Assembly (NCBI RefSeq): GCF_035621135.1
Contig: NZ_CP141728.1
Span: 1-64,000 of the forward strand
From: Sinanaerobacter sp. ZZT-01
Lineage (GTDB): Bacteria; Bacillota; Clostridia; Peptostreptococcales; Anaerovoracaceae
Direction: 5' to 3'
DNA: 64,000 nt
Both the position numbers and the translations under genes were made by a program. Position 1 is the stretch's first letter; each line of letters opens with the position of its first letter. Shown piece after piece: positions 1 to 64,000 of the stretch. A model generated the notes under the pieces. The model was not told the origin of the DNA, searched no databases, and worked only from the letters and a program-made list of their open reading frames with translations.

Positions 1-193
1 ATTCTACACGATACTGCATCTTTTCAGGTTTTCCTTTTCGAAAACGTGCAAACCGTACTCCCATTTTTTCCAAATGAGCCCCCTGCTTTGCCATATCCCG
101 AAACCAGCTTTCATGCTCACCAATTTGATAAACATCATTAGGTCGAAGCCGATACGTAACTTTCTCTTTTCTTTTCTTCTTATCCTTCCACAT
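1..193 (-). CDS. DUF2812 domain-containing protein (partial, C-terminus off the left edge)
   Basis: The reading frame opens with MWKDKKKRKEKVTYRL and stays open to the window edge, ending in a PEKMQYRVE stretch typical of the DUF2812 family. These proteins are often membrane-anchored and are usually encoded just downstream of a PadR regulator, as here. The start overlaps the end of the padR-like gene by 14 bases, which suggests translational coupling. Only 64 residues are visible, so the expected C-terminal membrane part cannot be checked. Function is unknown; co-occurrence with PadR suggests a stress or envelope response. Confidence 0.75.
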   Translation of the reverse strand, partial: MWKDKKKRKEKVTYRLRPNDVYQIGEHESWFRDMAKQGAHLEKMGVRFARFRKGKPEKMQYRVE

Positions 194-494
194 TTTCAAC
201 CTCCGCACCGTCTTCTAGCAATGCCTTTAAACGCCTATATTCTTTCTTTAAAGCGGTTCTTCCTTCTATGGTGATGGAATAGGTCTTCCTTCTCCCATCA
301 TCATCTGAAAGTGAGATGAGACCATCTTTTTGCATTCTTGATAAAACACCATACAACGTACCCGGTCCCATATGAACCCTACCTTTTGATACATCTAAAA
401 TCTCGTTCATCAATTGATATCCATGTGCTGGATTCAATAAAGCAACTAATACATAGTACATGGCCTCCGTCATAGGCCCTCCTGCATATGGCAT
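180..494 (-). CDS. PadR family transcriptional regulator
   Basis: This is a 104-residue winged-helix protein of the short PadR class. The N-terminal part contains the family pattern TEAMYYVLVALLNPAHGYQL followed by GPGTLYGVLSRMQKDGLI and a basic wing (DDGRRKTYSIT). The start is supported by GGAGGGG six bases upstream. PadR proteins are usually ligand-responsive repressors of their own operon. A sigma-A promoter overlapped by a near-perfect palindrome lies upstream, so autorepression of this gene and the downstream DUF2812 gene is likely. The inducing signal cannot be read from the sequence. Confidence 0.9.
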   Translation of the reverse strand: MPYAGGPMTEAMYYVLVALLNPAHGYQLMNEILDVSKGRVHMGPGTLYGVLSRMQKDGLISLSDDDGRRKTYSITIEGRTALKKEYRRLKALLEDGAEVENVEG

Positions 495-534
495 TTTTTC
501 CCCTCCTGCTTTAATTGATTTATTATGTCATACG

Positions 535-570
535 ATATTATGCTTTACGATATATCGCGTAGCATAATAT
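535..570. promoter_or_regulatory. Palindromic operator, probably for the PadR-like regulator
   Basis: Two 18-base arms meet at the centre between 552 and 553. The arms match at 15 of 18 positions; the outer ten bases, ATATTATGCT, match perfectly. The palindrome overlaps the -10 box and the start site of the padR promoter. The half-site TACGATAT also occurs at both 531 and 546. A bound dimer or dimer pair would block transcription. Assignment to PadR is inferred from position. Confidence 0.6.
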
Positions 571-595
571 TATCAAAATCAAATTTAATTGTCAA
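567..595 (-). promoter_or_regulatory. Sigma-A promoter of padR-DUF2812
   Basis: Read on the minus strand: -35 TTGACA (595-590), a 17-base spacer and -10 TAATAT (572-567). Both hexamers are close to consensus. The -10 box runs into the palindromic operator. Confidence 0.8.
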
Positions 596-691
596 TCCTC
601 AAACTTTAATTCTTAAATTTCATTGCTTCCTGCTGTGTGGGCTTTGTTAATTAAGGGGAGAAAAGTAAAAATAATATGACAAAAACTAATA

Positions 692-740
692 AAAGATGCT
701 CTTACATAAACGTTTAATCCATCTATATAAAAGCATCTTA
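692..740 (-). terminator. Possible terminator after peptide deformylase
   Basis: On the minus strand AAGATGCT pairs with AGCATCTT across a long loop that holds a small AAACGTTT palindrome. The 3' side continues into a short U-rich run. It lies just after the deformylase stop codon. The large loop makes it weaker than a classical terminator. Confidence 0.45.
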
Positions 741-758
741 AATTTTTTAGTACTTATA

Positions 759-1211
759 TCATTCCATCCACTCTGTAACCTGATCTACAAAAACGATCCC
801 ATCCAAATGGTCTGTCTCATGGCAAAAGCACTTAGCCAGTTCGCCTTCTCCTTCTAAAAGAATCGGCTCTCCCTTTTCATTTAATGCCTTTACTGTCACT
901 TTATGCGGACGGGTTAATTTACCGTATTGCCCAGGAAAGCTAAGACATCCTTCAACCACCTCTTGCGACCCCTCTGCAGTAATAATTTCAGGATTTACAA
1001 GCTTTAACAGCCCCGTTCCCATATCAATTACAACCAGCCGTTTCAGTATTCCGACCTGACAAGCCGCTAGCCCCGCTCCATTTTCCGTATTATACATGGT
1101 TTCTGCCATATCATCTAAAATTTGACGAATCCGATCATCTACCTTTTCCACCGCTTTGCTTTTTTTCCTTAAAATCGGATCTCCATCCAGTACTATGTTA
1201 CGTAATGCCAT
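759..1211 (-). CDS. def: Peptide deformylase
   Basis: A 150-residue metallohydrolase that removes the formyl group from the N-terminal methionine of new proteins. All three family motifs are present: GAGLAACQVG (residues 45-54), EGCLSFPG (87-94, metal ligand Cys89) and HETDHLDG (131-138, ligands His131 and His135, catalytic Glu132). Motif I has Cys51 where most deformylases have Pro. The start MALRNIVLDG was chosen because the promoter at 1271-1298 would initiate near 1264, leaving no room for the longer GTG-started frame. The gene appears monocistronic. Confidence 0.93.
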   Translation of the reverse strand: MALRNIVLDGDPILRKKSKAVEKVDDRIRQILDDMAETMYNTENGAGLAACQVGILKRLVVIDMGTGLLKLVNPEIITAEGSQEVVEGCLSFPGQYGKLTRPHKVTVKALNEKGEPILLEGEGELAKCFCHETDHLDGIVFVDQVTEWME

Positions 1212-1270
1212 AAGAAATATCATTCCTTTCTTTTGTTCATTAAATAAATTATTTAATTTCGTCACTGAAA

Positions 1271-1298
1271 TTATACGTAATCAAAAAAATATGTTAAT
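1271..1298 (-). promoter_or_regulatory. Sigma-A promoter of def
   Basis: On the minus strand: -35 TTAACA (1298-1293), a 16-base spacer and a perfect -10 TATAAT (1276-1271). A perfect AT-only palindrome (nine-base arms, 1239-1257) lies just downstream of the expected start site and may be an operator or chance. Confidence 0.6.
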
Positions 1299-1313
1299 CA
1301 GTCTGCTTAAATT

Positions 1314-1877
1314 TTAAAAAGAAAGCATCTCCAAATGCTCCAGCAGAATTTTTATACCCATAAAAATCAGAATCATACCGCCGGCAAACTCAGCCCTCGA
1401 TTTATATTTTGCCCCAAAAATAGTTCCAATTTTAACACCAAGTATCGAAAAAAACAAGGTGATAAAACCGATTTGGCAGACCGCTTCAAAAATATTTACT
1501 TTTAAGAATGCAAAAGTTACACCAATTGCCAATGCATCAATACTCGTCGCAACTGCAAGAATCAACATATGAGAAAAATTCATTCGATCATCAAAAACTT
1601 CGTCCTTGTTTCGAGATTCTAAAATCATATTTCCACCAATTATGCTTAGAAGTACAAATGCAACCCAATGATCCACCTGCACAATGTGCTCACTAAACTG
1701 TACGCCAATGTAATATCCAATTAAAGGCATGACTGCCTGAAAACTTGCAAAATAGACGGAAACAATAAAGGCATTTTTCCATTGCATCCGCCGCATGGAC
1801 AGACCCTTACATACAGCCACCGCAAACGCATCCATAGATAAGCCCACTGCTATTAGAGATAATCCCAAGAAACTCAT
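1314..1877 (-). CDS. mntP: MntP-type manganese efflux membrane protein
   Basis: A 187-residue protein with about six hydrophobic segments arranged as two related halves. Each half carries the family's conserved acidic motif, SMDAFAVAV near residue 14 and [10 protein letters not shown] near residue 112. MntP (YebN) proteins export Mn2+. A TATAAT box at 1927-1932 on the minus strand gives a plausible start site about 45 bases upstream of the gene. No yybP-ykoY (manganese) riboswitch was recognised in the 280-base upstream spacer, although many mntP genes have one. Confidence 0.85.
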
Positions 1878-2015
1878 TTTTTTCTCCCATGCATTTTATA
1901 ACTCACATTTTTGACGATACCACCATATTATAAACTAAATTATCAAACATTCCTATATTTTTCATGAAACAATTTCCAGTTATATAAAAATTTACTTTCA
2001 ATTCCTCCTTCTTTC

Positions 2016-2043
2016 GCCGGCTGCTGTCTTTTTTGCAGCCGGC
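2016..2043. other. Isolated GC-rich hairpin in the divergent spacer
   Basis: GCCGGCTGC (2016-2024) and GCAGCCGGC (2035-2043) form a perfect nine-base stem with a ten-base loop, in otherwise AT-rich DNA between mntP (minus) and the cysteine-rich gene (plus). The tail on the plus strand is only moderately U-rich. Neither neighbour needs a terminator here. Function unknown. Confidence 0.6.
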
Positions 2044-2070
2044 ACTTTCTTTTCATTTCGCCCTTAACGA

Positions 2071-2099
2071 TTGACAGATTTTCTTAACACTGATATTAT
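2071..2099 (+). promoter_or_regulatory. Sigma-A promoter of the cysteine-rich small protein
   Basis: -35 TTGACA (2071-2076), a 17-base spacer and -10 TATTAT (2094-2099). Transcription would begin near 2106, about 55 bases before the chosen start codon. Confidence 0.8.
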
Positions 2100-2161
2100 T
2101 TTTATTAAGAATCGAAAGGGCTATGCCTAATTTTTTTTTTATTTATAGTGAGGTATTTACA

Positions 2162-2488
2162 ATGTCAGAAATGATTAGAGAAAACAAAGAAAACAAAAAA
2201 ACAAAAATGGGAAAAGATGAATGGCGCGGAAAAAACTATTCGTTTTTTAATCATAAATCTTGCGAGTTTTTCCCCTGTCACGAAACAAAGAATCCAGATG
2301 AATTTAATTGCCTTTTTTGCTACTGTCCGCTTTATGCTCTGGGAAAAAACTGCGGAGGCAATTATAAATATTCCGAAAATGGAATTAAAGACTGCAGCGG
2401 CTGTATTGTGCCTCATAAAAAGGACAATTACGGATATATCATGAGCAAATTTAACGAATTGGTGGAATTAGCAAAAAAGCAGAGCTAA
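2162..2488 (+). CDS. Cysteine-rich small domain protein
   Basis: A 108-residue soluble protein with a compact set of cysteines: SCEFFPCH, FNCLFCYCPLY, KNCGGN and DCSGCIVPHKK. This matches the cysteine-rich small domain family, thought to bind metal; no reaction is established. The start ATG at 2162 is preceded by GAGG with eight-base spacing, whereas the upstream in-frame ATG at 2123 has no well-spaced ribosome site and sits before a T-run. It has its own promoter and appears to be a single-gene unit. Confidence 0.75.
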   Translation: MSEMIRENKENKKTKMGKDEWRGKNYSFFNHKSCEFFPCHETKNPDEFNCLFCYCPLYALGKNCGGNYKYSENGIKDCSGCIVPHKKDNYGYIMSKFNELVELAKKQS

Positions 2489-2534
2489 TCCTTTGGATCA
2501 GCCTGCTTCATCAGTCTGTGAGATACATATTTTT

Positions 2535-2723
2535 TTATGCCTGAACATCCAATGTGGCACCAATTGCAGGATTCAAGCTCTGCTGCGGGTTTGCTTGTTC
2601 CATACTCTGAATCAGGCTGGCTGCCCCTTCCGCCTCCACTTGCATCGCCCGATTTAAATTTGACATCGCAAGGGTTTGCTGTAAACTTTGCAAATTCATA
2701 GCCATAAAAGAAGATAATTCCAT
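2535..2723 (-). CDS. YjfB-like putative motility protein
   Basis: A 62-residue protein with the family pattern MAMNLQSLQQTLAMSNLNRAM and a C-terminal LNPAIGATLDVQA tail. The B. subtilis relative YjfB belongs to the motility regulon, but its biochemical role is not settled. AAGGATG lies seven bases before the ATG. A sigma-A type promoter is at 2781-2809. It sits 10 kb from the main flagellar region and next to the pyr operon. Confidence 0.75.
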   Translation of the reverse strand: MELSSFMAMNLQSLQQTLAMSNLNRAMQVEAEGAASLIQSMEQANPQQSLNPAIGATLDVQA

Positions 2724-2780
2724 ACAATCACATCCTTTTCAATGCAAATACTACGATACGAAATACGAATATTTATATTG

Positions 2781-2809
2781 AGTATATCAGTAACTCTGGA
2801 TCCGTTCAA
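2781..2809 (-). promoter_or_regulatory. Sigma-A promoter of the YjfB-like gene
   Basis: On the minus strand: -35 TTGAAC (2809-2804), a 17-base spacer and -10 TATACT (2786-2781). It lies 11 bases downstream of the pyrE stop codon, so the small gene has its own start site although it follows the pyr operon. Confidence 0.65.
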
Positions 2810-2820
2810 TTCTTTTTCGA

Positions 2821-3507
2821 TTATTTTACACAATATTCTTGCAAATATGCTTCCATTTGCTGCTTTACAGCATCATCAATGTGAACTTTTCCGTTCACTT
2901 CTACATTATAAAGCGTATCTATGATCTCTCGAACAGTCACAATCGGATACGTCTTAATTCCGAATTCTTCTTCAATTTCTTGAATTGCTGTCTTATTTCC
3001 ATTTCCTCTTTCCATACGATCGACAGAAATGATCAAGCCCTCTATCTTTATATCCGCTTCCGCTTTAATAATTGGAAAACACTCTCTAACTGCAGTTCCG
3101 GCTGTAATGACATCCTCGATAATGAGTACTCTATCGCCGTCCTTCAGCTTATACCCAACCATGTTACCGCCTTCACCGTGATCTTTCACTTCTTTCCGAT
3201 TGAAGCAATAGTTTACATTGCACTGAAATTCACTCGCCAATGCGATGGAAGCTGCCACAGCTAGAGGAATGCCTTTATATGCCGGTCCAAATAATGCTGT
3301 AATATTTCTGGAAATGTGTCCTTTTTTACAATTTTCTTCTATACATCTAGCATAAAATTGACCGAGTTTCGCTGCCTGCTCTCCGGTCTTGTAATTTCCT
3401 GTATTAATAAAATATGGTGTCTTTCTTCCACTTTTAGTTGTAAAATCTCCAAAGGTCAATACCCCGGAATCTACCATAAATTCAATAAAACTCTTTTTAT
3501 AATCCAT
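2821..3507 (-). CDS. pyrE: Orotate phosphoribosyltransferase
   Basis: A 228-residue type I phosphoribosyltransferase that joins orotate to PRPP to give OMP. The PRPP-binding motif RVLIIEDVITAGTAV and the flexible-loop segment RKEVKDHGEGG are present. The start MDYKKSF was chosen because AAAAGGAG lies just upstream; the longer frame would overlap pyrD. It is the last gene of the pyr operon. The presence of PyrF and PyrE as separate proteins is usual for bacteria. Confidence 0.95.
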   Translation of the reverse strand: MDYKKSFIEFMVDSGVLTFGDFTTKSGRKTPYFINTGNYKTGEQAAKLGQFYARCIEENCKKGHISRNITALFGPAYKGIPLAVAASIALASEFQCNVNYCFNRKEVKDHGEGGNMVGYKLKDGDRVLIIEDVITAGTAVRECFPIIKAEADIKIEGLIISVDRMERGNGNKTAIQEIEEEFGIKTYPIVTVREIIDTLYNVEVNGKVHIDDAVKQQMEAYLQEYCVK

Positions 3508-3520
3508 ATTTTTTCTCCTT

Positions 3521-4462
3521 TTAATCACAAAAGGCATTTTGTATCTCTTTTATGCTGTGATATCCCATTTCTCTCATATAATTTTTGAGTTCTTCCAATA
3601 TCTCTATCGGTGCGGTTGGACGAATCAATGCTGCCGTTCCAATGGCCACCGCATTTGCTCCTGCCATCAGAAATTCTGCCACGTCTTCTCCGTTCATGAT
3701 TCCGCCTAATCCGATGATCGGAATGCTGACAACTTTACGAACTTCATAAACCATTCGAATCGCAATTGGTTTAATAGCCGGTCCGGAAAGACCTCCAGTC
3801 CTATTTGCAAGTACGGTTTTCGCACGACGTACATCAATACGCATCCCTAGCAGCGTATTGATTAATGAAATAGCATCCGCTCCTTCTGCTTCCACTGCTT
3901 TTGCGATCTCTGAAATATTCGTTACGTTTGGTGTTAATTTAATAATGACTGGTTTCTTTGTAATACCTCTTACTTTCTTAGTCACTTCAGCCGCCATCTT
4001 CGCATTGGTTCCAAATCCGATGCCGCCCTCTTTTACATTTGGACAGGAAATATTAATCTCCAGCATATCTACATCGGTATCTTCCAAACGTTTGACGGTA
4101 TGACAGTATTCTTCCAAAGTATGTCCTGCGACATTTGCAATCAAGTTTGTCTCATACTGCCTGATATACGGAATCTCTTCTGTAATAAATGATTCAACCC
4201 CTGGATTTTGCAGCCCGACAGCATTCAACATGCCGCCATAAGTTTCGGCAATACGCGGCGTTGGATTCCCCGTCCACGGTACATTAGAAACCCCTTTTGT
4301 TGTTACAGCTCCTAATTTGCTCAAATCATAGAAGGCACTGCTTTCTTTTGCAGAAAAAGTACCAGATGCAGTTGTAATCGGGTTTTTCCATTTCACTCCG
4401 GCAATCGTTACATTCAAGTTTAAATTCTCTGTATCGCTCTGCTTTAAAGTACTATCTTGCAT
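3521..4462 (-). CDS. pyrD: Dihydroorotate dehydrogenase, class 1B catalytic subunit
   Basis: A 313-residue FMN-binding TIM barrel that oxidises dihydroorotate to orotate. The active-site base is a cysteine (ISCPN, Cys140), which marks class 1 enzymes. Pairing with the adjacent PyrK marks class 1B, which uses NAD+. Other motifs include ITTASGTF and a C-terminal GLGGIMNGEDV phosphate-binding segment. The ATG at 4462 follows GAGGTGG with good spacing and overlaps the end of pyrK by 11 bases, so the two subunits are probably translationally coupled. A GTG at 4477 is an alternative start. Confidence 0.95.
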   Translation of the reverse strand: MQDSTLKQSDTENLNLNVTIAGVKWKNPITTASGTFSAKESSAFYDLSKLGAVTTKGVSNVPWTGNPTPRIAETYGGMLNAVGLQNPGVESFITEEIPYIRQYETNLIANVAGHTLEEYCHTVKRLEDTDVDMLEINISCPNVKEGGIGFGTNAKMAAEVTKKVRGITKKPVIIKLTPNVTNISEIAKAVEAEGADAISLINTLLGMRIDVRRAKTVLANRTGGLSGPAIKPIAIRMVYEVRKVVSIPIIGLGGIMNGEDVAEFLMAGANAVAIGTAALIRPTAPIEILEELKNYMREMGYHSIKEIQNAFCD

Positions 4463-5237
4463 CCCAGACCACCTCACTTCCCCAGAATACCGGACCGTCC
4501 TTACAAACTTTCTTTTTCATTTCTAGACCACTTTTATCTCGGATTGTACAAACGCATCCAACACAAGCTCCATACCCGCAGCCCATACGTTCTTCCATCG
4601 ATATTTGAATATCTTTTTCCTGCTGCAAAACATATTCAGTCAAAGCACGCAGCATCGGCTTCGGCCCGCATGCAAAATATGCGTCCGCACTTAAGTTTTC
4701 CTGCTCTATCAAATCCAAAACGGTTCCATGAAAACCGGATTTCCCAGAGTCAGTCGCTACATACAAGTCCGCACCCGCTTTAAGTAAAGGCTTCATAAGA
4801 AACGGCTCATTCTGAAATCCAATTACCGTTATGACTTTTATCCCTTTTTGTGACAATAAGTAAGTCAATTCCAGTAACGGAGGCACACCAATTCCTCCGC
4901 CAACCAGCATTGCAGTCTGTCCTTCTTTCATCATCGACAAATCATATCCATTTCCCTGCGGCATAGACATTCTTAGCTGATCACCAAATTCAAAAGCAGA
5001 CAGCTCTTTTGTACCTTTGCCCGTCACCCCATAAACCAATGTCAATTTTGCACCATCAATCCAGCAAATACTAATTGGTCTTGGCAGCAGGAAAGATTCA
5101 TTTTTCAAATATAGATTGACAAATTGCCCGCACTTTGCACAAAGCGCGGCATCTACACATTCTAATGTTATTTGATAAACATTCTCAGCAATGGATTCAT
5201 TTGATAAAACCCTTGCTATTAAATCGTATTTCTCCAT
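4452..5237 (-). CDS. pyrK: Dihydroorotate dehydrogenase electron-transfer subunit
   Basis: A 261-residue ferredoxin-reductase-like subunit that passes electrons from PyrD's FMN to NAD+. It shows the FAD motif RPISI, the nucleotide-binding turn GGGIGVPP and, near the C-terminus, the [2Fe-2S] ligand pattern CGYGACVGC with a later Cys in KKVCKDGP. GGGGG lies six bases before the chosen ATG (MEKYDL). The gene ends with TAG inside the start of pyrD. Confidence 0.95.
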   Translation of the reverse strand: MEKYDLIARVLSNESIAENVYQITLECVDAALCAKCGQFVNLYLKNESFLLPRPISICWIDGAKLTLVYGVTGKGTKELSAFEFGDQLRMSMPQGNGYDLSMMKEGQTAMLVGGGIGVPPLLELTYLLSQKGIKVITVIGFQNEPFLMKPLLKAGADLYVATDSGKSGFHGTVLDLIEQENLSADAYFACGPKPMLRALTEYVLQQEKDIQISMEERMGCGYGACVGCVCTIRDKSGLEMKKKVCKDGPVFWGSEVVWDAR

Positions 5238-5247
5238 CTCATCCCCC

Positions 5248-6174
5248 TTATAGTGCATTCTCTAAATCTTTTTTCATCGCAATCACAGCTTTTCTTGAAG
5301 CTTCGGCAAATTCGATTCCAACCGATTGTGCATCACCAAATTCCTCATCTTTTTGATAAGCTGCAATGATACCTCTTGAAGAATTAACGATCACTCCAAG
5401 ACCATCCTTATCAAAATACCCTTTTAAATCACTTCCGGTACCACCTTGTGCTCCATAGCCAGGGACCAGAAAGAATGTATGCGGCATCCGTTTACGCAAA
5501 GCAATCCCTTGCTCCTTATGTGTTGCTCCTACAACAGCACCGACTTTGCTGTAACCCATCGTCCCCATTACTTCTTTTCCCCATTCTGTCACAAGATCTG
5601 CGACTCTGAAATAAAGTGGTTCCCCATCTATTAGGCGATCCTGCAGCTCTCCACTGCCGGGATTGCTTGTTTTTACTAATATAAAAATCCCCTTATCCTT
5701 TTTTATACAAGGCTCTAAAAATGGTTTGATTCCGTCAACTCCGAAATAGGGATTAACCGTTATGTAGTCCTCTCCCCAAGGGTCAAATCTTTCACCTTCA
5801 ATCTCCACTCCATCGATATGTGCGGCATATGCCTCTGCCGTAGAAGAAATATCGCCCCGTTTAATATCTCCAATGATAATAAGGCCTTTTTCCTTTGCGT
5901 ATGCGATGGTATCCATATAAGCTGCAATACCCGAAAGTCCATATTTTTCATACATGGCAATTTGCGGTTTGACCGCCGGTACCAAATCCCATACCTGATC
6001 GATAATAGCTTTATTAAAAGTCAAAAACATCTCTGCAACGGCTTTCGGCGTTTTTCCATAACGTTCTAACATCTCTTCCTTTATGAATTTCGGAATCATT
6101 TTATAAGACGGATCCAGTCCCACAACCGTCGGATTTTTCGTTTCCATTATTTTTTTTAACAAACAATCGATCAT
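5248..6174 (-). CDS. pyrF: Orotidine 5'-phosphate decarboxylase, subfamily 2
   Basis: A 308-residue enzyme that decarboxylates OMP to UMP. It is the longer subfamily-2 form common in Clostridia and actinobacteria. The catalytic tetrad region is GDIKRGDI (Asp103, Lys105, Asp108). An LVPGYGAQGG phosphate-loop region lies in the C-terminal half. GGAGG is six bases before the ATG at 6174. It ends ten bases before pyrK. Confidence 0.95.
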   Translation of the reverse strand: MIDCLLKKIMETKNPTVVGLDPSYKMIPKFIKEEMLERYGKTPKAVAEMFLTFNKAIIDQVWDLVPAVKPQIAMYEKYGLSGIAAYMDTIAYAKEKGLIIIGDIKRGDISSTAEAYAAHIDGVEIEGERFDPWGEDYITVNPYFGVDGIKPFLEPCIKKDKGIFILVKTSNPGSGELQDRLIDGEPLYFRVADLVTEWGKEVMGTMGYSKVGAVVGATHKEQGIALRKRMPHTFFLVPGYGAQGGTGSDLKGYFDKDGLGVIVNSSRGIIAAYQKDEEFGDAQSVGIEFAEASRKAVIAMKKDLENAL

Positions 6175-6235
6175 ATTCTGCCTCCACATTTTTACATATA
6201 ATAAGCTGTCCCATGAAGCGGGGCAGCTTTACCTT

Positions 6236-7549
6236 CTATTCTAACGAGTAAACGACCTTCCCGTCAACCATTGTGTAGCAAATTTGTCCAAAAACTTTCC
6301 TCCCTATAAAAGGAGTATTCCTCGATTTGGAAGCAAAAGAATCAAGTCCTATTTCATATTCTCTTTCCACATCAATTACTGCAAGATCTGCTGCCTTCCC
6401 TACCTCAAGGATACCTCGGTCAATACCAAGAATTTGAGCCGGTGTCGCACTCATGCATGAAATGAACTCTTTCGGTGTTAAGATACCGGTTTTCACCAAT
6501 GCAGTGTAACTCAATGCAAAGCTTGTCTCCAATCCAATGATACCAAAAGGTGCTTCTTGAAATGGTCTTGCTTTTTCTTCGTGATGGTGCGGTGCATGAT
6601 CCGTGGCGATTACGTCAAGGGTGCCGTCCTTTAGTCCTTTTATAATTTCCAGACGGTCCTCTTCTGAACGTAAAGGGGGATTCATCTTCCAATTCGAATC
6701 GGCTGTTTTCATTCCTTCTTTCCCCTGAATCACATCTTGATCTGTCAGAACAAAATAATGTGGTGCCGTTTCCGCAGTAACTGGTATTCCATGTTGTTTT
6801 GCATGGCGAATCAATTCTACACTGCCCTTTGTACTGATATGACATAGATGTGTGCGGCATCCGGTATTCTTCGCTAAAAGAATGTCACGAATCGCTATGA
6901 TCTCCTCTGCTTCAGGCGGGATTCCGGGAAGTCCCAGGGAATGCGCAACTTCTCCTTCATTCATTACACCGCCTTTCGCAAGCTCTCGATCCTCGGTATG
7001 TGAAAAAATTGGTAAATCCAAGGCTTTTGCCTTTTCCATCGCCTTTTTCATAAGGAGAGAATCCATAACTGACTTCCCATCCTCACTCAACGCGAAAATA
7101 GAACCAGAAGCTTCTTTCATCGCTTCAAAATCACTCAGTATACTTCCTTCTTGCCCTAATGTGATAGCTCCAATCGGAAGCACGTTGACACAATTTGCTT
7201 CCATAGCTTTTTTGGAAACATATGCAACCATATCTGTATTATCAATCACAGGCTTTGTATTCGGCATCGGACAAACCGTAGTAAAACCACCCTTTGCAGC
7301 TGCAAGGCATCCACTTGCAATATCTTCTTTATATTCATACCCCGGCTCACGGAAATGGACATGCAGATCAATCAAGCCCGGGACAACCCATTTACCTTCT
7401 GCAAAAATTTCTCTATATTCCGTCTTGCTGCTTCCTTCGCCTGGTTCAGTAATCGCGGTAACGATCCCATCCTCAATATACACATCCGCCAGCCGCTCCA
7501 GATCATTTCGCGGACTGATTACCAATCCATTTCTTATGCACAATTTCAT
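6236..7549 (-). CDS. pyrC: Dihydroorotase, class I
   Basis: A 437-residue zinc amidohydrolase that cyclises carbamoyl-aspartate to dihydroorotate. The metal-binding DLHVHFREPG motif (His63, His65) and the C-terminal TDHAPHHHEEK motif are present, and the length is typical of class I. The ATG lies inside the end of pyrI, giving a 47-base overlap in a different frame. GGGAG nine bases upstream supports this start, and family members begin with the same MKLxIxNG pattern, so the overlap looks real. Confidence 0.95.
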   Translation of the reverse strand: MKLCIRNGLVISPRNDLERLADVYIEDGIVTAITEPGEGSSKTEYREIFAEGKWVVPGLIDLHVHFREPGYEYKEDIASGCLAAAKGGFTTVCPMPNTKPVIDNTDMVAYVSKKAMEANCVNVLPIGAITLGQEGSILSDFEAMKEASGSIFALSEDGKSVMDSLLMKKAMEKAKALDLPIFSHTEDRELAKGGVMNEGEVAHSLGLPGIPPEAEEIIAIRDILLAKNTGCRTHLCHISTKGSVELIRHAKQHGIPVTAETAPHYFVLTDQDVIQGKEGMKTADSNWKMNPPLRSEEDRLEIIKGLKDGTLDVIATDHAPHHHEEKARPFQEAPFGIIGLETSFALSYTALVKTGILTPKEFISCMSATPAQILGIDRGILEVGKAADLAVIDVEREYEIGLDSFASKSRNTPFIGRKVFGQICYTMVDGKVVYSLE

Positions 7550-7985
7550 TTACATTATCTCCCTTCATACTCACAATATCATCGCAGTACTCACATCGAT
7601 ATTCTCTGTTTTGTTCATTAATCAGATGAAAAATATGCGGTGCATTCGCTTCTACCGAGGTCACACACCTAGGGTTTTTGCATCGGATCACATTCGTTAC
7701 CTTCTTAGGCATCTCCGGCTTTATTTTTTTTGAAATAATATGATCTTCAATAATGTTTACTGTGCAATCCGGATCAATCAGTCCTAATACAGCCAAATCC
7801 ACATCGATCACTTTATCAATTTTTATTACATCTTTTTTTCCATATTTTCCGCTGCTCGCATTCATTAAAAAGGCAACAGAATGTTTCTCTGTATCTATGT
7901 CTAAATAATTTAAAATCTTCGCGCCAAGACCTGCTTTAATGTGGTCAATTACGATCCCTTTTTCTATACTGTTTATCACTACCAT
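7503..7985 (-). CDS. pyrI: Aspartate carbamoyltransferase regulatory subunit
   Basis: A 160-residue regulatory chain. It has an N-terminal allosteric domain that binds nucleotides in the family (GIVIDHIKAG) and a C-terminal zinc domain with four ligands: CKNPRC (Cys102, Cys107) and CEYC (Cys131, Cys134). Its presence predicts an E. coli-like ATCase holoenzyme with allosteric feedback by nucleotides. AGGAGG is seven bases before the ATG. Confidence 0.95.
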   Translation of the reverse strand: MVVINSIEKGIVIDHIKAGLGAKILNYLDIDTEKHSVAFLMNASSGKYGKKDVIKIDKVIDVDLAVLGLIDPDCTVNIIEDHIISKKIKPEMPKKVTNVIRCKNPRCVTSVEANAPHIFHLINEQNREYRCEYCDDIVSMKGDNVNEIVHKKWIGNQSAK

Positions 7986-8038
7986 TTTATATCCTCCTAT
8001 TTATCTCAATTCTATAAAATCACACACTTATCTTTCTT

Positions 8039-8965
8039 TTAGATCTCGATACCGAGCAAGCTCATAATTAAAGCCATTCTCACATACATTCCATATTTCG
8101 CCTGCTTAAAGTAAAGTGCTCTTGGGTCCTCATCCACTTCTACTGCAATTTCATTGACTCTAGGCAGAGGATGCAGCACCATCATATCATTTTTTGCTAA
8201 CTCCATTTTAGGTGCATCTAATATATAGCTGTCCTTTAATCGTATATAATCTTCCTCATTGAAAAATCTTTCCTTCTGTACCCTTGTCATGTACAGCATA
8301 TCCAATTCAGAAAGAACATCTTGCATCTTTTCTACTTCTTTAAATGGGATATTGTTTTTGATTAAAATTTCTTTTCTTACATATTCAGGAATACGCAATT
8401 CTTCCGGTGCTATCAATACAAATTTTACTCCCTTATATCGAGAGAGTGCTTTGATAAGAGAATGCACGGTTCTTCCAAATTTTAAGTCCCCGCAGAGACC
8501 AACCGTTAAGTTTTCAAAGCTGCCTTTCTCTCTATGAATGGTCAATAAGTCTGTCAACGTTTGTGTTGGATGCATGTGACCGCCATCTCCTGCATTAATG
8601 ACAGGCATTTCTGTACTCCATGCTGCAACCTTTGGAGCACCTTCTTTCGGATGACGCATTACGGCAATGTCACAGTAACAAGCTACCGTCCGAATGGTAT
8701 CTGCGATACTTTCTCCCTTTGCAACAGAACTGGAATTTGGCTCTGAAAACCCGATCACTTGTCCACCTAAACGAAGCATGGCCGCCTCAAAGCTAAATCT
8801 GGTCCTTGTACTTGGTTCATAAAACAATGTTGCCAATAATTTCCCATCACATGCGTGAGCATATTTCTTTGGTTCTTCTATAATTCTATCAGCTAATTTA
8901 AAAATTTCACCCATTTCCTCTACTGTAAAATCCATTGGCTCCAATAAACTTCTTCCTGTTAACAT
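8039..8965 (-). CDS. pyrB: Aspartate carbamoyltransferase catalytic subunit
   Basis: A 308-residue enzyme that makes carbamoyl-aspartate, the first committed step of UMP synthesis. The carbamoyl-phosphate motif [10 protein letters not shown] (residues 51-60) and the HPLPRVNE motif near residue 265 are intact. It is the first structural gene of the operon and is preceded by a long leader with an attenuator. Its ribosome site is AGGAGAAAGGAG. pyrI follows 53 bases downstream, matching a stoichiometric PyrB-PyrI complex. Confidence 0.97.
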
Positions 8966-8995
8966 ACCTCTTTCTCCTTTCTCCTGTAAGCAAAT

Positions 8996-9017
8996 ATTTC
9001 CTTTAAAGTAAGGAAAT
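8996..9017. other. Hairpin upstream of the pyrB ribosome site
   Basis: ATTTCCTT and AAGGAAAT form a perfect eight-base stem with a six-base loop, ending about ten bases upstream of the pyrB ribosome site. It may affect mRNA stability or translation initiation after readthrough of the attenuator. Confidence 0.4.
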
Positions 9018-9143
9018 CGTTCAATCCACCTAAAAAAGCATTCCTTATTTGCTGCTCCTGTAAAAAAGCAGTCCGCGTTTTATCATTCACGGCAGAAGGC
9101 TTTCTCCTCTCATTCTTTATATAATGAAAAAAGCTTTTCCCAT

Positions 9144-9173
9144 AAAAAAAAGTCTTCCAAAAAGGAAGACTTT
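9144..9173 (-). terminator. Attenuator terminator of the pyr operon leader
   Basis: On the minus strand AAAGTCTTCC (9173-9164) and GGAAGACTTT (9158-9149) form a perfect ten-base stem with a five-base U loop, followed by a run of U. This is a strong intrinsic terminator placed about 180 bases before pyrB. Its first base is the last base of the leader-peptide stop codon, so a ribosome at the stop would cover the stem. Confidence 0.9.
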
Positions 9174-9286
9174 CAATCAATGGTAACTGTATTAGAGATA
9201 GAAATAGAAAAAACGAATTGACCGACTGTGGTCGGGTAAGAAGCTCTCTTTTTTGTTTCTTTTCTTCGAGTATAAAGCATTCTCAT
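9173..9286 (-). CDS. Putative pyrBI-type leader peptide (37 residues)
   Basis: Read on the minus strand, AAAGGAT is followed after four bases by ATG and an open frame starting MRMLYTRRKETKKRASYP and ending VTID-TGA. The start lies about 27 bases after the predicted transcription start. The frame passes through the GC hairpin and the U-rich tract and stops at the foot of the attenuator stem. Position and architecture resemble E. coli PyrL, although the peptide sequence is different; in that system coupling of translation to transcription, not the peptide, matters. Identity as a real leader is inferred. Confidence 0.6.
   Translation of the reverse strand: MRMLYTRRKETKKRASYPTTVGQFVFSISISNTVTID
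9191..9235 (-). promoter_or_regulatory. Putative pause hairpin and U-rich tract in the pyr leader
   Basis: On the minus strand CCGAC-CACA-GTCGG (9235-9222) forms a five-base GC-rich stem. It is followed by GTTTTTTCTATTTCTATCTC, which would be a U-rich RNA. In enterobacterial pyrBI a hairpin and U-rich run cause polymerase to pause when UTP is low, letting the ribosome catch up. No PyrR-binding motif was recognised. Confidence 0.5.
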
Positions 9287-9320
9287 TCTTATCCTTTCGT
9301 TTTCTACTTAAATCTTCAAT

Positions 9321-9349
9321 ATATTAACACAAGCATGTTAACTGGTCAA
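9321..9349 (-). promoter_or_regulatory. Sigma-A promoter of the pyr operon
   Basis: On the minus strand: -35 TTGACC (9349-9344), a 17-base spacer and -10 TAATAT (9326-9321). Expected start site is near 9314. The spacer contains a short inverted repeat TTAACA...TGTTAA that could bind a regulator. Confidence 0.85.
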
Positions 9350-9397
9350 GTCTATTTTATTAAATTTTTTCAAATATTTTTTGCTATTCTCTTCTTT

Positions 9398-10177
9398 TTA
9401 TTTTTTCATGTGAACATCCATCTGAGGATATGGAATCGAAATATGTTGAACATCAAATGCTAATTTAACCTGCTCTTGTAAAAAATAATAGACATCCCAG
9501 TAATCCTCTGTTGCACACCAAACTTTTAAATCAAACTCAACTGCATTATCGCCAAGGGCGGCAATTCCGATTGTTACTTTTGGTTCATTGAATATCTTTG
9601 GATTGGAGGCGGCAACATTTTCTAAAATTTCCTTCACCAATGCAATATCGTCTTCATATCCAACTCCAAACTTACAATCTACTCGTCTTTTTTGCTCCCT
9701 TGAATAGTTTACAATTGTGGTATTCGCTAATTTCCCATTTGGAATGGTAATCACCTTGTTATCAAAAGTCATCAGTGTCGTATAGAGAAGATCAATTTTT
9801 TCTACTTTACCTGCTATCTCCATATCTTCAATAAAATCTCCCTTAGAAAATGGCTTTGATATAATAATTAAAATACCTCCTGCAAAATTGCTTAAGCTGT
9901 CTTTTAAAGCAAGAGCAACCGCTACACCGGCAGCTCCCAATACGGTTAAAAATGACGTCGGCGGAATTCCTAAATAGCTCAAAGCTGTAATGAGCAGCAT
10001 AATCCATAATAGCATCTTCAAGCAATTTAAAAAGAAAGTATGAAGTACTTCATCAATTTTTGTCTTTTTCAGCCCTCGCTTTAATATTTTTGTCAAAATA
10101 CAAATTAAAATGTATCCGATTAATAAAATCAATGCGGTCATTCCTATTTTTATCAAAATTGTGTTCATATTTGGCAT
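9398..10177 (-). CDS. MscS-family small-conductance mechanosensitive channel
   Basis: A 259-residue membrane protein with three hydrophobic segments in the first 110 residues. The pore helix region LGAAGVAVALALKDSLSNFAGG and the following beta-domain signature PFSKGDFIEDMEIAGKVEKI are typical of MscS. The channel opens under membrane tension and releases solutes during hypo-osmotic shock. AAGGAG is seven bases before the ATG. It follows the metallo-hydrolase gene by 20 bases and may be co-transcribed with it. Confidence 0.93.
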   Translation of the reverse strand: MPNMNTILIKIGMTALILLIGYILICILTKILKRGLKKTKIDEVLHTFFLNCLKMLLWIMLLITALSYLGIPPTSFLTVLGAAGVAVALALKDSLSNFAGGILIIISKPFSKGDFIEDMEIAGKVEKIDLLYTTLMTFDNKVITIPNGKLANTTIVNYSREQKRRVDCKFGVGYEDDIALVKEILENVAASNPKIFNEPKVTIGIAALGDNAVEFDLKVWCATEDYWDVYYFLQEQVKLAFDVQHISIPYPQMDVHMKK

Positions 10178-10197
10178 CACTCATCTCCTTATGTCTA

Positions 10198-11034
10198 TCA
10201 TTTCCATTCCAGCACTAAACCAACACCGACTTCTTTCACTTTCATCCTTTGATACATCGCTGCTTTTACATCAAAAGAGGTGCAATGGCAAGGATATAGC
10301 TCTGGTATATTTTGCTTTTCTAAATAATCTATTGTTGATTGTACCCGCTCACTGGCTATGTCAAACAGATGAAAACCACCCAATACACCGCAAACGTGAT
10401 TCACTCCGGTTACTTTTTTAGCATACTCAATGATATTGCATATGCCGCTGTGCGAACAGCCTGTAATGACGTATATTCCATCATTCCCTTGAAGCACCAA
10501 AGCACTGTCTTCACTGATGAAATCCTCCGCTTCTTGTCCCATTTCCCCTTTCATTCCTATGCTGTATGCTTTTTCAAATTCCATAACCTTAGGTATTTCG
10601 CCTAAAAATGTAATGTGATCGCTTATCTTAAAAGGTTCTTTTGTCAGTAACAAACGGGAATGCTTTGCCGATTCACTTCTGTTTATTGGGCAACCGATTT
10701 CCTGACCATCCAAGTATTTTTTATCAAAAGTAGCCGGATGCGTTATCAACATCATTTTCTTCGCGGTTTCCATGCCCTCTCGATCTTGAAACAAAAAAGG
10801 AAGGCCTCCGGTATGATCATCATGCCCGTGAGATAAAACTAAAGCATCCAAATTTAATAATGAAATTCCAAGTTTCGATGCATTTTTCAAAAAAACATCA
10901 CTATAGCCTACATCAAATAAAATATTAATGCCCTCATCCTCTATGTAATAACAAACTCCCGGTTCTCCGTAATAATATTCGTCTACGTAAGTATTATTAT
11001 CTAATACAACACAAAGCTTCATTCTCCGCATCAT
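10198..11034 (-). CDS. MBL-fold metallo-hydrolase (COG1237 type)
   Basis: A 278-residue metallo-beta-lactamase-fold protein. The metal-binding motif SHGHDDHTGG, the second motif GCSHSGICN and the C-terminal CHCTS match the group annotated as dihydropterin ribofuranosylaminobenzene phosphate synthase-like hydrolases. The natural substrate is not known. The frame opens with several close ATG codons; MKLCVVLDN at 11022 is an equally possible start. Confidence 0.85.
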   Translation of the reverse strand: MMRRMKLCVVLDNNTYVDEYYYGEPGVCYYIEDEGINILFDVGYSDVFLKNASKLGISLLNLDALVLSHGHDDHTGGLPFLFQDREGMETAKKMMLITHPATFDKKYLDGQEIGCPINRSESAKHSRLLLTKEPFKISDHITFLGEIPKVMEFEKAYSIGMKGEMGQEAEDFISEDSALVLQGNDGIYVITGCSHSGICNIIEYAKKVTGVNHVCGVLGGFHLFDIASERVQSTIDYLEKQNIPELYPCHCTSFDVKAAMYQRMKVKEVGVGLVLEWK

Positions 11035-11165
11035 CCCTTCTTTTATCTAACCTTTTTATCTATTTTCCCATGGTCATGACAGGAATGCAAATGATATTTT
11101 TATTGAGTGAATGGAAATATTTCTTAATCGACTTTTTTTGACTATTGCATTTATAATTCGAGACT

Positions 11166-11198
11166 TAAAAAAACCAGGAGAAAGTTTTCTCCCGGTTT
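11166..11198 (-). terminator. Intrinsic terminator after the NSS transporter gene
   Basis: On the minus strand AAACCGGGAGAAA pairs with TTTCTCCTGGTTT (one G-U pair) across a two-base loop and is followed by a U-run. It lies about 20 bases after the stop codon of the transporter gene. Confidence 0.9.
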
Positions 11199-11219
11199 CC
11201 CAGCAAATCATGATAGAAA

Positions 11220-12575
11220 TTAAATACTAATCAAACCAAGTCCTATCATCACATAACTTACTAGAATGACGATCAGACAAATCGGTGCAATATATTTAAT
11301 AACAATAACAAATAACTTCTCCTGCTTAAACTTTGAAGAGAGTTTAACTTCATCTGAAATCGTCTTTGTCTTAATAAAATAGCCGACAAAAATACAAGTT
11401 AGGAAAGCAACAATCGGCATTAGAACACTGTTGCTGATAAAATCAAAGAAGTCCAGTAATGACATGCCTAATGGCGTAATATGACTCCATATTCCAAATC
11501 CTAATGTAGATGGCAATGCGATCGCCATAGATGCAATCAAAATAACAATCGTCGCTTTAATTCTGCCCCATTTCAGACGATCCTGCACAATGGATACGAC
11601 AGTTTCCATTAAGGATATTGCAGAAGTTAGCGCTGCAAAAAATACAAGCAAGAAGAATATTGTTCCAATTAACGTGCCCATTTTCATCGCAGCAAAAACC
11701 TTAGGCAGTGTAATAAACATAAGACCGGCACCCGCATTCATCGCGGACTCATCTCCACCGGAAAAAGCATATACAGCAGGAACAATCATCAATCCTGCAA
11801 CAAATGCAATTCCAGCATCAAACCATTCAATCTGTTTAACCGAAGATTCTAAATCTGCATCTTTTTTCATATAAGACCCATACGTAATCATGATTCCCAT
11901 TGCAAGTGACATAGAATAAAATAGCTGTCCTAAAGCACCCAATACAGTTTTAATTGAAAACTGAGAGAAATCTGGAGTAATATAATAAAGTACTCCATCC
12001 CATGCTCCTGGCATGGTGATACTAAAGGCCGCAACAATAACTGAAAGGAGCACTAAAATTGGCATCAATACCTTACTTGCACTCTCAATTCCCTTTTCTA
12101 CTCCACAGATTACAACAGCAGTCGTCGCTCCCATAAACAACACAAGCCAGATAATCGGCTGCGCTGTTTGCGTGATAAAGTTTGTAAAATATCCATCTTG
12201 AGCAGCTGCTCCTGCTTCTCCCGTAATAAAGGCAATAAAATATTTGACAACCCAGCCACCAATGACGCAATAATACGGAAATATTATCATCGGTACTAAT
12301 GAGGTTAACGTTCCGACAAAACCAAATCGCTTGTCCAATTTACCATAAGCCTCTACCGCACTAAGCTTTGTCTTTCTACCGATTGCAATTTCTGCAATCA
12401 TAAGTGAAAATCCAAAAGATACCAAAAGTATAAAATATACAAGTAAAAATATTCCACCGCCATACTTCGCTGCTAAGTATGGGAACCTCCAAATGTTACC
12501 TAACCCTACAGCAGAACCAGCAGCAGCTAATACAAAGCCAAGCCTGCTTGAAAAATTACTTCTTTGTTCTTCCAC
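11220..12575 (-). CDS. Sodium:neurotransmitter symporter (NSS) family transporter
   Basis: A 451-residue integral membrane protein with about 11-12 hydrophobic segments. The first segment carries the NSS signature GSAVGLGNIWRFPYLAAKYGGG, which forms part of the Na+ and substrate site. Bacterial members such as LeuT and TnaT import amino acids with sodium. The substrate cannot be predicted. The start is GTG with AGGAGGG five to six bases upstream. It has its own promoter, leader hairpin and terminator. Confidence 0.93.
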   Translation of the reverse strand: MEEQRSNFSSRLGFVLAAAGSAVGLGNIWRFPYLAAKYGGGIFLLVYFILLVSFGFSLMIAEIAIGRKTKLSAVEAYGKLDKRFGFVGTLTSLVPMIIFPYYCVIGGWVVKYFIAFITGEAGAAAQDGYFTNFITQTAQPIIWLVLFMGATTAVVICGVEKGIESASKVLMPILVLLSVIVAAFSITMPGAWDGVLYYITPDFSQFSIKTVLGALGQLFYSMSLAMGIMITYGSYMKKDADLESSVKQIEWFDAGIAFVAGLMIVPAVYAFSGGDESAMNAGAGLMFITLPKVFAAMKMGTLIGTIFFLLVFFAALTSAISLMETVVSIVQDRLKWGRIKATIVILIASMAIALPSTLGFGIWSHITPLGMSLLDFFDFISNSVLMPIVAFLTCIFVGYFIKTKTISDEVKLSSKFKQEKLFVIVIKYIAPICLIVILVSYVMIGLGLISI

Positions 12576-12596
12576 GAAAACCCTCCTATTAACCTT

Positions 12597-12634
12597 AAAA
12601 AAACCCGTGGATGTACCCTCACCCTAACGAGTTT
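12597..12634 (-). promoter_or_regulatory. Terminator-like hairpin in the NSS gene leader
   Basis: On the minus strand AAACTCGT (12634-12627) pairs with ACGGGTTT (12608-12601; one G-U pair) across an 18-base G-rich loop, followed by seven U. It lies between the promoter and the start codon, only about ten bases after the expected start site, so it may act as an attenuator. Confidence 0.55.
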
Positions 12635-12651
12635 CTTTTATTTATTTTTTT

Positions 12652-12680
12652 ATTATCTCACATGTTTTGTAATAATTCAA
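12652..12680 (-). promoter_or_regulatory. Sigma-A promoter of the NSS transporter gene
   Basis: On the minus strand: -35 TTGAAT (12680-12675), a 17-base spacer and -10 GATAAT (12657-12652). Confidence 0.7.
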
Positions 12681-12768
12681 CAATTAATTTAAAATAACTT
12701 CATATTTTCGCCCAATTTCTTCATTTATTCTTTGTTTCGACTTTTTTATTACCAAAGCCGCCACCATT

Positions 12769-12819
12769 AAATATAAAAGAGGATCAGATTTTGATCATCT
12801 GTCCTCTTCTTTTATATTT
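12769..12819 (-). terminator. Terminator after cheV
   Basis: A long imperfect inverted repeat has arms of about 21 and 23 bases, starting AAATATAAAAGA and ending in its complement. It surrounds a seven-base loop and lies 15 bases after the cheV stop codon. It would end the fliD-fliS-fliT-cheV transcript. Confidence 0.8.
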
Positions 12820-12834
12820 CTTCGAATTCTACTA

Positions 12835-13764
12835 TTAGCTTTTAATATCCGTGCTTTTATCCAATAGATGGTCAATAACGGTGACTAAATGAACAATCTC
12901 CGGCTTTGATAACTGCTCATCTGCCCCTAATGACTTTCCTTTGATCTGCATCTCCTCATTGATAAGAGAAGAAAAAATAACCAATGGAATTTTTTTCAGT
13001 ACTGCATCTGTTTTAACCAGCTTTGTAAGGCGGTGTCCGTCCATCTGCGGCATTTCAATATCGGTTATAATACAGGATACCTTATCGTAGATATGAGCAT
13101 CATCTCGAATTTCGCTGAGATAATCCCACGCTTCCTGCCCATTATTAAACATCAACACATTATTATATCCGGCTTTAACCAGTGCTTCTTCTATCATTTT
13201 TGATAACAAAATCGAATCTTCTGCAACAATGATCGGTCTTTGATCCCGATCTTTTCTTTGTAGTTTATCTATGCCAGATAGTTGTATTCCTGTCTCTGGC
13301 GCAATATCTGCAACAATTTTTTCAAAATCCAAAATTGTTACTAAGCGATTTCCACATTCAGCTAAGCCGGTTGCTACGCCTGAATCTCCACCATAAATCG
13401 TCTTGTCCGGTTTTTGAATTGAGCTCCAAGAAATACGATCAATTCCTTCAACGGAATGTACACGAAATGCAACATACACTTTGTTAAAGTTCGTTATGAT
13501 GAATAAATCTCGGCCGTTTTCAGAGGATTTCGGCAATCCAAGATATTTAGGTAAATTAACTACGGTAATTACCCTGTCTCTTGGTTTAAATACGCCTTCT
13601 ACAGCAGGATGAGATTGCGGCATTGGCTTGATTGCACTCGGCATTAGTATTTCCCGAACCTTTGCGACATTAATACCAAACAAATCTCCAGCAATGGTAA
13701 ATTCCATAATTTCAATCTCATTCGTTCCGGATTCTAATAAAATTTTAGTATCGACTGCTGCCAT
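12835..13764 (-). CDS. cheV: Chemotaxis coupling protein CheV
   Basis: A 309-residue fusion of an N-terminal CheW-like coupling domain (residues about 15-160) and a C-terminal response-regulator receiver domain (about 180-300). The receiver has the acidic pocket VAEDS, the phosphorylatable aspartate in IITDIEMPQMDG and the conserved SKPE lysine. CheV links receptors to CheA and adapts through phosphorylation. The start MAAVDTK was preferred because GGAGG lies seven bases upstream; the earlier ATG touches the ribosome site. Last gene of the fliD group. Confidence 0.93.
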   Translation of the reverse strand: MAAVDTKILLESGTNEIEIMEFTIAGDLFGINVAKVREILMPSAIKPMPQSHPAVEGVFKPRDRVITVVNLPKYLGLPKSSENGRDLFIITNFNKVYVAFRVHSVEGIDRISWSSIQKPDKTIYGGDSGVATGLAECGNRLVTILDFEKIVADIAPETGIQLSGIDKLQRKDRDQRPIIVAEDSILLSKMIEEALVKAGYNNVLMFNNGQEAWDYLSEIRDDAHIYDKVSCIITDIEMPQMDGHRLTKLVKTDAVLKKIPLVIFSSLINEEMQIKGKSLGADEQLSKPEIVHLVTVIDHLLDKSTDIKS

Positions 13765-13782
13765 TTCCATTCCTCCACTCTT

Positions 13783-14166
13783 TTACTTTTTTCTTTTCAT
13801 TCTATCACGAATTACCCTGTCCAAATCAATTATTTTTTCTACAAGTCGAATAATGCGCTTATTGGTATCAAAAATATTTGTTTCTAAAGGGTTTTCAAGC
13901 CGAACTGTTTCCCCCGATGCCGGATGGAGCATCTGATTTATTTTCTGTTGAAGAGGCAGCGGCATGTTCTCTTTGATCCCTTTCAATTCACGATCCAATT
14001 GATCGATTCCATTCATCTCATTTTGACGTGTCTCTAAAATGATGCCAAGAGAAGTTTCATCACCAGTGGATACCACCTGCTCCAATTCTTTCGTAATCGT
14101 TAAAATCATATCCATTCGGCGATATTTTTTTTGTAAAATAGAGAGAATTTGATTCATACCATCCAT
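13783..14166 (-). CDS. Small coiled-coil protein, FliT-like by position
   Basis: A 127-residue hydrophilic, strongly helical protein with no membrane segment. The sequence itself is not clearly a known family. Its place directly after fliS suggests the FliT role, an export chaperone for FliD. FliT proteins are short, helical and poorly conserved, which fits. An ATG at M4 is an alternative start. Confidence 0.55.
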   Translation of the reverse strand: MDGMNQILSILQKKYRRMDMILTITKELEQVVSTGDETSLGIILETRQNEMNGIDQLDRELKGIKENMPLPLQQKINQMLHPASGETVRLENPLETNIFDTNKRIIRLVEKIIDLDRVIRDRMKRKK

Positions 14167-14187
14167 CGTTTCCCTACACTCCTAACA

Positions 14188-14595
14188 CTATTTTGCTACT
14201 ACCTTTTGCTTTCTGGACAGTCGGTCCGCTTCTTTAAAGGTATCTTTCAAATCTATAACAAGAGGAATCAACTCATCAATAATTTTTAGATTGCGACTTG
14301 CACTTAAACGGGATAACTCATAATTAAAAAATTCATACATCCTAGATAAGTCTTTGCTCACTGCATATTTTAAATCTAATGTATTCATTAAATATAGCAC
14401 AATTTTTCGAGTTTTGTCAATTTCTACCTTAAAATTTGCATAATCCTTATTATTTGCTAAAATTTTAGCTTTGTTCATTTTTTTTATGATTTCATCATAC
14501 AAAAGAAACAGCATCTCACTTTTCGTCATTGTATTAACTGATTGTTCTTTATAATGCTGAAATCCTTTTCCGTAATTATTCATGTACTGATTCAT
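14188..14595 (-). CDS. fliS: Flagellin export chaperone FliS
   Basis: A 135-residue helical protein starting MNQYMNNYGKGFQHYKEQSV, with the family pattern EMLFLLYDEIIKKMNKA. FliS binds the C-terminus of flagellin in the cytosol and keeps it unpolymerised before export. The ATG at 14595 is preceded by AGGAGG with six-base spacing; a longer upstream frame lacks one. In low-GC Gram-positives FliS also interacts with FliW through flagellin partitioning. Confidence 0.93.
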   Translation of the reverse strand: MNQYMNNYGKGFQHYKEQSVNTMTKSEMLFLLYDEIIKKMNKAKILANNKDYANFKVEIDKTRKIVLYLMNTLDLKYAVSKDLSRMYEFFNYELSRLSASRNLKIIDELIPLVIDLKDTFKEADRLSRKQKVVAK

Positions 14596-14652
14596 GAAAA
14601 TCCTCCTTTTATGGATGATATGTTTTGGGCACAAAATCAGATGAATTTCACA

Positions 14653-17097
14653 TTAAGAACTTGTTTGATCCATCAACCAGCTAGCCTGTGAATTCATTTT
14701 ATTTAAATAGACTTCTAAAGCCGTGAATTTACTATAGTAGCGATCCTGCTCTGAAATGAGCTTTTTCTCTAATGTATCAATTTGTTCAGACAGAGATTTG
14801 ATTTGTGTAAAAATCGCATTATTCAACTCACTTGTCGGTGAAGAAGCATGACCGGCTTTTTGAATTAAGCTTCCTTTTTTTGAGCCGCTCGTACTTGCAT
14901 ACTTATTCATAATTTCCCCTAATTTTGCAATTGCCCCTTTTTCATCTTCATTCACACTTCCATTGGAAGTAAAAAGTTTGGCGACGGCATCTGGTTTTTC
15001 TTCTAAAGCCTTTCGAAACATAGTTTCGTTAAAAGAAAGCTTTCCATTGTCTTTATAAGTTGAACCCGCTTTAATCCCAATTTGATTCATTGAAACACCA
15101 TCTACTTGATTTGAAAAGACAAATCGCAGATCAGAAGATAATGTACGTAAAAGAGGGTCTGCAAATAAGATACCTTGTTGCGCCTTTTCTTCCCAAGCAG
15201 AAATTTCACTCTCTGACATATCTTTTCTTTGTTCATCTGTAAGCGGCTGATACGTCAAAGCTCCTCCTGAACGGTTTCGGATTGGCTTTGTTGATACCGC
15301 ACTATTAATCTCACTAATCATTTCATTATATTTTTCAACCATACTTTTTATCGCACTCACCACCTCATCTGCATTGGCTTTTGCAGAAAAAGTAATCGCA
15401 TCTCCGCTTCCTGCGGTTGCATCAACGTCTTTGCTCGTAAAAGTAGATTTCAGCGTGACATTTACTCCATCTATAGTAAATGAATTACTCGTACGAGTAA
15501 TTGTTTCATAAGTTGTGCCTCCGTCAAAACTGACTTGCATTTCAGAATCCGTACCTTGCTTTGCCCCAACTAATGTATTGGACTTACCGAAAAGAGCTTC
15601 TCCCAGCTCTCCGGAGATGTCAATTTTTCCAATGCTTCCAGGATCGTTTGCAATAATGCTGAAGCGGTCGGAAGTAGACAAATATTTTACGGTAACACCA
15701 GCATCAGAGCTGTTTATCGTGCTCATAATATCATTTATCGTCACACCTTGAGCGAATTCCTTTTTTTCTCCATCTATCATTATAAAATCGCTCCCCACTT
15801 CAAAAACAGTATCATTAACTGTCATCGAATAGGTTTTTCCCCCTGAAAAATCAAGTGACGTATTTAGGTTGCTTTTACTGGAGCTTAATGGTTCATAAAC
15901 CAAAAGACGATTTGCATCTCCAAAATTCATATTCATGGCACCGGTTGCACCCAACACACCACGGTCTCCCGAAGAAACCGATAAAATAGAAGTTGAACTG
16001 CTCGTCTCAAAAACAAGCTTTCCCTGCGTTGCACCCGATGTGAGTGGACTGCCGTTTTCATCTACTGCACTCACGGCTACCTTTCCCGCTCCATAGCTTT
16101 TAGCAAGCTGTGCATTGATATGATCCGTTAATTTTTTCATAGTCATATCTGCGTCTTTAAAACTACCATCGTCATTTACTAGATCCTTTAAATTAATAAC
16201 CGCCTTTACACCATCTAAGTCAAAGGTAAAGGTTCCTCCTCCGCTAGCGATAGACTCTCCAAAAGTAACCTGCTTAACTAAAGAATCCGTTTTTATGTTA
16301 TTTCTTCCAGTCAGTTCTCCATCCTTCGCAATATCTCCGGTCTTCAATCCCAAAATATTTAACAAAGCAGTACTTCCTGCTTCTACTTTTAATTCATTGC
16401 CTGCATTGTTAATTTCATTGAAGGTGACTTTACCATCTGTTCCAAGCTCTGCAGCTAAAGAGTCGCTCAGTCCTTCTGACTTCAACGCTGAATTTAAGGC
16501 TGCTACTACATTTTCTGCATTTTCCTGCGCACGTGCAGCATCGTCCGTTTTCGTGCTCAGGGGAATCTCCGAAAGATTCAAATAATAAGTATTGCTTCCA
16601 TATGTAAGTGCAACGCTTGTATCTTCTAATGCTGATATATCTCTTCCATTCATCAGATCAATCAAACCCGTTGTAACATTACGAGAAGAAACTTTATGAT
16701 CAGCAGCAGTCGTTACTCCTGCAGTTGTAGCCAACCTCGATATACTCCCAATGGAAAAATTACGAACGGAATCTATTGTACCCGTAACGCTTGCAGCGCT
16801 AGCATTCGAACCGAGAGAAGTAACAACTGCACTTTTAAAAAAACTTGACTTACTAAGATTTGTTGTAGACGAAGAACTTAAAAAAGTATTACTGAAATTC
16901 AAAAGGCTTGTCGTTACAGCACGATATGCCGTCTGCTTCCACTCCAGATTTTGTCTCTTCTGATCCAGCTTTGATATTTTGGATATGGTTCCCTGTGACA
17001 TATTTTTTACAATCTCATCCACATCCATATTGCTCATCAGTCCGGTTAACCGATTGCTTGTAGATGCAGCTAAAATACTGCTAACATTTGTTGACAT
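14653..17097 (-). CDS. fliD: Flagellar filament cap protein FliD
   Basis: An 814-residue capping protein. The N-terminal FliD_N region begins SNRLTGLMSNMDVDEIVKNM. The C-terminal FliD_C region includes VSAIKSMVEKYNEMISEIN and a final coiled coil. FliD forms the pentameric or hexameric cap under which flagellin folds. It is longer than many relatives, because the middle (about residues 120-560) holds extra surface domains. GGGGAT lies before the ATG. A candidate sigma-28 promoter is at 17200-17226. Confidence 0.93.
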   Translation of the reverse strand: MSTNVSSILAASTSNRLTGLMSNMDVDEIVKNMSQGTISKISKLDQKRQNLEWKQTAYRAVTTSLLNFSNTFLSSSSTTNLSKSSFFKSAVVTSLGSNASAASVTGTIDSVRNFSIGSISRLATTAGVTTAADHKVSSRNVTTGLIDLMNGRDISALEDTSVALTYGSNTYYLNLSEIPLSTKTDDAARAQENAENVVAALNSALKSEGLSDSLAAELGTDGKVTFNEINNAGNELKVEAGSTALLNILGLKTGDIAKDGELTGRNNIKTDSLVKQVTFGESIASGGGTFTFDLDGVKAVINLKDLVNDDGSFKDADMTMKKLTDHINAQLAKSYGAGKVAVSAVDENGSPLTSGATQGKLVFETSSSTSILSVSSGDRGVLGATGAMNMNFGDANRLLVYEPLSSSKSNLNTSLDFSGGKTYSMTVNDTVFEVGSDFIMIDGEKKEFAQGVTINDIMSTINSSDAGVTVKYLSTSDRFSIIANDPGSIGKIDISGELGEALFGKSNTLVGAKQGTDSEMQVSFDGGTTYETITRTSNSFTIDGVNVTLKSTFTSKDVDATAGSGDAITFSAKANADEVVSAIKSMVEKYNEMISEINSAVSTKPIRNRSGGALTYQPLTDEQRKDMSESEISAWEEKAQQGILFADPLLRTLSSDLRFVFSNQVDGVSMNQIGIKAGSTYKDNGKLSFNETMFRKALEEKPDAVAKLFTSNGSVNEDEKGAIAKLGEIMNKYASTSGSKKGSLIQKAGHASSPTSELNNAIFTQIKSLSEQIDTLEKKLISEQDRYYSKFTALEVYLNKMNSQASWLMDQTSS

Positions 17098-17199
17098 ATT
17101 TATCCCCTTCCTATCCTTCTGTTAAAAAGTCATTTATATCATTTATTTTAAACGTACAATGAAAACAGACTCTTCTTATTTGATTCTCTCTATACTTTT

Positions 17200-17226
17200 A
17201 TATCGTCATATGATAAAATAAATTAA
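17200..17226 (-). promoter_or_regulatory. Candidate sigma-28 promoter of fliD
   Basis: On the minus strand: TTAA (17226-17223), a 15-base spacer and GACGATAT (17207-17200). The consensus is TAAA-N15-GCCGATAT; the -10 box matches seven of eight bases while the -35 is weak. fliD is a usual sigma-28 target. Confidence 0.45.
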
Positions 17227-17263
17227 TACAATTTGTCTAAATAATGAACTGGAGGGGAAATTT

Positions 17264-18025
17264 TTGTCTCATATTATTGCAATAACCAATCAAAAAGGCG
17301 GCGTCGGGAAAACGACTACAAGCAGTGCCTTAGTGAGCGGGCTTACTCAATTGAAAAAAAAAGTTTTGGGTGTTGATTTAGACCCCCAAGGTAACCTGGG
17401 TTTCAGTTTAGGTGTTGACATCGAAGGCGGTCCCGGAATCTATGAACTTTTTAAAGGAACCATCTCCATTCAAGATGCTATTACACATACACCTCATGGT
17501 GATATTATTCCATCTAATATACTACTAAGCTCTGCTGAATTAGAATTCAATAGAGCTGGGCGTGAATATATGCTTCGAGATCTATTAGCCCCAATACAAG
17601 ATCAATATGATTTTATTATTATTGATACTCCTCCGGCTTTAAATATTTTAACGGTCAATGCTTACGTTGCCTCAAATGCACTTATGATCCCTATGATTCC
17701 CGAAGTGTTAAGCCTTCTTGGCATTACACAACTTAAAGAAACCATCGATACCGTCAAAAAATTCTATAACCCAAACCTAGAAATTTTAGGTATCCTGCTG
17801 ACAAAATACAATAAACGCATGAATCTCACAAAAGAAGTTGAAGAATTAACATCTGAAATAGCAAAACAATTAGGTACCGTTATATTAAGTACTAAAATAC
17901 GCAATAGTGTTACAGTTGCAGAAGCTCCTGCTCACGGCGAAAGCATTATCACCTACGCACCATATTCAAATCCGGGCTTCGATTATGCACGACTTGCAAA
18001 ACAACTTTGTGAAGGGAGCCTATAA
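17264..18025 (+). CDS. ParA/Soj-family ATPase
   Basis: A 253-residue P-loop ATPase with the deviant Walker A motif KGGVGKTTTS near residue 11, Walker A' LGVDLDPQGN and Walker B FIIIDTPPAL. ParA-type proteins form ATP-dependent dimers that position cargo on the nucleoid or at poles. The start is TTG with GGAGGGG upstream. No ParB gene or parS site (TGTTTCACGTGAAACA) was seen. It directly abuts a ComFB-domain gene, so the two probably act together. A FlhG role is less likely because flhF is absent nearby and the sequence looks Soj-like. Confidence 0.88.
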   Translation: MSHIIAITNQKGGVGKTTTSSALVSGLTQLKKKVLGVDLDPQGNLGFSLGVDIEGGPGIYELFKGTISIQDAITHTPHGDIIPSNILLSSAELEFNRAGREYMLRDLLAPIQDQYDFIIIDTPPALNILTVNAYVASNALMIPMIPEVLSLLGITQLKETIDTVKKFYNPNLEILGILLTKYNKRMNLTKEVEELTSEIAKQLGTVILSTKIRNSVTVAEAPAHGESIITYAPYSNPGFDYARLAKQLCEGSL

Positions 18026-18820
18026 TTGATGTCTAAAAAAAGCAGTAAAACTTCACATGTATTAAATTTACTAACAAATCGCGTCGGAGTAATGGAACCA
18101 GCTGAGACACAGGCTCAAACACCTATGCAAGCCTCTGCCTCAGAACCCTCACAAACAGTATCGTATGATCCATCGCAAGAAGCTTTTCTCCAAACAGATC
18201 CTCAAATACCGTTAGAGGATCTAACTGATAAAGAAACGCATTCTCCGCTAAGACCAAAAGAAGTGACATTAGAAAGCGCTGATTTTCTATCTCAAATCAA
18301 ATCAGAAGCAGTTCAAGAAGAATCTCTGGATGAAAAAAATCCTTCTGATACATCCACCACGTTCTCTCTTCCTTTGGAAGACCCATTGTCTGATTTGATT
18401 TACCAGAAATTAGAAAATTATTATGAAGCAGAAATGCTTCCTTTTATTTCAAATACGCGCCTACAAAAAGAAGGTATTTCTATGTCTCAATATTTGGATA
18501 CTGAAAATCATGGGATTCCAAATCAGGATGTGCTCACTTCCTTTCGCACGGACGAATATGTTTTTATCAATATAATTGAAGAATTTGTAAAAAGTGAATA
18601 CGCATCCCTTATGAACAAGATGGAGGTATGCCACTGCAATAAATGTAAAAATGATGTCATTGCCTTAGCTTTAAATAACCTTCCTCCTAAATATGTTGTT
18701 ACGCGAAAAGGATATTTGTTATCAAAGCTTCTTGCTTATGAAAAACAATATAAGGCAGATGTTTTAACAGCGGTAACAAATGCTTGCATGCAAGTAAAAT
18801 CAATACCGCATCATGTCTAA
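18026..18820 (+). CDS. ComFB-domain protein with long disordered N-terminus
   Basis: A 264-residue protein. Residues 1 to about 125 are low-complexity and rich in Gln, Ser, Pro and acidic residues. The C-terminal ~110 residues match the ComFB family: FINIIEEFVKSEYASLMN, then EVCHCNKCKNDVIALALNNL and PKYVVTRKGYLLSKL. The CHCNKC cluster suggests a zinc site. ComFB proteins have been reported to bind cyclic dinucleotides. It starts at the base after the ParA stop codon. A cyclic-dinucleotide-responsive partner of the ParA ATPase is an inference. Confidence 0.75.
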   Translation: MMSKKSSKTSHVLNLLTNRVGVMEPAETQAQTPMQASASEPSQTVSYDPSQEAFLQTDPQIPLEDLTDKETHSPLRPKEVTLESADFLSQIKSEAVQEESLDEKNPSDTSTTFSLPLEDPLSDLIYQKLENYYEAEMLPFISNTRLQKEGISMSQYLDTENHGIPNQDVLTSFRTDEYVFINIIEEFVKSEYASLMNKMEVCHCNKCKNDVIALALNNLPPKYVVTRKGYLLSKLLAYEKQYKADVLTAVTNACMQVKSIPHHV

Positions 18821-18842
18821 TTTCGAAGCAATTTTTTTGTAT

Positions 18843-18877
18843 AAAAAAACCAAGTCAATCATATGGCTTGGTTTTTT
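18843..18877. terminator. Bidirectional terminator between comFB-domain gene and cheD
   Basis: AAAAAAACCAAG and CTTGGTTTTTT form an 11-base stem with A and T runs on both sides, so it can end transcription in both directions. It overlaps the first bases of the cheD stop codon. Confidence 0.9.
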
Positions 18878-19370
18878 AAAATATATTATCGGCTCGTCCG
18901 TATGAACGAATGGTTACTTGTCCTGTTTCTGTATCAAAAACCATTGTTCTTGCATAATTAGATTCCACATCTTCTTTAACCAGTCGAATCTTACATCGCT
19001 GCAATACTTTACGAACCGATTCAACATTTCTTTTTCCGATATTGCCCACGCTGGAATTCGCATCTCCTGGTATATCAAACATTTTCGCACCACCTGCTAT
19101 TTTCGCTGTCATGCGAGAAGTAACTCCGCCAAAGACCTCCATCTTACGAATCATCTCTGCTATACCGGTATCCGCATATTTAAAAATATTTCCTGCATCT
19201 TGCTTGGATACCCGTTCTGGTAACATGATATGAACCATACCGCCTAATCGGAGCACCGGATCATAAATACAAATTCCGACACACGACCCAAGTGCATATG
19301 TAATTAAGCCGCCCGGTGCTCTGGTAATTTTCATATCGGCAATTCCAACATTTATTTGCTTGCTATTCAA
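18876..19370 (-). CDS. cheD: Chemoreceptor glutamine deamidase CheD
   Basis: A 164-residue enzyme that deamidates glutamines on chemoreceptors and binds CheC. The catalytic cysteine lies in ALGSCVGICIYD and the catalytic histidine in GGMVHIMLP. Two TTG codons can start the frame. The second (19370) has AGGAG nine bases upstream, while the first (19379) touches the ribosome site, so the second was chosen. The start overlaps the end of cheC, which fits coupled synthesis of the CheC-CheD pair. Confidence 0.93.
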   Translation of the reverse strand: MNSKQINVGIADMKITRAPGGLITYALGSCVGICIYDPVLRLGGMVHIMLPERVSKQDAGNIFKYADTGIAEMIRKMEVFGGVTSRMTAKIAGGAKMFDIPGDANSSVGNIGKRNVESVRKVLQRCKIRLVKEDVESNYARTMVFDTETGQVTIRSYGRADNIF

Positions 19371-19992
19371 TATTGCCAACTCCTAATCTGTCTAACATAT
19401 AATTTAAGGATTTAAAATCGGGCATCATTAAAAGTTTACTGGAAACCTCTTGTCCGTCACAGGAAAAGCTGCCATCCAGCATCATGATTTTATCCGTTTC
19501 ATATCCAAGTTCCACCATTGGTACACTCAAAATTCCTCCCGCCATATTAATGCACATCGCCGGAACAGATAAGCTGACTTCAAGCTCAGCTAAAGATGAA
19601 AGTGCATTCATATAGGTGGAAATCATAATATTACCAATTTCAACCAGTGCAGATTGACTCAATTCATTAAGCTGATCATAACTGCTTATCGTCTCATGTA
19701 GTACACTATCCAAAGCGACATTAATAAAATCCATTTCCTGCAAATAGAGCATGATTCCATTCAAATCACCCGACATTTTCACCATAATACCAGCAACTAT
19801 ATTTTCAGGCCCACCTAAAATATTCAACGCCGTATTAAAGTCCAAAATAGACACCTTAGGTACGGAAATACGCACCTTTTTAGATATGACTCCGGACAAA
19901 GCCGTAGCTGCATTTCCCGAACCGATTGTTCCAATTTCTTTCAGTGCATCTAGTTGAATGGCATTTAATTGATCATAACTGCTAATTTTCAT
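19363..19992 (-). CDS. cheC: CheY-P phosphatase CheC
   Basis: A 209-residue protein with two CheC phosphatase motifs. The usual pattern is D/S-x3-E-x2-N. The second copy, SALVEIGN, is complete. The first copy, DALKEIGT, has Thr22 instead of Asn, so that site may be inactive. CheC dephosphorylates CheY-P and is stimulated by CheD. The stop codon is TAG. Confidence 0.93.
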   Translation of the reverse strand: MKISSYDQLNAIQLDALKEIGTIGSGNAATALSGVISKKVRISVPKVSILDFNTALNILGGPENIVAGIMVKMSGDLNGIMLYLQEMDFINVALDSVLHETISSYDQLNELSQSALVEIGNIMISTYMNALSSLAELEVSLSVPAMCINMAGGILSVPMVELGYETDKIMMLDGSFSCDGQEVSSKLLMMPDFKSLNYMLDRLGVGNIE

Positions 19993-20019
19993 TCAAAATT
20001 CCTCTTTTCAATATTCAAG

Positions 20020-21501
20020 CTATGCTTCCCCATTCGCTGTTGAAGCACCCGCAATAATCTCTCCTTTATCTACATAATACTTTTGATGCGTACCTATATG
20101 CTCAACTCGCATCATGATCCCACAAATCCTCATACGGACACCCGGATATATCTTTCCCGTACAAGTAACTGCAAATTCATGACTGTTATAGTATGCAGTG
20201 CTCTGATCGAGCTTCTCTTGTAAATGATATACCTCTCGCATCTTTTCTTCACGCATTCCCATCAGTTGCTTCATATATAAAGTTTTTTGTCTGGCCTCGA
20301 CCTTTTTCTTTCCGCTTACTACTTCTTGCAGCACACTGCCAAACTTATCTGCTTCTTTTTCTATTTTAGTGATTTTCTCTTTCAGTTCTTCCTGATCTAA
20401 AAAAACGTATGCAACATCTTCATTGCTTTTCCCTTCAATCTCTATTGCATACCATTCCGGTTCAATACTAATTTCCATAGGTATATTCAATTCGCTGCCA
20501 ATTTCTTTCGCAATGATAGAATCGCCTGCAACATAAGTGCCTCCAAGCATAGCGGCACGTTTTCCCTTCATAATGATTGAATTCCCTGCTTTGATCGTTG
20601 CATTTAAAGTACATTCACTGCAAAAGTTGCCGCCGCATATAACCGTCGCATTTTCTATAAAACGGCTTGTAACATCACCGCCTGCATGAATCGTGCCTTT
20701 TTTCATTCCATTCATACCACTTCGAATTAATACATTTTGGTCTGTTTTTATATCAGCACCTTCCACTCTGCCATTTATTATAATATCTTTTTTCGCTTCC
20801 ACCCGAAAACCATCTGTTACATTGCCAGAAATAATCACACTGCCATTAAAGGATATATTTCCTGTTTCCGGTCCCACATCTCCCTTTACGTGAAACACTT
20901 CTTCTATTGAAATGACATCGTTTATATACTCAATACGTCCATCCACCGCTGCAGAAAACGTCAGTTCATCATCCGAAAGCGAAATATTTTTTCCCGCTGT
21001 AAGTGTCGGCATTGCTCCTGCTTTTGAAGGAACTTCATTCCCAAAAATATCTTTCCCTGGTGTTCCGTCTGTCGGTAAAACAATTTCACACAATACATCC
21101 CCTGCTTTGACGTTCTGAATAAGAGATATATCTTTAAAATCAACTGAGCCATCATTTAATTCTTTTGGGAGATACTTTGGCTGCGTATCAAAGTGAAAAG
21201 TAAGCGACCCATCCTCGCCGTTTATAGGTTCCTTCCCTTTCGCAATCTTAAGTTCCTTATAATATTTTTTCTGAATGCAGTACTCTTGAATTTCATCTTC
21301 AAGAATACCAAAAACAATTTCTCGTTCCTTCAGCGCTTCCAATATGTAATCCTTATCCAGCTCATAGTCAGCATCCTGCACATTTGACACACGTAAAAAC
21401 GCCATCATCCGATCCGGACTTAGCTTTATATTTAAAGTCGGAAGCGGGATTACTTTTTCTTCGGTTAGCAATGCATCTAAATTTTCACCTATCTGGCTCA
21501 C
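20020..21501 (-). CDS. FapA / DUF342 family protein
   Basis: A 493-residue protein. It has an N-terminal mixed domain, a central right-handed beta-helix made of short repeats (for example GNISFNGSVIISGNV, IIINGRVEGADI, GTIHAGGDV) and a C-terminal coiled coil around residues 370-430. This is the FapA/DUF342 architecture, common inside clostridial motility operons. FapA is related to the polymer-forming cell-polarity proteins, but the function here is not known. The start is GTG with GAGG upstream. Confidence 0.85.
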   Translation of the reverse strand: MSQIGENLDALLTEEKVIPLPTLNIKLSPDRMMAFLRVSNVQDADYELDKDYILEALKEREIVFGILEDEIQEYCIQKKYYKELKIAKGKEPINGEDGSLTFHFDTQPKYLPKELNDGSVDFKDISLIQNVKAGDVLCEIVLPTDGTPGKDIFGNEVPSKAGAMPTLTAGKNISLSDDELTFSAAVDGRIEYINDVISIEEVFHVKGDVGPETGNISFNGSVIISGNVTDGFRVEAKKDIIINGRVEGADIKTDQNVLIRSGMNGMKKGTIHAGGDVTSRFIENATVICGGNFCSECTLNATIKAGNSIIMKGKRAAMLGGTYVAGDSIIAKEIGSELNIPMEISIEPEWYAIEIEGKSNEDVAYVFLDQEELKEKITKIEKEADKFGSVLQEVVSGKKKVEARQKTLYMKQLMGMREEKMREVYHLQEKLDQSTAYYNSHEFAVTCTGKIYPGVRMRICGIMMRVEHIGTHQKYYVDKGEIIAGASTANGEA

Positions 21502-21522
21502 AACAAACGCCTCACTTTCTTA

Positions 21523-22239
21523 CTACCTCATTGTATTAATTGTTTCCTCAATTTCATCTGAAGTCTTAATCATACGAAGAGATAATTGATAGGCTCGTTC
21601 CGTCTCAATCATTTTTGACATCTCATAAGGCAAATCGACATTAGATCCTTCCAAATATCCTCGTTTTAAAGTAATATCGGTTTGTAATATCGGCTGTCCG
21701 TTTTGTGCAACAGGCAAAAAACGATTTTCTCCTTGTAGTAAGATCCCACTTTTATTTGCAAAGTCGAATATTCCAATATCGAGATCTTCATCATTGGAAT
21801 TGATTGGAATCAATTCCATATTGCTGTCCAAAACAAAATTTCCGTTTTGTGCAGCTAGGTAAAAAGCATTTTCACCCATCTGTGCTTTATGAAAATTTCC
21901 GTTGCGCGTATAGCTTAATTGGTCATCGAGCATATTGTATGTTGCAAAATAGCCGTCTCCCTGAATTGCATAATCAAACGTTCCATCCGTAATGAGTAAG
22001 GGTCCACTTTCAAAATTAATATTCGTCCGTCCTGCGCATGCACCGCTTCCCACTGTTAAGTCACCATCGTTTGGTGATTGTGCCTTCATATTGCTATAAA
22101 GCAAATCTGAAAAAATCGCACTCTGTGCTTTATAACCATCTGTCTGAAGATTCGCCATATTATTAGCAATCGTATCTAAACGTGTTTGCTGTGCATTTGC
22201 ACCAACGGCTGCGGTATAAAAGGCAATATTCAAAATCAA
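21523..22239 (-). CDS. flgG: Flagellar rod/hook-basal body protein (FlgG/FhlP type)
   Basis: A 238-residue rod-type protein. The N-terminus shows the axial-protein pattern TRLDTIANNMANLQTDGYKA and the C-terminus the matching helix YEMSKMIETERAYQLSLRM. The middle carries DGYFATY with YTRNGNFHK. It pairs with the next upstream gene in the way FlhO and FlhP do in B. subtilis, where they form the distal rod. The assignment as FlgG rather than FlgF is by position and is tentative. Confidence 0.8.
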   Translation of the reverse strand: MILNIAFYTAAVGANAQQTRLDTIANNMANLQTDGYKAQSAIFSDLLYSNMKAQSPNDGDLTVGSGACAGRTNINFESGPLLITDGTFDYAIQGDGYFATYNMLDDQLSYTRNGNFHKAQMGENAFYLAAQNGNFVLDSNMELIPINSNDEDLDIGIFDFANKSGILLQGENRFLPVAQNGQPILQTDITLKRGYLEGSNVDLPYEMSKMIETERAYQLSLRMIKTSDEIEETINTMR

Positions 22240-22251
22240 ATCCTCCTATTT

Positions 22252-23004
22252 CTAAATTTTCCCAATATCATTCACTGCTTTTTGAATAATTTGGTCATAT
22301 ATTTTTAAAATTTGACTTTCACTTTGTAAAGCTCTCTGACTGCTCATCATATCCGTTATTTCATCCATAGAAACTACGTTTGAACGTTCTAACTCTTTCC
22401 ATCTCAAGTTTGCCTTCGCAGGCAAAACGTTCGCATTATTAGCGTTTAAGAAAACACCTTCTCCATTTTTTATCAGTTGATTATAATCTTGGAAATCTAC
22501 GAATTGAATGCGTCCGGCTACCGAACCATTTTCTAATGTAATCGCACCGGTTTGATCCACTGTAAACTCATCGGTCTTTAAGAGAATATCTCCATTTTCT
22601 CCACGAACCCTTCCAATCGGCTCTAAACACAGATAACCTTCTTCATCTAAAGTAAATGCACCGTTCCTCGTATACCTTGGTCCATCTTCCGTATCAATCT
22701 GAAAAAATCCAGTTCCTGCAATTGCAAAATGAAAAGGGTCTCCAGTCATATCAAAACTGCCTTGCTGAAAATCGGTTACAACTTCATCAGGTACCTGAAT
22801 GGTTGAAGTGACATGCAGTGCTTTCACATTGCTTTTATCGACATTCCCTGTTCTTGAAGTCAATTCTTCACGAAAAGTTGTGCTAATCAGTGTATCTTTT
22901 TTAAATCCCGGTGTTGACACATTTGTTATGTTATTGCTGACTGTGTCTAAACGGTGTTGCTGTGTCAGCATCCCTGAAGACAATGTATAAAATCCTTTAA
23001 ACAT
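22252..23004 (-). CDS. flgF: Flagellar rod/hook-basal body protein (FlgF/FlhO type)
   Basis: A 250-residue axial protein. The N-terminal motif is HRLDTVSNNITNVSTPGFKK, the core holds GTGFFQIDTEDGPRYTRNGAF, and the C-terminal helix contains DEITDMMSSQRALQSESQIL. These helices pack in the rod core. It lies 12 bases upstream of the second rod gene and follows the sigma-28 gene, as flhO does in Bacillus-like gene orders. FlgF versus FlgG cannot be settled from sequence alone. Confidence 0.8.
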   Translation of the reverse strand: MFKGFYTLSSGMLTQQHRLDTVSNNITNVSTPGFKKDTLISTTFREELTSRTGNVDKSNVKALHVTSTIQVPDEVVTDFQQGSFDMTGDPFHFAIAGTGFFQIDTEDGPRYTRNGAFTLDEEGYLCLEPIGRVRGENGDILLKTDEFTVDQTGAITLENGSVAGRIQFVDFQDYNQLIKNGEGVFLNANNANVLPAKANLRWKELERSNVVSMDEITDMMSSQRALQSESQILKIYDQIIQKAVNDIGKI

Positions 23005-23041
23005 AATCGCTCTCCCTCTGCTTGCGCATTTAATTAATAAG

Positions 23042-23806
23042 TCAGTAACCCTTTATAAAATGTCTCAGCTTTCGAATTGCATTTGCGTGAATCTGCGATA
23101 CACGCGGCTCACTCACACCAATTACTTTTGCAATCTCTTTCATACTTAATTCCTTTCGATAATAAAGAGAAAGCACCAGCTGTTCATTTTCTTTTAATTT
23201 CACAACTCCATCTTGCAGCAGCTTTTTTAATTCTTTTTTTTGCAGTTTCTCTCCAGGAGCATCCTCCGATCCACTCACAATTTGGGAAGAAATTGCTTCT
23301 CCATTTACTCCATCAACTAAGGCATCCAACGATAATATATTATACATTCCTGTTTCTCCAAGGATCTTCCTATATTTATCCAAATCCAATCCTAGATATG
23401 CTGCAATCTCTTGTTCATTGGCAGATCTTCCTAAGGAAAGGTAAAGTGCACTTTCTGCCTCGTCAATCTTTTTTGCCATTTTTCGAATACTTCGAGGAAC
23501 CCAATCTTGCTTTCGAGCCAAATCTACGATAGTCCCTCGTATGCGCAGCGATGCATAGCTTTCAAACTTTACGTTTTTTGATGGATCATATCTTTCTAAA
23601 GCACCCATTAATGCAATGATTCCTTCATTAATAATGTCATCAATTTCCGCAAAGCTAGCATAAACGCCTCGCATTTGCATAGCAACGATGCGAACCATAT
23701 TTCGATGCCTTAAAACCAGTTCTCGCTTTAATTCACTGTCCCTTGTATTTATAAACTCATTCAAAAGCTCTTCATTGCTTTTTTGTGTTAATCCCTCTGC
23801 TACCAT
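23042..23806 (-). CDS. fliA: Flagellar sigma factor, sigma-28 (FliA/SigD/WhiG family)
   Basis: A 254-residue sigma-70 family protein. Region 2 includes YASFAEIDDIINEGIIALMGALERYDPSKNVKF in its FliA/WhiG-specific form, followed by region 3 and a region 4 helix-turn-helix (MKEIAKVIGVSEPRVSQI). It directs late flagellar and chemotaxis genes and is held inactive by FlgM. Two likely targets lie in this window, at 41224-41250 and 17200-17226. It lies between flhA and the rod genes in a minus-strand operon. Confidence 0.93.
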   Translation of the reverse strand: MVAEGLTQKSNEELLNEFINTRDSELKRELVLRHRNMVRIVAMQMRGVYASFAEIDDIINEGIIALMGALERYDPSKNVKFESYASLRIRGTIVDLARKQDWVPRSIRKMAKKIDEAESALYLSLGRSANEQEIAAYLGLDLDKYRKILGETGMYNILSLDALVDGVNGEAISSQIVSGSEDAPGEKLQKKELKKLLQDGVVKLKENEQLVLSLYYRKELSMKEIAKVIGVSEPRVSQIHANAIRKLRHFIKGY

Positions 23807-23841
23807 ATCCAATCACCCAGTTATTCCCCATGTTTTTTCAA

Positions 23842-25899
23842 CTAAAGTTCAATATTTCCTAATGCTTGTATTTGAACATCGTTTGCAATCTCACTAAATG
23901 AGAGGACTTCAATATTTGGATAAAACTGCTCCACCATCCGATAAAAATACAATCGAATCACATGACTTGTCAGAATAACAGGTGTTTGCGAAAAAGAAGA
24001 AAATTTCTTCAACAGTTCAGAAAGCTGTCCAACAATCCGCTGTATTACGTCTGGATTCAATGCTAAATAAACACCTTGTTCGCTTCTGGTTAAACTGGAT
24101 AACACAACTTTTTCTACTTCAGAATCTAATGTGATTACTTTTAATTGACCGCTTTCACAGAATTTTCTGGTTATAGTTCTCTTCAATGCGATACGAACAT
24201 TTTCGGTAATCATATCCATATCCTTTGTACTCATTCCAGCATCTACAATCGTTTCTAAAATCGTAACCATATCACGAATTGGAACTCCCTCTTTCAATAG
24301 ATTATACAGTATTTTCTGAAAATTTGCATAAGATATGATGTTAGGAATAGTCTCCTCCACCAGCTCCGGTGAAAGTTTTTTTACATTTTCTAGTAATTGT
24401 ATTACCTCACTTCGAGTCAATAATTCATGAATATGCCGTCTGATCGTTTCCGTCAAGTGAGTAAGCATAACAGATAAAGGATCGATTACCGTATATCCGT
24501 ATATCTCCGCTAATTCTTTTTTATCTGGTGTAATCCATTTGCTCGGAATACCATACGCAGGTTCTATCGTTTCAATTCCATCAATTTGTCCAGTCGGATT
24601 TGCCGGTTCCAATGCAAGATAATAATCAACCAGCAATTCACCCTTTGCGATTTCTTCACCTTTCATCTTTACCACATACTGATTTGCATTCAGCATGGCA
24701 TTATCTCTTAGTCTGACTGACGGTACAACAAAACCCATTTCCTGTGCAAACTGTCGCCGGAATATTACAATCCGATTAATCAGATTGCCGCCACTGCTTT
24801 CATCTACAAGCGGAATCAAGCTATAACCAAATTCCATTTCAATTGGTTCTACTGTTAATAAAGAATAGATATTGTTTATATCTTTAAAGTATGAATTTTC
24901 ATCAAATTCTTCTGGTATGTACTCTTCTTGTTCCTCCACTAGCTGCATATGTTCTTGAATCGTTTTCTTTCCTTTTAATTTTATTCCTAAGAAAATTAAA
25001 GTTGCAGACAATATAAGCGGCTGAACCGGTGGTGCTCCCGGAATAAAAACAATTGCGCCCATAATTCCACCAGCAATGATTAATACAGTAGGTTGTGAGA
25101 GAAACTGCTTCTTTACATCTAAATTTAAACTCCCCTCAGACACGGCTCTTGTTACAATCATGCCAGTTGCAGTAGAAATCAATAATGCCGGCACCTGAGA
25201 AACCAGTCCATCACCAATCGTTGCGATCGAATAAATTCCAATTGCTTCACGAAAAGGTATTCCCATCTGAATTACGCCAATTAAAAGGCCTCCGATAAAG
25301 TTAATCATTGTAACAACGATTGACATGATTGCATCGCCTTTTACAATTTTTGTAGCACCATCCATCGCTCCATAAAAGTCTGCTTCTTTTTGAATCTTGT
25401 ATCTTCGTTCTCTTGCCTGTTCTTCTGTAATCAGTCCAGAGCTTAAGTCTGCATCAATCGCCATCTGCTTACCTGGCATTGCATCCAATGTAAACCTTGC
25501 TGCAACTTCAGCAACTCTTTCCGCACCTTTTGTAATAACGATAAATTGAACCAAAACGATGATTAAGAAGATAATAACACCAACAACGATGTTTCCCTGT
25601 AATACAAAGGATCCGAATGTAGCAATGACCGCTCCTGCTTCACCTTTATTGGTTAAAATCAAACGTGTAGAAGATATATTCAATGATATACGAAATAATG
25701 TAGTAATCAACAACAAGGATGGAAAAATTGAAAATTCCAAAGCCTCCATGATGTACATCGTGATTAATAAAATAACCAGTGCGATGGTAATGTTGATAAT
25801 AAACATCATATCTAGCAGAAATGGAGGCAAGGGAAGTATCAACAATAAAATGACAAGCACAACAAATACGGCTATAATGTTGTCGGTTATTCTTTTCAA
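23842..25899 (-). CDS. flhA: Flagellar export gate protein FlhA
   Basis: A 685-residue protein with about eight N-terminal membrane segments and a large C-terminal cytosolic domain that docks chaperone-substrate complexes. The family FHIPEP region is visible as KGAERVAEVAARFTLDAMPGKQMAIDADL. The start is TTG. Unusually, flhA here is 20 kb from the other export genes and from flhB, although close to cheY and fliA. Confidence 0.96.
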   Translation of the reverse strand: MKRITDNIIAVFVVLVILLLILPLPPFLLDMMFIINITIALVILLITMYIMEALEFSIFPSLLLITTLFRISLNISSTRLILTNKGEAGAVIATFGSFVLQGNIVVGVIIFLIIVLVQFIVITKGAERVAEVAARFTLDAMPGKQMAIDADLSSGLITEEQARERRYKIQKEADFYGAMDGATKIVKGDAIMSIVVTMINFIGGLLIGVIQMGIPFREAIGIYSIATIGDGLVSQVPALLISTATGMIVTRAVSEGSLNLDVKKQFLSQPTVLIIAGGIMGAIVFIPGAPPVQPLILSATLIFLGIKLKGKKTIQEHMQLVEEQEEYIPEEFDENSYFKDINNIYSLLTVEPIEMEFGYSLIPLVDESSGGNLINRIVIFRRQFAQEMGFVVPSVRLRDNAMLNANQYVVKMKGEEIAKGELLVDYYLALEPANPTGQIDGIETIEPAYGIPSKWITPDKKELAEIYGYTVIDPLSVMLTHLTETIRRHIHELLTRSEVIQLLENVKKLSPELVEETIPNIISYANFQKILYNLLKEGVPIRDMVTILETIVDAGMSTKDMDMITENVRIALKRTITRKFCESGQLKVITLDSEVEKVVLSSLTRSEQGVYLALNPDVIQRIVGQLSELLKKFSSFSQTPVILTSHVIRLYFYRMVEQFYPNIEVLSFSEIANDVQIQALGNIEL

Positions 25900-25944
25900 T
25901 ATACTTCACCATCTTCCTCAGCAAAATTTAACTCAAGTTTCATT

Positions 25945-26307
25945 CTACTGGATATTCAATGATGTTAAAGTCTTTAGTATACGCTCCGGTTTAAATGGTT
26001 TTACTATAAAATCTTTTGCCCCTGTTTTAATTGCTTCGATTACCATAGCTTCTTGCCCCATCGCAGAACACATTACAACAACTGCATTTGGGTCTGCTGC
26101 TTTAATTGCTTTCAACGCCTCAAGACCATCAACATTCGGCATAGTGATATCCATAAATACCAAATCCGGATGGACTTCGTTATACTTTTCGATAGCTTGC
26201 GCTCCATCAGCAGCTTCATGGATATCCTCAATTCCATTTTTCTTCAGAACGTCTTTTATCATCATGCGCATAAAAGCCGCATCATCCACTAGTAAAATCT
26301 TTGCCAT
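25945..26307 (-). CDS. cheY: Chemotaxis response regulator CheY
   Basis: A 120-residue single receiver domain. The acidic pair is Asp8-Asp9, the phosphorylation site is Asp53 in FMDITMPNVDG, and the switch residues are Ser81 and Lys103 (IVKPF). CheY-P binds FliM or FliY in the motor. GGAG lies seven bases before the ATG at 26307. It is followed by flhA and lies after flgB in the same transcript. Confidence 0.95.
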   Translation of the reverse strand: MAKILLVDDAAFMRMMIKDVLKKNGIEDIHEAADGAQAIEKYNEVHPDLVFMDITMPNVDGLEALKAIKAADPNAVVVMCSAMGQEAMVIEAIKTGAKDFIVKPFKPERILKTLTSLNIQ

Positions 26308-26373
26308 AATCAATCTCCTCTATTTTTATTCGTTATATATCTTTATTATTAACGTAATTAAATTTACAGCCCA

Positions 26374-26766
26374 TCAGCTTCCTGTAATCACTGTTTTCAG
26401 ACGGTTAAGTTCTTCTGTCGCCTGACGCAGTGCATATTCATATTGAAACTGCGCTCTGACCAATTCTAAATTTTCTACATCAACTTGTACATTATTGCCA
26501 TCCAAGCGTGTGCTTTCCTCTGAACTTTCATGAATCCACAGCTTCGATCCCTTAATTTCATTGCCGATTTCATTTGCCTTAGAGACTCTTTTTTTATCAA
26601 GTTTCGAAAGGCTTAACTTTAATTCTTCTTGAAATGTGGCATACTTTGCTTTATACCCCGGTGTTTCGGAATTTGCAATATTTTGTAAAGTCAAACGCTG
26701 TTGCTGCCAGAGATTGTCCAAAGTTTTCTCTGTCAGCAACATGGAATTTGTATTAAGCCAATCCAT
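26374..26766 (-). CDS. flgB: Flagellar basal-body rod protein FlgB
   Basis: A 130-residue proximal rod protein with the axial motif LTLQNIANSETPGYKAKYATF and the C-terminal helix ENLELVRAQFQYEYALRQATEEL, slightly divergent from the usual EMAKMxEN form. It starts a transcript with its own strong promoter. flgC and fliE, its normal partners, do not follow; they may lie beyond fliF outside the window. It could be the only flgB or a second copy. Confidence 0.85.
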   Translation of the reverse strand: MDWLNTNSMLLTEKTLDNLWQQQRLTLQNIANSETPGYKAKYATFQEELKLSLSKLDKKRVSKANEIGNEIKGSKLWIHESSEESTRLDGNNVQVDVENLELVRAQFQYEYALRQATEELNRLKTVITGS

Positions 26767-26816
26767 AAAACGCCTCCTTTTTTATGCATTTACTTTCACG
26801 CATAATATTCTATGTC

Positions 26817-26845
26817 ATTATACTACGAAATGGCAGCCTTCTCAA
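26817..26845 (-). promoter_or_regulatory. Sigma-A promoter of the flgB-cheY-flhA-fliA operon
   Basis: On the minus strand: -35 TTGAGA (26845-26840), a 17-base spacer and a perfect -10 TATAAT (26822-26817). The start codon of flgB lies about 45 bases downstream with AAGGAGG. No c-di-GMP riboswitch fits in this short leader. Confidence 0.85.
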
Positions 26846-26887
26846 CCGTTTTTTCCAGCGCATTCCATTTGTGCTTATTTTACGGCA

Positions 26888-29800
26888 CTATTTGACAAAT
26901 TCTACAAGCCATTCGCTGCTTTCTGGTTCATCTTTGTTCACGATAAACTTCATGTTCATCTTTCCCGCAATATTTCCGCTCACATCAACAATGCTATTCG
27001 GAATATTCATCGAACTGTTTGCCATAACATTTTCAAACGTAATCACAAAACTGATGATACCGCCGTCTGGCTCCAAAGAAGGCGCGCTTTTGACCGTAAC
27101 TGTTCCGACCGAAATGTTATCCGAAAGCATCTGCTGCAATACATCTTTTTTCAATTTCTTTCGAGTCCCGCTTAAAGCATCCAAATAATAAAGCGGTTCG
27201 CTAAACATAACAGACAACGATCCATTGTATTTTTTCATTACGGTTCCGTTTATCTCTGTAATACTGGTTATCACACTGCCATCAACAATAGCCGGTGCAA
27301 CCGTGTCCGCCGAAGTAATTCCGGTTACCGTCTCCACAGCGGACCAGTTTCCATCATCCGGTCCGGACATCGGATTTTTCATTACAATGAAAATGTCATA
27401 AAAACGTTCCGGATTCAGGTTTGTTACAGTAATCGTATCCGTTTCATCCTCTCGAATAAAAAGTTGACCGGAGTCGATTACCCTAGAGTCTGGTTTTACA
27501 TCAATTCCTGCAATCTCAGTCGGAGTGAGTGAAGTCACCGTTCCCGTCTCATAGACAACCCAATAAACATCTGCATCCGCATCAATTGCTCCCATATCGA
27601 CGTATGCCTCCGAACCACCTTGCCCTTTTTTGCGCGGATAGCCGGCCATATAATCCGGTATTACGACCGCTTGGGTTCGAATCTCTTTCATTGCAACCGC
27701 AGATGCGGCATTTCCTTTTGCGGTATAGTAAAATTCATAATCGGTGTTTGCTTTTAGATCATTAATGTACTCCGTAAACTCTACATTAGGGTTTACTACG
27801 AAAAAGCTTCCTACTTTGCTTCCCTGAGGACGAATGCTCCCATCAATCAATTTAATCGCATCCGGCATAGCAGCCACCGCACCTTTTGGAGAAAGGAGCC
27901 AATATACCGTACAGGACTTATCTAACATGTAATCCGCTCGGATGGATGTATCGCCTGCAGCCAACTTTGGATAACCGGTGCTAAATTGCGGTGCAATGAC
28001 ATCAGAAAAGTATTTCGTGCATTGCAGCTTTGCTGGATCACTTACTACAGAAGCCTCTAAGGAAGAAGCTTGTCCTTCAAACAATCCGTTTGAGCCCTTA
28101 AATGCCGCATCAATCAACTGCTGTCTTGTTCCAGCAAGCCCTCTCACAGTCAAATTCAGCTGCTGATTCCAAATGCTTCGATTTTCAACACCTTCTAATT
28201 TTGTTATTTTAATTGAATAAGTAGTGGTTTTTAATTCATTAAATTTACTATATTTTGTATATAAATTGGCATCGATCAAAGCCTGTAGCGAATAGTAACG
28301 GTTTGGAACCATTTCCAATCCTGTGATCGTAGTTTTAGTCCCGCTTCCATTGTCAACTGCTATATCAAAGGTTATTTTTGCATCGCTCTCCAAAATCGTA
28401 TCGTAACACAGCTCTTCTGCCGCATTCTGAATCTTCGGTTCAATTTGAAAAACCAAATCATGACTATCATCTTTTGAGCCAATATTCTTCAAGCTCACAA
28501 ATGGAGCCATTGTTTTAAACTCGGTGAGTCGAGTTACATTTCCCTGTGCATTTGCTTTCATTTTGTTTGCCGCCGCATCTGCAATTCCCTTTAATTCAAA
28601 CACATAACGATTGCCGCTAGCAAGCTGAATTGCGGGATTTGTTGAAGCTTGGTCTCCTGTTGTAAAGGTCAGGATCGTCTTCCCATCTTCTTCTGAAAAC
28701 TTTGCCTGCGAAAAATCTATGCTTACTTCTGTTCTTGGGCTGTCTGACGTGTTATACAATTTTATAAAATCGCCCAACTCAGAATCCGAAAGATCTGCCA
28801 GCAAACGTTTTTCATCCGAAACACCATCATATACAATTTCGCTGAATTCCAGCCGAATATCGGAACCTACCGGTGGTTCCCCTTGTTCTGAAACCAACGA
28901 TTCATCAAAGACAACAGAAGCTGTCGGTAAAATATCATCTCTCGTAATGATCTCTTTTTTCAATACCGGCATGGATTTGTTCTCTGATTTATCAACTAAG
29001 ACAAAATAAAGGTCATATGGCGTTTGCACTTCCAGCCCATTGATGATAAAACTCCCCTCTTTATCTGCAACGGCAGTTGCTTTTCCATTTTTTAAAGCGT
29101 TGCTTCCATTGATAACTGCCTGCTGTGCCTCTGGTGTGTGCAGCTCAGTCAAAGGAGCAGGTATCGTAGGCTCATAATATGCAGGAACTTTTGTTCCTCT
29201 CGGATAAACTGCCCAATATAAGGTACAGCTCTCGTCTGTCATAAATTTCATCTGCACTGTTTTTTCAGTTACAGCTCCAACAAGTGGATACACCGGTTTC
29301 GTAAATTCAGGAGCAGTAACATCTTTTGTTACTGCCTGGATCTTAAAGACTTTAGATTCATTCTCACTGGTATCTAAAATAGCCATATAGATATCATATT
29401 CTGTAGCTTCTTCTAAATTCGTGGCATAAAAGGTGCTAAGCTCATTCTTTAAACAGGCAGCAGTTCCCATTTTTACAGCTCCCGGAACTTTTATCGGACT
29501 TTTTATCAAGAGATCTGTTGTCGGTGCAACACTGCCCTTTGGTACGACTGCCCAATAAATTGTTCCATCTTTGGTTGAAACTGCTTCAAATTTCAGCTTA
29601 TGTCCTTCGTCATCATAAAGTGCCTCCGCCTTTGGATAGCCTGTAATCATTGAAGGTATCACATTATCCAACGTCTGGAAATAATCATATTCCAAATCAG
29701 AAATATTTTCACGTGTATCTTCTAAAATCGCATAAAAAATATAGTTTTTTCCGCTTTTTAAGCCTGATACTTTAACGGATACTTCTTTTTCTGCAACGAC

Positions 29801-31339
29801 GCTCACGTTTCCTGATTTAATAATATTTTTGTCATTATTCGGATTCATCAGTTCATCATCCGTAGGAGTATCGCTCCCGGACTGCTTAATCGCCCAATAA
29901 ATTTTCCCCGGTTTATTTGCTTTTAGTAAAGCAGTTACATTCGTTGCATCGATTTCATCAATTTTCGGATACCCACCCCAAATCTCCGGGTCTTCTCGAT
30001 CAATATCAGCATCAATGCTATTCATTTTTTTTCCATTAATTGTTGCGGTAGCCCCAGGTCTGATTGTGATTTCATTCGGAAGGGATTCAACCTTTGTTCC
30101 ATCTGTCATAATTAAAATAGAATCAATTTCTCCTTGCCCGTTTACAGTCGTCCCTACGTCTGTATACAGCTCGCCCGTATATGTTTTCTTCTCTAAATAA
30201 ACAGTACTTTTTTCTGCAACTTCATCTACAATCAAACGGTCAATGCTTCCCGACCTTAAAGAAAGTGTATTTTCTTTACCTAAAACAGATACTGTATCAA
30301 ATTCCCCTGACAAATCTAAAGTGGTTTTTTCCGGTCCATCTAATACAATATCTTCAAAGGCTTCGTAATTATTCCCTCTTTCTTCTAAAAAAGCATTACT
30401 GCGTACAATCGTTGTTTCAATTGTAGTATCTCCTTCTGCAATTAAGCTCAGCTTTTTACCATGTCCTACATCTATAATCACACGATTGAACTCACAATCA
30501 TATGCAACTATACTGCTTTCTCCAACGTTACTTTCTCCGCAGCCGGAAATTATCACATCTCCAAGAACCTTAACATTATCGAGTGTAACATACCCCGGAC
30601 CTACACCCTCAGTTATGTACAAATCACCATAAATCGTGGTATCTCTGAGTCCGGATCCGGTCTTGGCCAAAGTAACATTTCCATTTATGTAATTAATACG
30701 TACCATGCGGGATTCATTGACAATTTCTCCAGTCATATCGGACAAAATCTTAGCAACCTCAGCACGAGTAATATCTTTTTGAGGTTTAAAGGTCTGGTCA
30801 GAAAATCCAGAAATAAATCCCTTCTCCGTTGCGGCAAAGATGCTTCCTTTACTCCAATTGTTAAATTTTTTCGAATCGGTAAAGGTCAGAGAATCCGAAT
30901 TTTGTTCCTCTATTTTAACCGCACGGCACAAAAGCGTAACAGCCTGCTCCCTTGTCAGCGATTGCTCTGGTCCCGCTGTATTTGGACCCGTTCCAGCTAA
31001 GTAACCCTGGTTTGACGCAATAGAAATATCATTTGCATACCACGCAGTTTTAGGCACATCAGAAAATGATTTTTTCCCTTTCTCCGTAAAACCCAAAGAA
31101 CGATTCACCATGGCAGCAAACTCCGCACGTGTAATATTTTTATCCGGATATAAATTTCCATTGGCATCCCCTTTCATAATATTTCGGCTTACTAAATTAT
31201 TTAAGTAAGATTCTGCCCAGCTTGCGCCGTAAACGGGTGATACCAGCTCTTTTCCAATTGGAAAAGCCGGAGTCATTAATATTACAAAAGCTGCCACTAC
31301 TGCAATATGTCTTTTAAAACATTTCTTTTTTCTTATCAT
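26888..31339 (-). CDS. Giant SLH-domain surface protein with FnIII-like repeats
   Basis: A 1483-residue secreted protein. A basic, hydrophobic signal peptide ends near YGA at residue 38. Three SLH domains (about 40-210) carry the motifs ITRAEF, LTREQA and ITRAEV, which bind pyruvylated cell-wall polymer. A beta-rich stretch (about 215-430) follows. Then come five related repeats marked by YPK/YPR and IYWA, LYWA, VYW cores, plus Ig-like modules near residues 850 and 1390. It is the last gene of the ECF-sigma/PilZ operon; its ATG overlaps the PilZ stop by four bases. An adhesin or envelope protein is likely. Confidence 0.85.
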   Translation of the reverse strand: MIRKKKCFKRHIAVVAAFVILMTPAFPIGKELVSPVYGASWAESYLNNLVSRNIMKGDANGNLYPDKNITRAEFAAMVNRSLGFTEKGKKSFSDVPKTAWYANDISIASNQGYLAGTGPNTAGPEQSLTREQAVTLLCRAVKIEEQNSDSLTFTDSKKFNNWSKGSIFAATEKGFISGFSDQTFKPQKDITRAEVAKILSDMTGEIVNESRMVRINYINGNVTLAKTGSGLRDTTIYGDLYITEGVGPGYVTLDNVKVLGDVIISGCGESNVGESSIVAYDCEFNRVIIDVGHGKKLSLIAEGDTTIETTIVRSNAFLEERGNNYEAFEDIVLDGPEKTTLDLSGEFDTVSVLGKENTLSLRSGSIDRLIVDEVAEKSTVYLEKKTYTGELYTDVGTTVNGQGEIDSILIMTDGTKVESLPNEITIRPGATATINGKKMNSIDADIDREDPEIWGGYPKIDEIDATNVTALLKANKPGKIYWAIKQSGSDTPTDDELMNPNNDKNIIKSGNVSVVAEKEVSVKVSGLKSGKNYIFYAILEDTRENISDLEYDYFQTLDNVIPSMITGYPKAEALYDDEGHKLKFEAVSTKDGTIYWAVVPKGSVAPTTDLLIKSPIKVPGAVKMGTAACLKNELSTFYATNLEEATEYDIYMAILDTSENESKVFKIQAVTKDVTAPEFTKPVYPLVGAVTEKTVQMKFMTDESCTLYWAVYPRGTKVPAYYEPTIPAPLTELHTPEAQQAVINGSNALKNGKATAVADKEGSFIINGLEVQTPYDLYFVLVDKSENKSMPVLKKEIITRDDILPTASVVFDESLVSEQGEPPVGSDIRLEFSEIVYDGVSDEKRLLADLSDSELGDFIKLYNTSDSPRTEVSIDFSQAKFSEEDGKTILTFTTGDQASTNPAIQLASGNRYVFELKGIADAAANKMKANAQGNVTRLTEFKTMAPFVSLKNIGSKDDSHDLVFQIEPKIQNAAEELCYDTILESDAKITFDIAVDNGSGTKTTITGLEMVPNRYYSLQALIDANLYTKYSKFNELKTTTYSIKITKLEGVENRSIWNQQLNLTVRGLAGTRQQLIDAAFKGSNGLFEGQASSLEASVVSDPAKLQCTKYFSDVIAPQFSTGYPKLAAGDTSIRADYMLDKSCTVYWLLSPKGAVAAMPDAIKLIDGSIRPQGSKVGSFFVVNPNVEFTEYINDLKANTDYEFYYTAKGNAASAVAMKEIRTQAVVIPDYMAGYPRKKGQGGSEAYVDMGAIDADADVYWVVYETGTVTSLTPTEIAGIDVKPDSRVIDSGQLFIREDETDTITVTNLNPERFYDIFIVMKNPMSGPDDGNWSAVETVTGITSADTVAPAIVDGSVITSITEINGTVMKKYNGSLSVMFSEPLYYLDALSGTRKKLKKDVLQQMLSDNISVGTVTVKSAPSLEPDGGIISFVITFENVMANSSMNIPNSIVDVSGNIAGKMNMKFIVNKDEPESSEWLVEFVK

Positions 31340-32100
31340 GACTTTTCCTCCTCAATCTGTTTCTCTTTCTCCAATTCCTTCATCAGTGCTCGCAGTTCCT
31401 CTTCTCTCTCCATTTCCTCCTTCAAAGCTTTTCGTTCCTGGCGTTCTTTATCAAATACAAATTTACGAATTACCCTTTCCTCTACATTTTTCAGCCCGTT
31501 AAATTCTCCTCCACAGTTCACTTTTCCATCTTCCATCTCTGTAAACCATCTTAAAACAAAGCGTAAGGCGATTGAAACATCTCCACCGTCAAAAATCGTC
31601 TGATATTCTTCATCTATTATTAATTTTTCTATATCTTCTTTATCTGCATAAAATCCAATACCTCCCGCACTGATGTCTCGCAAGGTAATGTTGATTTCTC
31701 CCGGTATGTCAGCAGAAATACAGCAAAGCTCACTTTGTGCAGTAAATTTTGCCTTCACATCTTTTCTTCTTTGAATGTTTCCCTTCGCCTTCAATTCCCG
31801 AATATGAATCCGTTCTTTTAATATGTAAGATACGATGCCTGTATAGAGAACCACCCCTTTACTTCCAGCCAGCACACGCAGCTCTACCAATTTCCCTTCC
31901 CAAAGCCGTTCTTCAATTTCTTTTTCAATTTCCAGTTCTGTCTTGTTTTGCAAATCAATATTAAGGATTGCTTCTTTTTTAACATCTAATTCCAATACAA
32001 ATGCCTGCATCGGTTCTTTTGTTGTCGAGTCGCATATTAGAGCCTTCACTAGTGTGGTATTTCGTTTTCCCAAAATCAAATTCCTTTCTATTTTTACCAT
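31336..32100 (-). CDS. PilZ-domain protein (predicted c-di-GMP receptor)
   Basis: A 254-residue cytosolic protein. The N-terminal half resembles the YcgR flagellar-brake fold. The C-terminal half is PilZ with the two c-di-GMP motifs: RRKDVK (the RxxxR element) and RDISAGGIGF (the D/NxSxxG element). A highly charged coiled-coil tail of about 50 residues follows. The ATG at 32100 has AAGGAT upstream. It could act as a YcgR-like motor brake or as a regulator of the SLH protein encoded next to it; the operon favours a surface role but does not prove it. Confidence 0.85.
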   Translation of the reverse strand: MVKIERNLILGKRNTTLVKALICDSTTKEPMQAFVLELDVKKEAILNIDLQNKTELEIEKEIEERLWEGKLVELRVLAGSKGVVLYTGIVSYILKERIHIRELKAKGNIQRRKDVKAKFTAQSELCCISADIPGEINITLRDISAGGIGFYADKEDIEKLIIDEEYQTIFDGGDVSIALRFVLRWFTEMEDGKVNCGGEFNGLKNVEERVIRKFVFDKERQERKALKEEMEREEELRALMKELEKEKQIEEEKS

Positions 32101-32128
32101 TTCTATATCCTTCAATATTTGCTTTTCA

Positions 32129-32470
32129 CTAATTCATAACAAACTCAAAAATCGCCTTTCTGATCGGCTCCACAGAAAATATAAAAATTACAAATAGAAT
32201 CGCCGCACACCCTGCTCCGAAAACAATATGCCGAATCGTTTGTTTCAGCAGTCTGAATTTGCGCTGATAGATTTCACGTTTTTCAAGCTTATCAATTTTC
32301 TGATAAAGGCGGTCATCTAATTCCCTTGGTATAAATACTGCGCGCGGTCTTCTTTTTGCCCTCCGATATTCTTCAAGATAATCTTCTGCAATAAATTGTG
32401 CTGCATATTCGAGTACTACATCCGACATCTTTTGAGATGTTTTTTTATACTCTTCATCAAATGTCTTCAA
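32129..32470 (-). CDS. Small single-pass membrane protein, possible anti-sigma factor
   Basis: A 113-residue protein with a charged cytosolic part of about 80 residues and one hydrophobic segment (about residues 84-104, HIVFGAGCAAILFVIFIFSV), leaving a very short outside tail. The TTG start follows the sigma gene's stop codon directly. Small membrane partners in this position usually sequester ECF sigma factors. There is no recognisable zinc anti-sigma motif, so the role is inferred from context. Confidence 0.6.
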   Translation of the reverse strand: MKTFDEEYKKTSQKMSDVVLEYAAQFIAEDYLEEYRRAKRRPRAVFIPRELDDRLYQKIDKLEKREIYQRKFRLLKQTIRHIVFGAGCAAILFVIFIFSVEPIRKAIFEFVMN

Positions 32471-33028
32471 TTAAGGTCGTCCCTCCCTCTCTAAAATTAA
32501 TTTAGCCAGCTTGCGTTTCACTTTATGAATACGAACTCGAATATTATCTGTTGATATCTCAAAACGCCGTGCCATATCTTTTTTCGAAAATCCCATAAAG
32601 AATAAGAAAAATAGTAGTTCCTTCTCTTTTAAAAGTAATTTATCAGTATATTTTGCAAGATCTGCAACCATCTCATTTCTGGACAGCACTTGATCTACAT
32701 CAAAGTCCTCTCGTTCGAGAAAGCTGTCTTCCTTCTCTGGGGGGTCGACAATCCCCATTTTAGCTCTGGCATCTCGATAGACATCCTCAAGCACGTTTCT
32801 TAAATTCGCAATCAGAAAAGCTTGTGCTTTAAATGAATTTGTTTTTTCAATATATCTTATGCCATCAAATGCACGGGTGAACGTTTCTTCAACGACATGA
32901 ATTGCTAAATCTTCATCGCCGTTCAGTTTCTCAAGTGCAATTTTGTAAATCGTCTCCTTATGCCTCTCATAAAACTGACCATATCTATACCCAGATTTCT
33001 CCTCAACACTTATGTATGCAGATTCCAA
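32471..33028 (-). CDS. ECF-type RNA polymerase sigma factor
   Basis: A 185-residue sigma-70 family protein with region 2 (EDLAIHVVEETFTRAFDGIRY) and region 4 (KEKELLFFLFFMGFSKKDMARRFEISTDNIRVRIHKVKRKL), lacking region 3 as in ECF factors. The start is TTG with AGAGGA upstream. It heads an operon with a single-pass membrane protein, PilZ protein and SLH surface protein, so it probably controls envelope genes in response to a surface or envelope cue. Its own promoter lies in the divergent spacer with cheA but was not recognised. Confidence 0.85.
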   Translation of the reverse strand: MESAYISVEEKSGYRYGQFYERHKETIYKIALEKLNGDEDLAIHVVEETFTRAFDGIRYIEKTNSFKAQAFLIANLRNVLEDVYRDARAKMGIVDPPEKEDSFLEREDFDVDQVLSRNEMVADLAKYTDKLLLKEKELLFFLFFMGFSKKDMARRFEISTDNIRVRIHKVKRKLAKLILEREGRP

Positions 33029-33074
33029 ACGACTTCCTCTCTTTCACAAAAAAATAACTCTGACTTATATTTGT

Positions 33075-33104
33075 TTGTTGGATTATATGTTTTTGTGGTA
33101 TAAT
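33075..33104 (+). promoter_or_regulatory. Extended -10 promoter of the cheA operon
   Basis: TGG-TATAAT (the hexamer at 33099-33104) is a perfect extended -10. The -35 element at 33075-33080 (TTGTTG) is weak and sits 18 bases away. The leader to cheA would be about 170 bases. Confidence 0.55.
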
Positions 33105-33111
33105 ATTCCCA

Positions 33112-33130
33112 ATATAATAAATTATTATAT
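33112..33130. promoter_or_regulatory. AT-only palindrome at the cheA transcription start
   Basis: ATATAATAA, a central A, and TTATTATAT form a perfect inverted repeat right at the predicted start site. It may be an operator, but AT-rich palindromes also arise by chance. Confidence 0.35.
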
Positions 33131-33281
33131 CGTATCCTTTAATTAGGTTCAATCATTCTCACAACATTCCGTTTATTTTTATTGCATGAATTTTCAAAAC
33201 GATAAAATTAAATGGTGCGCTATACAAAGCGAAACATAAAAAATAATTTTCTATATTAGTAGACAAGGCGGTGTAACAATT

Positions 33282-35363
33282 ATGGACAACAGTATGCAAA
33301 ATATGCTAGACATGTATTTGTATGAGACAAATACTCTTATTGAACAACTCGACGAAATCCTTTTAAGCGCAGAGCAAGAGGGGGATTTCAGTCAGGATGC
33401 GGTAAACGAAATCTTTCGTATCATGCACACGATTAAAGGTTCTTCGGCTATGATGCAGTTTAATAGCCTTTCTGCACTCTCCCACCAAATAGAAAATTTA
33501 TTTTTCTTTATTCGTGAAAACCAAATAAATCAGGAATTTGGTCACGATTTATTCGATTTATTATTTCAAGCGAGCGATTTTATTAAATCACAGGTAATCC
33601 AAATTGAAAATAACGAGCCTCTAAACGAGGATATCTCTGAACTAATTTCTGGTATTGAACGATTTTTACAACAGATTAAAGGTTCCTCGGATTCATCCGA
33701 TCATGAAAAAGCTGCATCAGCTACTGATAAAACCATTGAAAATCAAACGAAAGAAGATCAGAACTCAGAACTTGCAATTCGAGTCTTTTTTGACGAAGAG
33801 TGCGGGATGGAAAATCTGCGATCCTTCATGCTCATTACAGCTATGCAAGATGTCTGCGGTCCTTTCTCCTATGAACCTCAAAATGTAGAAAACGATTCGA
33901 GTACTGCTGCATACATTATAGAACATGGTTTTACGCTCTATTTTAACAATCACGAAGATTTAGATGCAGCAATCGGCATCTTAAAAACGTCTCTTAATAT
34001 TCGTACTTATGAAATATTACATAATCAGCAGGAAGATAAAAAAGTGGAAACTATAGAAAAAGCGGAAGAAAATACTGAAAAGAGCAGCGCTCCTGCAAAA
34101 GAAACAGAAGCAAAGAAAACAACAGCTCAAAAGAAGAAAGCAGACGACGCGCCTATGCATCTTTCTTCTGGAAAGCAAAGCTTGATCAGCGTTAACCTTA
34201 CTAAGCTGGATCGCCTAATGGATATCGTGGGAGAAATTGTCATAACCGAATCTATGGTAACGTCCTCCCCTGACCTTCAAGGTTTCAAGCTTGATAATTT
34301 TACAAAATCTGCACGTCAATTACGGAAATTGACCGATGACCTACAAGATACTGCAATGTCAATTCGTATGGTTCCCGTATCCAGCGTATTTCAGAAAATG
34401 AATCGGATTGTCAGAGATATGAGCCAAGCATTGGGTAAAGAGGCGCGCTTAGTCTCCATTGGTGCCGATACCGAAGTTGATAAAACAATTGTGGACAGCA
34501 TTGGTGACCCAATTATGCATATGGTTCGAAATTCTATGGATCATGGTTTAGAACAAAATAAAGAAGATAGAATCGCACTCGGTAAAGATCCGCAAGGAAC
34601 AATCACCTTAAAAGCAGAACACACCGGGAGTGAGGTTATAATTACAATCAGTGATGACGGACAGGGTATTGATACTCAAAAAGTAATTGAAAAAGCCAAA
34701 GAACGAGGCTTGCTTACTAAACCAGAAAGTGAATATTCCCAAAGAGAAGTGCTTCAGCTTCTCTTGCTTCCGGGTTTTTCAACAAATGAAGAAGTTACCG
34801 AGTACTCCGGCAGAGGCGTAGGTATGGACGTTGTAAAGAAAAACATTGAAAAAGTCGGTGGCATTGTTACCATGACCAGTGAGGAAGGAAAAGGAACATC
34901 TACTATCTTTAAAATTCCACTTACTTTGGCAATTGTCGATGGTATGGAAATATCCGTTGGAAATTCGATTTTTACCATTCCAATTCATAATATCCGTCAA
35001 TCCTTTAAAATTGATGAATCAGATATTGTACACGATGCCGGACAGGGTGAAATGATCCAGAAAATGGACAAGTTCTATCCAATTATTCGTTTAAATGAAT
35101 TTTTCTCAATCGCACCAAAAGCAGAGACAGTCAGTGATGGAATTATGATCTGGGTAGAGGCAGGCGAAAAGTCTTATTGCTTGTTTGTCGACGAACTTTT
35201 AGGCGAACAGCAGGTTGTTGTCAAGCCGATCCCTACTTATTTAAGTACATATAATGTCAAGGACTCCGGAATAGCGGGCTGTACTATTTTAGGCGACGGT
35301 AATATCAGTATTATTTTAGATATCATAAATCTTCACACTGCAGCGATCGGAGGTGCATTATAA
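33282..35363 (+). CDS. cheA: Chemotaxis histidine kinase CheA
   Basis: A 693-residue multidomain kinase. The Hpt domain holds His49 in RIMHTIKGSSAMM. A linker and P2-like region (about 150-290) precedes the dimerisation helix (LDRLMDIVGEIVITES). The ATPase has N box MVRNSMDHGLE, G1 SDDGQGID and G2 GRGVGMDVV. A CheW-like domain ends the protein. It phosphorylates CheY and CheB in receptor arrays. cheW begins at its stop codon. Confidence 0.97.
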   Translation: MDNSMQNMLDMYLYETNTLIEQLDEILLSAEQEGDFSQDAVNEIFRIMHTIKGSSAMMQFNSLSALSHQIENLFFFIRENQINQEFGHDLFDLLFQASDFIKSQVIQIENNEPLNEDISELISGIERFLQQIKGSSDSSDHEKAASATDKTIENQTKEDQNSELAIRVFFDEECGMENLRSFMLITAMQDVCGPFSYEPQNVENDSSTAAYIIEHGFTLYFNNHEDLDAAIGILKTSLNIRTYEILHNQQEDKKVETIEKAEENTEKSSAPAKETEAKKTTAQKKKADDAPMHLSSGKQSLISVNLTKLDRLMDIVGEIVITESMVTSSPDLQGFKLDNFTKSARQLRKLTDDLQDTAMSIRMVPVSSVFQKMNRIVRDMSQALGKEARLVSIGADTEVDKTIVDSIGDPIMHMVRNSMDHGLEQNKEDRIALGKDPQGTITLKAEHTGSEVIITISDDGQGIDTQKVIEKAKERGLLTKPESEYSQREVLQLLLLPGFSTNEEVTEYSGRGVGMDVVKKNIEKVGGIVTMTSEEGKGTSTIFKIPLTLAIVDGMEISVGNSIFTIPIHNIRQSFKIDESDIVHDAGQGEMIQKMDKFYPIIRLNEFFSIAPKAETVSDGIMIWVEAGEKSYCLFVDELLGEQQVVVKPIPTYLSTYNVKDSGIAGCTILGDGNISIILDIINLHTAAIGGAL

Positions 35364-35857
35364 TGGCAAACTTATCACAAATGACAAATGAAATGGATAT
35401 TGACTTTGACGAAGAATTTGAACAAGCAAAGGACAATACGGAAGTATCGAAGAAATATTTAGCTTTTGTATCTGATGAATTAAACTTTGCAATCGATGCG
35501 GATTCTGTAATTGAAATTATTAACGGACATTCCATTACTCACCTTCCTAAAACCCCCAACTTTATAAAAGGAATAATCAACTTACGTGGTCAAATTATTC
35601 CTATTATGGATATGCGGTTACGGATGAATCGTGGAGACGCTGAATATGGCAAAGAAAGTTGTATTATTGTTATTTCAGTAGAAAATATATCAATTGGTTT
35701 ATTGGTGGAAAGCGTCTCTCAAATGCTGGATATCTATGAATCACAGATTTGTGCACCACCCCTAAGTACGCAGCAAGATATGGTCAGTGGTATAGCAAGG
35801 ATTGACAATATGGTTTATTTACTGCTAGACTGTCTCCTTCTTCTTGATATCAATTAA
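35363..35857 (+). CDS. cheW: Chemotaxis coupling protein CheW
   Basis: A 164-residue SH3-like coupling protein. The core pattern ITHLPKTPNFIKGIINLRGQIIPIMDMRLRM is typical. An acidic N-terminal tail of about 30 residues is extra. CheW joins receptors to CheA. The ATG overlaps the cheA stop as TAATG, so the two are translationally coupled. Confidence 0.96.
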   Translation: MANLSQMTNEMDIDFDEEFEQAKDNTEVSKKYLAFVSDELNFAIDADSVIEIINGHSITHLPKTPNFIKGIINLRGQIIPIMDMRLRMNRGDAEYGKESCIIVISVENISIGLLVESVSQMLDIYESQICAPPLSTQQDMVSGIARIDNMVYLLLDCLLLLDIN

Positions 35858-35868
35858 CAGAGGTTACT

Positions 35869-36750
35869 ATGAACGATACAACAATTACATTTGATAAACT
35901 TACCATTTCACAGGAAGATTTTATCCGTTTAGTTCAATTTGTACAAAAGAACTATGGAATTAATCTGATACAAAAAAAGCACTTAATTGAAAGCCGTCTT
36001 GCTTCAACAATCAAAGGAAAAGGATTTACTTCCTTTTCCCAATATGTATCCTACATATTAAATACTAATAATCCAAAAGACTTGGAAGTTTTACTGAATA
36101 AATTGACGACGAATCATACTTTTTTTATGCGTGAGAATAGTCACTTTGACTTTTTCCGTGATACAATCCTTCCTCATATTGAAAAAACGAAAATGTCGAG
36201 AAAATTTTTAAGCATTTGGAGTGCCGGCTGCTCAAGTGGTCAAGAACCGTATACTCTCTCAATGATTTTGTGTGATTATTTTAAGAATAAACCCGGCTGG
36301 GACACACGTGTTCTTGCAACAGACATTTCTATGAATGTATTAAATAAAGCAAAAGAAGGGATTTACTTAAAAGAAGACACGAAAGAATTACCGCAAAGCT
36401 GGCAGCGAACTTATTTGGTCTCGGTAAATGAAGAGCAATGTACGTTTGTGCCTAAAATCAAAAATAATGTTATATTTAAAGAATTTAATTTAATGGACCC
36501 GATTCAATTTAAAATTCCTTTTGATGTAATTTTTTGCAGAAATGTAATGATTTATTTTGATCAGCCCACAAAGGATGCTTTGATACAACGTTTCTATAAG
36601 GCAACAAACGCAGGAGGCTATTTACTCATTGGACATTCAGAAACACTCAATAAGGAAAATTGTCCTTACCAATATTTAATGCCTGCGACATATCAGAAAA
36701 AACAAACTACAAGCACTGTTAAAAAGCCAGGAATCTTTAATTCTTATTGA
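35869..36750 (+). CDS. cheR: Chemoreceptor methyltransferase CheR
   Basis: A 293-residue SAM-dependent methyltransferase that methylates glutamates on chemoreceptors. The SAM-binding motif is IWSAGCSSGQEPYTL and a later family motif is FDVIFCRNVMIYFD. An N-terminal helical domain precedes it. AGAGG is five bases before the ATG. It forms the adaptation pair with cheB downstream. Confidence 0.96.
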   Translation: MNDTTITFDKLTISQEDFIRLVQFVQKNYGINLIQKKHLIESRLASTIKGKGFTSFSQYVSYILNTNNPKDLEVLLNKLTTNHTFFMRENSHFDFFRDTILPHIEKTKMSRKFLSIWSAGCSSGQEPYTLSMILCDYFKNKPGWDTRVLATDISMNVLNKAKEGIYLKEDTKELPQSWQRTYLVSVNEEQCTFVPKIKNNVIFKEFNLMDPIQFKIPFDVIFCRNVMIYFDQPTKDALIQRFYKATNAGGYLLIGHSETLNKENCPYQYLMPATYQKKQTTSTVKKPGIFNSY

Positions 36751-36825
36751 TATCTTGCAGGAATCCATTTTCTTTAACAGGTTTCTCAAAATTATAATTA
36801 TCATCTTTTAAAGGAGGGATTTCTT

Positions 36826-37920
36826 TTGATTCCCACAAATAAAATAAAAATTCTTGTTGTGGATGATTCCGTTTTTTTTCGGAAGGTTCTTATGGATAGT
36901 CTTTCAAAATATCCACAATTTGAAATCGTTGGATACGCCATTGATGCGATGGATGCGATGGCAAAGCTTCCGATTTTAAAACCGGATGTGATTACTTTAG
37001 ACGTAGAAATGCCTAAGATGACCGGAATTGAATTTTTGAAATACCTTCTTCCACGCCATTCGATTCCGGTTGTGCTCGTTAGCTCTTTGAATATAAGTGT
37101 CTTCGATGCTTTATCGGCAGGAGCTGTTGATTTTGTAAGAAAACCTGATATGCATGAACAAAGCAAGGCAGAATCCTTTATTAAAGAATTGGCAGGAAAA
37201 ATCTCCATTGCTTCAAAATCAAAAGTTAGAATTACGCCAGCTGCAAAACCTCTTACTATACCCAATCCATCTCTTTCAGCTGTTTCACCAGGAGCGGATA
37301 CTTCTTTATTAAGCAGAATTACTGCACTGAAGCCATCTCCAAAATTAGACAGTATTATTATTGCACTTGGCGCTTCAACCGGAGGAACAGAAGCAACCCT
37401 TGAGGTTTTGAAAAATTTACCGGCGAATACCCCTGGTATTCTCATTGTTCAGCACATGCCTGCCGGATTCACAAAAATGTATGCGGAACGTCTCAATCGT
37501 CTCTGCCCCATGGAAGTAAAAGAAGCTGTAAATGGCGATAAACTTTTTCGAGGCAGAGTATTATTAGCTCCGGGTGATCTACAGATGCGAGTTGTAAAAA
37601 TAGGCTCTGAATACTCTGTAAAATGCTACCCCGGTGAAAAGGTCAGCGGTCATTGCCCTTCTGTCGATGTATTGTTCCACTCCGTAGCTGAAACTGCCGG
37701 AGCAAATGCAATTGGAATCATCATGACAGGAATGGGAAAAGACGGTGCGGAAGGATTGCTACAAATGCGCCAAAAAGGAGCTTATACAATCGGACAAGAT
37801 GAAGCTTCCAGTGTAGTCTATGGAATGCCTATGGTCGCATACAATATTGGTGCGGTTACAACACAGACCTCCTGCGGCAATATTGCCGGAACATTGAAAA
37901 ATTATTTAAACCGCTTGTAA
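36826..37920 (+). CDS. cheB: Chemoreceptor methylesterase CheB
   Basis: A 364-residue two-domain enzyme. The receiver has the acidic pair Asp13-Asp14 and phosphorylation site Asp59. The esterase domain has the catalytic triad Ser184 (GASTGG), His210 (IVQHMPAGF) and Asp306 (GMGKDGAEG). It demethylates receptors after activation by CheA. The start is TTG with AAAGGAGGG upstream. A linker of about 40 residues joins the domains. Confidence 0.96.
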   Translation: MIPTNKIKILVVDDSVFFRKVLMDSLSKYPQFEIVGYAIDAMDAMAKLPILKPDVITLDVEMPKMTGIEFLKYLLPRHSIPVVLVSSLNISVFDALSAGAVDFVRKPDMHEQSKAESFIKELAGKISIASKSKVRITPAAKPLTIPNPSLSAVSPGADTSLLSRITALKPSPKLDSIIIALGASTGGTEATLEVLKNLPANTPGILIVQHMPAGFTKMYAERLNRLCPMEVKEAVNGDKLFRGRVLLAPGDLQMRVVKIGSEYSVKCYPGEKVSGHCPSVDVLFHSVAETAGANAIGIIMTGMGKDGAEGLLQMRQKGAYTIGQDEASSVVYGMPMVAYNIGAVTTQTSCGNIAGTLKNYLNRL

Positions 37921-37969
37921 TGATTTCTTACTATTTATATATCAGCAAACAGGAAAAGGAGAAATTCGA

Positions 37970-39964
37970 TTGAAAAACGAATCATATAATGAATCATATA
38001 TAGATACAGAACAAATTAAACAAGCAGAATGGAACGAAAAAGAAATGCAGCCGAATCATATTTTTTTTGCTTTAGATATTGGTACTCGCTCTGTTGTTGG
38101 TATGATCGGAAGCAAGGAAAACGACACCTATAAAGTCTTAGATTACGAACAAGCTTTTCATAAAGTACGTGCCATGCGTGACGGTCAAATTGAAGATATA
38201 GATCTAGTCTCTCGTGCTGTTCACCAAGTAAAATCAGCCTTAGAAGCACGGCTTGGCTATTCTTTAAATCGTGTTTCAATTGCTGCTGCAGGTCGTGCTT
38301 TAAAAACAGCAAAAGCAACTGCACAACAAGATATTTCTGAGGATACACCAATCAGCACAGAAACCATACGTTCCGTTGAATACCAAGCAATTTCAGTTGC
38401 CCAAGAAAAATTTTCCGAAGAGCTTTCTTCACAAGAGAACAATCAATCTTTTTCTTGTGTTGGTTACAGCGTTTCAGGATACTGGCTTGATGGTTATCCG
38501 ATCAGCAACTTAAGTGGACATAAAGGAAAAAATATTTGCGCAGAGATTATAGCGGCTTTTCTTCCGTTTACTATCATGCGAAGCTTATATGCGGTAACCA
38601 GCCGCTGTCATTTAGAAGTCGAAAATATGACATTGGAGCCGATTGCCGCAATCAATGCCATCGTGCCAAAAGACATCCGATTACTAAATATCGCCATTGC
38701 CGATATTGGTGCAGGAACAACGGATATCGCAATTTCAAAAAACGGGAGCATCATTGCCTATGACATGGTCACAACTGCCGGAGATGAAATCACAGAGGCC
38801 TTAATGAAGCACTATTTAGTTGATTTTGATACGGGGGAACGCATCAAACGTTCTCTAAGCAATGCGGCTGGTGAGATCTCTTTCTTCGACATCTTAGGAA
38901 CACAGTACCGTTTATGTGCAGAGGATATCATTCAGATCATTTATCCCGCTCTTTCAGAGCTTTGCAACTCTATTGCGAAAAGCATTATAAAACTGAATGA
39001 AGGTTCCCCAGTAGCCGTTTTTCTGATTGGTGGGGGAAGCCAGATTCCAGGCATTTGTAAAATTTTATCTGAGAAACTGGAGCTTCCTGAAAATCGAGTT
39101 GCACTTGGCGGTTTAAATCCATATAAAAACATCGAATTATGCTCAGAGGCACTGCTTAGTCCCGAATTCGTCACACCGATTGGAATTGGTGCCATTTCCC
39201 TACTCTATCACGGTATGGATTTTTTCGCCATTACAGTGAATGAAAAAAGAATTATGCTCTTAGATTCCAATCACATCACTGTATTGGATGCACTGCTTTT
39301 AGCCGGTATTAAGGCGACCAGTTTAATGGGTATCTCCCCTCGCCCGCTTACTTACTATTTAAATGGTGAAAAACAAGTGGATCGAGGAGAACCTCCTATT
39401 GCCGGAGAACTCTATCGAAACGGTCAGCCTGCTTCTATTGAAACACCGATACAAAGAGGCGATTCTATTATTGCGATTCCTGCAAAAAATGGCATTTCTC
39501 CTCAATTAACAATTGCTGATCTGCTTAAAAAGATGGATGCAGAAATGGATGTTACTGTAAACGGCACTCCGATGCCACCCGATTATCAGATTAGATCTAT
39601 GGACGAAATTAATCTGATACCGAAACCTCAAATTGAGGAAATCGTGTCAGTGGCAAACTCGAGCGATCCTGTGCATTTAGATTCCATGGAACAAGAAAAA
39701 GAAGAACCGATGCAGCAAACGAAACTTGAAGAAGAGGATAAAAAAGATTCAAAAACCATTTCCGTCTGTTTGAACGATCATTGGATTGACCTATCTTATC
39801 ATACCAATCAAGCTCCCTGCTTTTTCGATCTGCTGAACTATTCCGATATTGATCCGGAACATCCGCAGGGTAATCTGCTTTTAAAATTAAATGGTTCTGA
39901 TGCATCCTTTGTCACCGTATTAAAAGACGGAGATCATGCTAAAATCGGTTGGGAAAAACGATAA
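37970..39964 (+). CDS. FtsA-like actin-fold ATPase
   Basis: A 664-residue protein. Residues about 30-420 match the FtsA/PilM actin-like fold: phosphate-1 loop ALDIGTRSV, phosphate-2 IADIGAGTTDIAIS and adenosine motif LIGGGSQIPGI. The ~250-residue C-terminal part has small ubiquitin-like domains (for example TYYLNGEKQVDRGEPPIAG) and an acidic linker. It lacks the C-terminal amphipathic helix of true FtsA. The start is TTG with AAAAGGAG. It follows cheB by 50 bases and may share its transcript. Its role is unknown; a cell-envelope or polar scaffold is a guess. Confidence 0.75.
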   Translation: MKNESYNESYIDTEQIKQAEWNEKEMQPNHIFFALDIGTRSVVGMIGSKENDTYKVLDYEQAFHKVRAMRDGQIEDIDLVSRAVHQVKSALEARLGYSLNRVSIAAAGRALKTAKATAQQDISEDTPISTETIRSVEYQAISVAQEKFSEELSSQENNQSFSCVGYSVSGYWLDGYPISNLSGHKGKNICAEIIAAFLPFTIMRSLYAVTSRCHLEVENMTLEPIAAINAIVPKDIRLLNIAIADIGAGTTDIAISKNGSIIAYDMVTTAGDEITEALMKHYLVDFDTGERIKRSLSNAAGEISFFDILGTQYRLCAEDIIQIIYPALSELCNSIAKSIIKLNEGSPVAVFLIGGGSQIPGICKILSEKLELPENRVALGGLNPYKNIELCSEALLSPEFVTPIGIGAISLLYHGMDFFAITVNEKRIMLLDSNHITVLDALLLAGIKATSLMGISPRPLTYYLNGEKQVDRGEPPIAGELYRNGQPASIETPIQRGDSIIAIPAKNGISPQLTIADLLKKMDAEMDVTVNGTPMPPDYQIRSMDEINLIPKPQIEEIVSVANSSDPVHLDSMEQEKEEPMQQTKLEEEDKKDSKTISVCLNDHWIDLSYHTNQAPCFFDLLNYSDIDPEHPQGNLLLKLNGSDASFVTVLKDGDHAKIGWEKR

Positions 39965-39978
39965 TAACTCTTAAAAAA

Positions 39979-40060
39979 TAAACCACCAGCATTATGATCT
40001 GACCCAGAAAATTAGACAAAACAATCTAATGAGCGGAGTCACTTTAATGCTAGTGGTTTA
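39979..40060. repeat. Nested inverted repeat after the FtsA-like gene
   Basis: Outer arms of 15 bases (39979-39993 and 40046-40060) match at 14 positions. Inside, TGAC pairs with GTCA, and ATTAGA (40011-40016) with TCTAAT (40025-40030). This gives a long branched hairpin with little U-tail. It may be a terminator, a small MITE-like element or an RNA structure. The inner sequence resembles the ends of some IS3-type elements, but this is weak. Confidence 0.55.
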
Positions 40061-40157
40061 AAGTCTTTATTACAAGTTTATATTCTATTATTACTATAAG
40101 AATCAACTTATCCGAAATTGTCAGATTTTTGAATGCTACCGGATCCATAAACTAAAG

Positions 40158-41063
40158 TCAGGTTAAACGGTTGATTGACCATACAATACCATGATTGTCA
40201 TCACCACCTAATGTCAGTGAAATCGTCAAACCGTTTGCAATATAGTAAAGTCCAATAATATCTCCGGCGTTGAGCTCCGCTTCCCCTGCAAGGGTAACAG
40301 TGCCGCTCCCTAAAACTGTGCGCAGAGTCACCAACGGTGAATTAACATCAAAAATCGGGAGTTGCCCTCTAACAAGGGTCGTTAAGCCGGGTGCTGTGCG
40401 CCATATCACGAAAGCGGGGTTAACATCACTCCCCAGCGAAGCGCTGACGCTTGCCGTGGTATAATAAGTGACGGTGGCTTGAAGCAGATAGCGGCCTGTT
40501 GCAGGGACCGTGTAGTCGCCTGTTGCAGGATCAAAATTTAAACTAGTAAAATAAGGAAATGTAACTTCCCACCCGCTCAGTTGTGCACTATCAGTAACAG
40601 CCAAAGGATTTTTAAAGGCTGAGAATCCTTCAAGCAGCTGCGTTTCGCCGACAGGGCCCGGTTCTCCTTCCGGCCCTGCTTCTCCCTGTGGACCCGGCAC
40701 TCCTTGCGGTCCTTCCGGTCCTGCTTCTCCCTGTGGACCCGGCTCTCCTTGCGGCCCTTCCGGTCCTGCTTCTCCCTGTGGACCCGGCTCTCCTTGCGGC
40801 CCTTCCGGTCCTGCTTCTCCCTGTGGACCCGGCTCTCCTTGCGGCCCTGGTGGTCCTGGTTTGCCTCGTGGCCCTTCTTGATCTCTACAACAACAGCATT
40901 CATTATATCTACAGTTACTTCTTTGATCAAAACTGTTCGTACTACTAATCTCTTCTATTTCAGTGGAACCAGTGCAAAGCCTATTCTCATCAAAATTATT
41001 AAAATAATTTTGATGAGATAAATAATTTTCATGAGATAAATAATTTTCATTTCTTTTTTTCAT
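40158..41063 (-). CDS. Collagen-like repeat surface protein
   Basis: A 301-residue protein. The N-terminus holds a short [15 protein letters not shown] repeat and a [11 protein letters not shown] cysteine patch. A collagen-like Gly-X-Y tract (about residues 65-140, unit [15 protein letters not shown]) follows. The C-terminal ~150 residues form a beta-rich globular domain resembling BclA-type trimerisation domains. Such proteins occur on spore exosporia and cell surfaces. No classical signal peptide is seen. The gene is visibly richer in G+C than its neighbours, which suggests transfer or composition bias from the repeats. Confidence 0.8.
40675..40854. repeat. Tandem 45-base repeats in the collagen tract
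   Basis: Four 45-base units begin at 40675, 40720, 40765 and 40810. They are near-identical in DNA, not only in protein, so they likely expanded recently by slippage or recombination. Copy number may vary between strains. Confidence 0.9.
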
Positions 41064-41223
41064 ATTTTCACCTTCCATAATATGTTATGTAGTCATTTAA
41101 ATAATGTTAGCAATTTTTACTCATATAATTTATTTTTTTACTATATTCGATAATAACTTTCTGCCTTTCCCTTACGTACTATTCTAAATAAAGCTTTCAT
41201 TTTTACTTTTCTAATAAATAATA

Positions 41224-41250
41224 TAAAGATTTCCACGTGTTGGTCGATAT
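41224..41250 (+). promoter_or_regulatory. Sigma-28 promoter of flgM-flgN-flgK-flgL-DUF6470-fliW-csrA
   Basis: TAAA (41224-41227), a 15-base spacer and GTCGATAT (41243-41250). The consensus is TAAA-N15-GCCGATAT; this site matches at all but one base. It lies about 68 bases before flgM and matches the expected late-gene control. Confidence 0.85.
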
Positions 41251-41317
41251 AATAACTGAATGATGATAGTAGTTCGATGCAAACTATGTATCTTTTAAGA
41301 AATATGGGGGTATAACC

Positions 41318-41629
41318 ATGAAAGTCATAAATAATGAAAGACCGTCTGGAATTATTAATTCAATAGCATTAAAAAAATCAAGCAAAAACTCTGTTGCGCC
41401 AGAACAAAAAAATGCAGAATTTGACCAGATAACGATCAGTCAGTCTCCAACATCACAAAAAAGTGATGAACAATTTATTACTTATCTGAAAAATCAATTG
41501 GTTTCTGAAGTAAAATCCGGAGCTTCTCAATATAAAATAACAGATTTAAGCCAGCAAATAGCATTAAAACAATATGACAATAATCCTGCTGATATTGCCA
41601 GAAAAATACTAATGGATACTGAGGTATAA
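41318..41629 (+). CDS. flgM: Anti-sigma-28 factor FlgM
   Basis: A 103-residue, largely disordered protein whose C-terminal half (LVSEVKSGASQYKITDLSQQIALK ending in ARKILMDTEV) fits the FlgM sigma-binding region. It holds sigma-28 inactive until export through the completed hook. GGGGG is seven bases before the ATG. Being first in a sigma-28 transcript gives negative feedback. Confidence 0.9.
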   Translation: MKVINNERPSGIINSIALKKSSKNSVAPEQKNAEFDQITISQSPTSQKSDEQFITYLKNQLVSEVKSGASQYKITDLSQQIALKQYDNNPADIARKILMDTEV

Positions 41630-41631
41630 CA

Positions 41632-42108
41632 ATGAATGATGGTCTTAATTTTTATAAAATAATGGAAGAAATTATGAATTTGGTCGATTCGGTTATCACT
41701 ATAGAAAATCAAAAATTAGACGCAATTGCTTCTAACGATATATCTGAATTGGACCGTATTATGAAGGAGGAACAAGCAATTATCCTTCAATTACGTGGTT
41801 TAGAGAAAAAACGGGATAGAATCCAAGATGATTTAGGGCTCTCTTCACTGACATTTCGCGAAATGATAGATAGAAACACACTATCAAATTCAAAAGAGCT
41901 TGCAACGCTGTATCAGCAAATGAACGAAAAAATGAAAGAAGTAAAAACAGTAACCGACTGTACAAAAAAATACATTGAACTTCATTTACACGGTTTAGAT
42001 ACCTTAATTACGAACTTACAAAATGGTAATAGCAATGTAAATTATAATAAAATCGGGGAAAAACAGCCGCGTGAAATGACACCTAGATTTACGCGCATCA
42101 AAATCTAA
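41632..42108 (+). CDS. flgN: Export chaperone FlgN
   Basis: A 158-residue helical protein that escorts the junction proteins FlgK and FlgL. The FlgN pattern includes LDSVITIENQKLDAI-like early helices and a conserved middle (EQAIILQLRGLEKKRDRIQ). It lies three bases after flgM and just before flgK, as in most Firmicutes. Confidence 0.88.
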   Translation: MNDGLNFYKIMEEIMNLVDSVITIENQKLDAIASNDISELDRIMKEEQAIILQLRGLEKKRDRIQDDLGLSSLTFREMIDRNTLSNSKELATLYQQMNEKMKEVKTVTDCTKKYIELHLHGLDTLITNLQNGNSNVNYNKIGEKQPREMTPRFTRIKI

Positions 42109-42131
42109 CTTTACCTAAGGAGGTACTTTCT

Positions 42132-43757
42132 ATGCTCCGTTCAACCTTTTACGGATTTACAACTGCACTTTCTGCTTTACGCACAAGCCAAAAAGCACTG
42201 GATGTCACCGGTCAAAATATATCCAATATGAATACTTCTGGATATACGAGGCAGCGCTTAGATTTATATAGCGTCCGCTCTTCAGGCTACGGTGACCGCT
42301 ATGCTACGAGAAGTTCCAGCTATATTGGACAAGGTGTAGGCGTAACTAATGTTTCGCAGGCACGAGATCCGTTTTTAGATGTTCGCTTTCGAAGAGAAGC
42401 CGCTAAATTAGGACAAATAGATGCTAATTTAAGTGTCAAGGAAGACTTGGAAAGCATATTTGACGAAACACAAAAAACTGCACTGCAATCACGATTTCAG
42501 GATTTGATCTCACAGCTGCAAACACTTTCGGACCACTCCGGTGCTGCAGAATTTGATAGTATTGTTCGATCTTCAGCAGAATCGCTTACAAAATTGCTGC
42601 GCCAATATTCTAATTCACTTAAATCTGTACGAGAACAAGAAGAATATAATATGGAGAATGTGACAGTCAACAAAGTAAATAGCTTATTGAATGATATTGC
42701 AACCTTAAATAAGACTATAAAAGAAAGTCAAATATTTGGCAGTTCTTCTTTGGAATTATTAGATCAAAGAAACTTGCTGATTGATGAATTGTCCACTTAT
42801 ATGAACATAAATGTTACAACTACTCCAAAAGAAATATCAAAAGGAATTTTTGTCGACGAGCTTCGGATTGATCTAATCGGCGATAATGGTGCATTCTGCC
42901 TATTAAACGACACCGATTCGGTTGATTTTTCTTATGAAAAAAAAGCCGATGGTTCTGTACATATTTCTATTTCAGATACATTCAATGCTGATGGTGATGA
43001 TACGACGCAAGATCTGACTGATATTACAGAAGAATTTACCACAGGAATTTTTAAAGGAGCCTTAGATGCGTTAAATAAATCAGGAGAATTTGATACTCCT
43101 CCAAACGATATTCGTGGAATTGGTTATTATGAAAAGAGTTTGGATTTATTAGCCTCTACCTTCGCAGAAGCATTTAACGCCGCAAATTCTGTTGAAAATC
43201 CATCCTTTGATCCATCCCAACCAGAAAGCCCTACTAATCAAAGATACACGGAATACAAACCGTTATTCGTTTCAAAAACAGACCCTACCGGTAAGGTTAC
43301 AGCAGGAAACATAACCATTGCTTCAGGTTGGTTAGACTCAACTTATGGGATCAATAGCAGTAAAGTCCCCCCTATCAGCAGTGGTGACACATCCGGTGCA
43401 AACGATAATATTTCTTATATGATCCATCTATTTGACAAAGACCTTGATTTCACTCTGACTCGATCAGATGGCTCAACACAAACCCTCTTTAATGGTAGTT
43501 TTGAAGAGTTTAATTCTAATATTTGCAACGTTCTTTCTCTAGACGTAAAGGCACTGAACTCATCTATTGATTCTTACCTAGCTTCGGTAAATAGCATTGC
43601 AGATTTACGAGATAGCGTATCAGCAGTATCTTTGGATGAAGAAGGCATAAACCTTCTGCACTTCCAAAAATCTTATAATGCCGCTGCCCGATTAATGACA
43701 ACTTTAGATGAAGCATTGGATACGATTATTAATCGAATGGGAACTGTAGGTTTATAA
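42132..43757 (+). CDS. flgK: Hook-filament junction protein FlgK
   Basis: A 541-residue axial protein (HAP1). The N-terminal motif ALRTSQKALDVTGQNISNMN and the C-terminal coiled segment VSLDEEGINLLHFQKSYNAAARLM are diagnostic. It forms the first junction zone between hook and filament. TAAGGAGG is before the ATG. Confidence 0.95.
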   Translation: MLRSTFYGFTTALSALRTSQKALDVTGQNISNMNTSGYTRQRLDLYSVRSSGYGDRYATRSSSYIGQGVGVTNVSQARDPFLDVRFRREAAKLGQIDANLSVKEDLESIFDETQKTALQSRFQDLISQLQTLSDHSGAAEFDSIVRSSAESLTKLLRQYSNSLKSVREQEEYNMENVTVNKVNSLLNDIATLNKTIKESQIFGSSSLELLDQRNLLIDELSTYMNINVTTTPKEISKGIFVDELRIDLIGDNGAFCLLNDTDSVDFSYEKKADGSVHISISDTFNADGDDTTQDLTDITEEFTTGIFKGALDALNKSGEFDTPPNDIRGIGYYEKSLDLLASTFAEAFNAANSVENPSFDPSQPESPTNQRYTEYKPLFVSKTDPTGKVTAGNITIASGWLDSTYGINSSKVPPISSGDTSGANDNISYMIHLFDKDLDFTLTRSDGSTQTLFNGSFEEFNSNICNVLSLDVKALNSSIDSYLASVNSIADLRDSVSAVSLDEEGINLLHFQKSYNAAARLMTTLDEALDTIINRMGTVGL

Positions 43758-43773
43758 ATAGGAGGATAATACC

Positions 43774-44781
43774 ATGAGAGTTACAACACAATCTATTACA
43801 CGAAACTACAACAGTGGCTTACAACGTGTTCTTAGAAATCTAAATACATCAAGAGAAAAAGTAACCACAAAAAGAAAATATTTAAAAGGATCTGAATCAC
43901 CTGCAGATGCTGCAAAAGCATATCGTCTGCGTCGTGAGATGTCAAGGACGGAAAATTATTTATCCAATGTACAAAATGTACAATCTACTTTTGAGAATAT
44001 TGAAAGCAGCATGATGACTATATCCAAATATGCTGATGATGTCTATTTAAAAGCAATTGAAGTGAATGGAACTATTTCTAAAAATCAAGATCAGCGAGCA
44101 ATTATCGCTAGAGAAATCCGTGGAATTCAAGAAGCTGCTGTTATGGAATTAAATGCAAAATTTGAAGGCGAATACCTCTTCGGAGGAAGTAGTACACAAG
44201 GACTTCCCTTTGCATTATCTGATAGTGGAAGGCTCACCTTCCGTGGAATCGATGTCGATGCAGCCGAAGGAACTGCGGATTACGATACCTTAAAAGAAAT
44301 GGTTAATGAAAAAATATTTATTGATCTTGGTTTCGGATTAACTTTGGATTCAAATAACCAAGTAGAAGAAAGCAGTGCCTTTAACACAGCAATGCCTGGT
44401 ATCAAGTTCTTAGGCTTTGGTAAAGATGGAAATGGCCTTTCCAATAATCTAATTAATACAATGGATGATATTGCTGATTTGTTAGAATCCAGCAATTTTA
44501 GTACGGAAAACCTAAAAACATACACCGATAAATTGGAAACAGAACGTACAAATATACTCATTAATGTGACCCAGCTTGGCAGCACCACTACATTTTTGGA
44601 AAATACAAAAAACCGGCTTGAAAACAATGAATATAGCTTAAATAACAATATTGAAAAGACCGAATATATTGACCTAGCTTCTGCAATTACAGATTTTAAA
44701 ATGCAGGAATACGTATACCAAGCAGCTTTAAAAATGGGAAACAGTATCTTAAGTCCTTCGTTTATTGATTTTATGAAATAG
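43774..44781 (+). CDS. flgL: Hook-filament junction protein FlgL
   Basis: A 335-residue axial protein (HAP3) that joins FlgK to flagellin. The N-terminal flagellin-like helix MRVTTQSITRNYNSGLQRVL and C-terminal DFKMQEYVYQAALKMGNSIL are present. AGGAGG precedes the ATG. Confidence 0.94.
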   Translation: MRVTTQSITRNYNSGLQRVLRNLNTSREKVTTKRKYLKGSESPADAAKAYRLRREMSRTENYLSNVQNVQSTFENIESSMMTISKYADDVYLKAIEVNGTISKNQDQRAIIAREIRGIQEAAVMELNAKFEGEYLFGGSSTQGLPFALSDSGRLTFRGIDVDAAEGTADYDTLKEMVNEKIFIDLGFGLTLDSNNQVEESSAFNTAMPGIKFLGFGKDGNGLSNNLINTMDDIADLLESSNFSTENLKTYTDKLETERTNILINVTQLGSTTTFLENTKNRLENNEYSLNNNIEKTEYIDLASAITDFKMQEYVYQAALKMGNSILSPSFIDFMK

Positions 44782-44819
44782 TTTAAACTTTGCTAATCTC
44801 ACTAAAAAGGAGTGATATC

Positions 44820-45425
44820 ATGAAGCCGTTATTAGAAATTCAAACTGTGCCTATTTCCATTGAATTTAAAGTAACACCGGCCATTCGACAAAAAACAGAA
44901 GCAACAGCAGAATTGGAAATAACTAGAGAAAAAAATGGACTTCGGATTAAAAGTCATCCGATCCAACTTAACATAGATACTTTCGAGACACGTAGTTCTC
45001 TCTTTGATACACCATTACAAAGTATAACAACATTTGCACAAAAGGGAAAAGAGGCTGCTTATGCAGCGACCGCACGTTTTGCGGAGGAAGGAAATATGTT
45101 GTTAGATATTCATCTAAACGAAGACGCCCTAAGTAAAATTGGTGCTTCCAGAATTGCAGAACAAGAAAAAGACTTTAATATTGCATTTCTCCCGAGTGCA
45201 CCACCGGATATCAATTGGACACCAGGGGATATTCAAATACAATATGAAATGGACAAGCTTAATTTTGAGTGGAAAACAAACCAAGGTAACTTTGAGTTTG
45301 TTCCAGCAAATATCGAATTTAATATTACACAGCATCCGCAAGTCATCATCAAATATGTTGGCTCCCCACTCTATATCCCACAAAGTGCAAACCCTGATTA
45401 CGAACCTCTAGATGTGAAAGCATAG
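44820..45425 (+). CDS. DUF6470 family protein
   Basis: A 201-residue protein starting MKPLLEIQTVPISIEFKV, a pattern seen in DUF6470 proteins encoded between flgL and fliW in many clostridia. It is beta-rich and has no membrane segment. Function is unknown. AAGGAG is seven bases before the ATG at 44820; the longer frame lacks a ribosome site. It lies eight bases before fliW. Confidence 0.8.
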   Translation: MKPLLEIQTVPISIEFKVTPAIRQKTEATAELEITREKNGLRIKSHPIQLNIDTFETRSSLFDTPLQSITTFAQKGKEAAYAATARFAEEGNMLLDIHLNEDALSKIGASRIAEQEKDFNIAFLPSAPPDINWTPGDIQIQYEMDKLNFEWKTNQGNFEFVPANIEFNITQHPQVIIKYVGSPLYIPQSANPDYEPLDVKA

Positions 45426-45433
45426 GTGCAGCA

Positions 45434-45889
45434 ATGAAAATAAATACCAAATATTTTGGAGAAGTAGAAATTAATTCAAAAGAAGTTCTTTCATTTTCGA
45501 AAGGACTTTTTGGATTTGAGTCAGAAAAGGAATTTGTTTTAATGCATTTTGATGAAGAGGATTCTATTTATTGCCTACAAAGCTTAATCGAACCGTCTCT
45601 CGCCTTTATTGTGCTAAATCCTTTTAACTTATTCCCACAGTACAAGCCACAACTTTCTGACTCTGAATTGAAAAGCTTAAGCGTGTCTTCAAGTACCGAT
45701 CTATTCTACTATGTGATCACTGTTCTACGTGAACCGTTCCATGAGTCCACTGTAAACTTAAAATGCCCAATTGCGGTTAACTTAGAGACAAAAAAAGCAC
45801 GGCAAATCATCTTAGAAAATGAAAATTATTCTATGCGTGAAACATTCATTTCCAAAGAAGAAAAGGAGGGATTGTCTTGCTCATATTAA
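45434..45889 (+). CDS. fliW: Flagellar assembly factor FliW
   Basis: A 151-residue beta-barrel protein. FliW binds flagellin in the cytosol and also blocks CsrA, so flagellin export relieves CsrA repression of hag. The patterns NTKYFGEVEINSKEVLSF and FPQYKPQLSDSEL are present. It overlaps csrA by 13 bases. Confidence 0.92.
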   Translation: MKINTKYFGEVEINSKEVLSFSKGLFGFESEKEFVLMHFDEEDSIYCLQSLIEPSLAFIVLNPFNLFPQYKPQLSDSELKSLSVSSSTDLFYYVITVLREPFHESTVNLKCPIAVNLETKKARQIILENENYSMRETFISKEEKEGLSCSY

Positions 45890-46110
45890 CAAGAAAGATA
45901 AATCAATCTTTTCTGATAAGTGAAGATATCGAAGTTACTGTGACAGAAATCAGCGGCGATAAAGTCAGAATTGCTATCGATGCTCCAAAAGAGGTTAAAA
46001 TTCTTAGAAAAGAGCTTATAGAAGCTACCTCCGCAAACAGAGAAGCTTTGGAAGGTTCAAATTTAGAGGTTTCACAGATAAAATCGATTCTACGCAAAGA
46101 GTATAAATGA
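45877..46110 (+). CDS. csrA: Translational regulator CsrA
   Basis: A 77-residue RNA-binding dimer that typically represses flagellin translation. The CsrA core MLILTRKINQSFLISEDIEV is clear. Start is TTG, with AAGGAGG seven bases upstream inside fliW. Flagellin is not in this window, so the target site cannot be shown. Confidence 0.94.
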   Translation: MLILTRKINQSFLISEDIEVTVTEISGDKVRIAIDAPKEVKILRKELIEATSANREALEGSNLEVSQIKSILRKEYK

Positions 46111-46136
46111 CACAGTAAAAAAGCTCTAATATCTGT

Positions 46137-46171
46137 AAAAAAGCATGTGGATTTTGACTACTTCACATGCT
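46137..46171 (-). terminator. Terminator of the long fla operon
   Basis: On the minus strand AGCATGTG and CACATGCT form an eight-base stem followed by TTTTTTAC. It overlaps the stop codon of the last minus-strand gene and lies just beyond csrA on the plus strand, so it also separates convergent transcripts. Confidence 0.85.
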
Positions 46172-46436
46172 CTGGGGCATAATTTAGAAAGTATACATAA
46201 ATATCAACTACAGCACGGTATAACTCTTCAGGGATCTCCGTTCCTAACTCTAGTTGTGATAAAACCGTACTCAAAGAGCTGTCTTCAAAAACAGGTACAT
46301 TATTTTCATTTGCAATTTCAACTATTTTTTCAGCCATGTGACCAAGTCCGGAAGCAACCACGACTGGTGTAGCCTCGTCCTCTTGATATTTTAGAGCTAC
46401 AGCTCTTCTCGGCAAATCTTTACTATACAGTGACAT
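46158..46436 (-). CDS. FlhB C-terminal-domain homologue (YlqH/FhlB type)
   Basis: A 92-residue soluble protein resembling the autocleaved cytoplasmic domain of FlhB: AVALKYQEDEATPVVVASG and AEKIVEIANENNVPVFEDSS. It lacks the membrane half and the NPTH cleavage motif. Such FhlB proteins can interact with the export gate. It closes the fla operon. Several ATG codons are possible; 46436 was chosen by spacing from GGGAG. Confidence 0.85.
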   Translation of the reverse strand: MSLYSKDLPRRAVALKYQEDEATPVVVASGLGHMAEKIVEIANENNVPVFEDSSLSTVLSQLELGTEIPEELYRAVVDIYVYFLNYAPEHVK

Positions 46437-47832
46437 TAATTTCATTTCTCCCTTCATAAAGCTTTGGAAATACCTCGGAAATACTCTTAGGTGCTATACA
46501 TTTTCCTAAAACAAAACTTCGAAAAGATATTTGGTTTCGAGCTATAATTTCGGATATCCCTTGGGATATTTCTTTCTCTTTTTGTTCAAGAACTTCCGGA
46601 TAATATAATTCTAGGTCTAGCTTTCCATCCTGTGAAAATAATATCATCTCAAAATAGCCTAGGTCACGAATATCAAATTTCACCAGCATTTTGACGGCTC
46701 GTCCTCCACTCTCTCCTTTTCCATTTTTATCATCTGGATCAATCCAAACTTCGGAAAAAAACTGCCGCCCATTCACCTCTGCCGGTATTGTCATATGTAC
46801 AAGAGGCATATATACGCTCTCATTTAATAAAAGAGAAGAAAGCATATTTTCAAAAATCCCTTTGCTTTCAATTCCAGCCATCCCATTTGCACCTTTTGAA
46901 ATGGTTTCTGCTAAATGATCCAGCAGCATTGTATTTTCATTTTCGGTATCTGCACTCATCAAACGATTTTTTAATGCCTCTAAATCTACTCCTGGCAATT
47001 TTCGGCTAATCTCACGAAACCCCATTAAACTTAAAAATGACTGTAAAAAAGCATCCTCTTCTCCGCATTCATATCGCGCAATATTTAGAGTCAATATTCC
47101 CATAATATCTCGTGCCATTCCAAAGTCTTTTGTGCTGCTTACATAATTGGCCAGAAAAGGAAGTATCTCATTTTTTAATACAGTTAAATTGCTCCTGTTT
47201 TGTCCATTTGGATGCAGCTCTAATTTTCCAATCATACTATTTAATTGAGACCCTCTAGATTGCGGCATACTCATAGCGATGTTTTTTAAATTTGAAGTCA
47301 TATTTTTAAGAATATGATTTCCAGAAGACATGCTGTCATAGCGGCGTAAAAAATCTAAAACAGCACTTTTCAATTCAGATGAACCACTTTCTTTAACCGT
47401 TTGACGAAGTAAATCGAAAAATGGCCCAGAGAATTTAATTGCATAGTTTTTTTGGTTTTGAAAAAATTGAAGCAGCTCCTGATCTGTCATTTTTAATAGA
47501 TTCATGTACTGTGCAAGTTCTTCCGTAAATTCAGAGCTTAGCCCAGCATTTACTTGACTTCCAAGCTTCGAAAAGAACATTTCACCGTAAGTCTCCGTTA
47601 AGCTTCCTAAATTTCGAACCGCCTGCATAAATTTATCAAAATTGGAACCCATATTTTTTGCATATTGATTTGGCTGCCGGTCTGCATTCACATTCTGATC
47701 CTGCGTTTTTGAGACTCTGGATGGGTTCGCCACATTATATAATTGCTCCTGCTGCGGGTTTTGATGAGTTTTTACTCGGCTCGTATTGTCACTGCTGGTT
47801 ACAGGTGTGTCAACTCTTAAAAGATCCACCAT
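46423..47832 (-). CDS. YlqG-like protein with FliK-like C-terminus
   Basis: A 469-residue protein. The N-terminal ~75 residues are polar and disordered. The middle is helical. The C-terminal part (VWIDPDD...LVKFDIRDLGYFEMIL...LELYYPE) looks like the Flg_hook fold of FliK. In B. subtilis ylqG and ylqH lie side by side next to export genes in the same way. The function is not known; a secretion-related substrate or regulator is possible. ATG at 47832 has AAGGAG. Confidence 0.65.
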   Translation of the reverse strand: MVDLLRVDTPVTSSDNTSRVKTHQNPQQEQLYNVANPSRVSKTQDQNVNADRQPNQYAKNMGSNFDKFMQAVRNLGSLTETYGEMFFSKLGSQVNAGLSSEFTEELAQYMNLLKMTDQELLQFFQNQKNYAIKFSGPFFDLLRQTVKESGSSELKSAVLDFLRRYDSMSSGNHILKNMTSNLKNIAMSMPQSRGSQLNSMIGKLELHPNGQNRSNLTVLKNEILPFLANYVSSTKDFGMARDIMGILTLNIARYECGEEDAFLQSFLSLMGFREISRKLPGVDLEALKNRLMSADTENENTMLLDHLAETISKGANGMAGIESKGIFENMLSSLLLNESVYMPLVHMTIPAEVNGRQFFSEVWIDPDDKNGKGESGGRAVKMLVKFDIRDLGYFEMILFSQDGKLDLELYYPEVLEQKEKEISQGISEIIARNQISFRSFVLGKCIAPKSISEVFPKLYEGRNEINVTV

Positions 47833-47847
47833 TGTACTCACTCCTTC

Positions 47848-48915
47848 TTACTTTTGCAGATTTTTTTCTCGAATTCTATATACCAATGCTAAAATTTCGG
47901 CCACTGCACCATAATACTCCAAAGGAATTTCCTGATCAAGTGACGATGCAGCATAAATAGCACGAGTTAATTCCCTATTTTCAATTACATATACACCATT
48001 CTGCTCAGCCACATATACGATACGAAGTGCCAGTTCATCCTGGCCCTTTGCAACTACATACGGTGCAGCATCTTTTTTAATATCATATTTCAATGCGACT
48101 GCATAATGCGTCGGGTTACGAATGATTACATCCGCATCAGGAACAGATTGCATCATACGAGACATTGCCATTTTCCGCTGCAATTCTTTAATTTTACCTT
48201 TAACCTTAGGGTCACCCTCCATTTGCTTATATTCTTCTTTCACTTCTTGTTTTGTCATACGAATCTGCCGTTCATAATCCCATCTTTGATACAAAAAGTC
48301 AAATCCAGCAATAAAGACAAAAACGATGCACACCATATATACCATGCTCATAACCGAATTTAAAACGTAAGAAACAGAAGCCTCAATTCCCAAAAACAAG
48401 GTTTTAATTAGATCACCAGCACGATCTCTAAAAAACATATATAAGATGTATCCGATAATTGTTATTTTTATTAAACCCTTTAATACTTCTATAAAACTTT
48501 TTAAAGAAACTATTTTTTTTATTCCCTCTAAGGGATTTAGACGATTAAACTTTGGCTTTAAGCTATCCTTAGAAAAAAGAAAGCGAGTCTGCGCACCAAC
48601 ACCAATGACTGCCGCCAAAATAGATACCGAAAAAATTGGTACCATAATTACAGCTATGTTCATCATAGCATCTATCAATATCTCACGGCTTATTGTCAAC
48701 GATAATGTCTGTATTTCATAAACCCCATTTATATAGTGATAAATACATCCCGCAACCTTTTTATATATTATGGGGAACATTGCCTTGATTGTAAAGAATA
48801 CCATTGCAAGTGAAAGAACCGTACCGATATCTTTACTTGAAAATATATTTCCTTTTTTTCGCTCATCCCTCCGCTTTTTCGGGGTGGCTTTTTCGGTTTT
48901 GGAACCGTTATCCAA
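47848..48915 (-). CDS. flhB: Flagellar export gate and switch protein FlhB
   Basis: A 355-residue protein with four membrane segments and a C-terminal cytosolic domain. The autocleavage motif NPTH (267-270) is intact; cleavage switches export from hook to filament substrates. The start is TTG with GGGGGGAGAGG. It follows fliR by 15 bases. Confidence 0.96.
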   Translation of the reverse strand: MDNGSKTEKATPKKRRDERKKGNIFSSKDIGTVLSLAMVFFTIKAMFPIIYKKVAGCIYHYINGVYEIQTLSLTISREILIDAMMNIAVIMVPIFSVSILAAVIGVGAQTRFLFSKDSLKPKFNRLNPLEGIKKIVSLKSFIEVLKGLIKITIIGYILYMFFRDRAGDLIKTLFLGIEASVSYVLNSVMSMVYMVCIVFVFIAGFDFLYQRWDYERQIRMTKQEVKEEYKQMEGDPKVKGKIKELQRKMAMSRMMQSVPDADVIIRNPTHYAVALKYDIKKDAAPYVVAKGQDELALRIVYVAEQNGVYVIENRELTRAIYAASSLDQEIPLEYYGAVAEILALVYRIREKNLQK

Positions 48916-48930
48916 CTACCTCTCCCCCCT

Positions 48931-49695
48931 TTAGTTTAAAAAATACATACTTGCATGAATTGCATCAAACATCAGCTCTATGGACTTTCCCAAAAATGAT
49001 ACGATCGGAGAAAAAATGAAAACTAGGAGAATTAATCCGGCAAATAATTTCGCTTGTATATTTACCACAAATACATTTATTTGCGGAATTGCTTTCATCA
49101 AAATTCCCACTCCGATTTCCATCAGAAATTGGCTTGCCAAAACTGGCATTGCTAATTTTACAGCTAAAACAGTGCACTGACAAAAAACATCAACGATGTG
49201 CCCTGTTAGTTCTGTATGTATTTGCAGTTCCCCATACGGAATCAGTTCTCCGGATGTCAGAAACAATTTTACTAAAGTTAGATGGGCATCGGTCGTAAAA
49301 AACAAAAACATATATGTAATATTAAAAAAAGTTGCAGTTAATGAAAGGGATACATTGCTTTGTGGATCATAAATTTTAGACATAGAGATACCCATCTGCA
49401 TATCTATTAATTCCCCTCCAAAGATAATAATATAAGAAAACAGAGCGCAAATAAACCCTATGGCATATCCCACTATTAGTTCTTTTATCATTAAAATCAT
49501 AAGTGTAATCGAACTCATCGTATCAACGGTCTGCGGCTGAGAAAAAGTAGAAATTACCAAAGTAAGCATGATAATTAGCCCCGCTTTAAATATACTAGGA
49601 AAGTTCTTTCCACCTAAGAGAGGATTAAATAAAATACACCCCGTCATTCGCATAAATACAAGAGCAATTCCTGTCAACTGTGCTATGTTAATCAT
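48931..49695 (-). CDS. fliR: Flagellar export gate protein FliR
   Basis: A 254-residue membrane protein with about six hydrophobic segments; family patterns GGKNFPSIFKAGL and GYAIGFICALFSYIIIFGGELIDMQMG are present. With FliP and FliQ it forms the helical export gate. It lies 12 bases after fliQ. Confidence 0.95.
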   Translation of the reverse strand: MINIAQLTGIALVFMRMTGCILFNPLLGGKNFPSIFKAGLIIMLTLVISTFSQPQTVDTMSSITLMILMIKELIVGYAIGFICALFSYIIIFGGELIDMQMGISMSKIYDPQSNVSLSLTATFFNITYMFLFFTTDAHLTLVKLFLTSGELIPYGELQIHTELTGHIVDVFCQCTVLAVKLAMPVLASQFLMEIGVGILMKAIPQINVFVVNIQAKLFAGLILLVFIFSPIVSFLGKSIELMFDAIHASMYFLN

Positions 49696-49707
49696 AAGAG
49701 CCTGTCC

Positions 49708-49968
49708 CTATTTCTGCATTAAATAAAATATTTGCTCTGTAAAGTTCATTAAAGATTCCAACATCCACGAACCTCCGGCTAATAGTATAATTGCAATTAA
49801 AAGTAATTTAGGAACGAAGGTTATTGTCTGTTCATGTATCTGTGTAGCTGCTTGAAAAATAGATATAATTAATCCAATCAGCATACTGATTAACAGCATA
49901 GGTGCTGCTAATTTTGTAGCTAAAACAATTGCATCTTGCATAACCTCGAGTGCACTTGAAACTGTCAT
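49708..49968 (-). CDS. fliQ: Flagellar export gate protein FliQ
   Basis: An 86-residue protein with two membrane segments and the family core ISIFQAATQIHEQTITFVPKL. GGAGG precedes the ATG. Confidence 0.96.
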   Translation of the reverse strand: MTVSSALEVMQDAIVLATKLAAPMLLISMLIGLIISIFQAATQIHEQTITFVPKLLLIAIILLAGGSWMLESLMNFTEQIFYLMQK

Positions 49969-49998
49969 TTTCGTTCCTCCAATTCACATCGTATATCG

Positions 49999-50655
49999 TC
50001 AATTGAAACTTTTAACCAAGCTGGAAAAGAGTAGATCCCATCCATTTACAACCACAAATAATAGTATCTTAAACGGCAGCGAAATCATAGCCGGTGGAAG
50101 CATAATCATTCCCATCGACATCAGTGTGCTGGATACTATAATATCTATAATCAAAAAAGGAATAAAAATCAAAAATCCCATTGTAAATGCTCGACTTAAT
50201 TCGCTCGTCATAAATGCCGGAACTACAATTGTCATAGGTATCTCATCCAAATTTTCCGGGGTTTCTTTATCTGCAAACTCTAAATACATGTTTAAGGTGT
50301 CAATCTTCGTCTGAGCCAGCATAAACTCTTTCATGGGTACCTCAGCTTTTTTTAAAGCGACTTCTTGCGTTATCTGCCCTTGCTGATACGGTTCATAAGC
50401 CTGTGAATTGATATCCTGCATGACAGGAGTCATGATAAACAGCGATAAAAACAAAGCAATTCCTGTCAAGACCATATTGGGAGGTGTCTGCTGTAAACCC
50501 AATGCATTTCGAAGAATTGACAATACGATAATAATTCTTGTAAAAGATGTCATCATCACAATAATCGATGGCAGTAATGTAATGATAGTAAGTAAAACTA
50601 AAAGCTCAAGAGTTTGTACATGATCTCCGTTAATATTAATCAATGAATCTAGCAT
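49999..50655 (-). CDS. fliP: Flagellar export gate protein FliP
   Basis: A 218-residue protein with four membrane segments. Family motifs include MTSFTRIIIVLSILRNALGLQQTPPN and MGMIMLPPAMISLPFKILLFVVVNGW. Unlike proteobacterial FliP it lacks a clear cleavable signal peptide. It is the core of the export pore. Confidence 0.96.
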   Translation of the reverse strand: MLDSLININGDHVQTLELLVLLTIITLLPSIIVMMTSFTRIIIVLSILRNALGLQQTPPNMVLTGIALFLSLFIMTPVMQDINSQAYEPYQQGQITQEVALKKAEVPMKEFMLAQTKIDTLNMYLEFADKETPENLDEIPMTIVVPAFMTSELSRAFTMGFLIFIPFLIIDIIVSSTLMSMGMIMLPPAMISLPFKILLFVVVNGWDLLFSSLVKSFN

Positions 50656-50673
50656 GAAAGACTACTCCCCATT

Positions 50674-51015
50674 CTACTTCTCCTTTGCCTTTTTATTAAG
50701 CATTCCATCCAATACATGTTTAAATGATTCCGGATGCAAAGATATACGCCCGTCGTGTGGTAGTTCGATTAATTGTTCCTCTGATAATTCTGTTAAAATT
50801 TGAATCGTTTGCGGTGTATTTCCGACCAAATAATGCTTATCACCGATTTGCAATATAATAACAGACCGGTCTTGCCCTGTCGGAAGCCGATCAATAATTT
50901 TCATATATTTTGCACTGTTTATTTTAGAAGTACTGGAAGCCAAATATTTACTGAATAAATAACTTAAATAAATAACGCCGATCATCGCAATCACGGCCAA
51001 AATAAGTTCAACCAC
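50674..51015 (-). CDS. fliO: Flagellar protein FliO
   Basis: A 113-residue protein with one N-terminal membrane segment and a cytosolic tail, matching FliO/FliZ, which helps FliP assemble. The core is MKIIDRLPTGQDRSVIILQIGDKHYLVG. The start is GTG with AGGGG upstream. Confidence 0.9.
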   Translation of the reverse strand: MVELILAVIAMIGVIYLSYLFSKYLASSTSKINSAKYMKIIDRLPTGQDRSVIILQIGDKHYLVGNTPQTIQILTELSEEQLIELPHDGRISLHPESFKHVLDGMLNKKAKEK

Positions 51016-51027
51016 AGTGTTTCCCCT

Positions 51028-52398
51028 CTATGCTTTTATACTTGGATCTTTGAATAGTAACTCGTGTCCCTTTAAAATTTCTGTAATCCGAACACCAAAG
51101 GAATCATCAACCACCACGACATCCCCTTTAGCAACCGCTTGTCCATTTACATAAATATCAATTTGATCACCAGCCATTTTATCTAAAACAATCAGTGTTC
51201 CCTTTGTAAAGTTCAAAATATCTTTAACGGCTCTCTTCGTCCTTCCGATTTCAACTGATACTTGCAAAGGAACTTGCATAATTAAGTCTAAATTGGATTT
51301 TTCCTCTACATTTAATTTTACTAAATCACCTGCTGGATTTTCTTTTGAAACATATTTCATGTCAATCACTTTCGGCTCTGACTGCATCATTGGTTGCTGC
51401 TGCATCATTGGTTGCTGCTGCATCATTGGTTGCTGCTGCATCATCGGTTGCTGCTGCATCATCGGTTGCTGCTGCATCATTGGTTGCTGCTGCATTGTTG
51501 GCTGCTGCTGCATCATTGGCTGCTGCTGCATTGTTGGCTGCTGTTGCATCGTTGGCTGCTGCGACGCAGCTATCATTCGTTCAATTTCTTCCTGCGACAT
51601 TGTTTGAGAAGGAGATGCTGTCGGTTTTTCTACAACGGGCTCTGAGCCTCCTGCCATTTGCGCCATCATATCTTCAATTTCCTGCTGTGACATCGTGCGA
51701 GTTCCATTTCCCTCTGCTTTGTCCGCATCCTCAGGTCCTTTGTTCATCTGCATTCCTGCCGGTTGAATTAAATTCACTTCACCATTCTCGCCTACATCGC
51801 TCAATCCAAAGGAAGCTACCAAATGCTTTGCAAGCTGTATTTCCATTAAAGTCATAAATTCGCTATGAAGAGCTCCTTCAATATCCAGCTTGAAGGAAAC
51901 GACAACCATAGGTTGATCTGGTGTAAAATATTTTTTCTTAAAATCCATGGATTCTTCCACTTCAAAAGAAATTGGAGTCGAAATGTTAATAACTTCCCCC
52001 AAAAACTCCGCCAGGGCAGTTGCAGAAGCACCCATCATTTGATTCATGACCTCACAAACCGCGCTCATGCTCATTTCATCCAGTTCAAATTCCTCATCCG
52101 GTATTTCCGTATGCATCAGCAATTCTAAAATATTCCTTACATCTGTCCGTTTTAACAGCATGATATTATTTCCGGATAAGCCTTCTACATATGTAATTTC
52201 AACAGCAATTGCAGGTTCTAAAGAAGTAAACTCAAATTCATCAATATCCAATACTCGAACTTTTGGAGTCGTTATATCAACACGCCGTTCCAGCATATCT
52301 GAAACAGCCGTAGCGGAAGAACCTAAGCTAATATTTAAGATCTCGCCAATCGCATCTATTTCCATTTCATTGAATATTTTAGCATTTTTTTCACTCAT
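51028..52398 (-). CDS. fliY: Motor switch phosphatase FliY
   Basis: A 456-residue protein. The N-terminal half is CheC-like with two complete phosphatase motifs (DAIGEILN and SAVCEVMN), expected to dephosphorylate CheY-P at the motor. A Met/Gln-rich linker holds ten MQQQP-type hexapeptides. The C-terminal ~90 residues are the SpoA domain of FliN (DLIMQVPLQVSVEIGRTKR, VKDILNFTKGTLIVLDK), which builds the C-ring. GGAGG precedes the ATG. Stop codon is TAG. Confidence 0.95.
   Translation of the reverse strand: MSEKNAKIFNEMEIDAIGEILNISLGSSATAVSDMLERRVDITTPKVRVLDIDEFEFTSLEPAIAVEITYVEGLSGNNIMLLKRTDVRNILELLMHTEIPDEEFELDEMSMSAVCEVMNQMMGASATALAEFLGEVINISTPISFEVEESMDFKKKYFTPDQPMVVVSFKLDIEGALHSEFMTLMEIQLAKHLVASFGLSDVGENGEVNLIQPAGMQMNKGPEDADKAEGNGTRTMSQQEIEDMMAQMAGGSEPVVEKPTASPSQTMSQEEIERMIAASQQPTMQQQPTMQQQPMMQQQPTMQQQPMMQQQPMMQQQPMMQQQPMMQQQPMMQQQPMMQSEPKVIDMKYVSKENPAGDLVKLNVEEKSNLDLIMQVPLQVSVEIGRTKRAVKDILNFTKGTLIVLDKMAGDQIDIYVNGQAVAKGDVVVVDDSFGVRITEILKGHELLFKDPSIKA
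51385..51564. repeat. Tandem 18-base repeats encoding MMQQQP in FliY
   Basis: Ten 18-base units of the pattern CATCATTGGTTGCTGCTG (minus-strand coding) with few substitutions. They lengthen the linker between the phosphatase and SpoA halves. The number of units may vary between strains. Confidence 0.92.
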
Positions 52399-52417
52399 AA
52401 ATATTTCCTCCGCCGAC

Positions 52418-53422
52418 CTAGTTTTTTACAATTGTTCCATTTAGCTTTACTGCCATATTCTCTTTATAAAGACCTAATTTTCCCTTAAACCAAGGTTCTT
52501 CTTCCACACATAAATAAACGTCCGAATCCTTTGGCACATGTAAATTAAGTACATCATTCACCTTAAGGTGATACAAATCTTCTAAACTAATCAAAGCCTC
52601 ACCCAATAATGCTTTGACATCTAATGCAGATTCTTCCACGCTCCTAGCTAATGAGATGCGTTCTAATTCTCCTTGCTGTTCCTTTTTCTTACTAATCGTT
52701 TTAGATTTTTCAAACGCTTCAAAAACATGGTTTAAAATATTGCCCGGTAAACAGATATTAATTTTCCCCTCTGCATCTTTTAATTTTATAGATAAAATAA
52801 CAATGACTACAATTTCATCCATTCCTACCACTTGCACAAGTCTAGGGTTTGTCTCCAATCGACGAAATTGAAAATTAATATCCAAGTAATTTTGCCATAC
52901 ATCACTCATAAGGGGAGAGATATGCTTAATCACACTTTCATATAAAACCAATTCAATATCTGTATACCCGCCATTTTCATCATCTTCATCGGAATCACCT
53001 GTACCTCCAAGCATGCGGTCAATAATCGCATAGATAATAGGCTTTGATATTTCAACCATTAATGGTTCTTCATCATCGGAATCTCTTCCGCTGATATTCC
53101 CATCAATAAAAGCAACAATATCGTCTTCTCCTAATGCATTATTAAATTCATAATATCTCTGCTCCTCAATATCAACCAATTCCACCTCACAGCTTAAGCG
53201 AAGCATGCTTGTCAAGTGTGAAGCAATCACTCTGGCATAGTTTTCATACACGCTATTAACTAATTTCAAACGATCTTTAGTAAATTTTTTCGGTGTATGA
53301 AAATCGTACTTTCGAACCTTTGGTTCCGAAGTACTGTTTGTGATATCCTGCTTATCAAATCCCTCTGTTTGTACTGCACTTAATAAGGCATCTATTTGGC
53401 TTTGCGTTAAAACATCACCCAT
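52418..53422 (-). CDS. fliM: Motor switch protein FliM
   Basis: A 334-residue C-ring protein. The N-terminal CheY-P-binding motif LTQSQIDALLSAV is present, followed by the middle CheC-like domain and a C-terminal SpoA domain. It controls rotation direction with FliG and FliY. ATG at 53422 has GAGGAG upstream. Confidence 0.96.
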   Translation of the reverse strand: MGDVLTQSQIDALLSAVQTEGFDKQDITNSTSEPKVRKYDFHTPKKFTKDRLKLVNSVYENYARVIASHLTSMLRLSCEVELVDIEEQRYYEFNNALGEDDIVAFIDGNISGRDSDDEEPLMVEISKPIIYAIIDRMLGGTGDSDEDDENGGYTDIELVLYESVIKHISPLMSDVWQNYLDINFQFRRLETNPRLVQVVGMDEIVVIVILSIKLKDAEGKINICLPGNILNHVFEAFEKSKTISKKKEQQGELERISLARSVEESALDVKALLGEALISLEDLYHLKVNDVLNLHVPKDSDVYLCVEEEPWFKGKLGLYKENMAVKLNGTIVKN

Positions 53423-53436
53423 ACTGATCTCCTCTT

Positions 53437-54291
53437 TTATTGTGATTGTTTTTCTGTATTATTCGTATTAGTTAATGGTTGTCCTACAGATTCTCCTTGT
53501 TCTCCGGGGCCTTCTGTTACATTTTCATGTTCATCAATTTGCTTATATACTTCTTCTAATGTAACACTGACCTTATTACTTTCTGTAATCAAAATTTCTA
53601 CTCTTCTATTTCTTGCTCGGTCTTCTTCTTTTACAAAAGGAGCAATCGGGTAATTCTGTCCATACCCGCTATCAATTAACTTTTTAGGGTCAATTACACT
53701 TTTTTCCTGTATAAAAATAAGTACAGTAGTTGCACGATTCGAAGCTAAAAATCGATCACCAACTATTGGATTCGGTTTATTCGGATCGGCTTGATTTGTA
53801 TGTCCTAAAATACGCATCTCATTGATCTGATCTTGAATCGGCTCGATTCCAGAGGCTAGAAAAGTCAAAACATCTTTTCCTCGCTGTTTTAAAACGTAAC
53901 TGTCTCCATCGAAGAAAACATCATTACGAAAGACAATAAATGTATATCCATCTCCCTGATGAACATCAATGTCACCAGACAATTTATTTTCTATTATATA
54001 TTCCTCCATACGATAATACAAGTCTTGAAATTCTGTAACATCTGTCATTAAGCCTTTTCCACCTGACGAAAGCGGATCTTTCCCTTCCTCTCCTGCCATT
54101 TCCTCAGTGACAATCTGTGATACTTCTTTTGCCTTGGGATTTAATGCTTTTACTAAAACAGACCACTTTGCAGAATCAACACTGGACACAGAAAAAAGCA
54201 GCACAAAGAAACACAATAACAAGGTTACCATATCGCTGTATGTATTCATCCATGCATTTTTATCAACCGGCTTCTTAGTTTTTTTTTGCAT
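53437..54291 (-). CDS. motB: Motor stator protein MotB
   Basis: A 284-residue protein with one membrane helix carrying the proton-binding Asp20 in NTYSDMVTLLLCFFVLLFS. The C-terminal OmpA-like peptidoglycan domain contains MRILGHTNQAD and RARNRRVEIL. MotB anchors the stator to the wall. The first in-frame TTG touches the ribosome site, so the ATG at 54291 was chosen. Confidence 0.95.
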   Translation of the reverse strand: MQKKTKKPVDKNAWMNTYSDMVTLLLCFFVLLFSVSSVDSAKWSVLVKALNPKAKEVSQIVTEEMAGEEGKDPLSSGGKGLMTDVTEFQDLYYRMEEYIIENKLSGDIDVHQGDGYTFIVFRNDVFFDGDSYVLKQRGKDVLTFLASGIEPIQDQINEMRILGHTNQADPNKPNPIVGDRFLASNRATTVLIFIQEKSVIDPKKLIDSGYGQNYPIAPFVKEEDRARNRRVEILITESNKVSVTLEEVYKQIDEHENVTEGPGEQGESVGQPLTNTNNTEKQSQ

Positions 54292-54346
54292 CTCCAGTTC
54301 CAACTCCTTTGTCCATAAGTAAATAAAAAATCATTTCTTTACTTAT

Positions 54347-55210
54347 CTACTTTTTCTTTTTTTCTTTCTTGGGTTTCTTTTTCTTCTTATCTCCATCTTC
54401 CCCATCGCCCGAATCAGAAAGACTCATCTTATCTTTTTCTGATAAGAAAGACATCAATTTTTCTCTTATAAATTTAGGATTTTCACCAGACTGAATCGAT
54501 AAAATGCCTTCAATGACAATTTCCTTACACAAAACTTCCCGCTCATGGCGTACTTGTAATTTATTTGCAATCGGTGTAAAAAACACATTGGCAAGCATAG
54601 AGCCGTAAAAAGTTGTAATCAAAGCAACTGCCATTCCGCTTGTCAGACTATCCGTTCCCCCTTCTACATTCAAATCCAGGCCAGCAAGCATATTAATCAA
54701 ACCAATCAATGTTCCTATCATTCCAAAAGCCGGAGCCAATGCCGATCCCTTTTCATAGATGGAAACTGCTTCTTCATGACGTGCATTCATGTAACCCAAG
54801 TCACCCTCCAGCATAGCTCTTACTTTATCTGCATCAATTGCATCAACAATCAATAGCAAGCTAGATTTTAAAAACGGGTCTTCTTGTTCATTTGCGTGTT
54901 CTTCCAATGCAAGTAACCCGTTTTTTCTAGCAATTTCAGCACACCCGACGATTGCATCAATGTAATCATTTGGGTTATGCTTGTCTTTTGTCATAATTAT
55001 TTTTAAATGCTTAGGAACCTCTTTTAGGGAAGTAAGTGAAAAAGATGCAAAAAGAGCTGCAAAGGTACCTCCGATTACAATCAGCGCACTTTGCGGGTCT
55101 GCAAAATTAATCAGAGCACCGATGTCAACATTTCCTGTTTTTTCGACTATGATACCACTCACAACTAGCAATATACAACTGATAATCCCGATTATACTAG
55201 TAAAATCCAT
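54347..55210 (-). CDS. motA: Motor stator protein MotA
   Basis: A 287-residue protein with four membrane segments. The motifs GGTFAALFASFSLTSLKEVPK, CAEIARKNGLLALEE and SALAPAFGMIGTLIGLINML are those of MotA, including the conserved prolines of the proton channel. A charged Lys/Asp-rich tail ends the protein. The last ~10 codons are almost all Lys. It lies upstream of motB by 55 bases. Confidence 0.96.
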   Translation of the reverse strand: MDFTSIIGIISCILLVVSGIIVEKTGNVDIGALINFADPQSALIVIGGTFAALFASFSLTSLKEVPKHLKIIMTKDKHNPNDYIDAIVGCAEIARKNGLLALEEHANEQEDPFLKSSLLLIVDAIDADKVRAMLEGDLGYMNARHEEAVSIYEKGSALAPAFGMIGTLIGLINMLAGLDLNVEGGTDSLTSGMAVALITTFYGSMLANVFFTPIANKLQVRHEREVLCKEIVIEGILSIQSGENPKFIREKLMSFLSEKDKMSLSDSGDGEDGDKKKKKPKKEKKKK

Positions 55211-55250
55211 TGATTTTCTTTGCTCCTTCCATATACCCTAAAAGATTCAT

Positions 55251-55466
55251 TTATTCCTTATTTTTTATTACAGTAATATTCGATGTATCAATAATCCTAG
55301 CATTATATTGAATAATTTTATCAATAATTTCTTCTGCACTTTCTCTTACAACGAAAAATTCTCGATTCATTAAAACTATCTTTGCTTCCGGAATCAGTTC
55401 AATCATTTGAATTTGATTGCAATTTACAATAAACTCCTCATTATTTAGCTTTGTCAGTTTAATCAT
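55251..55466 (-). CDS. flbD: FlbD family protein
   Basis: A 71-residue protein beginning MIKLTKLNNEEFIVNCNQI, the FlbD/SwrD pattern. In B. subtilis SwrD raises stator-derived torque. The position between flgE and motA is the usual one. Confidence 0.9.
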   Translation of the reverse strand: MIKLTKLNNEEFIVNCNQIQMIELIPEAKIVLMNREFFVVRESAEEIIDKIIQYNARIIDTSNITVIKNKE

Positions 55467-55488
55467 TCGGCAGTCCTTTCTTTTTAGA

Positions 55489-55515
55489 AGACAGGGCAGA
55501 AAGTACCCTGTCTTA
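55489..55515. other. Intercistronic hairpin between flgE and flbD
   Basis: AAGACAGGG and CCCTGTCTT form a perfect nine-base stem with a nine-base loop, ten bases after the flgE stop. It lacks a U-run on the coding strand, so it may protect or process the hook mRNA rather than end it. Confidence 0.6.
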
Positions 55516-55524
55516 AGAAACCAA

Positions 55525-56556
55525 TTATCGTTTTAAATTAACAAGTTCTTCGAGCATTTGATCAGTTACAGTAATGATTCTGGTATTCGCCTGAAAACCT
55601 CTTTGCGCCGTGATCATGTCTGTAAATTCTTCGGAAAGGTCCACATTAGACATTTCCGCTCTCCCTGATTCTAATGCTCCGGTACTTCCTTCACCCGGTA
55701 TTTCCGCTGTAACGATTCCTGTATTATCTTTGGCTTTGAAATAAGAGTTACCCATCGACTCTAACGCATTTGGATTCGGGACATTAGCAACTGCAATTTT
55801 TCCAATAATTACAACCTGCTTTTTATCGTTAATACCGGAAACCGTGCCATCCTGTCCTATACTGATTGAACTCAGCTTCATGCTCGCAGCATATTCATCT
55901 GTACCAACATTTTCTGCCTTTCCATCGGCATCATATTTCACTAGTTCGTACTTTCCATCCCCATCTAATTTCGGGCTTCCATCCTTATTCATAACTATTT
56001 GAGGAATCTGTAAAGCTTCCAGTGTTTTTTTAGGCGTACCGCCACCAGCGTCTGGCTTTAAATAATCAGGATCTTTTCCTATCTCTGCATGGTTTTTAAA
56101 ACCATATACATGATTTCGGTTTCCATCTACTAAATTACCATTACCGTCAAAATTAAAAATACCGACTCTTGTCAGATTTAATGCAGTAGGATTGTTTCCA
56201 TCTGTTTTGCTGGTAACATCATAACCGTCTTTATTGTATTGCCCAACAAGATAATATCCATTTCCGGAAATCATAACATGCGTACCGACATCTGTATATG
56301 CAATACCACCTGTTGTATGCGCCACATCGATGGAGGCGATCTGAGAACCGTATCCGATCTGAGAAGGGTTTCCTCCTCCGTAAGTCTCGCCTGGTGCGCT
56401 GGAGCCTTTAACTGTTGCATAAAATTGATCTCTAAACGTAGCCCTTGCTTTCTTATAGCCATATGTATTTACATTTGCAATATTATTTCCTATTACATCC
56501 ATTTTTGTCTGATGTGCACGTAGCCCTGCTACTGCAGCATACATCGATCTAACCAT
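55525..56556 (-). CDS. flgE: Flagellar hook protein FlgE
   Basis: A 343-residue axial protein. The N-terminus MVRSMYAAVAGLRAHQTKMD with IGNNIANVNTYGYKKARATF and the C-terminal EEFTDMITAQRGFQANTRI are the hook signatures. AAGGAG precedes the ATG. The size is typical for short hook proteins of Clostridia. Confidence 0.94.
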   Translation of the reverse strand: MVRSMYAAVAGLRAHQTKMDVIGNNIANVNTYGYKKARATFRDQFYATVKGSSAPGETYGGGNPSQIGYGSQIASIDVAHTTGGIAYTDVGTHVMISGNGYYLVGQYNKDGYDVTSKTDGNNPTALNLTRVGIFNFDGNGNLVDGNRNHVYGFKNHAEIGKDPDYLKPDAGGGTPKKTLEALQIPQIVMNKDGSPKLDGDGKYELVKYDADGKAENVGTDEYAASMKLSSISIGQDGTVSGINDKKQVVIIGKIAVANVPNPNALESMGNSYFKAKDNTGIVTAEIPGEGSTGALESGRAEMSNVDLSEEFTDMITAQRGFQANTRIITVTDQMLEELVNLKR

Positions 56557-56627
56557 TCTGTCTCCTTTCTTTTGCCGTAGGAATTAAATCAATCGGATTT
56601 TATTCCATAACCTCCAAAATGGTCCAG

Positions 56628-57014
56628 TTATATAATTACAGCACCGTCAATATTAGTAAAAACATTTTCTTTCAGTTCATTTCCTGCCATTGTTGTGATC
56701 ACCATGTTGTTAGGAATATTTACAATAAACGCATTTTGGGTGTCAAATATCACCACATCCTTTGCTCCTTTATCCCTTGCTTTCGCTACAGCATGGTTTA
56801 AATCATTTAGTAAATTGTCGGTAATTTCGATTCCACGTTCATCGACACGTTCCTTTGCATGCTTTGAAAACTGCAAGCCTTCATTTTTATTTAATTGCTC
56901 TTTTAATAACGTCTCAAAGCTGGCACACCCTGCATTTTTCCGCAGTGTTTGATTTACCTTGATTGCATTTTGTTCAACACGTGTGATCCGATTATATTCG
57001 TTAATCCTATTCAT
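56628..57014 (-). CDS. Flagellar operon protein (TIGR02530 family)
   Basis: A 128-residue protein with the family core LQFSKHAKERVDERGIEITDNLLNDLNHAV. It is encoded between flgD and flgE in many Firmicutes flagellar operons. Function is not established. Confidence 0.9.
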   Translation of the reverse strand: MNRINEYNRITRVEQNAIKVNQTLRKNAGCASFETLLKEQLNKNEGLQFSKHAKERVDERGIEITDNLLNDLNHAVAKARDKGAKDVVIFDTQNAFIVNIPNNMVITTMAGNELKENVFTNIDGAVII

Positions 57015-57058
57015 TACTCATCATCCTCAGTGATATTGTTGTCTGAATTCATTTTGGC

Positions 57059-57520
57059 TTAGTCTTTATCCCCTTTACCATCTTTGCTGCCATCATCCGG
57101 CGGCTCCGGAATTGGTAAATCTCCTACAATCATTATTTGGGATAGTTCAAAGGATTTATCGCCAATATAAACAAGTGGGGTGTTTTCAAACAGAGTAACA
57201 GCAGTTACATTACCCTCAACTTTTTGCAATTTTCCGCTACTGTCTAGAGAAGCTGCTGTTATTTTTTTGCCGATTAAAGACGTTGCATAAGCCGTGTTGT
57301 TTGTCTGAGAAAGAGTATTCATTGCCTCCAATGCTGAAAACTGTGCCATTTGCGCAATGAAATCTGTATCAGACATCGGATTCATCATATCTTGATTTTT
57401 CATCTGTGCTACTAAAAGGCTGATAAAATCCGTAAAGCCCAAATCAGAGCTTCCCAAACCAGTTTTCTTTATGGCAGTTGGTTTTGTATAAGCGCTGTCT
57501 ACCGGATCAACTGAAGCCAT
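57059..57520 (-). CDS. flgD: Hook assembly scaffold FlgD
   Basis: A 153-residue protein with the FlgD N-terminal pattern FISLLVAQMKNQDMMNPMSDTDFIAQMAQFSALEAMN. It caps the growing hook. It is short; the C-terminal Ig-like domains of larger FlgD are absent. It overlaps fliK by 14 bases. Confidence 0.93.
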   Translation of the reverse strand: MASVDPVDSAYTKPTAIKKTGLGSSDLGFTDFISLLVAQMKNQDMMNPMSDTDFIAQMAQFSALEAMNTLSQTNNTAYATSLIGKKITAASLDSSGKLQKVEGNVTAVTLFENTPLVYIGDKSFELSQIMIVGDLPIPEPPDDGSKDGKGDKD

Positions 57521-58718
57521 AATTCAAATCCTCCTTTCCTACTAATCCCAATCTTAATTGCTGCATAAACTGTTCTGCATTGACGCTGTCATCCCTTTGT
57601 GATTGGTTTTTTTGTTCTTCTCTACGATTGTTCTGTCCTCTGCCATCAAAATCTTGCTGCTTGGTATAAGCATCCTCTTTCACTGCTACAATTGTCTCTA
57701 AGCCAGTTTGTTGTTCTATAATTTGACGAATGTTTTCTGACTGACCCATTAGAATTTCTTGTGTTTTTGGATTTGAACAGTTCAAAAGAACAGAAGCTTT
57801 TCCCGCCTCAAATGTCAGTTTAATTTGAATGCTCCCCAGCTCTTCCGGGGTTAATTGAACTTCAAATACATTTTTTCCTTCTGACGCACGATGCAGAATC
57901 TTTTCTGCAAGATCTTTACTTAAAAAATTTGAATCTGCTTCTGTTGTGTTTTCAGCAACTTTAATATTCACTTTTGTAAAATCCAACGGCTCTTCTTTCT
58001 TTACACTTGCGCCCGTCAATATTTCCGGAAGCTCTTCCTCTCGTTCTGTACCTTTTTGAGTTGGAGACAATCCTTCTTTGTCTGTTCTTAACGTTTCATT
58101 TTTTAACCCTGTCAAATCGGAACTTTTTCCTGCAAGATCAATCTTTCCTGCCTCATTTAACTGCTGAGATGCGACCTCCGTTTTCACGGTCTGCTCCAAT
58201 CCATTTGCCTGAGTCATATCTTTTATGGGCGCTCCAATTTGTTTTGATTCTAACGGATTTTCTTTAAGAAGTGTATTTGCATTTCCAAGAATTTCAGAGT
58301 AAGCTGCTTTCCCGTCAAAAGGTTTTGCTTCATCTGCCGCAAAAGACATTTCCTGTGTAAGGGTTCCTTTCACATCTGAAACATTCTCCTGCAATAAGGC
58401 TGTACTTACATCAGCTTGTTCCTGATTCGCCAGGTATGTATCATCCGCATTTAAAACAAGCATGGCCATAGCCGCTTGATCGTTTGCCAAGCCTGTTTCC
58501 ATAAGAGAAGTTTCATCTTGTTGTTCAGAGGTTTCCTTTAAAGGTACAAGTTCTTTCTTTTCTACGGAAGAAGATTGGTTTTGAGTCAAATTTTCCTTTA
58601 ATGCATAAGCGAATGATTGATCAAAGCCGGAATCCTTTTCGGCCATTTTGCTTTTCACATCAGTTTTTGCCTTCGTGTTAAATGACTGAACTTGTGCTAA
58701 ATTATTTGCTGCGTACAT
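57507..58718 (-). CDS. fliK: Hook-length control protein FliK
   Basis: A 403-residue protein with a long polar N-terminal region and the conserved Flg_hook C-terminal domain (VFEVQLTPEELGSIQIKLTFEAGKASV). It acts as a molecular ruler and triggers the FlhB switch. GGAGG precedes the ATG. The N-terminal half is rich in Gln, Thr and Glu. Confidence 0.92.
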   Translation of the reverse strand: MYAANNLAQVQSFNTKAKTDVKSKMAEKDSGFDQSFAYALKENLTQNQSSSVEKKELVPLKETSEQQDETSLMETGLANDQAAMAMLVLNADDTYLANQEQADVSTALLQENVSDVKGTLTQEMSFAADEAKPFDGKAAYSEILGNANTLLKENPLESKQIGAPIKDMTQANGLEQTVKTEVASQQLNEAGKIDLAGKSSDLTGLKNETLRTDKEGLSPTQKGTEREEELPEILTGASVKKEEPLDFTKVNIKVAENTTEADSNFLSKDLAEKILHRASEGKNVFEVQLTPEELGSIQIKLTFEAGKASVLLNCSNPKTQEILMGQSENIRQIIEQQTGLETIVAVKEDAYTKQQDFDGRGQNNRREEQKNQSQRDDSVNAEQFMQQLRLGLVGKEDLNYGFS

Positions 58719-58757
58719 CTTTTCACCTCCTTTCTATTCTTCCTTTTTATTATTTAA

Positions 58758-58777
58758 CCGAAAAAATAATCTTTCGG
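58758..58777. other. Short hairpin between fliJ and fliK
   Basis: CCGAAA and TTTCGG form a six-base stem, about ten bases after the fliJ stop. It could be an mRNA-processing element. Confidence 0.35.
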
Positions 58778-58786
58778 ATGAATAAG

Positions 58787-59233
58787 CTACGCCTTTTCGC
58801 GATACCTTTTATTCGATATCATCTCGTCAATTAAAAGTTCTTCTGATTTTTGTTCTAATTTCTTATACTCCAACCATCGTTTTTCTTTTAATTTCTCAAA
58901 GGATGTGGCTTCTTTCTTCACTTCTAAAACCTGCTCCTTCTTCTTCTGCTCCTGTTTTTTTATTTTCTCCAATAGAGAAAATTGTTCTTTTATCCTATGC
59001 TGCATGATTCTTAAATACTGTTTGTACTGGCATAGTTCTAAGGTGCTCATACCCTTGGCATTCTTCGTTATCAGCTCATCGTTATAAGAACGGTATTGCC
59101 GCTCCAATTCCTGAATAATCTCCTCTTGGTGTTGGACCTGTGCTAGGAGTACCGCGTGCTCCATCCGTAAACTATCTAAGGTCTGCTCTTTATACCTTTT
59201 TACATTTTCTAATGAAAATTGGAATTTTTTCAT
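58787..59233 (-). CDS. fliJ: Flagellar export protein FliJ
   Basis: A 148-residue coiled-coil protein starting MKKFQFSLENVKRYKEQTLD. FliJ links the FliI hexamer to FlhA. The position directly after fliI and the strong Lys/Glu/Gln coiled-coil content support the call. Confidence 0.93.
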   Translation of the reverse strand: MKKFQFSLENVKRYKEQTLDSLRMEHAVLLAQVQHQEEIIQELERQYRSYNDELITKNAKGMSTLELCQYKQYLRIMQHRIKEQFSLLEKIKKQEQKKKEQVLEVKKEATSFEKLKEKRWLEYKKLEQKSEELLIDEMISNKRYREKA

Positions 59234-59255
59234 TTCTTACTCACCTTAACTCCGA

Positions 59256-60557
59256 TTAGCCAACTATCTTCACCATCTGCTTTAATATTTCATCATACTG
59301 AACCGAATCATTGATTTCCTGCTTTAAAAAAGTATTAATTGCATCCATTTTCGAAACGGCTTCATCCAGTTTCGGATTATTCCCTGCTTTATATGCACCG
59401 ATAGCAATCATATCTTCATTCTGCTGATATGTACTCATAAGGTCACGCATCTTTGATGCGATCCGCCTATGCTCGTCCGACACTATGGAATCCATAAGTC
59501 TTGAAATACTGCTGCTTACATCAATTGCCGGAAAATGGTTTTTATGAGCCAATTTTCTGGAAAGGATGATATGCCCGTCTACAATACCGCGAACGGTATC
59601 GGAAATCGGCTCATTCGTATCATCACCTTCAACTAAAACTGTATAGATACCTGTAATGGAACCTTCATTAAAATTACCGCTGCGTTCTAACAATTTTGGA
59701 AGCTCGCTATAGATAGAAGGCGTATATCCTCTTGCAACCGGCGGTTCTCCAACTGCAAGTCCAACTTCCCTATGCGCCATAGCAAATCGAGTCAGTGAGT
59801 CCATCATTAAGAGTACATCTTTCCCCTGATTTTTAAAATACTCCGCAATCGTAGTTGCTACCATCGGACATTTCATACGAAGCATAGCAGGTTGGTCCGA
59901 AGTTGCTACAATAACAATGGACCTTTTTAGGCCTTCTTCCCCTAAGTCCTTTTGAATAAATTCCCGAACCTCTCTGCCTCGTTCCCCAACCAAGGCGATA
60001 ACGTTAATATCCGCTTTACCATTTCGAGCTACCATTCCCATCAGAGTACTCTTGCCGACACCGCTGCCTGCAAAGATACCAATTCTCTGCCCTTTTCCAA
60101 TGGTAGTCAGACCGTCAATCGCTTTCATTCCAAAATCTAAACGCTGTGATATCGGCGGACGCGTTAGAGGATTGATGTATTTGTTTACTACTGTATATTT
60201 TTCCCCTTTTGGAAAATCCTCTAATTCGTCAATTGGATTTGCAAGTGCATCAATGACACGACCCTGTAAAAAATCCCCGACAGGTATCTGCAATTTTCGG
60301 AATGTATTCCTGACATAATTTCCTACAGCAATACCGCTTAGCTCTGCATATGGCATCAAAAGTATTTTTTCATCTTTAAATCCAACTACTTCTGCCATAA
60401 CTTCATGTTTGCCACCATCGCTAATCATGCAGATATCTCCGACGCCAGCTTTACTGCCGGAAGCTTCGATCGTCATGCCTATGACATTTTCAATCTTGCC
60501 AATGCGACTGATCGTCTCTGATTTTTTTATTAAATTGGTCATCTCCTGAAAAAACAA
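59256..60557 (-). CDS. fliI: Flagellum-specific ATPase FliI
   Basis: A 433-residue F1-like ATPase. Walker A is GSGVGKST near residue 164 and the Walker B region is DVLLMMDSLTRFA. It powers or releases export substrates. The start is TTG with TAGGAGGACC seven bases upstream. Confidence 0.97.
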   Translation of the reverse strand: MFFQEMTNLIKKSETISRIGKIENVIGMTIEASGSKAGVGDICMISDGGKHEVMAEVVGFKDEKILLMPYAELSGIAVGNYVRNTFRKLQIPVGDFLQGRVIDALANPIDELEDFPKGEKYTVVNKYINPLTRPPISQRLDFGMKAIDGLTTIGKGQRIGIFAGSGVGKSTLMGMVARNGKADINVIALVGERGREVREFIQKDLGEEGLKRSIVIVATSDQPAMLRMKCPMVATTIAEYFKNQGKDVLLMMDSLTRFAMAHREVGLAVGEPPVARGYTPSIYSELPKLLERSGNFNEGSITGIYTVLVEGDDTNEPISDTVRGIVDGHIILSRKLAHKNHFPAIDVSSSISRLMDSIVSDEHRRIASKMRDLMSTYQQNEDMIAIGAYKAGNNPKLDEAVSKMDAINTFLKQEINDSVQYDEILKQMVKIVG

Positions 60558-60576
60558 GATTGGTCCTCCTAATTTT

Positions 60577-61437
60577 CTATATTGCGGTCAGTGTGCGGAT
60601 GTTTTGAAGCTGGGACTGTACACTCGCATCAATAATCTGATCCGGGAATTCAACATAACAGGTTCCTGAAGGTGCATCATCAATTACAACAATTTTCACT
60701 CTGTCTGCCACATGCTTTAGGGCCGACTCCAAGTCCACCCCTGCTTCTTGCATTCTACTTGCATCTTCAGCAGCAATTCGAACTTTTGCCCATTGATAAG
60801 AACCACTTGTCTCCAGCGCATATAAAATCATACGTTCAACAACCTCTGCGCTGGATTTTAAACTTACATTTATCACTTTTTCTGCGATAGTCAGCACCAT
60901 CTCTTTCATTTGCTCTAAATATTGCTGCTGCATCTCTTTTTTCTTCTCATCAATTTGCAAGCTAGCAGCATAGGCACCTTCTAAAAGAGCAATATATTTC
61001 TGCCTTAATTCTTCCTTATATTCTTCTTCTGCCTTTTGTAATGCTTCTTTTCTGCCCGCATCATAGCCCGCCTGATAGCCTTGTGCTTTTGATTCTTCCT
61101 GTAATTCTGTTGCTCTTTGGCGTCCGGCATTCATCACTTCACTTGCATCCATTGCAGCTTTTCTCATGATTTCATCTGCTTCCTGCTTTGCCTGCTCGAT
61201 CATTTCCTGCGGCACATTTTTTGACGCTTCTTCCAGCCAAGCTTTCATATCGGCCTGCCCATCTATTTGCTCTGTTTTTTCTTTTGCTCGTGTCTCTTCC
61301 TTTTCCAAAGTACCTTTATTTGCTTCTTCATCACTAGAATCGGTGTCTTCACACTCTTTCGGTTCATCCGTCAGTGTTTCCTCTTCCATTTCATTTTTTT
61401 CAAAGTACTGAAAGAATTCATACTTATCTACTTTCAG
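60577..61437 (-). CDS. fliH: Flagellar export regulator FliH
   Basis: A 286-residue protein if it starts at CTG (61437) or 270 if it starts at the ATG at 61389. The N-terminal part is acidic and disordered and the rest is a long coiled coil with Glu-rich heptads and a FliH-like C-terminus (AEKVINVSLKSSAEVVERMI). It inhibits FliI and tethers it to the C-ring. The CTG has GAGGGGGTG with seven-base spacing, while the ATG has no ribosome site. Start choice is uncertain. Confidence 0.85.
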   Translation of the reverse strand: MKVDKYEFFQYFEKNEMEEETLTDEPKECEDTDSSDEEANKGTLEKEETRAKEKTEQIDGQADMKAWLEEASKNVPQEMIEQAKQEADEIMRKAAMDASEVMNAGRQRATELQEESKAQGYQAGYDAGRKEALQKAEEEYKEELRQKYIALLEGAYAASLQIDEKKKEMQQQYLEQMKEMVLTIAEKVINVSLKSSAEVVERMILYALETSGSYQWAKVRIAAEDASRMQEAGVDLESALKHVADRVKIVVIDDAPSGTCYVEFPDQIIDASVQSQLQNIRTLTAI

Positions 61438-61482
61438 TTTTTACACCCCCTCGTTTTCGTGCATTTCATTCATAGAATGAAA

Positions 61483-61566
61483 TTAAGCAATAATCTCATC
61501 TTTACCACCCTTTGAGACAACGATTTCACCTTCTTCTTCTAAGCGGCGAATAACACCTACAATGCG
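61483..61566 (-). other. Displaced C-terminal coding segment of fliG
   Basis: Directly after the fliG TAG, the same frame stays open for 27 codons (RIVGVIRRLEEEGEIVVSKG, then GKDEIIA) to a TAA at 61485-61483. This is the normal FliG tail. It would be translated only if the TAG is read through or misread. Confidence 0.85.
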
Positions 61567-62487
61567 CTACTGCGCTTCTTCCACATCACGAACTCTTACA
61601 TTATATGTATATTCCAAATCGGACCGGACGGTCTCTGCCATACGAGAGGACATATTTGCAAATATAACATCGGAAACTTCCTTTGCCGCACCTTTGAGTG
61701 CATATACCAGATCGTGGGAATCCACTTCATGAAGGCACTTCTGAATCGCCATACTATCCAGTACCACAATATCTTCAAATACAAACATTTTCTTTCGAAT
61801 TTCATCCGTAAGCTTCGCATCTTTTTTGCCCAATTCGTCGAAGATATATTTTTCATTGCTGCGATCCATATGGTTCATAACGTCTGCGATATAATCTACG
61901 CCGCCAATCTGTGCAAAATCGGTAGATAAAACAGAAGCAAATTTTTTCTCCATTACACTTTCTACCAACTTAATGTTATCTGGAGAGGTGCTATCCATAT
62001 TAGCGATACACTCAACCACTTTTAACCGTTTTCTTTTCGGAAGTTCCGCAATGACATCTGCTGCCTGATCGGCTCTTGCATAAGATAAAATCAGTGCAAT
62101 CGTCTGCGGTCGCTCATGCTGAATAATCGCAATCAAGTTTTTACTATCGGTTTTACGAATAAATTCAAAAGAGCGAACTTTTAAGGTCTTTGTAACACGT
62201 TCTAGCAAAAAATTTGCTGTTTGCGAGCCAAATGCTTTTTCAAGTATGGTTCTCGCATATTCCAGTCCCCCATCCGTTATTACTTTTTGTGTTAAACATA
62301 ATTTATAAAAATCATCTAAGGCACTTTCCGTCTGTTCAGAGGATAAGTTACGAAGTCTTGCAACTTCAACGGTCAGCATTTCCAATTCATCCTCACTCAA
62401 GTGCTTATAAATTTTTGATGCCTTTTCTGCTCCTAAAGCAATGATTACGGCAGCTGCCTTCTGCCCCGGCGTCAACTCAGTCGGCAT
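61567..62487 (-). CDS. fliG: Motor switch protein FliG, truncated by an in-frame TAG
   Basis: A 306-residue product. All three FliG regions are present up to the C-terminal torque helix: LTPGQKAAAVIIALG, then QHERPQTIALILSY, then FVFEDIVVLDSMAIQKCL. The frame stops at TAG after RVRDVEEAQ, where homologues have a glutamine. Conserved tail codons continue behind it, so the usual ~335-residue length would be restored by one C-to-T reversion. ATG at 62487 follows GGAGG. FliG lies between MS-ring and C-ring and meets MotA. Confidence 0.9.
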   Translation of the reverse strand: MPTELTPGQKAAAVIIALGAEKASKIYKHLSEDELEMLTVEVARLRNLSSEQTESALDDFYKLCLTQKVITDGGLEYARTILEKAFGSQTANFLLERVTKTLKVRSFEFIRKTDSKNLIAIIQHERPQTIALILSYARADQAADVIAELPKRKRLKVVECIANMDSTSPDNIKLVESVMEKKFASVLSTDFAQIGGVDYIADVMNHMDRSNEKYIFDELGKKDAKLTDEIRKKMFVFEDIVVLDSMAIQKCLHEVDSHDLVYALKGAAKEVSDVIFANMSSRMAETVRSDLEYTYNVRVRDVEEAQ

Positions 62488-64000
62488 TTCCATCGCCTCC
62501 CTTTAGCCAAGTTTTGATAAGCTGTGCTGATATTTCCGGGTTCTTATCCGCAAATTCCCGAATCTCACCTTTTAATTCCTGCTCTCTCGATTGTTTCAAT
62601 TCATCCAGCTTAATCAATTCATCTATATCATTATTTTCATTAGTTCCTTCTTCCAAAGCAACTCCTTCTGCTTCTTTTTTCGCTTTAATCCGCCTTAGAA
62701 TAAAGAATGCAATCAGTCCTGCAATCAAAAGGAATACTAGAATTCCAATTGCAATCGGCACAACCTTGCTTTTTCCCAACGTGCTGAGCAAGCCACTTGC
62801 AGGCACAGTATCCTCTGTAACGCTTGCTCTAAAGACAGCGACCTTTTCATCTGCCATCTCCGTGTCGATTCCTGCAGTCGTAGCAACTAACCGTTTAATC
62901 TCTGCCAATTCCGTTTTGCTTAGCTGCTTTGTATTGATAACAACTGCTACGGTTAAATCTGATACAACTCCAGAATCGCTTTGAATCTGCTCCTTTACCT
63001 TGCTTACCAAATAGTCAAAAGACTTGTTGTCCTTGTAATAAATCTCATTTCCGTCAGTTGTGATATTCGGATAAACCGGAACCTGTGCATTGCTGTCCGT
63101 TCCAACAACACCGGCAGATGCCGTACCTTCTCCGATGATTTCAACGTCGTTATCCTCTTTTGAAATAATCCCCTTTTGATCATCTGTACTTGGCAGATAA
63201 GTGATGATTTCTTTTATTTTTTTATCTACGTCCATCGTGCATTTTGCCGTTACACGAACCGAGTCCTCATCGAAAATAAGGGTTAAATTATGCAGAACTT
63301 TGTTCTGTATCGTATTTTCCATATCCCGTTCTAAAGCTAATTTCAGTTTGGAAGAACCTGTTTGCGAAAGATCGTACATAGAAGTCAGATCTCTTCCCGT
63401 GCTATCCGTAATAAGAACTTGCTCCGGCTGCATGTCCGGAATACTTCTTGCAACTAATCTTTGAATGCCTTGTACCTGTTCACTATCTAAAGTATCACCT
63501 TTTGTTATAATCACTACGCTCGCACTCGGCTCTACTTTTTCTTTTTCCAAAACATATTTTTGATCCTGACCGACCGCAATTGTTACTACTGCATCACTTA
63601 CACCGTCAAATAAACGAATTGTAGATGCCAAACGGTCTTGGAGTTCATAAATTTTATATGTATTTTTTTCAAAATCCGTTGCCATCATATCCACGTTTGA
63701 TGAAAATGTGTTATAGGTCAACCCGCTCTTCGGATACCCTTCCATAACCAGCTTCGCTCTTAATTCATCTACTTGCTTTTTAGGTACAGAAACATTACCA
63801 TTTTTATCATATTTTGCAGTGACATCTAATTCCTGTAAAGCCGTTACAATCTCCGACGCTTCCTGCTGATTCACTCCGGTAAACATCGTGTCATATGGCT
63901 TTGAATTCAACAATATCGTACAGATTATTGCGAACACAAAAATCGCAACAGCACTTCCTATGATAATATAACGGTTTCTATTGCTCAATTTACTATTAAT
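62477..64000 (-). CDS. fliF: Flagellar MS-ring protein FliF (partial, N-terminus off the right edge)
   Basis: A partial MS-ring protein of at least 507 residues. The first visible membrane helix is YIIIGSAVAIFVFAIICTIL. The ring-building core includes NVDMMATDFEKNTYKIYELQDRL and SVVIITKGDTLDSEQVQGIQRLVA. A second membrane helix lies near the C-terminus (VVPIAIGILVFLLIAGLIAFFIL). The frame is open to the window edge, and FliF normally has about 15-20 more N-terminal residues. It overlaps fliG by 11 bases. Confidence 0.95.
   Translation of the reverse strand: MNSKLSNRNRYIIIGSAVAIFVFAIICTILLNSKPYDTMFTGVNQQEASEIVTALQELDVTAKYDKNGNVSVPKKQVDELRAKLVMEGYPKSGLTYNTFSSNVDMMATDFEKNTYKIYELQDRLASTIRLFDGVSDAVVTIAVGQDQKYVLEKEKVEPSASVVIITKGDTLDSEQVQGIQRLVARSIPDMQPEQVLITDSTGRDLTSMYDLSQTGSSKLKLALERDMENTIQNKVLHNLTLIFDEDSVRVTAKCTMDVDKKIKEIITYLPSTDDQKGIISKEDNDVEIIGEGTASAGVVGTDSNAQVPVYPNITTDGNEIYYKDNKSFDYLVSKVKEQIQSDSGVVSDLTVAVVINTKQLSKTELAEIKRLVATTAGIDTEMADEKVAVFRASVTEDTVPASGLLSTLGKSKVVPIAIGILVFLLIAGLIAFFILRRIKAKKEAEGVALEEGTNENNDIDELIKLDELKQSREQELKGEIREFADKNPEISAQLIKTWLKGGDGNAD

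Follow-up and report, generated by a model that had tools for sequence, protein, structure and literature searches.

PyrR is the usual means by which pyrimidine (pyr) genes are controlled in the Bacillota. The pyr operon of Sinanaerobacter sp. ZZT-01, a member of the Anaerovoracaceae (Clostridia), raises the question of how such an operon may be regulated without this protein. The DNA analyzed here, referred to as the window, is the first 64,000 nucleotides of contig NZ_CP141728.1 (assembly GCF_035621135.1); the source genome is this one contig of 3.37 Mb. An earlier note, made from the sequence alone, had likened the region before pyrB to the leader-peptide attenuator of Escherichia coli pyrBI. 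We consider it likely, with a probability of about 70%, that this is a UTP-responsive control region that works like that of E. coli pyrBI and does so without PyrR; its anatomy was observed directly, and from it we infer the response to UTP.

Anatomy of the pyr leader

As the earlier note had described, a promoter, a ribosome binding site, a 37-codon open reading frame (ORF), a hairpin, a U-rich stretch and a terminator are all found within positions 8966-9349 of the minus strand (Table 1). The terminator stem does begin at the leader stop codon: the TGA shares first bases with the stem. From this stop it is about 180 nt to the start of pyrB. The downstream genes follow in the order pyrBICFKDE, all on the minus strand, and profile matches over cut-off bear out the identification of the first two as pyrB and pyrI.

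Table 1. Positions of the control elements and genes of the pyr locus in the window.
Feature	Positions	Strand	Remarks
Sigma-A type promoter	9321-9349	-	-35 TTGACC 9349-9344; spacer 17 nt; -10 TAATAT 9326-9321
Predicted +1 and initially transcribed region, GATTTAAG	9307-9314	-	T3 at 9312-9310 (+3 to +5); proposed UTP-sensitive slippage element
Shine-Dalgarno sequence of leader ORF	9292-9297	-	AAAGGA
Leader ORF	9173-9286	-	37 codons and TGA stop; ATG at 9286, TGA 9175-9173
Small GC hairpin	9222-9235	-	CCGAC-CACA-GTCGG; weakly supported
U-rich tract in leader ORF	9190-9217	-	Approximate limits; proposed site of RNA polymerase slow-down at low UTP
Intrinsic terminator (attenuator)	9144-9174	-	11-bp stem, 5-nt loop (9174-9148); eight-U run 9151-9144
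Attenuator-pyrB segment without alignment to sister genome	8990-9140	-	
pyrB, aspartate carbamoyltransferase catalytic subunit	8039-8965	-	TIGR00670, 343.6 bits, over cut-off
pyrI, regulatory subunit	7503-7985	-	NF002063, 196.6 bits, over cut-off
pyrC, dihydroorotase	6236-7549	-	TIGR00857, over cut-off
pyrF	5248-6189	-	TIGR02127, over cut-off
pyrK	4452-5258	-	NF000799, 238.6 bits, below cut-off of 314
pyrD	3521-4477	-	NF005574, over cut-off
pyrE	2923-3483	-	TIGR00336, over cut-off

The locus resembles E. coli pyrBI in having, in this order, a promoter, a start with two purines and TTT, a Shine-Dalgarno sequence, a short ORF, a pyrimidine-rich stretch, a terminator, pyrB and pyrI. The likeness drawn by the earlier note holds for the order of the parts but not for the end of the ORF, which lies at the base of the terminator stem, whereas in E. 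coli the pyrL frame continues through the attenuator to end 3 nt short of pyrB. Unlike E. coli pyrBI, pyrB and pyrI of the window stand in the same gene row as pyrCFKDE. The leader peptide gave no BLASTP alignment with E. coli PyrL at E values up to 100, in agreement with the lack of similarity remarked on before; homology to PyrL is not supported by this comparison, and the earlier wording of convergent or very diverged control stands. Because of the missing alignment and the different stop position, the locus is likened to pyrBI in its working, not by descent.

A pattern scan of the window by itself is unimpressive: for positions 8500 to 9800, where 4.0 promoter-like sites and 0.7 terminators are expected, the consensus scan returned 3 and 1, respectively. 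The statistical case rests on relatives and on conservation. The leader RNA of the window folds more stably than its own shuffles (z -3.9).

In the genome G001, of the same genus, the promoter, the start region, the ORF (MIFNNRKKETKKSASYPTMIGQFAFSIFIFNTFIC) and the terminator are all kept. The two genomes have the same terminator sequence, and the aligned DNA is 79% identical; for the leader ORFs dN is 0.20 and dS 0.55 (35 codons). Between terminator and pyrB the window has about 104 nt more than G001, most of it sequence that cannot be aligned. The segment 8985-9142 was considered as a genomic repeat and rejected, since it has just weak short matches elsewhere (best E 0.01).

Other features were seen around the leader. 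A TTG-initiated open frame of 73 codons (8959-9180, minus strand), for which no ribosome site was seen by eye, extends from an overlap with the leader stop across the terminator to an end inside the start of pyrB, thereby covering the segment that cannot be aligned to the sister genome. Directly upstream of the leader lies an mscS-type channel gene (9398-10180, minus strand), and mscS-like sequence 5' of pyrB was also recognized by eye in several relatives (e.g. L008, L011, L014 and L033), in one of them without a leader. The closest named pyrB relative in the scan, from which records of the genome itself were possibly excluded, was that of Bacilliculturomica massiliensis (87%), which NCBI taxonomy places in the Anaerovoracaceae, Clostridia; several other pyrB relatives are labelled Clostridiales Family XIII.

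PyrR in the genome and in the family

The locus shares with the PyrR attenuators (RF00515) the phylum and the attenuation of a pyr operon. It differs from them in that no PyrR over cut-off was found in the source genome (best match 21.8 bits, cut-off 138) and in that an Rfam search of the window gave no match at gathering score, the PyrR site included. Six of 14 control genomes, B. subtilis among them, exceeded the cut-off in the same kind of search. Both results agree with the earlier failure to recognize a PyrR-binding motif.

That PyrR is the usual control in Firmicutes, as the earlier note had also stated, applies to this family in part: PyrR with a site-like leader occurs in two relatives, but PyrR over cut-off was found in a minority of the family (80 of 292 genomes). 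Among 62 genomes checked, which include all leader-bearing genomes except that of L115, exactly two (G036 and G085) have PyrR. Their upstream regions gave sub-threshold matches to the Rfam PyrR-site model (41.0 and 50.1 bits, respectively; gathering score 54); for comparison, the same model scored 45.5 bits in Clostridium drakei and 61.1 bits in Fervidicella. Neither G036 nor G085 has a leader ORF reaching the terminator when the start codon is chosen by its Shine-Dalgarno match; a 14-codon GTG ORF ending at -4 in the upstream region of G036 (L022) was passed over by this rule.

Leader ORFs of the Anaerovoracaceae

The upstream DNA of pyrB was read for 30 loci of the family and for 60 further family stretches, 10 of which had no pyrB match. 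These 90 upstream regions come from the genomes with the PyrB most like that of the window, out of 288 with a match, and the sample thus leans to close relatives. A script with fixed rules was run on 64 of the regions (the 30 loci, 33 of the 60 stretches and L115). The filter for promoter and terminator was passed by 34, two of them in PyrR genomes, leaving 32 leaders with that of the window included. The leader ORF was defined by the start codon whose Shine-Dalgarno match was best, wherever the frame stopped, and the null distribution was obtained by shuffling the interior of the ORF while keeping its start, its last bases and the terminator.

None of the 32 ORFs closes before position -10 relative to the terminator stem. 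In 27 of them the stop codon falls between -9 and +12 nt relative to the stem, where the shuffles lead one to expect 5.4 (s.d. 1.8), and in 21 it lies at exactly -1, representing 15 of 20 genera (L115 being counted as its own genus); at least one leader with a stop near the stem was found in 19 of the 20. The median length of the ORF was 37 codons, and the peptides differ widely between genera. A coding signal was seen in related pairs, with dN/dS of 0.12 to 0.65 over seven of them as values without a significance test and an undefined value for an eighth. L013 and L014 belong to one genus; read by eye, the leader of L014 uses a frame shifted from that of L013, and its stop is still near the terminator. 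Clostridium aminobutyricum DSM 2634 (L107) and Bacilliculturomica massiliensis (L106) are culturable relatives with such a leader. The search of relatives proposed by the earlier note thus found the arrangement to recur in the family, and a nearly fixed stop position combined with differing peptides favours the logic it had suggested, that of a translated leader, a U-rich stretch and a coupled ribosome without PyrR.

The ORF passes on through the terminator in four of the 32 leaders (L047, L052, L057 and L058), and L032, with its stop at -10, was scored as a miss. Leader-like parts were recognized in 10 of the 30 upstream regions that failed the filter (L017, L024, L046, L049, L066, L069, L073, L074, L077 and L079), with stop offsets of -9 (L024), -5 (L046), +8 (L066 and L077), +33 (L049 and L069), +50 (L073) and +54 (L079). 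The upstream region L038 is cut by a contig end. By our reading 19 of the 64 regions have no leader, which counts against our main reading.

The three leaders of genus g72 (L018, L019 and L021) share the stretch YPSVFELICLLPLSG, with one substitution in L019, and the ending DDC[IL]I. The stop position alone does not explain such a conserved stretch, which therefore counts against our main reading, and a sequence-specific role for it is possible.

Several single loci were also recorded. The leader of L016 contains three similar in-frame repeats (ADCLFYSKDK, ADCLFRSQGK and ANCLFYSLSV), an expansion that keeps the frame. In genome G194 the attenuator is separated from pyrB by a Clostridiales-2 RNA (RF02937, 75 bits; L013 1238-1326, plus strand). 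The pyrB match G178:C62:5499-6416, downstream of L047, has one internal TGA, attributable to a sequencing error, a pseudogene or recoding.

For spread to other families, 79 named pyrB loci were scanned and a row of ORF and terminator was found in 12. Outside the family, a leader ORF, a U-rich stretch and a terminator precede pyrB convincingly in L154 (Defluviitaleaceae) and less so in L127 (Lachnospiraceae).

The U-rich tract and RNA pairing

When the 32 leaders were aligned on the terminator stem, the T content was 44% in the last 20 nt, compared with 21-25% at 60-120 nt upstream. The last 60 nt averaged 37% T versus 24% upstream and were T-richer than the rest in 28 leaders; with one leader per genus this was the case in 18 of 20 genera (Wilcoxon p 2.7e-5). 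The matching 60 nt of pyrBI in E. coli K-12 contain 27% T and 35% C, so that the E. coli stretch is pyrimidine-rich, with more C than T, whereas the family leaders are T-rich.

A GC pause hairpin had also been claimed. Its sequence is present in the window, but over the 32 leaders the best local hairpin had a mean z of -0.61 (s.e. 0.24, rough doublet shuffle), and a hairpin synchronizing ribosome and polymerase is weakly supported, which counts against our main reading. Duplex energies compared with shuffles showed no excess pairing of the kind expected from an antiterminator over the 32 leaders (mean z -0.23, s.e. 0.19; window z +0.5). The fold of the leader in the window had pointed to pairing of the Shine-Dalgarno region with the U-rich tract; this was rejected, as no excess was found over the relatives (mean z -0.21, s.e. 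0.17). The evidence does not include paired changes in the terminator stem because the finder had required pairing.

The start-site element

Transcripts of E. coli pyrBI start with AAUUUG, and those of codBA and upp with one or two purines followed by T3 or a longer run. An additional element, absent from the earlier note, was recognized at 9314-9307 of the window. The start predicted from the spacing to the -10 box is the G at 9314, 6 nt after the box; the RNA would begin GAUUUAAG, with T3 at +3 to +5.

The element was scored, with no requirement for T, in 44 pyrB upstream regions selected by eye because a leader or a promoter could be seen in them (L028, L072 and L076 partly for a visible T run). 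TTT at +3 to +5 was found in 25 of the 44 and in neither of the two PyrR genomes; the 19 promoters without T3 at +3 count against our main reading. Among strong pyrB promoters it was present in 24 of 37 (23 of 36 without L028), with at most five at any other offset scanned, and in 13 of 23 when one promoter per genus was taken. Of 38 control promoters, from about 463 kb of eight of the same genomes, one has TTT there. The bases around T3 vary by genus (GATTTAAG, AATTTG, AATTTTG, AGTTTG) and the register is constant.

A pattern combining promoter and start gave 22 matches in 18 genomes, 17 at the pyrB promoter and 5 elsewhere, and none when reversed; in the source genome the single match is at the pyr promoter. 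Since the pattern was drawn from these promoters, 17 of 18 genomes is not an independent count, and the rarity of matches elsewhere is independent. Over 393 genomes of the order the pattern had 68 matches in 61 genomes, versus 25 in 24 for its reverse. By coordinates, 15 of the 68 are pyrB promoters. Among 23 other matches that were opened, 16 stand before a dihydroorotase-like ORF (4 of the 16 profile-checked), 2 before pyrK (one of them profile-checked) and 5 elsewhere. The order-wide count is 33 of 68 before pyr genes, 6 others opened that looked unrelated (L223 and L269-L273) and 29 left unopened.

The loci with promoter and GATTTRRG start element before pyrC-like ORFs (16) or pyrK (2) are L248-L251, L253, L254 and L257-L268; as judged from these sequences, the putative start element travels with the first gene of the rearranged pyr operon. 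Both pyrK loci (L250 and L251) combine it with a 41-codon leader and a T content of 45% over the 60 nt that precede the terminator, and the leader stop is past the 5' arm of the terminator. At 14 of the 16 pyrC loci such a leader would not fit in, because the ORF starts no more than about 100 nt from the -35 box.

Like the UTP-sensitive reiterative promoters of E. coli pyrBI and carAB P1, the pyr promoter of the window precedes pyrimidine genes and has a start of one or two purines ahead of at least three T (PMC6245113, in excerpt); the start site of the window is, unlike theirs, predicted from spacing, and its slippage is putative. According to the same excerpt, interrupting the T3 start tract of carAB P1 abolishes reiterative control, and stuttering is favoured by an A start with 8-bp spacing over a G start with 7 bp. 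The predicted start of the window, a G at 6 nt from the -10 box, would therefore not be favoured for stuttering. Conservation of the start-site block (TTGAAGATTTRRG) spans roughly positions -6 to +8; that it reaches beyond T3 on either side counts against slippage, being more than slippage needs. We regard an initiation-level UTP element at the promoter of the window as probable.

A proposed two-layer model of UTP control

The best reading of these data is control by UTP in two layers, in which slippage at the start site would be combined with ribosome-coupled attenuation. From the anatomy, its conservation and the absence of a detected PyrR, all of which were observed, we infer translation of the leader, slippage, pausing, coupling and the response to UTP.

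In the first layer, RNA polymerase starting a transcript with GAUUU would slip on T3 when UTP is plentiful and abort, and few polymerases would escape; at low UTP there would be less slippage and more polymerases would leave the promoter. In the second layer, a ribosome would begin the leader ORF just after the promoter. At low UTP the polymerase would slow down in the second half of the leader, which is rich in U, so that the ribosome could catch up; standing at the stop codon on the base of the terminator, the ribosome would hold the 5' arm of the stem under its footprint and keep the hairpin from forming, and transcription would read through into pyrBICFKDE. At high UTP the polymerase would outrun the ribosome, the hairpin would form and transcription would stop. 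The signal would lie in the open frame, the U-rich tract and the position of the stop, and not in the peptide sequence.

By its geometry, a ribosome on the leader ORF is expected to cover the 5' arm of the terminator. In E. coli a stop codon 5 bp before a terminator lowers termination from about 90% to under 10% (excerpt of PMC4824070). RNA polymerase of B. subtilis is said to pause on T-rich sequences; the same excerpt (PMC13323073) describes runaway transcription in this species, with polymerase outpacing the ribosomes, which counts against our main reading, as it would work against coupling.

Both layers have relatives among known Gram-positive systems, histidine leader peptides in bacilli (PMC2965389) and slippage at pyrG (PMC4448216), each taken here from partial text of the source. 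B. subtilis pyrG is, like the pyr locus of the window, a nucleotide gene of a Gram-positive organism with a terminator and slippage at the start site. It responds to CTP, with pseudo-templated G residues preventing attenuation, where the window has a U tract and a leader ORF; the excerpt of PMC4448216 does not mention a leader peptide. The hisS and hisZ attenuators of bacilli are leader-peptide controls within the Bacillota, and their leaders carry a stretch of histidine codons, unlike the leader of the window (PMC2965389, in excerpt).

Alternative explanations

The alternative that survives best, unlikely as we hold it to be, is that leader attenuation is real and senses translation or an amino acid instead of UTP, as an ordinary attenuator of the leader-peptide type or a general sensor of coupling would. 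The leader looks translated and ends at the terminator, and leader-peptide attenuators of histidine genes are reported in Firmicutes (partial text of PMC2965389). Inspection of the family leader peptides found no common codon run for any single amino acid, however, and both the lack of an antiterminator signal over the 32 leaders and the presence of the T3 start element speak against such sensing. The stop codon, moreover, is here at the stem, whereas terminators of amino-acid attenuators lie more than 20 bp from the leader gene (excerpt of PMC4824070).

It is rather improbable that a repressor or an RNA-binding protein acting on the conserved block at the start site replaces PyrR. Other genera keep just the purines and T3-T5 in the same register (AATTTG, AATTTTG, AGTTTG), and the block is by inspection not palindromic, although its conservation around the start and its movement with the pyr promoter between gene orders are what a protein-binding site would lead one to expect.

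More improbable still is regulation by the promoter element alone, through UTP-sensitive slippage or start-site choice, with the leader terminator acting as a constitutive brake. At 14 of the 16 pyrC-like loci the start element does occur without room for a leader, and in L028 it occurs before pyrB without a detected terminator. The constant stop position and an ORF that always reaches the terminator would be left unexplained, as would the leader and terminator before pyrK in L250 and L251.

That the pyrimidine-rich leader is a loading site for Rho, from which translation would protect the transcript, is very improbable. The genome contains rho, and in B. subtilis Rho ends pyrimidine-rich transcripts, T-richness being one of their marks; another mark is high C over more than 150 nt (PMC13323073, in excerpt), whereas the tract here spans about 60 nt, and an intrinsic terminator, identical in the sister genome, stands at the control point. 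Least probable of all is that the leader is controlled through an RNA antiterminator by PyrR or some other factor acting in trans, PyrR being the usual solution of the phylum and one with both gene and PyrR-like site in two of the 62 relatives checked, as the genome has no PyrR over cut-off, the window no Rfam match at gathering score and the leaders no detected antiterminator signal.

Implications for pyrimidine control in the Bacillota

Among the open-access matches listed, judged by title and start of abstract, none described a leader-peptide attenuator of pyr genes in Bacillota, a limited negative. We give even odds to the broader proposal that a clade of Gram-positive anaerobes built a whole two-step sensor of the pyrBI type in the place of PyrR, apparently independently, with the stop codon set on the terminator and the terminating ribosome as antiterminator. 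On this proposal, the leader would couple transcription tightly to translation, although runaway transcription is a noted trait of the phylum, and control of pyr genes would be swappable as a whole between an RNA-binding protein and the kinetics of polymerase and ribosome.

If two-layer control by UTP is true, pyrBI-type control would be extended from enteric bacteria to a family of Clostridia. Coupling of transcription and translation would become testable in the Bacillota, where polymerase is thought to outrun the ribosomes. The leaders, with differing peptides and a nearly fixed stop, form a natural series suited to measuring the distance between ribosome and polymerase at which a terminator is blocked. 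PyrR and protein-free control of the same operon may be compared within one family.
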